64,000 bases of DNA from Scylla paramamosain (Eukaryota; Arthropoda; Malacostraca; Decapoda; Portunidae). Position numbers and translations under genes: made by a program. The notes below the pieces were generated by a model. It was not told the origin of the DNA, did no database searches, and worked only from the letters and a program-made list of their open reading frames with translations. Position 1 is the first letter of the stretch. Each line of letters opens with the position of its first letter. Positions 1 to 64,000 of the stretch are shown here, in pieces. The stretch is from assembly GCF_035594125.1 (NCBI RefSeq), contig NC_087151.1:29668521-29732520 (forward strand). Reading direction: 5' to 3'.

Positions 1-845
1 ATAACCTAGAATTTTTTATTTATTAGAACATGGAAATAAGTTATTCATTATCAATTAAAATGAAATCAATTTACATGAATAATAAACCTTAACCATATGA
101 AGTACATGAAAAGTATTATGAAAAGAAATTTTTTTATCAGCGTTAGCAAATTTCATATTTCATCGCTCACGTATTTTTTCCCCTCGTCGTATTCGGCTGC
201 GAAGCCTTTAGGTCTTGCTCCAGTGTCAATATTTACCTTGAGATGGCTCTGTTGTCGCGTATTGCTACAGGTAACCTGATTTATAGTTGATTGATTCAGA
301 ATCAGTAAATGGCCAGGATAAAAGTTGTTAAGATATTTAAAGATTGCCATTCCTGTGTCGCGCGTTACTCTCTTTCATATTAAGTCACTGGATTTTATAT
401 CAAATATGTATGACATGATCATGTTTTGTCTTTCGTGTCAGCGACTTTAGCAGTGAAATTTTAAAATTTCTGGACTTCAGTCAGTAGACGTGTGTATAGT
501 ACCCCATATTATATCACAATAATTCAAAATGTTCAACATAAGAGATTATTATTATTGTGTGTGTCGTTTTCTTGAAATTACCTTTTATTCTTTTAATAAG
601 CATGAGTGTCCATTGCCCTGCTATTGATTTCACTGATGTGTTTGTCAAGATCCTCTCCTCTAAGAAAAACCTTCTTGATTCCCTTTAGGTTATCCTCCCG
701 TAACTCTATGTGTAGTGGTACTATGAAATTAATTTGCCTAATTTATCTATTAGTATATTTTATTAAATCTTATTTTTTTTTTTTATTCATTTTCGTGTTC
801 TTGGCCACACTCCTTAACTCGTAAAAAAAAATAATAAATGCAGAG

Positions 846-878
<33 letters not shown>

Positions 879-996
879 GTTAAAATTAGCTATACAAGTT
901 TCCTTCCGAAAAATGCTGCGTTGAGGTGTTTTTGTGTTCACTCTGTTGGGAACTGTGTACCTTATTACCCTGACCAGCAGAGACAGGGTAATGGCG

Positions 997-1028
997 ATAA
1001 TAATAATAATAGTAATAATAATAATAAC

Positions 1029-1067
<39 letters not shown>
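997..1067. repeat. AAT trinucleotide microsatellite
   Basis: About 24 units of AAT/ATA, with an AGT and an AAC interruption near the left end. An open frame crossing it would read as poly-Asn, but no splice or domain context supports translation. Confidence 0.9.
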
Positions 1068-1068
<1 letters not shown>

Positions 1069-1876
1069 GCTGCATATTCATGTTAAATGCATTTCGTACA
1101 GTAGGATTCCCCATGAAGAGCGTGTCACCGCATCTCAAGAAAACATTTTAGCCTCCCATGCATACACGCAGTTTTCTTCTTATCTACAGAAAACTGTCAA
1201 CCTCTGTTCAGTCTTGCAGACATACAGACATACATATATAAGCATTAAGACATACTACTGATTAACACGCACGCGGTAAGTTCGGTAAATGTTTACTGTA
1301 TCTTTATGTTTATTCAGATTTATCTTTTGGTGTAGCCCGGCGTGGATGTACAGTCCTGTGCTGGGCAGAAGTTGAGTCAGCTCCCGTACTGACCTCGCTG
1401 TGCTGTGCGTGTTCCCTCAGTCTTCTTTTCCCTGATTGTCTTGGATTTGTCACTTGTTTGGTTCATATAAAGAATCCTAACAGCAGATAAAAAAAAAAAA
1501 TTAGAAGAAAATGTTAGTCAAATTTTATGTATTGTGGAAAAGATTGTGTGACATTGGCATATTTGTGGGAAATATTTAATCCCACAGGAATAATGGTTAA
1601 ATAATATGAAGTAATATAATATTATATGAAATCACAAAAGTGAGGCACAGAGAGGACCGAGGCGCAGGACCGAGGTTCAGAGTTGAGGTATCGACTCGTC
1701 TCGAGTCAACATTATAACGACTTACCCTCAATTACGTATTTATTGATGTACGTGTTCCATTTAGCACATAAGTACTATATTATGTATTTCAATATAAACG
1801 TAATTGAGGGGAAACAGCTATAATCACATTAATAAGTGGTTGTTAAGGTGAATAAATCTAGGATTACTTATTTAAA

Positions 1877-2185
1877 TTATTTCACAATGGACTGTTTGTA
1901 TAAATCAATGAAATGACTGTCCGGCTCGTTCGGAGCTTCGAATTGCACAGACGGCTGAGCGAGGAAGCGAGATTGTCCGGCCCACTCAAGCCTCTCCAAG
2001 GCATCATAAAAGCTTACCAATGGAATAGTCATACGGAGTGGACCATCATGAGACCGGCAGTACATACAGAACCTAGAGGCGCCGCTACAGTTACGTACAG
2101 CCTGCCAGGACTGCCCAAGAATCGCTACCCCATGGCTGAGTACACTGATGACACCACTGGCCATTAGGCAGATAAGGTGACTCAA
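1877..2185. other. unassigned GC-richer island open on both strands
   Basis: A roughly 300-bp patch, clearly richer in GC than its surroundings, is open on the minus strand for about 102 codons and on the plus strand (1913-2167) for about 84 codons. Neither translation matches a family I recognise. It could be an exon of an unrecognised gene, a fragment of a repeat, or chance. No convincing paired splice sites were found. Confidence 0.15.
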
Positions 2186-2983
2186 AGGGTGGCGTTACGA
2201 GGCATGACATCCACTAAACCCTGGTGAGTACTACAGCATTACAGAGTCTAACTGATGATACGACAAATAGCTAGCGCATTTACGCCTCACACGGTAAAAG
2301 AATCATTTGGTAATATAAACTAATCAGGTTTCAGTATTTGGTCACACCTTCAAGTGATTTTTATGATTATTACCAATGCACTCTGTAGTGAAGAGCAGAG
2401 CCCATTCAGATTGTTTGTTGTGATAAATGTTCAGACATGGAAGGCCGACCAGGGCAGGGACGTCTTAAATTAATTACAGATCTTCAGTGGTGACTGTATT
2501 ACTACTGAAGGATTATACATAGTTTTGTTTATTTGTTTACTTTTTTATTTATTCATTCATCCATTCATTTTTACCTATTTCCTCATGTGTTTATTTTTAT
2601 CTATTTTATATTTTTACTTTTATTTCTTATTCTATTTCTTGCAACTGTTCTGTGTGCTTGTTATCCGCAGTGGTGTCTTTGTGAGCACAAGGTCAATTCC
2701 TTTCAAGTTTTTCTTTGTTATTCTGTGTGGTTGAGATCTTGAGTAACCTTTTCTTTTATTATTTTTCATAGGAACACTTCTATTATACACCTCTCCCACG
2801 GATGGTGTCGCTGACTTGTTGAGCATGCAGAGCGTGTTGAGTTGAGTAGGGAAGATAAGTAAGTAAAAGAGGAACTACGTATTTTAGTCAACCGTTACTT
2901 TATATTTAGTCGTAAATCATCCAGTCCTCTAGTTACGGTGAGGCAAGTACAATATTTGTTAAGTTCCTGTTGTGTTTTATAAT

Positions 2984-2985
<2 letters not shown>

Positions 2986-3030
<45 letters not shown>

Positions 3031-3103
3031 TTCCTCCCCAAAAAATGTTTATATAAATAGACAGAAGCTTAAAAATAAAACAACGGAAGCTAATATAAAC
3101 TGG

Positions 3104-3167
<64 letters not shown>
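2986..3167. repeat. GA array (2986-3027) followed by TC array (3107-3167)
   Basis: A GA tract of about 42 bp and a TC tract of about 61 bp lie 80 bp apart. As complementary sequences on one strand they could fold into a GA:CT hairpin. Confidence 0.9.
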
Positions 3168-3171
<4 letters not shown>

Positions 3172-3442
3172 ACATTCCCCTTAATAGCATTCCTCTTGGC
3201 ACGCCGCCGAGGGATACATGTATTATTTTTAGGGGCGTGAGTAGCACCCGTTACATTGGGCCCCCCTCCTCCCCTTGGCGAGTACTGTGCTGATAGAGAC
3301 GCGCAGTGACGAGGGGAGCGCTTCACCGGCAGGGAAGGTGGTGGGAAGGAGGAGGAAGAGGAGGAAGAGGGGAAGCTGTCACACTGTATTCGTAGCCAAA
3401 CATATGCGGCAATAATGAATATAAAAAAGGAGAGAAAGAAAG

Positions 3443-3443
<1 letters not shown>

Positions 3444-3491
<48 letters not shown>

Positions 3492-3550
3492 CTCGTTTAC
3501 GCGAAACTCCCTGCCAGATTTTCATGGCTAGGCACAGACTGTTTCCCCAC

Positions 3551-3607
<57 letters not shown>
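3444..3607. repeat. two CA microsatellites
   Basis: Pure CA tracts at 3444-3490 and 3553-3607, separated by about 62 bp of unique sequence. The apparent Cys/Val or Thr/His open frames here are repeat translations. Confidence 0.9.
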
Positions 3608-3609
<2 letters not shown>

Positions 3610-3745
3610 GGTCTTGAGATTGTTTGTGTTGCTTTTATTCATTTATCCTATTATCAATTCAAAGTATATTGGAGTTTATTGTGTATTTTCATATAACAGC
3701 AGCTACGTAAAATAACGGTTAGTCTTTGTTTCCATGTTTACTACT

Positions 3746-3748
<3 letters not shown>

Positions 3749-3835
<87 letters not shown>
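3749..3835. repeat. CT microsatellite
   Basis: About 43 CT units, followed 50 bp later by a short GA tract (about 3884-3903). Confidence 0.9.
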
Positions 3836-3841
<6 letters not shown>

Positions 3842-4987
3842 GCGTAGATTCTGATGATTTGCTTTATTATAGTCGCTACAGAAAGAGAGAGAGAGAGAGA
3901 GAGATTGGCTGATATTGCCTCGCTTAATGGATTCACAGAAAACTGAAGAAACTCGGCGTCTCCTCATCTCAAGGACAACACTCGCACACAGATCATATTC
4001 ACGGGTGTGGAGGAGGAAGGCTCGCTATATCTGGCCCGCGAAGGCAACAGATTATATTTGCTTGTGTGGCTTGCAGGCTTTCACACCTTGAGTTTTTTTA
4101 TTTTTTTTCCTCTTTCCTTCTCTTTTTTTTTCTTGTTTTGGAAGTTCAGATGTTAGCATTAAAAACACAGAGAACTCACGGTATTTTTTTTTTTAAGTAG
4201 CTTTTTTTCTAGTTTGTCTGTTTGTTTGTTTTTTCAAGTCCATGAAAATATTATAGAAAAGACTAAGTTATACTGGATGTAAATCAGTTCAGTGCTATTG
4301 TTATTATTATTATTAGTGTTGTTGCTGCAGTTGTAGTTTACTTTCCAAATATTTGTTTTACTAATATGAAGGCTTTTTTTTTTATTATTTTTTTATCAAA
4401 TTTTGAGAAATTATTTCATCATTTTACAGACTGATTAAAAAATTAAATAAATCGGAGTACAATTTTGTTTTAAAGTTTTCGGTACAAGTAACAACTGTCG
4501 CGAGGAGGAACCTTGAGGCGTCGGTTAGTGAAAAATAGATAAGTGTGTGTGAGTGTGTGAGTGTGTCCCAGAATATCCGTCAAAGACATTCTCGTGAAGC
4601 CTTGTGGAATTCTTGGCACCGGTGGGGTTCAATGTAACTATGTGGACGTCGATCGCTGAGAGGCGTCCGGCAGGTGGCAATATTTTTAGGTGGCGTCTTC
4701 ATAACGAGGAGAGATCACTCAGAATTAATACGTATTCCATGTGCTGTTCAAGTGGAAGCGATGGTTCTCAAATTTTATGCAGTACTTTTGGTGAGCACCG
4801 TGAGATTCCGTGTAGCATTATTCACTGTTTTGTTGTATGGGAATGTGTATGAGTAGTTTTCATTTCTTTTCTTTTTTTTTTTCTTTTTTTTTTGTGTGTG
4901 TGCTTCTTCTGCCATCAGTTTAGCCTTCACCGCCTTGTTGTATGAGAGCGTGTATCGTATTTTTTTCAAGATTTAAAGTTTAAGTGT

Positions 4988-5038
<51 letters not shown>

Positions 5039-5109
5039 TGTGTGCGTTTCCTCAGTCATCAGTTTAGCTTCCACCGTATTTATGTTGGATGCGCGTATGA
5101 GTAATTTTT

Positions 5110-5166
<57 letters not shown>

Positions 5167-6180
5167 GGGGTTTTTGTTAGTTTTGTTAATCATCAGAAAC
5201 ATCCCCTATGCACGAGGCTGCAGTGTTGGGTCCCTCGCCGCCGCAGCCAACATGATCGCCTGCACTTTTTCCATTTCTTGCGAGGTTAATGTTTTGTGGC
5301 CCTCGCTGTCTGGCCTGGCCTGCTCTAGAATGCGAAGAGTAATTTAGATAACTGTTACAGGATTATATAAAACAGCAACAAACATTTCAGTCCTCACTAG
5401 GCTGTGTTGACAGAGAGGCTGTCTCGAAATTAAGACGAGGTGAATATCAAGTGCTTGGCTGGGCCGCTTGATGACAAGGAGCCAGGGCGTTTCATGGAAC
5501 CTGTTAAATTGCTAACTAACCTCTCTTACCTCTTACGTAACCACAGGACAACACAATTGCCCTGATAGGGATAACAATATGAATATTTCACACCCAAGTG
5601 GGTTTGTTGTCATAGCAGGAATGTGTTTACAATCGCCTCATCTGTTAGATCCAGATTCCACACTTTTTAAATCTTGTCCATGATTTATGAATATGATTGT
5701 TTTCAGTTCTTTCTCTTCCAACATGAAGTGCTATTAAATTGATTTAATGAAAGCATTTAAAAACAGCATTACTATAATAGTGAACAGTTTATTTCCATAA
5801 ATTATGTGAATCACAGACACCACCATAAATGAAAAGCCCAAGAAGGTTCAATAACTCCCTCGAGGCCACACAGATCAATAATTAAAACTGTCATTAGTTA
5901 GTTTCAAACGGACAAGTAACTTAAACAAAGATTAAAATTACATCTTCACATTATTTTCTTTACTATCAGAGGCAAGATTTAGTCGCGGTACTTCACATGA
6001 TCACAATGTTTACTTGGAATGTTTTGGGTGAGAATCACCCAGCTGCACCTCCCCCACACCCTCCCCACAACAATCCCTCCAGACGACGGCATCGCCTCGC
6101 TACCGACTGAAAGGAAGGTAATTCGTGTAGCTACCATGTCCTGGAAGGGCTGGGCGCAGTTTTACCGCCCTCATGCAGGA

Positions 6181-6186
6181 TTTATT
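6181..6186 (-). terminator. polyadenylation signal of the multi-sHSP gene
   Basis: AATAAA on the minus strand, about 100 nt past the TGA stop at 6288-6290. It is the first canonical signal after the stop, so it is the likely 3' end signal of the gene. Confidence 0.6.
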
Positions 6187-6287
6187 CACACCAGTGTCTT
6201 CACGCGGCCTAAGCCTCTAGAGACTTACTGCCGTAAAACAGTAACGACAGGTACAGCGTGGAACAAGCTGCCTACCACGCGGCCGCC

Positions 6288-6731
6288 TCAAAACACATTA
6301 TGAGACGAAAACTCTTGTGTGGTGGTGGTGGTGGTGGTGGTGCTGGTGCTACTGCTGCTCGATGTCTTGGAAAAACTGTTCCCGGACCTGGTGGTTTCCT
6401 GCTTCACCTGCTGCTCCCCCCACACACTCGCCGCGCCGCTGTCTTCCTCCTGACGAGAGTGACTTTGAACATTCATCTTGTGACTGGCAATGGAAGTGAC
6501 GTCTTGCTGCAGCTTTGGGGTGAGAATGGTGAGGACGCCGTCTGAGGAGAGCGCCGAGGTGATGGCCGCCACGTTGGCTTGTGAGGGCAGCGAGAAGATG
6601 CGCCTGAAGGTGAGTGTGGAGGACGAGGTTCCCTCTTCACACGAGGCTTGGCCTTCCACCACGAGTGTTCGCTCGTTCTCCACCTCCACTTTCAGCTCGC
6701 CGCCGACAAATTCGTGGACATCGAGGATGAT
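6288..6731 (-). other. multi-sHSP exon 9: alpha-crystallin domain 4 and C-terminus
   Basis: 147 codons plus TGA, residues 983-1129. The first 75 or so codons match exons 2, 4 and 6 (IILDVHEFVGGEL, FRRIFSLP, SSDGVLTILTPK). It then runs on into a tail with a Ser/Thr run encoded by AGC and ACC repeats. No IPI motif is seen in this last tail. Confidence 0.82.
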
Positions 6732-9700
6732 CTGCAGGAAGAAAGGCAGCGAGGCGGTGAGGGCGTGATCATCATCACCCAGAAAACGTCTCACCCTCAT
6801 CGTCCATAGAAAAGTGAACACACATGTATGACAAACTAGACAGATTATAAGCAACAGTTGACCCTCACCTTGAATGAACTCATGTCCTCCTCTACGTGGA
6901 CCGCCTGGTTTTCTAGTCGCCGGTTCGATCTCAGCTGGTTGCGGTAACTGATCATCTCGTCAGACAGGCAGGCCGCCTCTGACTGCTGCAGAACGTCCTG
7001 CACGGCGGCGGTGAACTGCTTCCTCATATCCTCGAAGAAGGAGTCGCTGAAGAAGTCTCCCTTGAGGCTGATGGGCACAGTCTTGCTGGATGGGAGACTG
7101 CCGGTAAGACTCCTGCTCTCCTCCGAGCGTCTTGTAGCTGTGGCAGAAATCCCCTGGAAACCTTTGCTGTTTGTCAACGCAGCAGCATTCTGCAGATGAT
7201 TTTCGGCTACTGCAGTATTACACGACTTAGTCTCTGAGGACGTAGTCTCAGATGCCGCGGCGGTGGCGGTGGCGTTCACGGTACTGGCATGGGAGGACTC
7301 CAGCGATTCCCTGTTTTGAGTCATTTGAGTGTTCTCTTTCACAGAGGTTGTACTTCCCTCGCGGTGTGATCCTGAGACGTGCTCCTGCTCCTCAAGTACC
7401 ACAGGAATGATGTGCTCCCGTGAACAAGCAACCTAGTGGAACACAAACTTGACATGAGCATTTGCTCTCTACTTTTTTTTTTTTTCTTCTTTTGTATAAG
7501 ATGGGCTCTGGCCAAAAACAATAAAAAGGAAAAAATTGTAGGTCTACTGAGATACCAGTCCCCAAAGGAAAGAGTCCAAAGGATTACCGAAAATTGGAGG
7601 AGTGTCTTGCAATCTCCCTCTTGAAGGAAGGGAGAGTACAGAAGCAGGCAAGGCGTTCCAGAATTTACCGATAAAAACAATGAAAGAATAAGAATACTGG
7701 TTAACTATTGCATTAGAGAGAGGAACAGAAGAGGAGTGAGAGAAAGTAAAGAGTCTCGTGCATTGAAGCCGTGAGAAAGTGAGACATGCAATTCGCAAGA
7801 TCAGAAAAGCAGCTAGCGTGAAAGTAGCGGTAGGAGAAAGGAAGAGATGGCGAAGAGAGAATGGCTGAAGACTGTCATTATGCAACCACTCGCTATGGAA
7901 TGAAAGGAATGGCACCTTTTTTGAGGAATCCAAAGAAACATTCTGAGTCCGGGACCCTTCGTGTGCAGCAGATTTAAAACTTGTCGACACCTGCTGCTGC
8001 TGCTGCTGCTGCTGCCGCTCGTTGCGTGCCTCCCTGTGTGACTTTAGCGACTCCTCTGATATGTGGCTGAGACTTTCTGTCCGGTGCACTCCCTCCTCCA
8101 CGGCCACTGGTATGATGGTTTCCCGGAAAGGCAGAGGCAGTGCCTGAAACAGTGAAGTTTAATACAATCATTGTACGTTCCTGAACGAATTCCTTCACTG
8201 TGGCATAAAACTGAAATACAAACTCATTGGTTACAAGTCACAGTGAAACGCTTCTCGCCTTCTTCGGAGCCGTAATGTTCAGGACTCCGTCAGCAGATAT
8301 CACCGAAGACACGGATTCTGAGTAAATGTTGCTAGGAAGGACGAAACGACGGTGAAACTCTTTCTTGTACCGCTCTCCGCCCTGCTGTCTCTCCACATGA
8401 CCCTCCACCACCAGCTCTCTGTCCTGCACTGATCTGACGGTGACGTTTCCGCCCTTCATGAAGTCCTCGACGTCCACAACAACCTGCAAGGACATTATTT
8501 CCCTGTAGCAATTTTTTGATAACATGTTGGAATTGGCACGAAGTACAACTTTTTTCCTAAGTCCTTAAACACACAAGAAATGCCAACAGGACCCGCAGCC
8601 CAGAGGACTCCCTCCCCTCACCTTATAATTGACTTTGTCGTCCGTGAGCTTAACTGCCTGGTTCTCGTCTCGCAAATCTTGTTCCCGCAGTCTCCGGTAG
8701 TGTGTGAAGTCGTCTGCAGGACAAGCGGGATCCCCCCACTTAGAGACCACGTCACTCACCGCCTCTTGGAAGTCCTTCCAGGCATCCTTGAAGAAAGAGT
8801 CACTGAAGAACGACCCACGAGTGGTGATGGGTAGCGTGACAGAGTCTGGCACGGACCGTTGCACCTCAGAGGTTGACTGTTTCTCACCGGCCTGCAGAAT
8901 CGAAGACGATTCTTTCATCTCAGTTTTTGTTTCCTTACTTTCTTTCATTGCTGTGTGGCTTAACCCGCTGATGGGGGCGTCCGTTTGAGTAGAGACTGTC
9001 GATGTCTGCCTGGAGACGTTGGAAGAGGGGCAAGTCTCTGCAGGCGAGCAGCTGCCGGGGGTCGCCGAGAAGCTGGAAGTAACGTGCTCCTCGCGCTTCT
9101 GTTGCAGCCCTTTTGTCTTTATAGGGATTGTTGTCTCTCTGCTCTGGATCTGATTCACCTGTTGAAGGAGGTATTTCAGGTATTAGTTGAATATGGTGAA
9201 GTATATTGTTTAGCCTGTAACGTTAGTCACACCTGCCACGCATCAACAGAGTTCTATTTTTATTTATTTTTTTTCGGAACATATTTTCTAGTTACCGTTG
9301 ATGTCCTTAACTCATGTTTGTTTATGATTATTAAATTATTGAACAACTCGCAAACTATAAATATAATTATTTCCCTGCTAAGCTAGCATTGGGTTGGTTT
9401 GGACTGCTAGAATGCATGATCTTCCTGGTCTGTCATGTCGTGACGGCGTAATGCCCTCGCGTCCTGCACACTTACAAGTCTTGGGACGGTGATGGTGAGA
9501 ATACCATCATCGGATATCACAGCAGACATGGCTGCTGTATCGGTGCTGGCTGGCAGACAGAAGCGTCTGCGAAAGCTGTTGCTGGACACTGCCAGGTCAT
9601 CTGTTTTGGTGTCTGTGCTTCCCTCAACCACCACCTCCCGCTCGCCCTCCACCCTCACCCTCACATCGCCACTCAAGAAGTTGTGCACATCTATCACGAT

Positions 9701-11285
9701 CTGGAAAATACGAAGATCTATGAAAGAGCAAAACACGGTGATCTATAGAATAATGAACAGCACTGTAATCAACGTCACACAGACAAATGCCATGGTGGCG
9801 TGAGACTGCACCTTGTGACTGGTTTCGTCGGCGGTGATCGTCACAGCCTGACTCTCTACATTGAGGTTGTGTTCACGGAGCTGCTTATAGCGACCCAGGC
9901 AGCTTGCGTCGTCGCGATCATTCGTCAGTATTTCACTGTCACCCCAGTGGCCCAACACGTCGTTCACGGCGCTCTGGAAGTCTTGTCGCATGCCCGCAAA
10001 GAAGGAGTCATCGAAGAACAAGCCTCGTCTGGTGATTGGCAGCTGGTTCCTTATATTAATCGGAACATAATGGGTCGAGGACGATTGAGTCTGATCCTTC
10101 TTTTCGCTGGTGTCCTGAGAGGTGACACTGCCGGCTTGGGAGAAAACGGAAGAGCTTTCAGCACGCTGGGACTGTCTTGAACCCTCACATGTGTTTCTCT
10201 CAGAGGACTCAACCCTCTCTTGGCTCATGAATTCTCGGCTCTGTGACCCTCGCGTGGCCTGCGTGCCCATGTTGGCTGGTGACCTGCGGGAGGTTTCTTC
10301 AAGGTCTTCATCTAACTTAATTGGAATTATGTGCTCTCTTCCTGAGCGCGCGGCGCTGTTCTGAGCCTGCTGCCCGAGGCGACAGGTGCATGTGGACTTT
10401 TGCGTAGAGTTCGTGTTCAGTGAAGAGAAGCCTGCACGCTGATCACTGGAATTGGCAGCACGTGCACCTTGCACGAAGAGAGGCACCTCTGTTTCCTTCT
10501 GTCCCCGAGCCACGCTCTGAACGAAAACACAAATAGTGATTTTCTGTTTGCGAAGTGAACTGTGAATATTACACAAAGACAAGATGAATTTAAGAATGTT
10601 CATTATAATGTAGTTTACTGTACCCGGAGTGGCGCGCTGACGGTGAGGATGCCATCGTCAGACAACACGGCAGACACGGCAGCCAGATCGGTGTTGGGTG
10701 GAAGACAAAAACGTCGACGGAAACTGTTGCTCGACGATGTCCAGCTCCCTGTCTTGGTCTCGGTGCGTCCCTCGACCACCAGTTCCCGCTCGCCTTCCAG
10801 CCTCACCTTCACATCGCCACCCAGGAAGTCGTGCACATCCATCACGATCTGCAGCAGATATAGGAAATTATTCACAATAATTGGGACTTACTTGTGTCAA
10901 GAATAATATCCATCATGTTCGTGGCATCTCCTTCACCTTGTGCGCGTATGTGCACTCGCTCACGCTGACTGACCTTGTGGGTAGTTGCGTCCGAGGCGAC
11001 AGTCACAGCTTGGTCCTCCTCCCTCAGGTTGTCGCGCCGCAGCTGCCTGAAGCGGTCGAGGCTGTCGGAGTGGCGAAGTTTTGAATCACCCGATAGATCA
11101 CTAAGAAAGTCCGTCTCTCCCCACTGCTGTAGAATCCGCCGTACGTTGTTATTGAGCTGTTCATATGCATTCTCGAAGGCAGAGTCCTGGAAGAAGTGTC
11201 CCCGGCGGGTTATAGGCAGCTCGAAGGTCCAGAAACTGTCGGGAATGCCTTGGTCTGAAGAAGGTGGCCCTGATATAGGAGCCAT
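6288..11285 (-). CDS. four-unit small heat shock protein (tandem alpha-crystallin polyprotein)
   Basis: Predicted ATP-independent holdase chaperone. Nine coding exons, all joined in phase 0: 10974-11285, 10624-10848, 9812-10516, 9476-9700, 8622-9158, 8259-8483, 7991-8143, 6869-7432 and 6288-6731, giving about 1129 aa. Seen: four units, each with a conserved segment (PI-x-x-x-G-x-FF-x-DS-x-F, then often WG) and an alpha-crystallin domain (near residues 95-179, 405-489, 660-743 and 975-1060) carrying DV-x-F...GE, RR-x-F-x-LP and SDDG-x-LT. Tails after units 1-3 carry IPI or IPV-like motifs such as RETTIPI and REHIIPI, as in the C-terminal I-x-I/V of ordinary sHSPs; the last unit ends in a Ser/Thr-rich tail without it. 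Ordinary family members are about 150-250 aa with one domain. The start is the first ATG of exon 1. Exon 6 needs a GC donor (8257-8258); otherwise the frame stops five codons later. The product could instead be several proteins if internal promoters exist. Confidence 0.82.
7470..7925 (-). mobile_element. LINE-type 3' fragment, copy A, in sHSP intron 7
   Basis: On the minus strand it reads FIGKFWNALPASVLSLPS, typical of the C-terminus of non-LTR retrotransposon reverse transcriptases, and it ends at an A-rich tract (T run on plus, about 7471-7483). It is homologous to copies near 15320, 62640 and 63420, all in the same orientation. It fills nearly all of the intron between exons 7 and 8. Confidence 0.6.
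7991..8143 (-). other. multi-sHSP exon 7: IXI tail and poly-Gln
   Basis: 51 codons, residues 744-794. The 3' splice site is TTTCAG|GCACTG. It carries RETIIPV near its start and ends in eight Gln codons (CAG repeat), with donor CAG|GTGTCG. The open frame runs past that donor into a LINE-type fragment, so the donor choice is inferred from phase and from homology to exon 3. Confidence 0.6.
8259..8483 (-). other. multi-sHSP exon 6: alpha-crystallin domain 3 with GC donor
   Basis: 75 codons if it ends at APKK, residues 669-743. It starts VVVDVEDFMKGG and contains HRRFVLP and SADGVLNITAPKK. The base pair after the exon is GC (AAG|GCGAGA), not GT. Joining to exon 7 gives APKK-ALPLPFRETIIPV, which is the standard sHSP tail layout. 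Read-through instead gives a TGA five codons later. Confidence 0.7.
9476..9700 (-). other. multi-sHSP exon 4: alpha-crystallin domain 2
   Basis: Again exactly 75 codons, residues 415-489, starting IVIDVHNFLSGDV and containing SFRRRFCLP. The donor is a perfect GTAAGT. An open frame reads on into the intron but matches no sHSP tail. Confidence 0.85.
10624..10848 (-). other. multi-sHSP exon 2: alpha-crystallin domain 1
   Basis: Exactly 75 codons, residues 105-179. It starts IVMDVHDFLGGDV, carries SFRRRFCLP and SDDGILTVSAP, and is bounded by CAG| and |GTACAG. It is very similar to exon 4, pointing to a fairly recent duplication. Confidence 0.85.
10974..11285 (-). other. multi-sHSP exon 1: N-terminal segment of unit 1
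   Basis: Residues 1-104. It begins MAPISGPP, holds LPITRRGHFFQDSAF and ends in ...TTHK, then donor GTCAGT. The first beta strand of the alpha-crystallin domain lies at the exon end, so the intron cuts the domain near its start. The same cut occurs in all four units. Confidence 0.8.
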
Positions 11286-11393
11286 GGCGCAGTCTGTAGT
11301 GCACAGTCTATAATATAGATCTGAAACCCTCGTCTGTGCCGCCTCGTCGCTGCCCGAGGAGCACACTGTAGTGGAGGGAGAGAGAGAGCCTGG

Positions 11394-11399
11394 CTTATA
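11394..11399 (-). promoter_or_regulatory. candidate TATA box of the multi-sHSP gene
   Basis: TATAAG on the minus strand, about 110 nt upstream of the ATG, which would put transcription start near 11365. I found no clear heat-shock element with the GAA-nn-TTC spacing close by. Confidence 0.4.
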
Positions 11400-11689
11400 C
11401 CCTACCTTCGCCCACGTCCCATTGCGTAGTCTACCCGTCACCGGATATTTGCGGAGGCTCGTGCGCGCCAAGCGATGGTGCGGTGGTTTAGTCAGCACAC
11501 ATTCCTATCGCTACTGTCCTGACATCACTCATTCCCATCCCCGCCAGTGGTGCACCAGAGGGGGCGCCGGGAACACTTCCACTGAGATGTGCTGCCACTG
11601 CTCTCTCTCACATGTGACCAGGAAGATAACATTGTGGAGAGGACTACATTAATGATTTATAATATACTGTGCTCACACATACCGCATAT

Positions 11690-11692
<3 letters not shown>

Positions 11693-11728
<36 letters not shown>
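11693..11728. repeat. GA microsatellite
   Basis: About 18 GA units, some 300 bp upstream of the multi-sHSP promoter region. Confidence 0.9.
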
Positions 11729-11729
<1 letters not shown>

Positions 11730-13155
11730 CCCTTCCAGCTGTTTTCTGTGTTCATTAAATCATCTTTATTGTCACATATTTATGTTCTTTAACTCAATAT
11801 AATTAACTTTACCGGTGTGTTGTTTCTTAGCCGGAGCGGCATAATCTCATTGCACTGTATAATGGCAGCATAACGATGGAGACGCGGCAGTGGTGAAGGT
11901 CAGCAGGTGCTGCAGAAAGGCTGCTGTTAGAATAAGGACGCGGGATTTTGTATTAGGTAGGGTAGTGAAAAAAGACAATTTTCAGTAAAGGACAGAAAGG
12001 GATGAAGGAAGGATTGAATTAATCAAACTTGAAACAGCGCGAGACGCGCGCCGCCCGTATCCTTAATATCAATTAGATGAATTTACGAATAGATGAAGTA
12101 ATACATTAATAGAGGAAAACCATAAAGGTAAGATCAAAACATGTCAGAATAACCTAATTTGTTTAGTAATGGAAAGAGTCTATGGAAGATAGGGAGTGGT
12201 GGTGGTGCTGGTGATGATGATGATGTTTATTATGATTATCATTATTAATATTGATAATAATATTAAGAAGAAGTTACGGTTTATTTGTTTTGGCAGTCAA
12301 CTGACTGAAAAATTACAGTGAAAGATTAGTTGATAAAGTATAAAGCTTCAGGACATTAAAGTATTGATGCATTTATCATCAAAACAGCTCGTGATGCTGG
12401 ATATGGTCAGGACTCAGGAGTTCCCGAAGGTGTTCCCAAGCGCCGTGAGTGGACAGCTGCAGCCATTTCCTAGCTCAGAGTTTCACAAAGCAGAATGCTC
12501 GTTTATTCATTACGCACAAATAACATTTTAAGCGATGGCAAGCTTAATATAGATAATGAACGGGTAGTTACCATACGCGTATATAATGTATTTGACATCA
12601 CTAATGAAATGATCGTGGACGTTCTTAGAATGACTCATCCACTGTCTCCTCTTCCTCCCATCTACACTTGCCTGGTGACTTCTGGTGGCAGTAATGAAAA
12701 AAAATAAAACTCACCGCCCACATGACACTCTCTCTCCACATGATTGTCACCACTACTCCCTTCTCAGTCCGACACTGTACCAGACTCTAGAGACCGGTGC
12801 TGATGGAGGATATAGGTGAGGGGAAACTGTTTGTTGTGTGAATCTGAAAATTATGTTAAGGTAAACATTTCGAATTGACAATTTATATTCTGCGGCGAGC
12901 GTGAGCATAGATACAGCAAGTACGAGCCACATCCGCGGATATGGGTTAGGGCACCGCACAGATCTGTGGTCTGAGGTGAGCGAGCGCCAGCGTGCGGAGA
13001 TACACCACCGTGAGCCACAATACCAACCAGACGCTGTGATGTCAGGCTTGTTTGGGTGTCTGGGTGCACGGGTGTACTTAATGTAATTGTGAACATAAGG
13101 GAGGTCACAAGAAGCCAGTAAACCTACACGTGACATGGCTTGAATTAAATATATA

Positions 13156-13957
13156 TAGAGGAAGATGGGGGAAGACGGACTACTTAACAAAAGAACGAGT
13201 CTAGAAACCACATTTTTTTTTTTTTCTTTTCTTTTCTTAGGTTTTAGGTTTTAGGGGATGTGGTCGTGCCTCAGGATGTTATGTTTACAGTACACACCCT
13301 GGTCATGGTTTTTGTAGGAAAAGACTGAAACACGAAATTTTCCAAAAAATGTTTTGTTTTTATTGTAACAAAATCAAATATGATAGTAAGACGGACCACA
13401 GGGGCTCATCCTACCCCTCAAAGGGTTCATCAAAAAACTCAATTTTAAAATAAACAGAAAAAATTTTTCGTCATCACTTTCTACCCCTATACATTGTTCA
13501 TGTCACCATTTTACTCTTGTATGGGTCCTTCACAGTGCTGTACCATAACATAGAGAAACTGATCATTACTGGCATTAATCACACACAAAAAACTCTTCCT
13601 CATCATTTTGTATCCCTGCACATTTCTCATGTGCCCATCTCTTGCAAATGACACAACAAACTCACCCTTCACTTCTCAAAGAATTGCCAAATGCCACTGC
13701 AATTCAAGCAGACAGTTGAATGTGCCTCCTCACTCTCACAGTCACTTTCATGAACACAGAATGGTCCAGCTTTTGCTTGTTTTTTTTTTTTTATATATGC
13801 TCTTGTTAGTTGTTGTTGTTTTTTTATGCACTAGAGTTGTTGGTTTCATTTGGATTTCTCTCCTTTTACGTTTCTTTGCTAAAGTGAGATTTTTTTTTTT
13901 TTTTTCAGAGGGGAATTCATCTCATCACATAGGTCCGTCTTCCCGCACCTTCCCCTA
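13156..13957. mobile_element. non-autonomous DNA transposon with about 27-bp TIRs
   Basis: The left end (13156-13182) and the right end (13930-13957) are inverted copies sharing GGAAGACGGAC-like cores, and both begin with TA, as expected for Tc1/mariner-type TA target duplication. The interior is AT-rich with no transposase frame, and holds a further AAGACGGACC copy near 13388. Confidence 0.55.
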
Positions 13958-14040
13958 CCAATATCCATTATCATTCATAACCATAAATTATTTTAATCCT
14001 CTGCGGAGTCTATTTCATTTACGTATTTAACTTTGACAAC

Positions 14041-14193
<153 letters not shown>

Positions 14194-14332
14194 CTTTTAA
14201 AAGTCTTTTACTAAATATGAATCCGTTACTTCTAGTCTTATCCTCATTAGTCATTACTTAGCCAAAGGACCGTATCTATGTATATACTGTATACCATTGT
14301 TATAGTCCTTAAGGTACTGAGATGCTCTGTAT

Positions 14333-15074
14333 TTCAGTTTCACCCAACCAACGATTTTCTGATGTGGCTTATGTGTTTCTGGTGAGATGTGTAGTGTATT
14401 GATTGGTGGTCTACATCACTTCGGTCACAAATGCGTAGTTTTCAAATAATGAATTTATCAACTTATGCCTACATCTCTTCCACAACGAAACATGTGTGAA
14501 GCTCTAAATAAGTAGCTGTTAAAGTATTTCATTCCCAAACTTCAACTCCAATATTACGCTACTAATCCCGACTTTTAGTTTTTTGCAATACACTACCACC
14601 GCTATCACTACTTCAGTCAAATTGTAGCGACGCTACCGCTTCAGCTACTTATTTCTAAATGTATCGCACTAATTTGGGATTAGTAACCCTTGGGCGGGCC
14701 TTCGCTAAATGTAGCGGATAAAGCAAGAAATGTAGCGAATCGTTGGCAAAGCTGCTCAACAATAACAGCAACGCTCGCCTCAGCCGCTGCCGCCGTCAAA
14801 GGTATAATTTATGTATTTTCATATATTTTTTTATGTGATTTTGTTGATTTTCGACTTGTTTTGCAACGCGCGTTACTCGATTTAATGATCCCCCACCCAA
14901 AAACCCCCAGGTCCCCCAAGATCGTTGGGGAAGAGATTTAGGCAAAAGTTGATAAATTCATTACTTGAAAACTGCGCATTTTGCGACGGAAGTGATGTAG
15001 ACCATCAATACACTACACATCTCACCAGAAACACATAAGCCACATCAGAAAATCGTTGGTTGGGTGAAACTGAA
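14333..15074. mobile_element. fold-back element, arms of about 130 bp
   Basis: The left arm 14333-14464 and right arm 14946-15074 are near-perfect inverted copies (TTCAGTTTCACCC against GGGTGAAACTGAA at the outer ends, ATGAATTTATCAACTT against its complement at the inner ends). The loop of about 480 bp has further short inverted parts, such as AATAAGTAGCTG and CAGCTACTTATT. No coding capacity is seen. Confidence 0.75.
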
Positions 15075-15317
15075 AATTGACCGTTCCCTTTAAAGACCCA
15101 TCAAGTAATCGTTGTCCATGCTGCACTGGCTTGTTCCGCAGCTTCAGGTTCGTCTTAGGATTGCCTGTGTTGTGAAGAAGGTTCCAGCACTGAAGGATCT
15201 CCCTGATAACAAAATTGGGTCTCGCTGTTCCCGATAACAGGAAAGAGGAAGAAGAAAAGGAAGAATCAAAGGAAAGCCACAATTAATGCGTCAGTCTTGA
15301 TAATGACAGTACCTATT

Positions 15318-15650
15318 TTTCTTTTTTATGTAGGAGGGACACCGGCCAAGGGCAACAAAAATCCAATTAAAAAAAAAAAAAGCCCACTGAGATGCCGATC
15401 CCCGAATAAGGTCCGAAGCGGTAGTCAAAAATTGAAGGATAAGTGTCTTCAAACCTCCCTCTTGAAGGAGTTCAAGTCATAATAAAGTGGAAATACAGAA
15501 GCAGGCAGGAAGTTCCAGATTTTATCAGAGAAAGGGATGAATGATTGAGAATACTAGTTAACTTTTGCATTAGAGAGGTGGACAGAATAGGGGTGAGAGA
15601 AAGAAGAAAGCCTTGTGCAGGGAGGCCGCGGGAGGAGGGGAGGACCTAAT
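15318..15650 (-). mobile_element. LINE-type 3' fragment, copy B
   Basis: Shares GTAGGAGGG, GGCCAAGGGCAACAAAA, CCTCCCTCTTGAA and AAGCAGGCAGGAA with copies A and D. The reading frame is broken. The orientation is the same as the other three copies. Confidence 0.6.
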
Positions 15651-15722
15651 ACACCAGTTAAATTATTTAGGACCGGCCATGTCTTATTGATCATTTGAAA
15701 CATCCGACATGTGTTCTTTCAG

Positions 15723-15839
15723 GTCGAAGCAGTGAAGTGTTCGGAACTTCGAAGCGCCAGCAGACTGGTCACTGGAGTCGTTCTGAGCCAGTACCAGCGT
15801 GACGCCTCGGCAGGTGGTGGCGCAGCGAAACTCTCACCG
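15723..15839 (+). other. orphan exon candidate (39 codons)
   Basis: A GC-rich 117-bp block is bounded by a strong 3' splice site (GTTCTTTCAG|) and a near-perfect donor (CACCG|GTAAGT), and is open in phase 0 (starting VEAVKCSELRS). No partner exon was found in the window in a matching frame. It may be a non-coding RNA exon, an exon of a gene extending elsewhere, or chance. Confidence 0.3.
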
Positions 15840-16408
15840 GTAAGTTTATCTAATTCCGTTCCTTTTTTCTTCACTCATGATTTTATACACATTACTTGAC
15901 GCCAGTTCTTCATTTGGACCACTTTCATCTCTTCCGAGCCTGGCAAGTGGGTGGGGTCCTTGCCGACAATGAGAGAGCTACTGCAGTGTGTAACCATGGC
16001 CAAGATTCCTTAACCCGAGAAACATCATCGTTGTATCTTCCCAAACTGCGGCTATAATAATATTTGATTCTCATATTCGTCTTTTTTTTGCTTTTTTTAC
16101 CGAAATCAATACTGAATCAAAAGACCATATATGTTTCAAAATTAAAATCCAGAAAGTTTTTTTTTTTTTTTCTCTCACCTGACAAGATAACACCTGGTGA
16201 CTGATTAGTTGCAAGTTTCATGGCCACACCAAGGTCACTGTGGACGTTACACATGGACGTGGGATACTGGAGAAAAAAAGCAGTAAAGAAAACGTGTTGC
16301 TTACTTGATTGATGGGGGTGATTAAACATTATACTTAATAAATGAAACAGCAGACCAGTATATACAGTTCCCCTTAGACTGAAGGAAATCACAATCTTTT
16401 TGGTATTA

Positions 16409-16960
16409 TTATAGTTTAAGCCATTACACACTACGTGGTAATAACCTACCTCATTTTGTTCTTCTCACTATTCACATCATTTCTAATGATTACACTACTT
16501 GTCGGAAATTAATAATAACGCCACAATAGGCCTGGGAATGCACAGCGCTCTCAGCTTTTTCTAAGTCCACAGGTAAACATAAATGGTGTATTGTTGCCTG
16601 AACTTTAGTTGTTAGGTTAGGGTTAGGTTAAGTTAGGTTAGGTTAGGTTAGATTAAATTAGGTGCTTCTCAATGTCTTGTCAAATTGCGAGAGGGAGAGT
16701 TTGGGGTATTTTCCTAGATATAGAGAATATCCCTAGATTAAGGGAAATTTCCCTAGATTTCTCTAGATTTTGGGGAAATTACCCATTTATGTTTACCTGT
16801 GGACTTGGAAAAAGTTGAGAGCGCTGTGCATTCCCAGGCCTATTGTGGCGTTATTATTAATTTCCGACAAGTAGTGTAATCATTAGAAATGATGTGAATA
16901 GTGAGAAGAACAAAATGAGGTAGGTTATTACCACGTAGCGTGTAATGGCTTAAACTATAA
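16409..16960. mobile_element. fold-back element with TTAGG repeats in the loop
   Basis: Arms 16409-16586 and 16783-16960 are 178 bp each and almost perfectly complementary; for example GGCCTGGGAATGCACAGCGC on the left returns inverted on the right. The 196-bp loop begins with a run of TTAGG-like units (about 16611-16662) and then CCCTAGATT-type repeats. It would form a long hairpin as single strand or RNA. Confidence 0.8.
16611..16662 (+). repeat. interstitial TTAGG telomere-like repeat
   Basis: About ten units of GTTAG or TTAGG with slight variation. TTAGG is the arthropod telomere unit. It lies wholly inside the loop of the fold-back element. Confidence 0.65.
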
Positions 16961-19900
16961 ATTTACCATCTTTTTAAACATGACACAGCAATTGTCCGCG
17001 TCACTGATGTAACGAGCTTAATGAGTATCATCCCTTTCGATAGTTGGGAGTGCGGATATGATAGTTGTTATAGAGATGGTTAGAAGTATATTGTGTAATT
17101 ATAAATTATAAGTATTTACCTCAGTCCAGTGCAGAGTTGTGCGCCTCTGATTTGGATACGCCATCAGATTGGTAAAGTAGCACTTATACTGAAGGTGTAT
17201 ATTTTTGCTAAAGAGAAGTGATGCTGATAGAGGAAACGTAGATTAAAAATGTAAGGTAAGGAAACATATTTCCTTAACTGTTGTGCCTCCCACGGCCCTG
17301 CCGACTTACGTTAAATTGGCAGTGGTACACAGATGGCCAAATGTACTAATGTACTAATGTAAGAAGACCAATGCAGTGATACTCTTCACCGGCGTATTGA
17401 GAGACATGACCTCCACAACAAAATGCAAGCCTCATTTTTGTTTCGCTTTAGTTATGTTTAGTTAATGTTCATATCATAAAGTAAGAGGAAATAGATATTG
17501 ACTATCGAGAGGAAGAATATACGAGAGAGATCAGTAGAATATAACGGAAGGAAGCACCTCCACCAAAATTAAGGAGTTGAGTGCAGGGTCTTGTGAAAGT
17601 GGAACTCAATCTGGTCTACTTCAAGCCCACCCATTCATTGTTCCTTAAGCTGACCTTGCGACTGATGTAGTATTCCTTGCCTTAAGGTAGAGGACAGAAA
17701 CAGATGTCAGGTGTTTAGATGGAAAACTCTGCTCCACTCTGAGCCCACCCAGCGTTCCCCCAGCTGGTGGCTTCATTTGTAGGAATTGTGGCTTAATGAA
17801 TATTGTCGTATTGTTTGTATTGACGTAAAGGAGAGAGGTAAAGATTTATGTATAGCTGTAGGGGAAGATGAATACATTTAGTGAGGAGCAACACAAAATG
17901 AAAGTAGCGACGCGAGTGAGTACTTATTTTATTCTACCCACGTGTTTCATCCGCAGTGTGTGGGAGCAGGATAAAAGGATTATCCAGGTGTTATTAGCAG
18001 CCTTCAAAACTTCAGGCTTAACTAACGGGCACTTGACTACTCCACCTTATCCATGAGGACGAGGATCTGAGGGAAGCTCCGAAGCACCCACTCCAGACCA
18101 GCTGATGGTCGGTGACGTATTCAGCCCATTGTAGTATTCTTTTTTAGTTTATTAAGTTGGAGTGTTTGTAATTAATTCCCATTGCATCTTGACTTCCTTC
18201 ATATAATTATATAGTGTTCCTACGTCCTTTGTACTATACTGAGGTATTTTAGATTCATCCTCCTCAAGTTTACATTCTTCTTGGATAATGTCTCCAATGC
18301 ATGCATCATTGTTGGTCTTACCAGTTTTAAATACTTCTCCTTTTACTATTTTTTTCTGGTGTTTTCTTATCATAATACCTTTCTCCAAATTCTCCACCTG
18401 CTCAATTATTGTATTTCTTCTGTTCAATCTACTGATGTAGTGATTTTCTTGTCTTATTCTGTCTGACTTTTTTTTTTTTTTTTTTTCATTACCCTGTTCT
18501 CCAGTACCAATCCACTCCTACAGGCTGGATTGTCCCAAAATGCTTTGCCTATCTGTTACATCAGCTTCCTTCTCTGTCAGCATCCTCTGCTCTCTTACTG
18601 TCTTCTTCCCCCAGTGTCCCCTTCAGCGTCCTCTTCTTGTTAGTTTCCTACTCAACTTCTCATCACCTTATTTTTGCATCATACACTATACTGTCAGCTC
18701 CTGTTTTTTTTTTTCTTTTTTTTTTATCATTATATTTCTACTCTGCAGCCACTTTCCACATACAATGGTGTACTTGGCTGACAACCACAGTCCATTCATC
18801 ACTAGCAAAACAACGGTTGGATGGCAAGACCTATCTCTAAAAACATTTAAAAATGGAATTGTCACTTAAAGTGCCGTAACACGTCTGTAAAGAATGCAGA
18901 AGAAAAGTGTTTTTTACTCACCCAAGCGACAAGTTGTATACAAAGCTAGTCACTGTAAGCAAAAAAAAAATAAAAAAAGAGGAGGGGGGCCGGTTTGGAT
19001 AGTGCATTGTGCGCAAGTCAAATACATTGTGTGCCCAGTGCCCCACTGTACTGCTACCTGCCTCGTTACAACTCCAGCCGTACTTCACATAACTCTTCAC
19101 TGCCCTTTCTCAGTCAACTATCCATTTGTACTAAATTTTAAAACTAATTCAAAGATGTATGTAGAATATAATAAAGTATGTGAGGACAAGATGTGAGGGA
19201 ATGCTTGTGGGTGTCAAACAATGTGTGCATGATGTGCTCATCTGTCTCCTATCACAGGGAATATGCTGAACATTGATAGAAAATCTAAGGGCATTTTTCT
19301 TATTCCATAATTATCATTTTTTATAAATCACTTTGTATGTGCAGAACTGGACCAGTTTTATAAATATCATATTAATTTCTCTCTCTATACCAGGTTGAGA
19401 AGGATGAGATATATGTCTCAAGAAATTTAAATACAGAGGAGTGCATCTGCAGTCCCCTTATTCTGCGTCTAGTCATCTATTAACATGTGCAAGCAATATG
19501 TTGACATTTTTACAACCTAGCCACAGAATGTGCAACAGCTAGGTCATGTCAACTATTATCACACAAGTGGAAAAAAATTAGGATGCAATATAAATCATTG
19601 CTCAGCAGCTGAAATTCTCAGTCATGTGTTTAGATGGTATTTACTGACACATTTCAGCTCAAGTTCATTTTAGGTCTTTTCTATTTTTGGATAATGAAAT
19701 ATATTTTTTTCTCAAATAATCAAATTATCTCCATCAAATACATGTACAAGACATTGGCAAGAGGCTGGTTTAAAATTATGTGAATTCTGGTGTAAAAGAA
19801 TATTAACTATTACATAAATGGGCTTGACAAGAATTCCATGTTACATTGCACTAGTCTTTATACATAGAACACCAACTTTGACCATGTGGAAGTCATGTAA

Positions 19901-20741
19901 ATTTCTTTAAATTTTAAAGAAAAATATCCACATAACCAGCCTTGTCACTGAACTCAAGTTCAGATTTCAAGAAAAAATACTTCCAGCTCGACATGAAAGA
20001 CTTTAAACAAAAAAGCCTTCATTCCTCCTTGTACGCAAAATGTTGAGAGGAAGCTTCTTCTCATGATAAATCCACAAATGACAGACCCATTCTCACTTTG
20101 ACATGAGGGCATGAAAACACTAATTTTGTTCTGTATCAATATTTGTATGAAAGATGAAGACAGTAGTACTGTTAATCTTCAGCTTCAGTATTATCTAAAA
20201 TATCTAAAATATCAAGCAAGCAAGCCATAGTCTTCCCTCATTTACCATAAAAAAATTCATATATAAAAAGTTTAATATATTAATAAATACAATCTGTTGC
20301 TTTGTAATGATCCTACATAAATTACTCATACTGTATTTGTCAATGTCCCAAACTTTAGTTTCAAATGAAGTGAAACTGTAAACACAAAACAGACTGTACA
20401 AACCTGTACATTAAGCAAGAAAAAAAACTTTAAACATGGTACCAGCACAGCTTGGTGAGGTCAACAGTTCTAACATGAGAAAGTGAGTTTCATGTTCACT
20501 AATACCATCAACAGCTTCCTGCACCATGAGAAGTCACTTGCTCCAACCCCTAAACCTGCATGCATTGTACTCTCAGGTGCTGCGTGTTCTGCCAAGGGAC
20601 TCGGACAAGAGCTTGAGTTACTCTTTGGATACATAAAGTTCACTATTGCCATTAGGTTTTTGTCTTTAATTCATCAAGATTTCTGAGAAGTAGCCATGTC
20701 TGCATTGCATCACAGTAAATTAATTATATTAATATTCAAAA

Positions 20742-20747
20742 TTTAAT
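20742..20747 (-). terminator. possible polyadenylation signal (ATTAAA) of the kinase gene
   Basis: ATTAAA variant on the minus strand, about 185 nt past the TAA at 20931-20933. The region is AT-rich, so chance is not excluded. Confidence 0.3.
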
Positions 20748-20930
20748 GATGTACAATTTGAATTACAACTTGATTTTAAAATCCATGTATTCCATAAAAA
20801 AATTTTGTATAAACAGGACTAAAGTATTATTAATTTAGGACAGTTTTCAGTAGATGAGCCTGCATTTCTCTCAGTAACATCAGATCTTAGTTCCACAGTT
20901 TGGTTTAGTTTATCATGAGAAGCTTCCTCC

Positions 20931-23900
20931 TTACAAGTCTTCCATTTCTTCTTCTTCCCCATCTTCCAGATTTCCACTAAGGAGCTCTTTCTCTAACTCT
21001 TCATCTATCTCTTCTTCCTCCTCATCCTCAGCTGTATTGACATCATTAGCTGCTGATTCACCTACTGCTGCTTCTATAAGTTCACCTAAGGTATCTGCAG
21101 TTTCTTCCTTCCCATCATCTTTTTCTACATTTGTGTCATCAGCATTTACAGTTCCATGGCTTTTGTCTGCCTCTTTACGTTCATTTTCGTGGTTTGTATT
21201 ATGATTGTTTTCTTGCTCTTCATCCTCCTGTAAGTGGCTAGCATTTTCTAAAATATCCCTTAACTCTTTAGTATCTTCATTTTCTTCAGCAAGTGGGTCA
21301 TGTTCTGGTTCCCCTGAATGATTAGATGATGCTTGATGGTCACTGAGCTCAGCCATCTCCACGTTGGGAAGAAGGGGAGTTATGTCACTAGTACAAGAAT
21401 CTTCATTTCCTTTATTATCTGCTCCTGTACTGCTTAACCTCTTGCCCTTCCTTGGAGACTTCTTGTTCTGCTGCCTCCTCTTCTTTCCTCGAGGATTATA
21501 GTCAGCATCATTCTTGTCATCACAGTCAATGTCAAAATCTTCATCAAATACTTCATCTTGAACTTCCTCAATTTCCCCAATTTGGCATTCTAAATATTTG
21601 GTCATGTCCTCCCCGTCATCATCAGAGTCCATATGGCTGTCATTTTCCATATCTGACTCACTATCCATCATACCTCCCTGTGGCCTCATTCCTGAAGCAT
21701 TGCGTCGACAGGTGATGGATATATTGTAATTCTTTAGCCTTTTAAGCGTGTCTTGGACTGAAGCCTCTGGACCAATATCCTGCTCATGGTCGTTGCGGTA
21801 ATACATCATGGGGCGAGCATTTGATCTCTTGGCCTGGGGCTGGTTGGTTAAGGGTCGATTTGGCCTCTTGGCTCCCCGATTCACCTGTACTGTTGTCCCC
21901 ATTAGTTGGAATTGTTGAGGGAGCTTGGGTGCAGGTTTAGGCACATCAGGAGGATCAAGAATGACACAGTCATCATCATCATCCTCCTCTTCATCATCAT
22001 CATGCCCAATATTTCGTGTGTTGCCTGTTCTCATATAGCTATACTTTGGAAGTTCATTAGATTTTACATTTTTCAGGCCTTTATTGGTTAGCAATGCTAC
22101 TTTATCTCTACCCTGAAGATTATTTGGAGTTACTTCAACTCCCTGTCGTTTTAAAATTGCATGAGCTTGTTCCCTTGAGTATACACTAATTGTGAAGTCT
22201 TCACACCTAAGTCCCATTGATTTAAGTGTCTCCTTAACATCTGAACGTGTAGCTGTCTTCCCTCCTGCACCTGAAACATCCTTGCCATCCCTGTCCTTAT
22301 GATTAGCACACTGTCCCTGTTTCAGTGATAGCCCCCCAGGGTTTGAAGACTGTGGTCGTTTGTGCCGGGAGAAGAGAGCAAGTCGCTTCCGTCCATGGGC
22401 AGAGGCAGAATCTTCATCATCATCATCAGGCAACCCAGGCAAATATGGGTATGTGGACATATCCAGCAATACTGTTGGGTATCTGATATATCCTGCAAAA
22501 GGAAATTTATGAAATACTTTTTATTTTTCATTTCAATAGGTTTTCAGTGCTAATCTTTAATTACCATATATTTTGGCATGTAAAATGACACCTGAATCAT
22601 CCTAAAAAAGAAAAAAAAGTGGGTTGCCCTATATATCAGATACAAAAACAATGACCTTAAAATTGTACACAAAATAACATAAATAAACAGCAACCTTATA
22701 TTACAACTTTTGGGGAAATTAGACAGTAAAAAAAATGCACTGAAACATATTCCCATTGAAAAGTGTGCAAACAAAATTTAATGTAGTGCAACTACAACTC
22801 CCTGCTGACATTGTATGCGAATGGACAAAGCAGGAAGCTGTGTGAATATTCCCGTTTTTCCCAAAGCTAAAGGAGGAGCTATGTAAAGGCATGAAATCCC
22901 GAGTTAAGCAGCAAAGGAAAGCAAACTGGGGAGAAGATGAATTTCCCCAGCTTGCAATGTTGTATAGGGATGAATTCCATTTACTGAGAAAAATTCAACA
23001 ATGTTCAAAAATGTCAGTGTATCTAATAAAAAGAAACATGATATATGGAAGATTATGGCCGACAGCCTAACACACACAGGCGGTGCAAGACAAGGGTTTG
23101 TTTATGTTTAAGAAACCTGATCGTACCACACATAATTTTGCGGTCTTCATCCATCCATCCTTTTCCATGAAATTGTACAAAAACCCCCGGCGGGAATTTT
23201 ATCTTAGGTTCAGTTTTACTCTTTGAAGATGGTACCTTATTACTGGTAATACATTTTATTCATTGTACTGGTATATCACCATCTCAGTTGTCTGCTGCTC
23301 ACTGATCCAAACTTCACCACAGAAGGTTTGGTAGTTTGGGTGTCGTTTTATAACACTGATATCAGCTAAAACCATTAAATTCAAACTGAAATTTGAGGGT
23401 CGTCTTACATGAAAGTCATCTTATCTGCCAAAATATACGGTAAGCACTGAAAATCTACTTAAGTAAGAGTTTTAGTAGAATAAACAAAGGCAAATAAAAA
23501 ATTAATCTAGACCAAAGCGAATAGGAAAAATACTTTATTAATTCATTTAAGGGTTGCTTCCAAGAGAAATTTTTTGCAAATTACTTCATCTTAGTTTCTC
23601 ACCATAATTCACAATCCTTCTTTCTGCAGCCCACAGATGTACAGTATGTTTCCCCTCCCTCTGCAGAACAGGGTGTTTTGCAATTGTTGAAACAAAACAG
23701 TCAGGTACAAATCAAGGACTGCAGATATGATAGACTAATGGTGAACCATATTTTAGTATCTGCAACCTCTCAAACATTACCAAAGATGTCAAGAGGCACC
23801 CTAGAGGGCATGCTCCAGATGACCACAATTCAGTTAAAGGCGAAAGGCATTGATGAATATGACAACTGAAGTTGTTTGATAATGTGAGCTCCTTTCTCCA

Positions 23901-24666
23901 GTGTGATCACCTGAATCTTCTCTGTGATGGCTGCCTTCAATGAAGTAATGGTGAGGGGGTTACCCCGGAGGATACTGTCCTTTAGGAACCTACAAAGAGG
24001 AAGAACTCTAGGGGGTCAGGCAAGTGAGGTACTCGCTCCACTTCAGCTTTGTGACTGATGAGATGATCCCCCAACATTTCATGGAGCTAGACCATTACCA
24101 GAGTGAGGAGGAGCACCACTCTGCTGGAACCACTGCTCCCCCTCAAAATCCCTGCATTCCTTAAACTCTTGCTGGAACTGCTCAAGCACTGAGGTGGAGC
24201 AGGAACCTCCCTCACCTCACCTGAACCTATTAGAATTCTTCCTCTGAGGATTCCTGAAGGATGTCTAGCAGGGTAACCCTTGCACCAATGCTGCATTCAA
24301 GGCTGGAAAGCAGCCATCACTGAGGAGATTCAGACAGTCGCACAGGAGGAATAAGCACATTATCTATAACTTTGTTGCCCCATGTTCAATAATGTCTTAA
24401 ACTGAATGGTGGACATCTGGCACATGTCATCAAGAGCTCCTCTTCACATTTTAGGTTCGTTTGATGCTAAATAGTTAAAAATGTAGTATTTAATTTTGAA
24501 CTTTTCAGTACATTGTAATGTAGTATTTAACTTTGAACTTTTCAATACATTGTAATCACCATTACTCTACCATTTATAGAGCTTGATTTATGCCCAAATG
24601 TTTTGTTTCAACAATAGTTAAAACACCTTGCAGAGAGAGATTAGATGGGGAGGTGGTGGTAGATGA

Positions 24667-24706
<40 letters not shown>

Positions 24707-27700
24707 TTCACAGTATGTCCTCCCACAGTATGTTAACAAACCCCACAGTCACTCACCACAGCCGCTCATCATAATTTTCTTCTCTCACCACACCCCTCAC
24801 TTCATCTTACTCCACAGACCCACAGTATATTCATCAATTCTACAAACCACACACCATCACTCACAATGATCACCACCTATAACATATCATGGTTTACTTC
24901 CTACAGCTTGTTTTCAATGGACCCACCAAGCTTCAACCACTTTATAACACATGTTGAAGTCATTCATATCAGTGATGCTCAGCACCTCAGCACTACTACT
25001 ACCCTGCACTGTAATCCTACAAACACAGTACTTGTATTTTAAGTAATAAAATTTTATAACTGATGACCAATATATCTTACCTGGGGAAGGGGTGAGGTAT
25101 AGAAAGGGGGTTGAGCACGCCACAAAAGGATGACACGCTGCCTCAAATGGAGTAAACCGTCGATCTGAGGCAAGAGAAGTAAGCATTATTTTAAAAAGTG
25201 TGTATATATATTTTATTACATATAATGGTTATTTGGCCAAATGACTACAATGGACATTCTTTAAGAATGTCATATGTTTTCGAAAGAGATAGGAAGAAAT
25301 TGGTTCTCAAACAGAGTGGTAGATAAGTGGAACGGACTCAGTAATCATGTTGTTAGTGCAGTGGAACGGACTCGGTAATCATGTTGTTAGCACTGGAGCT
25401 TTAAGAGAAGATTAGGCAGGTTTATGGATGGGGATGATAGGTGGAAATAGGTAGGTATATTTCATACAGGGACTGCCATATGTAAGCCTGGTCGCTTCTT
25501 GTAGCTTCCCTTATTTCTTGTTCTTTATATGCACAGCTTCCCTTATTTCTTTTGTTCTTTATATGCACATAGTCACATCCTGAACATTTGCATCCTCCTT
25601 AATTAAAAAAGGGTCAGCAGAGACAAAGCATCAACACACACATTTACAATCATGAAACTTAAGGCAGCCTTATCACCAACAATTCATCAACCTGTGGACA
25701 CTCACCAGGTAAGTAGGTGAGAAGCCTCTCCACCAGCATGAGGAACATTGAATCCTTGCAGTCATTTAATCTCTTCCGTAAGTTCTCCAGCCGCTGATAC
25801 CGTGACATTGGCCGACCAATAAATTCGCCAAACTCTTCAGCATACTCCCCATCATTAAACTCCCGAGGAAATGGTCCCATTAATTCAGTGATCTGGAAAG
25901 ACAAACACAATAAGAAAGAAAGAAAAAAAAATCAATTTCTATCATTACAACTGTGATCAGAATTTCTATCATTACAATTGTGATCTGACAATTGAATGTG
26001 ATTTCTTGTGGCACCCTTCACAACCCAGAGAAACAAGTTAACTTTCCCTTGTCTATAGTATCCCTTACTTATCTTTGTCTTTGACCACTATGACAACTTT
26101 GACAGGTTGCATTCTCAACATGATCCTCTAGAATCTTTCTGAACTTTGTGTCAGGTTATATTCTCAACCTGTTCCTCTAGAATCTTTCTGAATTTCTTTG
26201 TCTCTTCTTCCTGTTCCTTCCATTTTCTTTTGTTTCTCTATTGTATCACTAATTTCCTTGGTCAGTATTGATTATTGACTCCTGGCAGCTAACTTTTTTT
26301 TCCAAAGCCTCATACTTTTTTTCTTGTGTGTTGTCTTTACATAGCTCTTTTACCTCTGCTCTCTGTTCTCCCTCTCTGGTTGTTCACATTTTCCTTTTCT
26401 TTATAGGTAATCTTACAAGTTCATTGACTATCTCTTCCATAATCATAAATCCTTCAACATCAACATCTCTGTCAGTTCACTGTAACTTTTTGTGAATCTA
26501 ATAAATAAACCTAAATGGTACCCCTCACCCTCATTTATTTTGGCTTAAATTCTCTTATTATTCTGTAAATATTTTCATTTCTGTTATAAGGAGATAGGAC
26601 AGTAAACATCACATAGCTTCCCTTTGATATTTGTTTACAACACAAGTTCTGGCCTCAACTTTGTGGTGGTGTCATGGTGTAGTCTGCTATCTGGTATAAA
26701 TACATCTGTTCTCTATGGAGGCATACACATCCTTCCACATATGTGTGTGTGTGTGTGTGTGTGTGTGTATTAATATCATACCTTGCTCAAAATTTCCTTC
26801 TTTGATTTACCCATGAAGAGAGGCTCACCCAGGTAACACTCAGCCAGGAGGCAGCCCAGACTCCACATGTCCACCTGTAGAATAATATTTTTTTTTATGA
26901 AAATAGAATGAAGTCAAAGAGCTGGGATCCAGATAATAGACATGAGTTATCTATACATCCAGACATGCCGTGCACAATTTGGGATGGTTATTGGCAGGAT
27001 TACTGTATGCAGAAGTAACAAAAAGGGACAGAGTAAGAAATGATGAGTTGAGAAGAAAATTTGGCTTTCTGAAAGAATTGACTGACAGGCAGATCAGCGC
27101 GTGTTAAGATGGATTGGGCATGTGATGAGAATGAAGGACAGAAAACTGATCAAGAAAATAATGGTCAGAGGTGCACAGTGAAAGGTTATGAAGGCCACAC
27201 CCAGAGTGAGTGAACTGCATGAAGAGGGCAAGAATGATTGTGCATGATAGAGGTGAATGAAGAGCAAAAGCTGAGTGCATAAAAATAATATGATCTTATC
27301 AGCCCCCAGTGAAGAGGTGTGGGAACATTTGGCAGGGTCCATTGGCATATGGACCTATTTACAGTGCAGTCTGTAGGAAGTACTCTGTATCTGCTGTGGT
27401 CTAAGGAGTGGAATAGTTGTGGGATAGGGCAAAGTCCCCACTGTGAAGGGGTGGGGGTAAACCAGTGTATGCTGTTGGACCTTGCTGTGGAAGATGTGGC
27501 CAGCTGTGCTATACCTAAGCTCCTGTGGTGTAGCAGAGCAGTCAATGAGACTGTCCCTTTCCACCAAGAGCCAATGGGGCTAAGAGTGTGAATGATGAGT
27601 GTACAAGTGTGTGCTGCTTTGTCTGGGCCACACCATGTGGGATTGCCGACCTGATACATAGATGCATATAGATAAATAGAACACTACCACACATAATTTA

Positions 27701-29682
27701 CAATACACTACAAAAATCATCTCTTACATTTAAATAGCAGGTAACATTAATCACTTGTATGGGAATTCTCAGCCTATTCTTACCACCAAATTAATACGAT
27801 CAACTCCCATCCTCTCCCTCAGTTCACCTAATGTTATCTCAGATCTGTTGTTCCGTGATGCACTACACGTCCATCTAATCATCTTCATCTCCATTCTAGA
27901 AATAATCAGAAGCCAGTTTGTAGCTCACACAGCTGAAACAGGATGTGCTTTCTACACAGATGCTCATAGAGCCTCATGAAGAAGTAAATCATAATCATGC
28001 CATCCCTAACACAATCTTGAGTGTTGATGTGGTTAACCCTCAATCAGAAGGTACAGCTCCTTCTCATTCCCAACTCCAGCTTTCTGATCTTTAAAGTACA
28101 AAGTACACATGTAAATAAATACCTCAAGACTGAACTTCATCCCAAATATGACTTCTGGTGCTCTGTAGAGAAGTGTCTGCAGTTCAAAGTCTGAGTAATA
28201 AAGGGAGAGTTCTTCATCTGTGTTCCTTAGGGCATTACCAAAATCCACCACCATCAGGGAAGACAAGTCATCCTCTGCAATGAAAACCAAATTACATAAA
28301 AATAATTATCTTACTGACATTTTTTAATTACATGTGTGCAAAATTAAGAATCAAACTAGACTGAGTGAATCAATTAATTGAATGGAGCAGACAATGTGTT
28401 ACAGTTTGATCATAATGAGTGAAAGAATGACTGTGAGACATGTCAAATGTTTAAAAAAGAAAAAATGAAGAGCCAAAGTGCCAGAAGTGCAATAAAAAAT
28501 ACAAGAAATTGGATTCCGAAATGTAAAGGACTTGATGTACAAGTTGTTAAAAAAAGATGTGCCCTGGTGAGTTTTTTTGTCAATATTTACCTTAAACACC
28601 TTCTACTACATGTAGGAAATAAGATGTATATTATTACTATATTATATTATTACTGCTTTAAAAGGGAGATTTCATCTCTAGAGATCAGCCTCTGACAATT
28701 GATGATACCTTGCCAAGACAAAAAAAAAAAAAGTTTAGCAACTTTCCTATCAGGTTTCTATACCTGTAGGATCTTTACATAGGATTTCATCAAATGTTTT
28801 CACTTATCTTTCAAAGTAAAATGTTTTGTTTGACACCTTTCATCCAATCACTTTCATCCGTTTTTTCTACACGACTAACCATCCCAAAAATTGTTTTTCC
28901 AGTTTACTTTATTGTTGCTTTCTATTCAAAATCTCCTTTACAGTCCTAGATCATGTGCTACAGCAGCACTGTACATCACTTCATGATGTTCTTTTCACTA
29001 CACTACAATCTGAGAGAAATAAATAATTTGCAAAAAATTAAAACTTTACAATCACCATCATTTAAATTCAAGCTTCCTATTCAGACAGAAGAAAGTGGAT
29101 TTACACTTCAGGACTACTGGCAAATACCTGTTAAGTAAAATGTGCCACACAGCTGTACACATTTTTCCTCCTACTCTATAGAACTATGTGAACCCATTTG
29201 GCTTTAATGTGCTAGACAGTTATAGAAAACCTCATAATAGAATTCCTCATCTTTACCTATTTTATGCAGTATTAATTCAACTCACACATGTAAAGCACAA
29301 TTTATGCAGCAACATGGAAAAGGGTAACCTAACAAACTGAACAAAAATATAAGAACATTACCACTTTTCAATAATATATTCTCAGGCTTCAAGTCAGCAT
29401 GTATAACATTCTGCTTGTAGAGGAAACCAAGCACAGTGAGAAGCTTGACAGTGAGATCACGGATGTGAGGCAGAGCCGAGGCTTCCCGAATGTCCCTCTG
29501 GTCGTAGTGGGTATAAAGTGGTGTGGGGCTCAGGTACTCAAACACCAGGCAATAGTGTGGCCCATACAGAAACTGGTTCTATAGAAACAAAAGGTAAATT
29601 AGACCCAGATCATATTTTTAAAAAATGAAAAAACACCTATTGAGACTTAATCTTAAAAGACAAGCACACTTGTCACTTGACA

Positions 29683-29723
<41 letters not shown>

Positions 29724-30887
29724 CAGGAATGGATTACCTATACATATTTGGTATTTACATCTAAACAGTCAAATATGTATTCATTATTTTTCTGTAATAT
29801 AATAACTTATTTGAAAACAAAATATTCTCATTCATATTTCAATACTTATGAAAAGTACATGTATGCTTGGAAGATGATAAACATTCCTAAATCTATGTTG
29901 TTTCAAACAATTTAAGTTTCCTAGCTGTCAGAGCAGCATCTGGTGAGTGACCCTGTTGCTATCTGCAAGTAGACGATGACTGGGTTGTTGGGTTAAGGTT
30001 GACTCATTGCTGGATTTATTCTTTACTGTCCTGTTGTCCCCAGGATATTATGAATATTACTGAGATTACAGTGAATTCAGAGCCTATGTGAACAGTATGC
30101 TGGTTGTATCAATGGCAAGATGGTCAGGTGTTCCCACAGTTCCCATAGCCATGATGAACCTGTCTAGTGTGTGTAACAGACAGCATTAGCCAAGAACTCT
30201 AATGTTGATACATAGTAATTCTTCCCACATGGCTTTTCTGTGGTGGATACTGTGGCAAAATAACAGTCATGGTGGCTGGCAACATGCAACTCACCGCAAT
30301 CATGATGAGTGATGCAGACTCTACATTACTGGCAGATCGAGTTGAGTCCCACCAGTTAGAATCACCAGTAAATGGCCCACACCTCCAACTGCTATAAAAT
30401 GGTGAGCACTGGTAATTCCCCAATAATAGTGTGATCACATGACAACAACAATGCTTCAATACCTCAAGGCCACACAAGGCTGTAGCATTAAACTTATGTT
30501 CCCGAATTTACTCACCTGTACATTTTTGCCCTGTGGATTATAAAGATCCACCATTTTTTCACAAAAAAGGACAAAAATGATTGGGACACTAAAGGCAAGG
30601 TGGAAAAAGCCTGTATCATCATCCTGAGGGAATGAGTCAAAATCAACAAGATTGTTGTCTGTGTTGACTGTCATAAAGAAATTTTACTGCAGCTTTGCAA
30701 TCGAGCAGGTTAGGGACACAGTGATGGTGCTCAGTTGTTTTTCAACAAAGTATTCATGAATGCATTCCAACATATTTTCATGAAGTTTTCATATGTGAAT
30801 TATCAGTATTTCTGAGTATTTGTATTTGCATCTGAAGAAATTTGTACTCATATTCAAATAAATAGCTCTTATATTTACTCCATCCCT

Positions 30888-30939
<52 letters not shown>

Positions 30940-33554
30940 AATTAGCACAAAAGCAGAGGAAAAAGGCATAGAACTGATGGAAAAGAAAAGGAAGAAATTA
31001 GTGATAAACATGATAAAATAATTAAGAATAAATATGCAAGGATTCACAAAGAGCAAAAATACAGATTAAATAATAGCTCAAAGTACAATTGGCACTGCTA
31101 GGTGGGGTAGTCAAAAGAGCATTAATATCACATGAACATAGCTTGAGATGAAAGTCATAATAAAATTGCATATATTAGTACAGCTTCCTCATGTAATGAC
31201 ATCACAAACTAGTTACATAATTTCAGTTTATTACAGAATAAAATTTATAATAAAGCACAATCAACAGTTTTCTGAAGTTTCCCAAAGATCAAGAAAAACT
31301 GCTTCTCATGGGTGGAGGTACATGTCAGTTACTGATTTATTTCTGAAACATTTTGTACAATGATGTCATCACTTTGAGCAACTGTACACACCTACATATT
31401 CATAATCTTACATGCATAAAAGTCACATTCAATGTAATGCCAGATTTCCTCCTGAAAACTTTATATCAGGCATCCTTCACTGGTATTGCTGCTGACCACT
31501 GTGAGAAAGGGTTATTTAAGAGCAGTGCAGTCCAGCTTGTACTGAAGATCCTATAAAACTTGTCAGCTTTAATCACAAAGGTATTTCCCTGATCCTGAAT
31601 GCTAGTTTCCAAGGTACACACCAGAAGCCTGGCAAAGGGGACATGCAGCCAGGGATCGGCACGATGCAACTCCAGCAGGATGTCAGCCTCTTGTGACCCA
31701 ATGGGCTTGTACACACGATGCAAAACTTTGATCGCCAATGGCCGGTTCTTGTGAAATGTGTCCTGAGGTGAAAGGAAAAGGGGGACACTTTCAAAATCAA
31801 AGGCAAAAGTGTTTTTTATCAGATTATTCTTATTGTCAAAGATAAATGCAGCATTATAATCTTACTCTCCTTTCAAACAAAGACTGAACTTGCCTCACAC
31901 TCATAATTCTTATATATATATATATCAGTAATTTATAGTCAGTACCATAATAAACAACCTGGCATTAGTCATTAAAGTTCACAAGACTCTAAGAGAAGGT
32001 ATATTTGAGTATTTCAGCCCTGTGTTAATAACTCTAAATAAAAGTGAATTTGGATCCCTGATAGATTTAGGAGTTGCTGCCAGATGGAAAGCTAGGGATA
32101 AATTTGCTTGCATTGGTCATTCTGAGTTCAGGGTGTCCCAAAGAAGATTTTAAGAAAGTTTCAGGCACAGGTTTCTTACTCAGAATAAACATCAATTTGA
32201 ACACAACTTTCAGAAGTTGCCATCCTCAACATTGCTGCCATTACTCATTCTATATCCAGGAGACTCTAAGGAAGGTTTGGGAAGAGTTTCAAGCATGTAT
32301 TTTTCACTCTGACTAAAATTTCTTTAAAGCTTTTTATGTTAATTTTTTTATGTTCTGATCTGGCAGCAACACATTTTTGAGATGTAGATAGCAGGCACTA
32401 TTTATCCCAAAAATCAAATGTGTTAAAAATTCAGAATAAACCATTTTGGTCCCTGCTCTATCAGCCAGCTAACATTCTTTCCATACACATTCTCTTTTCT
32501 TCTTCCTCATTTCTTGTTCTATCAATAAATGTTACTCCACACATATTCCTCAGGCAGTTGATCTCCATTATATTCAACCTCTTTTCTTCTGCTCCTATAT
32601 TCCACATCCTAAAGTGATATCAAAGTTATATTTGGCATTAGTCATACCTCATCTGGTCCCCAAATTACCAAATGATATAGGTCTATTAAGTATAAAGAAG
32701 AATGACTAAAAGGACACAAGGGATGCAAAATTATTCCATACACAAGGAGATTTAGACTTTTGAATTTATGCTCATTAGAGAGGCACAAATTAAGCGATCT
32801 GATAAGAGGCTTTTAAGTGGCATGAGATATAATAAAGGTGAACAAAATCCTCTGAGTTATTAATTAGGGTAAGACTGGAAGTAACAGGTTCAAACTTGAT
32901 AAAGTCACATAGAAAAGAGATAAAATATTGGAATAGATTAAGTAATCAAAATAAGAAAAGAAGTAACAAGTTCAAACTTCATCAAATTAGATCTAAAGGA
33001 GATAAATGACTGGAATGGAATAAGTAATCAAGTTATTAGTGGCTGATATGTGAATATAGGCAGGTATGTTTCATACAATGGACTGCCATATGTAAGCCTG
33101 AAGGCTTCTTGTAGCTTCCCTCATGTTCTGGTCTTTTAAATCCCATCTCATATCACAGTTACTAAATATATAAACTTGAGGATAAGTGGTACATCTTTTG
33201 AAATTGATTATGTACAAGTTTGAATCTTAAAAATGTGAAATCCTTCATGAAAAAGATAAAACAGTTGTCACATAGGTGATGCTTACCAAAACCTTAATGA
33301 TGATGGCTGACTGTCCTCTGGCTAAAACCTGAGTATACTTGAATCTTTCAGCAAGAAGAGGCATGTCTTTCTCAGGAGAAAACTCTCCTTCTTCATCCGT
33401 GTAGGGTGTTGTCTCTGTGGGGAGACAAGTCAAGCTTAGATTATAATAAGAAAAACTGATGGGTATTAGACACATGTAACATACTTTCAACTCTATCCTG
33501 GACTACGACAAGATCTGTCTTACCTTCATCTTCCATATCGACGTCATCATCATG

Positions 33555-33608
<54 letters not shown>

Positions 33609-34317
33609 TTCACTCTTCAATGTTGCATCCTTACCTAGCTCATCACCGTCAAGGACACACTGCTCTGCTTTCGAAAGGGTCTCCTTACCTTCTTCCTCTT
33701 CCTCTTCCTCCTCTTCCTCGTCTGCCTCACTCTTCGCTTTGTCCTTCCCTCCTCCTTCGTCATCTTTCTTCTCATTTTGGCTGTTCTCCTCCTTTTTGTC
33801 TTCATTGTTTTCCTCACCCGCACTCTCCTGCTTCTCTGGCTTGTCCTCAGGTGTGTCTGTTGTAGATGCTTCTTCCTTGCTTCCTTCTTCTACATCCTCC
33901 TTCTCTCCCATTGCCTCCTCCTCCTCCCCCTCCTCCTCCTCCTCCTCCTCTTCCTCCTCCTCCTCCTCCTCCTCCTTCTCCTCCACCTTTTCCTTCACTT
34001 CTACTTTCTTGTCTTCCTCCTGCTCCTCCTTTTCAACCTTGTTCTCCTCCTTCTCCACTTTATTTTCTCCTTCCTCCTGTCCATTCTCACATTCACCATT
34101 ATCTACATGGCCATTTTTTGCCTCCTCAGCTTTTTCTGCATCAATCCGGCAGTCCTCCTTGCACTGTTCTCCCTCATGGTATGGTGTCATGAACTCCTCA
34201 GCACCCTCCTTCTTGGTGAGCTTGACCGCATCATAGAGGTGCACCAGGCCACCTGTCATGTGTGCAAGCATATGGTGCCTTGGGGGCCTGATCAGTGGCA
34301 GGTCATCTGTCGACAGT
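20931..34317 (-). CDS. CMGC protein kinase, DYRK/HIPK-like, with long acidic ends
   Basis: Predicted Ser/Thr kinase. Exons in order: 33524-34317, 33287-33414, 31622-31762, 29362-29578, 28123-28274, 26782-26874, 25706-25892, 25081-25164 and 20931-22492; phases match at every join. Counting from the ATG at 34271 the protein is 1103 aa. Seen: a Glu-rich region and 18 Asp before residue 250; the kinase domain near 273-575, with AIK (K304), HADLKPEN (D401), DFG (D422), LYRAPE and VDMWSLG; then a 520-aa acidic, nuclear-looking tail with KKRRQQNKK-type basic patches. HADLKPEN and YRAPE are family marks of DYRK/HIPK. Odd points: the Gly-loop reads ARGQSA, with one Gly, and the usual DYRK Y-x-Y in the activation loop is LQT instead. 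The exon at 34317 begins with one base of a split codon, so an upstream exon exists; the true start may be at 36557. Subfamily not settled. Confidence 0.82.
22562..23442. mobile_element. Tigger/pogo-like TIR element in kinase last intron
   Basis: The left end (TACCATATATTTTGGCA) and right end (TGCCAAAATATACGGTA) are inverted copies flanked by TA. Next to the right end is GGGTCGTCTTACATGAAAG, a terminal design seen in Tigger/pogo elements. About 880 bp; no intact transposase. Confidence 0.6.
23670..24628 (+). mobile_element. decayed mariner-like transposon
   Basis: Terminal inverted repeats GGGTGTTTTGCAATTGTTGA (from about 23670) and its complement (24601-24628) flank about 960 bp. On the plus strand broken frames still read LNLLEFFL-GFLKD and LKLNGGHLAHV, matching the C-terminal region of mariner transposases. 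Stops and frameshifts make it inactive. Confidence 0.6.
24670..24703. repeat. CT microsatellite
   Basis: About 17 CT units next to the right end of the decayed mariner-like element. Confidence 0.9.
25255..25560 (+). mobile_element. LINE reverse-transcriptase C-terminal fragment and 3' UTR
   Basis: Plus-strand frame reads EIGRNWFSNRVVDKWNGLS, the typical C-terminus of CR1/RTE-type reverse transcriptases. It is followed by a tail (GACTGCCATATGTAAGCCTG, CTTCTTGTAGCTTCCCT) also found at 33085-33122. A 38-bp piece around GGAACGGACTC is duplicated in tandem. Confidence 0.65.
27085..27185 (+). mobile_element. LINE-derived fragment in kinase intron
   Basis: Plus-strand frame reads RVLRWIGHVMRMKDRKLIKK, the R-W-x-GHV-x-RM signature near the end of many non-LTR reverse transcriptases. 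A stop follows shortly. The rest of the intron (to about 28.1 kb) shows no gene. Confidence 0.6.
29683..29720. repeat. CA microsatellite
   Basis: About 18 CA units in a kinase intron. Confidence 0.9.
30890..30938. repeat. CA microsatellite
   Basis: About 24 CA units in a kinase intron. Confidence 0.9.
32740..33125 (+). mobile_element. LINE 3' fragment, second copy of the 25.3-kb family
   Basis: Shares the tail GGCAGGTATGTTTCATACA, GACTGCCATATGTAAGCCTG and CTTCTTGTAGCTTCCCT with 25440-25520. Upstream broken frames keep the E-I...WNG...SN pattern. Lies in the kinase intron just downstream of exon 33287-33414. Confidence 0.55.
33540..33610. repeat. ATC repeat coding for poly-Asp in the kinase
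   Basis: A GAT/GAC array on the minus strand encodes 18 consecutive Asp, inside the exon 33524-34317. A second purine-rich tract (33920-33975) encodes a Glu run in the same exon. Confidence 0.9.
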
Positions 34318-36239
<1,922 letters not shown>

Positions 36240-36557
36240 TAAATTACAGGGATATGTGGAAAATCATAAATCCGATTTAAGTCTAATGACAAATAATTCC
36301 GAGAAATAATCATCAGAATTTCTACCAAACCAGCAGTGTTCCCCTCCAGAGCAGCCTCCCCCTGGGCAGCCCTCCCCGCTGCCTCGACACACCCCAGGTC
36401 GCCACGGGGGACAGGCGGCAGTGATGCGCAACACTGGCAACAAACACTGTAGGGGAGCACCAGGATCCTCAGGCTCCATGTGGGCCGCATTCGGAAGCAT
36501 GGCAACCACAGAGAGAGTACAAAAGGACGATAGTGTTAGCGTCGGAGGATCTGCCAT
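36240..36557 (-). other. putative first exon and CpG-rich start region of the kinase gene
   Basis: A GC-rich patch (36.3-36.8 kb) holds an ATG at 36557 in a good Kozak context (GCGGCCATGG), opening MADPPTLTLSS. The next kinase exon needs a donor in phase 2; candidates here (for example CTACA|GTGTTT or GGGGT|GTGTCG) are weak, so the link is uncertain. It could be a non-coding first exon or belong to another transcript. Confidence 0.35.
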
Positions 36558-36799
36558 GGCCGCTGTTTGGCGCGCACCTTCCCTCCGCCCCGCTCCCCCG
36601 CCTCCCGCCCTCCACTTCACTCCCCCACACTCACTTCACCCAGCGGTGGAAGCCTCCATGGCCCGCGCTGCCCTTGGATCTTTGGACTGTCGTCATCTTC
36701 TTGTACACCGAGGATGGAAATAACTAGTCGACTCCCCTGCCGCGGGAAGCTATCCTTCTATTGTTTACAAACCAACTCTGTCAACAAGTGAGGCTCGCG

Positions 36800-38969
36800 G
36801 GGCGCGCGAGCGGCGGTTTAGATTTTTTTACACTACATGGCCACTTCTTATAATTATCATATATTTTTTTGCATGTCATCAAATTTTATGCATCCATGGC
36901 CAGAATGCAATATTTTAACAAAAGTTACTCCCTGAGTACAAATATGCTGGCTACACAGCTGAAGGCCGGTGGAGTCGCAAGTGTACCCTTAATGCAGCTG
37001 ATCACAGCTAGAATTCCAATGATAACAGGAAGGTTAATCATCCTCCGTATACGAATTTGAAAGATTTTTACATTCAAAAGAAAATATTTGCGATTAGGAA
37101 ACGACCATTTACAAGATGTCCACTGATACAAGAACACCGGCTTGGAGTTCTTTATGCGGGGTGGGGAGTAATGGAATTGCGCGCATATTTCAAACCCCAT
37201 TTTATAAACAATTATGTGACAAGCCCAACGGTGAATCAGAGAATCCTAAAAATATACAGTGTTTCACTTCTTTGACACCTAAAGAATAAAAATAGAAAGA
37301 TATGTAACGTATTATACTTAAATACTTTTCTTAAATGTGTAAATAAGCAATAAACACGAATGTATAGTTTTTAACTTTATTGTTTTCTTGAAAAATGTGA
37401 AATGATCGATATATGTTATTAGTAATTACTTAGCATTACATAAGCGACAAACTAAAGACAGCTATTTCGTTAAAATCACTATACATTCTTTACTTCAGTT
37501 CACATTTTCGAACTGTACCACAGCTGATGGTACTTACGTACTGCAACAGGCCAGTAGTGAATGCCTCCTGACAATGACGTAGAAGCAACACAGAGCAAGA
37601 GCCCTGTAATCTGTCAGGCCTCCCTCTTGTATAGTCTCCAACCAGCGCACAACTCGAATGCATTCAGTATTTGAACATACTAAAGCTCAAATAAGTCTGA
37701 GGCTCTGAGCTTTGGGAACAAAGATGATGTGTCGGAAATAGAAACCTGACTTGAGCATGAGAACCCGCAATAGGTGTATCCAAGGATGCACCTCATTGCA
37801 ATGGGTCGTCACTTTACGTAGACACATGCCCCATTAACGGGGGCAATCTTAAACAACAACAACAACTCGTGCTCCTGCGAGGTTGTTTAGGTCATAACAA
37901 TACACACTACAAAATCATTACGTACATCACCACGATATTTTTTTATACCATAGTTGATGTAGAGGGGACAAACAGCCAGACAGATAGAGAGAATGAGTAA
38001 AAGGTTTCCAAACTCTTCTTACATGAAAGACGCAATCTTCTCCATTACTTACCATGCGTGCTTTAACTCTTAATCAAACACAAGATGAAGCATACTATAT
38101 TAATATTAATACACCACTTCTCACTCATTTTTCTACTGTAACTCACCAGCACCATAATACCAGCAGAACAAGACTATATGTCCATACACAAGATACATGA
38201 AAATAAAATTAGATGAGATATATTCCTAAGTGTGACCACCATTACTCGCGTTTACTATAATTTGCCATGAAAATATTACGTTTTCTTTAGTTAACGTGAC
38301 TATTTTCCTTATGCTGGAACAATGGAAATAGAAAATCCGCCTATATTTCACTTGTCAAGGAAATCAATAACAATCTGAGGCAAGTAAAATTCAAATTAAG
38401 AAACAGATATGAAGTTAATTAAGTCATAGTCTTGCTTTCTTCTTCAAGGAGCTTTTCATAAAAAAATGGAACTTCGGTAGTAAACACGATCCTCACGTAA
38501 CGCCATTAATTAAACTATACTCAGTTTGTCGATTCACGTCAAGGAAACAAAACGAAAACTGTATAAAGGGAATTCTTTGTTTCTCCTTCTCGATGATTCT
38601 ATTTTGTTCGGGAGCAGCCGGTCAAGAGCGTTTTCGTCTTGTCACGGATTCGGATAAAATTAATTTAAGTCTGTGAACTCAACAAAATGAACATAAAAAA
38701 AATAAAGAAAGAAAGTTCTGATCAGCAATTCAAACTACTGAAGGCAAAATAAAAAAAAATCAAGAGAATATGTATTAGTGAAATTCCATATATGGCGATT
38801 GTAGTGTTTTATAGATCGAATCTGATTTGATGCCTGATTGTTGCTATAATGCACGACAATGTGTTATTACTTACTGTGATCTGAAAACTAAATGTTAGAT
38901 TAATTCGAAAACATAAGATTGTAGATTCTATAGATTTTATATAGAAATTTTTGCGCACACACACACACA

Positions 38970-39022
<53 letters not shown>

Positions 39023-39281
39023 GAATTTGGACTTACAGACTAATAAACAAACAAAAGAAGAATAAATTCATAACTAATAGTACTCATCAAAATCAGAGCA
39101 TAAATTAGCCAGGAGGTCAAGTGAATGTAAATAGAACTGCTGTCAATTTGAGTACCGAAGCCGAATCTGAGCCGCCCGTGCCGCCTTGAGTCACCGTGCA
39201 GGGTCCTGGTGCTTCGTCTTGCGGTGGCCTGATCTGTGAATATCTGCATCATCCGCGGCCCGGCACGGCTCTCCCTCCACC
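36800..39281. other. intergenic region between divergent kinase and CCT5 genes
   Basis: No gene supported. It holds a compound CA/CT microsatellite (38955-39020). The last 120 bp before the CCT5 start is GC-rich and is probably the CCT5 promoter and 5' UTR. Confidence 0.55.
39160..39281 (+). promoter_or_regulatory. GC-rich CCT5 5' UTR and core promoter region
   Basis: A GC-rich patch in AT-rich surroundings sits directly upstream of the start codon, without a clear TATA box, fitting a housekeeping-type promoter. The exact transcription start is not visible. Confidence 0.35.
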
Positions 39282-42200
39282 ATGACGGCCCTGGGGCAGC
39301 TGGTGTTCGATGAGTATGGCAAACCCATCATCATCCTAAAGGACCAGGACCAGCAGAAGAGATTAACTGGTATCGATGCTCTGAAGGTACGAGTGTATTC
39401 CTGGCTGACTGGCAGGTGTGGTGCATTATTAATGTACTGGCTGAACTATGGCCTGATGGGATTCCAGATCAGTATGGGTTTGCATATTATGCCGATATGT
39501 ATCTTGCGCGGGGTTAATAATGCCTGGTTTCATCGAAAATTGTGTTAAAATAGAGGAAGGAGTGACAGGAGGCAACCGTGAGTCACTGACTCACTCCACC
39601 CACCTAGACCGTGTTTATCTATTCCCATTTTTCGATTTTTCTGTGTGAAGTTCCAATTCTTCTGCTGATCTCGATAGCCTGGGTGAGTGGAGGAGTGGCC
39701 AAGGTACGGGATCAGTGAGGAGGCTATATGACTCATTTAATGGGTCACGATTTTCGTGACATTTTTGTTCAACCAGATAATAGGATGTGGATTTTTCCGA
39801 AAATAAATCGTTGATATATGTAGTGGCTTCATTAAGTAGATAATGTAACGTTGGTAATAATGCAAGTGACTCCAAATCAATATCTTTAATGATTGTTTAT
39901 TGTATTAATTTCCCCCCCTATTGGAAAGAATTTAAATCTTTTATATATTTATTTTTTAAGATTGCTATTGTCTGCTAAGTGATTTTCTAGAGGGAATGCA
40001 GAGGGCCCCCAGTCTATGGCCCCTTTCACACAGGCAGTCAAAGTGTGTGACTGGGGTCACATCAGTGAGTCACTTCTGTGAAAAGGATCACTGCTCAGAA
40101 GTGCTGCTGTAGGCTCAGTCAGCTTGGTTCAGTTGCATCATTGATTCTGATGAAGAAGCTGTTGCTATTCTACTTGCCCTTTTGACATTATCAGCAACAG
40201 TGATCACTATTGATGCATTCCATAACTTTTGAGGGGTTGACAGTGGGCCAGGTTTATACACTAATGAACAATCTTAAAGCAGTGTTCCCTCCTCCACCAT
40301 CCTTTCTTATTTTGTTACATTGTCTTTTATAATTTCACAGTACTCCACTCCCTCATCCACTTTTCCATCCCCTCTTTCCATCTCATCCCTTGTGGTTGGA
40401 CGTTCAAACTCCACAAAGTCACCTCTGAAAAGACTCAAGCAACCAATTGCCGTAATTGGTTGCGGGGACAGGCTGCGTCAGTCATGTGCATTGAATACTT
40501 GTGTGAAGGCTCACTGACAAAAACAATGGGAAGCCACTCCCCCACTACTCAGCAGTGCTGCCAAGTCACACGACACAAATGGCCATGTGAAAGGGCCCAA
40601 AAAAGTTATTAGTGGTGGCTACATTAGTAATCCTTTGAGAGTCCTAGGGGTGGTATGTCCACTAAGTACTATTAACATAATCTGACATAATACCATTTAG
40701 GTTGAGGGATCTGCATTCTCCTTGAACATCTCAACTAGGAAGCGGTCTTTGAATTTTTTATGAAATTAAATAATGATACTCCATAAAGAAGAGATATTAC
40801 AACTTATTCAGTAGGAAGTGGAAATATTTGATAAAACCTGGTGGTTCTTATAAATTACAACTAGCCCACACTGGTTAAAATGGTTAAATTAAAAAAAAAC
40901 ATCCAGTGGGATGAAAGGGATGAGATGAAGTGGTTAATTTGCTTGTTAACATTACCTATGTAATTTCAGCAAATATAAAGAAATCTTGACTGTCACACTT
41001 TAGTGAATGAATGAAACCTAAATTATTTTCTATAAAGAAAGAAAAGAAATTGCTACATTTATGATATATACAGTTTGTACACACACACACATACAGTAAC
41101 AGTGAATCATATTGTTACCAAAGCAGAAGATATTTGTATCCTGAATGAGAAGAGTCTCTCTAGATTACTGAGGCCACCAATAATGTGTATGATGGAAAGG
41201 AGATGGTTTAAAACCCTCTATTGTTTGTGTGTTACTCATCACCTGCCATGTATCTACTATGTGCTTTGCTGTATATAGGAAGTAATATCAGTACTTATTA
41301 GTGATACTGTTGCACAGAGTTAACCAGTGTTGCATTACAGTCTCACATTTTGGCGGCCCGGAGTGTTTCATCCATCCTGAGCACGTCCCTGGGACCTAAA
41401 GGTCTGGATAAGTTGATGGTAAATCCTGATGGTGATGTTACTGTCACCAATGATGGAGCCACCATCCTGAAGATGATGGATGTGGAGCACCAGATTGCTA
41501 AGTTGATGGTGCAGCTTTCCCAGTCACAAGATGATGAAATTGGTGATGGAACAACGGGAGTTGTAGGTAAGTTTTGCATTGTCAACTGATGCTGACCATG
41601 TGTGGAGTGTAAATTATTTTGCTCTTCATATATATATTCCTCAATTTTCCGATAGTATTATTGCCAATAAGTAATTTCAAGTTTGTCATCTTACAGTTTA
41701 TTTAATTTTCAGTGCTGGCTGGAGCATTGCTGGAAAAAGCAGAATACCTACTGGACAAGGGTATACACCCTATTCGTATTGCTGATGGATATGAGCTGGC
41801 TGCTAAGAAGGCCATTGAAAATCTAGAAAAAATTGCTGAGGAGTTTCCTGTTGATATCAACAACTTGGAGCCCCTAATTCTTACTGCCATGACCACTCTT
41901 GGGTCCAAGATTATTAACCGCTGTCACCGGCAGATGGCAGAAATAGCTGTGAATGCAGTCATGGCTGTAGCTGACATGGAAACACGAGATGTTAACTTTG
42001 AGCTGATCAAAGTGGAGGGCAAGGTTGGAGGCAAGCTGGAGGACACTATGCTGGTGAAAGGAGTGGTAGTAGACAAGGACTTTTCTCACCCACAGATGCC
42101 TAAGGAACTCAAGGATGTCAAGATGGCCATCCTTACCTGTCCCTTTGAGCCCCCAAAGCCAAAGACCAAACATAAGCTGGAGGTGAGCAGTGTAGAAGAG

Positions 42201-43470
42201 TACAATGCACTCTATCAGTACGAACAAAAGCAGTTCACTGAAATGGTGGAAAAAGTGAAAGCTGCAGGGGCCAATCTTGCTATCTGCCAGTGGGGCTTTG
42301 ATGACGAGGCCAATCACCTTCTCCTCCAGAAGCAGCTTCCAGCAGTGAGGTGGGTAGGAGGACCTGAGATCGAGCTCATTGCCATTGCAACAAATGGCCG
42401 CATTGTGCCTCGCTTTGAGGAGCTGTCACCAGAGAAGCTGGGAACATGTGGAACAGTGCGTGAGCTTTCCTTTGGTACGACCAAAGACAAGATGTTGGTG
42501 ATAGAAGAGTGTCCCAACACTAAGGCTGTCACTATTTTCATCCGTGGTGGTAACAAGATGATCATTGAAGAAGCCAAGCGAAGCATCCATGATGCCCTGT
42601 GTGTTGTGAGGAACTTGGTGCGCAACAACAAGATTGTGTACGGTGGTGGTGCCGCTGAAGTGTCTTGTGCCTTGGCTGTATCCGAGGAGGCTGATAAGGT
42701 AAGCTAGTTATCTAAGTAATGTTTAAAATGTTATATTTGTCCCAACAGTTGTGCTCATGCAAACATTTTAGTGTATTTTGTTATCAGAAGTTTGCAAGCA
42801 AACCAAGAAAAAAAATTTTGACTTTTGCGAAGGAAGACTGGCAACATTCAATATGACATGTGAATGTTTTTCTTAATCTACAGATCTCCACCTTGGAGCA
42901 GTATGCATTCCGTGCATTTGCTGATGCTCTGGAAAGCATTCCTCTGGCACTTGCTGAGAATTCTGGCCTTTCTCCCATCCACACCCTTTCTGACTGCAAG
43001 GCTAGACAGGTTGCTGAGAAGAACCCAGCGTTAGGCATTGATTGCAACCAAAAAGGAACATGTGGTTAGTGCTTTTATGCAAAACTTACATTTTTATTTA
43101 AAAATATTCATGAACAGTAGGTACACTTTGGCCTTTGTATGCTGAAAGCTTTATAGGTACATTCAGAATGACTAAATCTCTAGAATGTTGCTTAAAACAT
43201 TATTTCACACTATCAGCCATCCCTATTTATGGGTTGGCACCCAAGAAAATCAAAATGCACTCCTTCATATTCTTAGAATTTATAAACTAAATAAGAATGC
43301 CAAGATGAAAATTATAACATGCCCTTTTTTGGTTTTCAGACATGAAGAATCAACATGTGATTGAGACCCTTCACAGCAAGAAGCAACAGCTCCTCTTGGC
43401 TACTCAACTTGTGAAGATGATCCTCAAGATTGATGACATCCGCACTCCTGGGGAGTCCTACTCTGCCTAA
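39282..43470 (+). CDS. CCT5: T-complex protein 1 subunit epsilon (TRiC/CCT chaperonin)
   Basis: One of eight paralogous subunits of the cytosolic chaperonin, which folds actin, tubulin and other proteins using ATP. Five exons: 39282-39386, 41341-41566, 41713-42698, 42884-43064 and 43340-43470; phases agree, giving 542 aa against 541 in human CCT5. Seen: the N-terminus [25 protein letters not shown] (near 53-62), [11 protein letters not shown], the nucleotide-binding GDGTT with upstream DDEI (near 99-107), [12 protein letters not shown], the long epsilon-specific block [39 protein letters not shown], and the ending DDIRTPGES. The start codon has a good Kozak context (CCACCATGA). All introns have GT-AG ends. 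No defects seen. Confidence 0.97.
40018..40598. mobile_element. MITE in CCT5 intron 1
   Basis: The ends GGCCCCTTTCACACAGGC and GGCCATGTGAAAGGGCCC are inverted copies, about 580 bp apart. The middle holds a palindrome, GCAACCAATT and AATTGGTTGC, at 40439-40463. No transposase. The end sequence resembles widespread GGGCCCTTTCACA-type MITEs. Confidence 0.55.
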
Positions 43471-43585
43471 ATCTCTTTGACAACAGATAGTCCACCAGAG
43501 AACTGATGATTTTTAATACACTAATCTTGGCTCTTCTGCACTCCTAATATAATTTACAACTATGAAACTTACGCTAAGCTTGATA

Positions 43586-43591
43586 AATAAA
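43586..43591 (+). terminator. CCT5 polyadenylation signal
   Basis: AATAAA about 115 nt past the TAA at 43468-43470, in a good position for the CCT5 mRNA end. Confidence 0.7.
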
Positions 43592-43599
43592 CCAAACCA

Positions 43600-46500
43600 G
43601 TTTATTTTCCATTATTTTTGCCCTTTATTTGATAAAAATTGCTAAAAGGGATAATGATAATATTGCAACTCAATTCTACATACCTTAGCCAGTTTCTCTC
43701 TCTCTACAGTAGTTTCAAACCATTTCACAACACATACACAATAACATACAGGCTAATGAAGGTTTCAAAATAATTAAACTGTATTTCCTGGAGCTGTCAA
43801 ACACAAATACTCACTTCATAACATACTCAAATTGGAATAAATATGGTCACACATTAATTCTGTTTACACTTAGTAACTAATCGTGTTCTCGGTGGGCACA
43901 TGTACAACAGTAGCAAACAGCATCATATTGACAGGCGCTATTTTGTTCAGTCTTAAATTATGCAATCTATTTATGGTATGCATAAAGTGACCGCTCTACC
44001 TAATAAATGCTAATGTTTTATTTTAGCCTTCTCTACAGCACTACTCAAATAACACAGATAATTACATCATCTTGTATCACACTAAATGGAAGACATGGTT
44101 GTGCTTAAATCTAGAGCAAGGCTACCTTTCAGTTAAATGTATGTTTGATTATGGCTATCACTGAGGTTCTGAGATATCTGTTCTTTTCTCCTGTATAGGT
44201 ACTCCCTAGATCATTCATCTTCCCTACCTGGACAATCATTCTAGAGAACTTTTCAAAGCAGATGATCACAACAAAGATGTCCATTTAACTATTCAAATAC
44301 TCCACTCCAGCACAATCCATCCCTCCTCTCAGGTATTCAACACTGTCCTGTTTTTTAGAGATCTTCCTCTCTTATCCACAGCATCCACTCCACCCTTGTA
44401 TATCCTCATCACCCTCCCATTCTCTCCAACTGATCATCTAAAGGTATTATATTTCCCAATTTAGCTTCAGTTTTTCCTCAAATAACTATTAATTAAAAAA
44501 TTTACCATTTTGTTTTTACATTTGGTCTCACTTCCATTCCAGCAGCAAAATTTTCTAGCTCACCCTCCATTCTCTTGCATCCTTTAAAATTACTGAATTT
44601 CATCCAGTAGCTGCCTTTTCACACCATAGATGTTTAGAACCTTTTAGAAAGCTTCCTATGAACCCTATTATGTTTTCTCTAGGATAATGAAAGCTGTATC
44701 ACTTTTCTCAAAGTACTGCTGTACCTAATTGCAAGTGTCTAATCCACATCAAATTTTTCTTTTCTAAATCCTCCAGCTCCTTACCCTTCCTTTTAGTTAC
44801 TTCCACTTCCAGTCTCCATCAGGACCCTCCCATTATGTTTACCAGCACATTATACAAACTTATCCCACTGTAATTTTAACATTTAGCTTTCATGCTGAGG
44901 GACAATAATTGCCTTCACTTCTCTTTGTCTCTATACAAGATCATATAAAACATATCCATCTTACTACTTTGTCTCCATATTTCACTTCCACATTTATTTA
45001 ATCTATAACAGCAGCATTACCACACTTCAATATAGCAATAGCCTTCTCCATCTCCTCCCTATCAACTTATCTCGGCACACCCAATCCCTCCATCTGCTTC
45101 CATACCCATGATGGACACTATGCTTCTTGTGCTGTCTCTCTACAACTCCACATTTTGTTAATTTGCCTGTGATACAAACACTGAACATCCCTGTAGTAGT
45201 TTTATAGTTTTTACCATCCATTCTATTTACACCATAAGCACCTCAAGTAACTCACTTCCACTACCTCAGTCTAGATCTTTGACCTTCATACCATGTCCAC
45301 ATCTAATGGGTATATTTCATCTGGTATAAAGTTTACTCTTCATCATATATTCAAATATTTTACTTTTTATGTTGCAATACTTCCCTTGATATTACTCCCT
45401 TTATACTTCATGCCTGCACATAATTCAACAAAGACTGCCTATCTGTTGGGGACATACTTATGGGACTTCATGATACCCTACACATTGAAGAGAAGGAGAA
45501 ATAGAATGTTGAGATAAATAGTGATGAAAGAGACTAGGACAAGAACAAATGGACACATATTTGTTGGCATTATCCAAAAGGAAAGTTCCAAAGAATGAGC
45601 ATCAGAATTGATTAATATGAGGATCTATATTTTTCCATTTATCTACAATAACTCTGATCTCACATTAACTCATGCCACATGAAAAATCATTCCTGGCCAG
45701 GAGTAAGTTAAGTTACTCTTTCAGTTTGAAATGCCTTCCCAGACCTAAACAGTCCTATATTTACATGTAAGACATGAACTATATTCAGTAACTCCTTTCT
45801 ACTACTGAAAGAAAAGTTATTATCAAGAAACAGCTTGCTACCATGTACTCTATTCCTCCTTCCTTACTATGGCTTCCTTTTCCTAAAATACCTATACAAC
45901 CTATACCTATAGACACAGCTATAGTGGCACAAATCCATCACACAAGCACAACACTCTTAATCCATCATAACACAGGCACTAGTTTCTAAATTCAAGAACC
46001 ATCCTTATACACAGTACATTTCCACATTACACAAAGCATTCTAATTAGCTCCATGTATTTTTTGCAAAGTTCAAATAGCAGATTACAAATAAATGAAAGG
46101 ACAGGAACAAATGGAGAGTACTGTCATGGCCATCTTCAAGGGTGAGTTCTTATTAGATGCAGGCAGCCATCAGGATACCGATAGGTAAACAGACAAATCG
46201 GTAGCTTAAGAGTCTTGATCAGTGTGTGATGGCATCCTCACTTGCCTCACAGAAGGGCAGCTGTATGAAAGTATCCATACTAGGAAACTGAATTAATAGA
46301 ACAAAACATTAAAAACCATGGTTTATATAAAGTATGGTAAGTGATCCCCAAGGTGCAATATTTGATGAAAGTAGGGACATATTTGTAGACTTCACAAGGA
46401 AGGTAAGTGAATTTTGAATACTTTAATGTTTTCTATTTTGTAATGATAGGATTAGACTTAAAAACAAAGCAATCCTTTGTAGGACTAACCTATCTTATTA

Positions 46501-48779
46501 TCCTTGCTTTTTTAGTTGCCAAGTTTATTAATTATGTATCATGAGATACAGTGTTGATGAGGATAAACATGAAACTTTTCCCTTTCATCTCAACAATCTC
46601 ACCCTTGGTTTTCCATTTACTGTTTGTCTTTTCTTCTAAAACCTGATCTTTTGCATTGTGGTGCCAGGAAAGCCAAGTTCAACCAAAAATCACTTGGAGC
46701 TTGGTGGTCACTTACAGCCCGACAGGTAACATGTCAAATAAAAGCAAGGGATTCAATCCCTGACAAGAGTGCCTCTCATAGCAAATCTATCATATCATGC
46801 ATTTGCATCAGTTTCCCAGTGTTTCCATGATGCTCTACAATCAGACATCACAACATAATGCTGCATTTATGCCATCGTTAAATCAGGCCACAACAGAAAG
46901 GAACTCACCATTCCACTAGATTACCAACACGTCAAAACTATGGTTGTCTTTTGTTACTTAGGCCAAGAGGTTAAGATGTAAAGGAATACTTATGAATGTA
47001 TTCATGTGGATGCCTTGACTTGGCAACCTTCTTAGAAGAGGATGTTAGCCTGGTATACAGACAGACAGACTTAGCTCTTTCTGCTTGCTTTCTTTGCACC
47101 ACCAGGAGTTAGCCTAAGGCACTGGTTTCTTTCAGTTTGAGAAGATAACTTGTACTGATTTTCAGAAACTTCATCTATCTAATGACCTCATGTATCTAAT
47201 GATCTTATTGACATTCCATAGCATCAGCAGTATATGACATACTAACCTAAAAAAATTTCCATCACTTTGCCTGAAATATCTTTTATATCCACCAATAATG
47301 CTGTGGTTCTGTTGCATACTCAGGATCACATGTATGTACTGTACTGGGAGGCTCCCATTCATGCAGTGAGACTTTGGCAGCACACACAGGCACCAGATGA
47401 GCTAAGAAGCCTCACATCTGCTCCTCCACTTCATCCACAAGTATGAATGGTTTGAGATCCTGATTATTCCTCCGACAACATGTCCCTGTCTCTGCCATCC
47501 CATTTCCTCCTTAACTCATCATCCCCACAAAGAAAGAAAAAGAAAAAAAATCAATAGTTACAAAAAGATTTTGTAATAAGTCACACTATTTTGAGCAATT
47601 TATACATGATCAAAGCAATAATAATCTTGAAAAACAATACAAGATATGAACTGACAACTGTTTGTCACTCTCACTTGGGTAAAATGAATTGACATCTTTC
47701 ATTCATACCTTAATGGGAGGTGGGAGTGTCTTGAACGCCAGTGACTGGAACCACTTAACCACTTTGTACTTTATTAGTGTTTCTCCTTCATAATAAGCCA
47801 TAGGGAAACAATTTCCACCTAAAAAAAATAAAAACTGACCAGCACTAAGGGATAACATGTGCATACACTGGCTGATGCTCTGTGGGTTAAGTTAACAGTA
47901 TGAGTAATCATTCCAATTCATGAAAGTAAATAACAGTTCTCAGTTATCACTTTCTGTAGGACATCTGTGATGAAGTGGTGAACATGAGTTGTATGAAATC
48001 TCCATCTTCATTTCTAACATAAAACTGCTAGAATTTCATATTTATTGTATACCATCATCTATGATGGCATGCATACAAAATTTCAATAGGGCTCCTCCAA
48101 AATTAACAGATTAACAACTACAATATTCTTCTATGAACACATAATGGTATAATTAATGACTATATATTTTTTCTGGAATGGAATTAAAAGATTAATCAAA
48201 ATTAGGTCCATAGCACCTCTCTACATAGCAAGTTTTGGGTTGCCATAGTATGACCAGCAGATCCATTACCAAATCAAAAAGAAACAGCTCAAGTGAAGAA
48301 AACAAAATATGTTTAAGATAAAGAGATTATCCAGTGTCTTGGAACTAATCTACAGCTTATTACAACTTATTCCCACATATATAAAATCTAGTTGCTCACA
48401 ACTTGTCGAACTTTAGTCCTTAGTATTTATGCATCATAATCTTATCCAGATGGGAATACATTCATGTCCTTCCTCACATTTAAGTTGTACCTTAAATCTA
48501 GAAGTGTCAATAAATTATATAAAAAAAGTAAGATAAATATATTACACATTTTCCGAGTTGGTGGCAATGCTGAGCCACAGCTGCTCACTCAATGATATGA
48601 CTCATGTGTGAGATCTTTCATGGAAATTTTTGGTTAAGGTGAGATATTTCATTCTAAAACCTGTAATCTATAAGTATAGCATAAATCTACAGTATCCTGG
48701 TGAATATGTACTGTATTTGTGAATGAATGAACCATTACTGTTGCACTTTGTGTGTTGTCAGATTTAACTCCCACAGTGA
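43600..48779. other. intergenic region without a firm gene
   Basis: AT-rich; short open frames only. The one candidate is a minus-strand exon at 47709-47818. A minus-strand AATAAA at about 48041-48046 could end the transporter mRNA, roughly 740 nt past its stop. Confidence 0.5.
47709..47818 (-). other. orphan exon candidate (minus)
   Basis: A 110-bp block with a strong 3' splice site (long T-rich tract then TTTAG|) and donor AAG|GTATGA is open in one phase only, reading GNCFPMAYYEGETLIKY and on. It cannot be joined in frame to the last transporter exon, which ends in a stop. No family recognised. Confidence 0.25.

Positions 48780-60144
<11,365 letters not shown>

Positions 60145-60236
<92 letters not shown>
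60145..60236. repeat. GA array abutting the transporter start codon
   Basis: On the coding (minus) strand about 46 GA units end four A bases before the ATG at 60141. A purine tract is not a usual 3' splice site, so the array probably lies in the 5' UTR or core promoter. Confidence 0.85.
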
Positions 60237-60238
<2 letters not shown>

Positions 60239-61211
60239 AGGAATGGATCAGCTGGTGCTTGTGTCTCACTCCCTTTGTGCTTTGCTTAAGGCCTTAAGTC
60301 TATTGTCTCTTCAGTCCCTTCTGAAATTCAGATGACCAGTCAGTCATAGTATTTGATTAATTTTTAATTTCTTATGATTTCAAGTCATTTTCATTGTGAT
60401 GTTGATCACACTGTAATTATTACAAAAATACTTTAACAATCACATCAATAACTCTTATGAAACAATTTATGCCTTTGAGACCTCCATATTATTTACAGGT
60501 TTGAATAATGCCACATCATTCTTCAATTAATTTATCATTGTCACACACCTTAAATCAATACATCCTCAACATTTCAGTCAGTGCAGATGAGATTCATCCT
60601 TTTCAACAAGTGGAGCCTTATAGAAGCTCTCACACTAAACACATGTAATCTTGCAGTGCATATGGATGATACATGTACTCCTGAAAAAGACAGGATGGTC
60701 ATTTACTGGTGAGGAAAGACATGAACTGTGGATAATCAGCGTACTTCCAGGTAGTACGACATCTTCTTCACTGCACTTCTATTTACACTACCAAGCCTGT
60801 GTGAGACTCAGACTTGAATTCTATCAGAATTCAATAAATGGCAGCCACATATTTATAAAAATAACATTCACATGAGGTTATGTTACCAATTCAAGACTGG
60901 CCAAAAGTGAGGACAGCTTTGGGAGCCTATATGTATATGAGTATGGTAAACAGTGTTCAATGAAATGTGTGGACATTGTGCTGGAGCATGTGAACAAAAG
61001 GAATGAGAGACAAATAAAATATCAGAGCATGCAAGGAGAGAATAAAATGACAACACTGTTATAGCCATCCTGCTGAGATAGTTCATAAGAAAAGGTATAA
61101 GATATAAAAATATGTACACTACTATAATGTTTTAAAACTCTCTCTCTCTCTCTCTCCTCTCCTCTCTCTCTCTCTCTCTCTCTCCTCTCCTCTCTCTCTC
61201 TCGCTCCTCTC

Positions 61212-61245
<34 letters not shown>

Positions 61246-61500
61246 CTATCATTTACTGGATTAATGCCACCATGAATTTACAGCTAAGATTCCAGTACCT
61301 ATGTACTTTATAATAAAACAATACACACATGAAATTATTCTAATTGTCCATGATTGTGTAACTCTACAAGGGATTGGAATGCTGGTGACTCTGGTAACTT
61401 TATCTTGTTGAAAGGGTGAACTATGTAATATCTCTTTGTGGCTTAAGAGAAATGTCCTACACACAGTTGCCAAGACTGTATAAACCCTGTTTTTGTCCCA

Positions 61501-61644
<144 letters not shown>

Positions 61645-62599
61645 TTCATTAAGTCTGATGCATGTGTTAACACTTGCTAGTCACAATCACAACCACTCAA
61701 GGTTTCAAGACTCATTCTTGGAATGACTCTTAATTCAATATAGAACAAAGCAATATAAGGGAGACAAGATTATTGTTATTAAAGCTTTCCACCCTCAATT
61801 CTACCTTTACTTCTAGACTTTTAAATTAGCAGGAGAGACATAAATAGATATTTTCTTCTTAATGCCAACAAGCATACATTAGCAGTGGAGAAAGGTAACA
61901 AACTACAAGGAGCTGGCATGATAAAAAACCAGCAAATGAGTGAGGAATTTATGTTAAGTATGCAGTGGTGGGGTAGTCAAGGTCATCCAAACTCCACTTG
62001 CACCATTGTGATCATTGTGGTTACATCAGTAGGACGTTGATAAGTTGAAGTGTCCTGTCTGGGGCTTGATCCCTCCCAAGGCTTAACTCTTTAGGTCACT
62101 GTCTTTTAATATAATCTCTAGCAAATCCCTCCCAAAGCTCAACTCTTTAGATCAATGTCTTATAAATGTTACATCTACAGGTAATGACATGTTAGGCTAA
62201 ATAGTTTTTAAGGAGCCAAAGATGAGCCCCAGTTATATAAGGTTAATTTAGGCAGGTCATGACTGGGTCAAACTCTGTAATATTATTGGATGCAGATAAT
62301 TTTCTAGAGACAATTAATAATACACATTTCTCAGGATTAGTTGCAGTGATGAAACAGATGATTCCAACCTTTAGAGGTATTTTCAACAGGACATAATGAA
62401 GCTATTTTAATAGAATTTTTTATTCAATGGTTGAGTAATGCCTGTATTGCAAAACATTGAGAAGATGATGATATGACTCTCAATGTAACAAACTATGGCT
62501 GCTTAACAATCACATCATGATGATCAGTCTGGCACAAGATGATGTTGGTTGGCCTTGGCTGTCCTGTCACTACAGCTGTGGTCTTTAATTTTTCTCTTC

Positions 62600-62960
62600 T
62601 TTGAATGTGTAAGAAATTGGAAAAAAAAGATGCCTGTTTGCCAGTCCTCTAAAAGTTAATTAAAACAAAAAAAAAAAAACAAGTTGGCTAATTTAGTTTT
62701 GGAAGTGTCTTGGAACAGTTCAAACTGTAGGAAAGTGAAAAACAGTAGCAAGAAGAGAATTCCAGAGTACATCAGTGATGGGCATGAAAGAGTGAAAAAT
62801 ATTGCATTAGTAAGGTGGACAAGATAGGAGTGAGGTCACAGAAGAGGAAAAGGCATGCAGTTATCATGTTCAGAAGAGCAGTAATGATGGAAATAATGGT
62901 AAAAAAAAGAAGAGAGAAAAAGATGAGTTACAAGACTGCAATGGAATATGAGATACAAGG
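62600..62960 (-). mobile_element. LINE-type 3' fragment, copy C
   Basis: More diverged than copy D but keeps CCAGTCCTCT, GTGTCTTGGAACAG, GAATTCCAGAG and the GTGGACAAGATAGGAGTGAG block in the same order. Frame broken. Confidence 0.5.
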
Positions 62961-63409
62961 ACAGTAAGTGAATAAAAGGCAGTTTCTATACTGTTATTTT
63001 ACACCACATAGTTTTTCCTGGTCTTCACAAGGCACTGTGCCATCCTGTACCTGGGGAATTAGATCCTTCCCCCAATTCTATAAGAAAGATTTAACAGTAT
63101 GTAATGAAAAAAGACAGAAAAGTTGAGATATCAAAATAAGGTACATTTTTACAAATTTACCACAATGAACATATAACAGATTTTTCCTGTGAATTTATAA
63201 GGCTTTTGATAATTTTGACACTCATTTTCATCACAAATCCTGATGTTATAAAATATACCACATCTCCACCAAGCTCTGAGATTTATGAAAACACAAGGTT
63301 TTTGTGTGTAGGTGATGAAATTCACCCATCACATAACCTACTACCTATTACATGATGCTCTCTTAGCAGTCATATAACAATGTTATAACCACCACATAAC
63401 GGTCTTCAA

Positions 63410-63870
63410 GCTTTTTTCTCTTTCTTATTTTATGTAGGAGGGGGCACTGGCCAAGGGCAACAAAATTAAAAGAAAAAAGTCAGAAATAATTGTAAAACAT
63501 TGGATAATAAGTGTCTTGAAACCTCCCTCTTGAAAGAATTGAAATCATACAAAAGAGGAAACACAAAAGCAGGCAGGGAATTCCAGAGTTTTCCAGAAAA
63601 AGGAATGAAAGACAGAGAATGCTGTTTAGCTTTTACATTATGGAGGTGGACCGTATAGGGATGAAAGAAAATAAAGTATTGTATGCCAAGGCTGCAGGAG
63701 GAGGAGAGACATGCAGCTTGTAGGATCAGAAGAACAGTCAGTGTGAAAATAGTCAGAAGATAGCATGAGATGCAACATTGTAGCAATGTAAGAAAAAGGT
63801 TAAAAACAATCTGTTGGAGGAGAGGAAATGATGAGGTGTAAAGCTTTTGATTCCATTCTGTTTGAAAGAG
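63410..63870 (-). mobile_element. LINE-type 3' fragment, copy D
   Basis: The minus strand reads SFIPFSGKLWNSLPAFVFP, a non-LTR reverse-transcriptase C-terminus, with the same CCAAGGGCAACAAAA end as copy B. It sits 450 bp from copy C in the same orientation, so the two may be one family inserted twice or a local duplication. Confidence 0.6.
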
Positions 63871-64000
63871 TGGTATGAGTGGAACCCCCCCCTATATAAA
63901 GCATACTCATACATGGACAGATAAGGTGAGAAAAACTCTCAGAGACAACTCAGAACACCTAACTACATAGAAGCTGTCTTAGCTAAAGATGAGATGTGAA

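Follow-up and report, generated by a model that had tools for sequence, protein, structure and literature searches.

Gene model and modular make-up of the locus

The window analysed here is a 64,000-nucleotide stretch of contig NC_087151.1 of the crab Scylla paramamosain, and its minus strand carries a coding span that runs from 11285 to 6288 in nine exons, whose lengths are all divisible by 3 and whose joints are all phase 0. From the ATG at 11285 to the stop at 6288, the frame stays open for 1154 codons plus the stop codon, giving a predicted product of 1154 aa and 127 kDa. The Pfam scan of this protein found PF00011 (HSP20/alpha-crystallin) in four stretches (E 1.2e-59) and otherwise only PF17886, another HSP20-like model, while a (L/V)PI-x2-3-G-x-FF-x-DS segment is present in all four units. 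These results bear out two proposals of the initial annotation, namely nine phase-0 exons on one strand and four copies of an FF-x-DS N-terminal segment followed by an alpha-crystallin domain (ACD). In the whole window, the ACD profile search matched four exons of the four-ACD gene only. The gene is laid out as follows.

10974..11285, minus strand: exon 1, start codon, unit 1 N-terminal region and first ACD strand (residues 1-104); donor GTCAGT
10624..10848, minus strand: exon 2, ACD1 core, 75 aa
9812..10516, minus strand: exon 3, linker 1-2 with IxI motifs and unit 2 N-terminal region, frame unbroken
9476..9700, minus strand: exon 4, ACD2 core, 75 aa; DNA identity to exon 2, 76%
8622..9158, minus strand: exon 5, linker 2-3 and unit 3 N-terminal region
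8259..8483, minus strand: exon 6, ACD3 core, 75 aa, then the GC donor
8144..8258, minus strand: intron 6, GC-AG; read-through adds ARSVSL and then a stop (possible three-ACD form)
7916..8143, minus strand: exon 7, IxI motif and first part of linker 3-4 (residues 744-819)
6869..7432, minus strand: exon 8, remainder of linker 3-4 and unit 4 N-terminal region
6288..6731, minus strand: exon 9, ACD4 core, Ser/Thr-rich tail without IxI, stop codon

Two exon edges deserve comment. The length of about 1129 aa given in the initial annotation fits an end of exon 7 at CAG/GTGTCG, 25 codons earlier than in our model. That shorter model was rejected and the length corrected to 1154 aa, since the homologues support the longer exon 7: in the alignment both the Portunus and the Chionoecetes proteins reach the K/V junction, and P0146, a fragment from another species, reads SLDSSKK/V at this edge. 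Intron 6 is a GC-AG intron (donor AAG/GCGAGA), which we accepted because the same residues are joined in both homologues and because P0146 reads APKK/A, that is, a GCN codon, at the donor.

The motifs of the units and linkers are placed as follows.

11181..11219, minus strand: unit 1 motif LPITRRGHFFQDS
10004..10042, minus strand: unit 2 motif LPITRRGLFFDDS
8796..8834, minus strand: unit 3 motif LPITTRGSFFSDS
7040..7078, minus strand: unit 4 motif VPISLKGDFFSDS
10478..10498, minus strand: KETEVPL, IxI-like, linker 1-2
10319..10339, minus strand: REHIIPI, IxI, linker 1-2
9120..9140, minus strand: RETTIPI, IxI, linker 2-3
8105..8125, minus strand: RETIIPV, IxI, linker 3-4
7400..7420, minus strand: REHIIPV, IxI, linker 3-4

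The protein thus has the features of a small heat shock protein (sHSP): an alpha-crystallin domain, an N-terminal region before each ACD and a C-terminal IxI in units 1-3. As IxI motifs follow ACD1, ACD2 and ACD3, with none after ACD4, units 1-3 are complete sHSPs and not bare domains. Between the units lie Ser/Thr/Gln-rich linkers that are predicted to be disordered. At 127 kDa the chain is outside the sHSP range of 12-43 kDa given in the abstract of PMC10417760, whereas each unit without its linker comprises about 145-180 residues.

The flanks and introns hold a few candidate signals.

11394..11399, minus strand: TATAAG, TATA-like, about 110 bp before the ATG; consensus resemblance only
6181..6186, minus strand: AATAAA, first poly(A)-like signal after the stop

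A single TATAAA also turned up in the upstream scan, at a distance of 376 bp from the ATG. Introns contain poly(A)-like hexamers too (AATAAA at 9268 in intron 4, ATTAAA at 8163 in intron 6), so shorter transcripts are possible. The 2 kb upstream contain no heat-shock element of at least 8/9 and so lend no support to heat induction of this gene.

Relatives of the four-unit chain

The closest relative, Portunus trituberculatus P0001 ("serine-rich adhesin for platelets-like isoform X1"), matches the window protein from end to end at 85% identity, rising to 88-96% within the N-terminal and ACD parts of the units, which makes the four-unit match more than chance. The two proteins are alike in units, linkers, IxI motifs and length, and differ only in sequence. 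Four ACDs per chain, in proteins of similar size, were likewise found in Chionoecetes, Petrolisthes, Procambarus, Panulirus, Homarus and Penaeus. In two whole-length searches all named matches were malacostracan, and 117 of the 121 proteins carried at least two ACDs, up to ten. The family has been little studied and occurs in crabs, shrimps, krill and relatives, and five contigs of 2.1-3.2 kb hold intronless, transcript-like multi-ACD open frames.

Insect l(2)efl and the vertebrate alpha-crystallins share the ACD with the window protein but have one each; an IxI-type motif follows the ACD in some of the insect sHSPs compared, whereas the FF-x-DS segment of the window units is missing from all six insect sequences compared. 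Seven insect and nematode rows fell outside the malacostracan ACDs (long branch of 0.86, support 100/99) in a tree whose bootstrap is not fully settled and which left out the single-ACD sHSPs of non-malacostracan crustaceans. On this comparison, the window protein shares descent with the other multi-ACD proteins of Malacostraca and not with the single-ACD sHSPs of insects.

Chains with more than one ACD have been described before. For penaeid shrimp, Zhang et al. 2023 (Sci Total Environ 880:163239), as cited in PMC13226371, reported triple-ACD and septuple-ACD sHSP genes that respond to heat; these resemble the present gene in having several ACDs per chain, but have three and seven instead of four. 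The statement that no four-domain animal sHSP had been described therefore fails if taken to mean that the gene has no known relative: shrimp genes with three and with seven ACDs have already been published, as cited there, and dozens of relatives are in databases. The window gene is a further case of the known multi-ACD crustacean sHSPs and is not unique. Two-domain forms had been placed in some parasitic worms, which holds for flatworm Tsp36, named a two-ACD sHSP in the excerpt of PMC2850924, which adds nothing on crustaceans, but is too narrow, as annelids, molluscs and phoronids also have two-ACD sHSPs (PMC9075518). The annelid dimeric and triple-ACD forms have tandem ACDs as here, but two or three of them (PMC9075518, PMC13226371). 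Since PMC9075518 places the duplications before the split of Spiralia and found no dimeric forms in arthropods, the crustacean multi-ACD proteins probably had an independent origin. A search of the open-licence PMC literature for four alpha-crystallin domains returned only a human HSPB2/HSPB3 paper, and in the excerpted text of an Oratosquilla heat paper sHSPs appear once, in the reference list.

Structure prediction agrees with the modular reading. For the Portunus ortholog, AlphaFold2 gave in each unit one strand, two or three helices and a beta-sandwich, with pLDDT mostly 70-93, and linkers with pLDDT below 50. It gave no confident arrangement of units for this four-ACD protein or for a two-ACD Penaeus protein (pTM 0.29 each), and the Penaeus model was poor: its mean pLDDT was 45, and not one residue reached 90. 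The first Foldseek match of the Portunus model was Tsp36, followed by alphaA-crystallin, SIP1 and alphaB-crystallin. Taenia Tsp36 (PDB 2bol) has tandem ACDs like the present protein, but only two, in a solved chain of 301 residues, and its overall superposition on the model was poor (TMt 0.23, rmsd 19.4).

Linker motifs and the history of the four domains

Across 14 four-ACD proteins, an IxI-type motif ([IV]P[IVLM]) was found in 36 of 42 internal linkers and in none of the 14 tails. In the wider family of 118 multi-ACD proteins (the window protein included), 138 of 313 internal linkers carry it, against a mean of 25.4 for shuffled linkers. All three Chionoecetes linkers retain it. Stapling through linker motifs cannot be universal, however, given that the two Petrolisthes B paralogs lack IxI in linkers 1-2 and 2-3 and that it is missing from two of the three linkers of P0049 and, under this definition, from 175 of the 313 internal linkers.

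The four domains have had different histories. In the tree of 11 four-ACD proteins, the ACD3 sequences and the ACD4 sequences each fall into a clade of their own (100/99 and 96/97). These two domains have kept their identities across decapods (Penaeus ACD4 being unsettled), whereas ACD1 and ACD2 have been homogenised repeatedly. In the window species such homogenisation is not recent: exons 2 and 4 are 76% identical as DNA, use identical codons at 32 of 52 shared residues and share only identical runs shorter than 14 bases, which rules out recent gene conversion here. Neither this contrast between the domain pairs nor the presence of IxI in all three linkers but not in the tail was found in the open-licence PMC papers searched, although Zhang et al. 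2023 may describe either of them, or four-ACD forms.

A probable tethered chain and its alternatives

The gene structure, module content, motif placement and conservation described above are very probably those of one crab protein-coding gene for a four-unit sHSP chain, which most likely works as covalently tethered subunits. A pre-assembled, beads-on-a-string sHSP oligomer, stapled by the linker IxI motifs, is plausible. Each unit would act as an sHSP module, with a short LPI strand, an FF-x-DS helix region and an ACD, to which units 1-3 add a linker IxI. The ACDs may pair through their sheet edges, in cis or between chains, and the linker IxI motifs could dock in ACD grooves and so staple neighbouring units, while the FF helices would bind unfolding clients with high avidity, as expected of a chaperone.

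Tandem sHSP clusters are common, and neighbouring genes could have been joined in the gene model or collapsed in the assembly; the one GC donor and the poly(A)-like hexamers in introns 4 and 6 might be taken in this sense. Nevertheless, exons 3, 5 and 8 each run from a linker into the next N-terminus without a stop, so they are not simply separate genes, and the same chain is encoded in Portunus, on a 42.7-Mb contig, and in other decapods. Six fragments from a second species, each listed under a longest contig of 5703 bases, correspond to units 1, 3 and 4 as well as to one ACD that belongs to either unit 1 or unit 2, and their read-through residues lie at exon edges shared with the window gene. 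The exon structure, the whole-length Portunus ortholog, the decapod four-ACD proteins and the transcript-like frames together support the fused four-unit gene first proposed and make an artefact very unlikely, to the point of being negligible; it is chiefly exons 3, 5 and 8 and the Portunus match that rule out separate genes or a collapsed assembly. Cleavage of the 127-kDa product by proteases within the disordered linkers, yielding four ordinary sHSPs in equal amounts, is improbable in our view. Long linkers predicted to be disordered would suit it, as would five basic pairs outside the units, at least one per linker, and the Penaeus single-unit proteins with the same N-terminal motif indicate that single units can stand alone. 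Yet the window protein has no signal peptide and, by hydropathy, no membrane or hydrophobic segment; only one of the five basic pairs is kept in the Chionoecetes alignment, where IxI is kept in all three linkers; and separate positional identities of ACD3 and ACD4 would be needless in a bag of equal products. The earlier suggestion that the chain is cut into single sHSPs thus found no positive support.

A shorter product might exist beside the tethered four-unit chain. A three-ACD chain ending after ACD3, made through the weak GC donor of intron 6, is a possibility that we hold at rather low confidence. Read-through of this intron ends after six residues, the ATTAAA lies within it, and its donor appears to be GC in the second species too. 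Moreover, P0028 (Penaeus vannamei, isoform X2), which over residues 1-813 shares 84% identity with the four-ACD P0021, ends after ACD3; but it retains an IxI segment after ACD3 and so departs from the four-ACD sequence beyond the point that intron 6 would set, and its ending may be a matter of the gene model.

For the tethered chain itself, we tentatively propose, as one possibility and by no means the likelier outcome, an encoded chaperone assembly of defined order, in which the domains divide the work among them. Gene conversion, largely confined to exons, would keep ACD1 and ACD2 near-identical in many lineages as a homodimer-like pair within the chain; ACD3 and ACD4 would be diverged, fixed position-specific partners; and the IxI cassettes of the linkers would set the tightness of closure. 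If so, concerted evolution that is limited to exons and acts on one pair of domains within a four-domain chaperone would offer a new route by which subunit pairing in sHSPs evolves and can be read. The homogenisation of ACD1 and ACD2 lineage by lineage, with ACD3 and ACD4 kept apart, amounts to an experiment of nature on how domains pair. Because their subunits exchange, sHSP oligomers are polydisperse and difficult to dissect, and a naturally occurring chain in which the number and order of subunits are fixed would allow ACD pairing and the role of IxI to be tested directly by mutation at single positions.

The family is spread widely among animals that matter commercially and for thermal-stress research. 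Several relatives carry misleading database names (titin, mucin, adhesin), and stress studies may therefore have overlooked them. For the window protein, titin, mucin and an extracellular serine-rich adhesin were rejected as identities, its Pfam matches being of HSP20 type only and a signal peptide being absent.

Gene structure and product

Features of the gene:
11285-6288, minus strand: nine-exon gene encoding four small heat shock protein (sHSP) units
8258-8144, minus strand: its intron 6, GC-AG

The initial annotation had read nine phase-0 exons encoding four sHSP units in one gene, and this was borne out. In our gene model every exon length is a multiple of 3, the joined exons give a single open frame of 1154 codons plus stop, and a Pfam scan finds four HSP20 stretches in the product (computed ~127 kDa, pI 5.5). 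Of the eight introns, all but intron 6 (GC-AG) are GT-AG. No signal peptide or membrane segment was found in the protein by hydropathy; it is a sHSP by domain content, not small by size. Each unit, an N-terminal region plus an alpha-crystallin domain (ACD), shares (L/V)PI-x2-3-G-x-FF-x-DS, and in the AlphaFold2 model of the Portunus trituberculatus ortholog two or three helices and then the ACD follow the FF-x-DS segment. Exons 2, 4 and 6 are ACD cores of exactly 225 bp apiece, and the core of unit 4 lies at the start of exon 9. All internal exons are symmetric (phase 0-0), so that units may be easily duplicated, a possible reason for the varying unit number in relatives.

The same annotation favored a fused gene over separate genes, and this is upheld: exons 3, 5 and 8 each lead, stop-free in one frame, from an IxI-bearing linker into the following unit's N-terminal region (linker 3-4 being divided over exons 7 and 8), and Portunus P0001 (1163 aa, from a 42.7-Mb contig) aligns full-length to the window protein at 85% (Chionoecetes P0003, 48%). 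Moreover, six fragments of a second species correspond to units 1, 3 and 4 plus a single ACD from unit 1 or 2, and their read-through residues fall at the exon edges of the window gene; the fragments probably share one contig, since the longest contig given for every one of them is 5703 bases. At the intron-6 donor P0146, from that species, reads APKK and then Ala, a GCN codon, and the GC donor thus appears conserved. Multi-ACD frames also run uninterrupted in 2.1-3.2-kb contigs of the source 'lgn' (P0037, P0039, P0048, P0049, P0063), as they would in transcripts. Against a single transcript, a sequence scan finds poly(A)-like hexamers in introns 4 and 6 too. Read-through of intron 6 would stop the protein six residues past ACD3, and P0028, a Penaeus vannamei isoform 84% identical to a four-ACD protein over residues 1-813, stops after ACD3; a three-ACD form may therefore be regulated.

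Relatives and docking motifs

Every named match of the whole-protein search (search 1; 66 matches, 61 with an organism name) and of the search with a profile of 11 multi-ACD proteins (search 3; 100 and 95) is a malacostracan crustacean, the placement of Hyalella, Oratosquilla and Meganyctiphanes having been looked up and decapods being Malacostraca; both searches scored only candidates sharing most words, and remoter multi-ACD proteins may escape them. The single-unit search (search 2) also matched single-ACD proteins of insects and one nematode. Whether crustacean proteins carry several ACDs per chain, a question raised by the initial annotation, is answered by searches 1 and 3, which together gave 121 distinct proteins, 117 of them with at least two ACDs by our own HMM: two in 28, three in 41, four in 29, five in 1, six in 8, seven in 5, eight in 2, nine in 2 and ten in 1 (P0189, Eriocheir), the rest having one (3) or zero (1), in a set that includes isoforms and near-identical copies and on part of which the HMM was trained. 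Database names of relatives include titin homolog, mucin-22, serine-rich adhesin and dentin sialophosphoprotein-like; P0189 and P0011 (Eriocheir), P0187 (Halocaridina) and P0002 (Cherax), with eight to ten ACDs, are called titin-like, titin homolog or hypothetical protein.

The closest single-unit proteins, Penaeus 'lethal(2)essential for life-like' (~150-186 aa), have the same N-terminal motif, and no IxI-type motif follows the ACD in those inspected. Eight Penaeus single units form one clade within the malacostracan ACDs, and seven insect and nematode sHSPs fall outside on a long branch (0.86, support 100/99).

The window protein has IxI-type motifs ([IV]P[IVLM]) in each of its three linkers and none in its tail; over 14 four-ACD proteins, 36/42 internal linkers have one versus 0/14 tails. 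Among 118 multi-ACD proteins, window included, the count is 138/313 internal linkers, with the final 60 residues before each ACD removed and linkers of at most 75 residues scored as without, compared with a mean of 25.4 (range 16-35) over 20 composition shuffles; tails of at least 15 residues give 11/78. The usual context is approximately (K/R)E-x-I-I-P-(I/V)-x-V-E. Three linkers hold six motifs each; one, the 360-residue linker between ACD2 and ACD3 of P0209, a deposited Macrobrachium nipponense HSP21 (986 aa, three ACDs), looks like an array of docking cassettes.

History of the four units

A tree of 44 ACDs, taken from 11 four-ACD proteins and built on few columns under a simple LG+G4 model, has one clade for ACD3 (100/99) and one for ACD4 (96/97). 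ACD1 and ACD2 are intermixed and pair by lineage, each label needing 9 changes, and a single clade is rejected for ACD1 (AU p 2.2e-5) and for ACD2 (AU p 8.7e-47). ACD3 again groups by position in two larger trees; Penaeus ACD4s lie outside the remaining ACD4s there, as does the last Halocaridina ACD in the first, which makes descent by position uncertain for the Penaeus ACD4. In the 11 proteins of the 44-ACD tree, the N-terminal regions of units 3 and 4 each form a single group with modest support (82/75, 85/85); those of units 1 and 2 do not (3 and 4 changes), single groups not being rejected (AU p 0.13, 0.077).

When ACD1 and ACD2 of one protein are compared, identity over the exon region is 88-100% in 8/15 rows and 62-78% in the remaining 7, which include the window (52/74), exon edges outside the window species being inferred from the window gene map; over the 30 residues that follow the ACD, identity is 14-59% across the 15 rows. 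Chionoecetes has 72/74 in the exon region, 18/30 in the 30 residues upstream, 22/58 in residues 31-90 upstream and 7/26 in the 30 downstream (Panulirus A: 73/74, 22/30, 28/57, 9/30). Judging from these comparisons, the simplest reading would be that exons 2 and 4 have repeatedly undergone gene conversion with each other, or have been selected to stay alike. The unit might instead have been re-duplicated lineage by lineage. This is less likely wherever the N-terminal regions remain distinct, but possible in Penaeus, whose unit 1 and unit 2 N-terminal regions pair (100/98). The tract of similarity is not always exon-limited, since its upstream edge is blurrier in Panulirus B and Homarus B (25/30 each), and the Petrolisthes and Scylla B paralogs show unit 1/2 similarity over the N-terminal region as well (74-81%).

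Working form, published relatives and neighbors

AlphaFold2 gives the Portunus ortholog four alike folded modules (pLDDT mostly 70-93) with disordered linkers and no confident arrangement of the modules (pTM 0.29); the model of a two-ACD relative from Penaeus was poor. Foldseek matches to the Portunus model were, in order, Tsp36, alphaA-crystallin, SIP1 and alphaB-crystallin. In sHSPs, ACDs pair via sheet edges, and the groove between strands 4 and 8 is the docking site of IxI motifs. Because tethering raises local concentration, the chain would most likely work as stapled, pre-assembled sHSP units.

PMC9075518 places two-ACD forms in annelids, molluscs, phoronids and flatworms, not in nematodes or arthropods. 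PMC13226371 describes earthworm proteins with double ACDs and mentions one with a triple ACD; for triple- and septuple-ACD genes that respond to heat in whiteleg shrimp it cites Zhang et al. 2023. Multi-ACD sHSPs are thus known already, and the four-unit crab gene adds a new member. In the open-licence PMC literature searched, we found no description of the malacostracan spread, the IxI placement or the ACD1-ACD2 homogenization.

Other features of the window:
41706-42704, plus strand: TCP-1/cpn60 chaperonin frame, 333 aa (PF00118, E 2.1e-100), a further chaperone gene, lying ~30 kb away from that of the sHSP
52167-53066: 0.9 kb of almost pure AG dinucleotide repeat, several frames open on both strands
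59299-59616, minus strand: exon-like frame with a sodium:solute symporter family match (PF00474)
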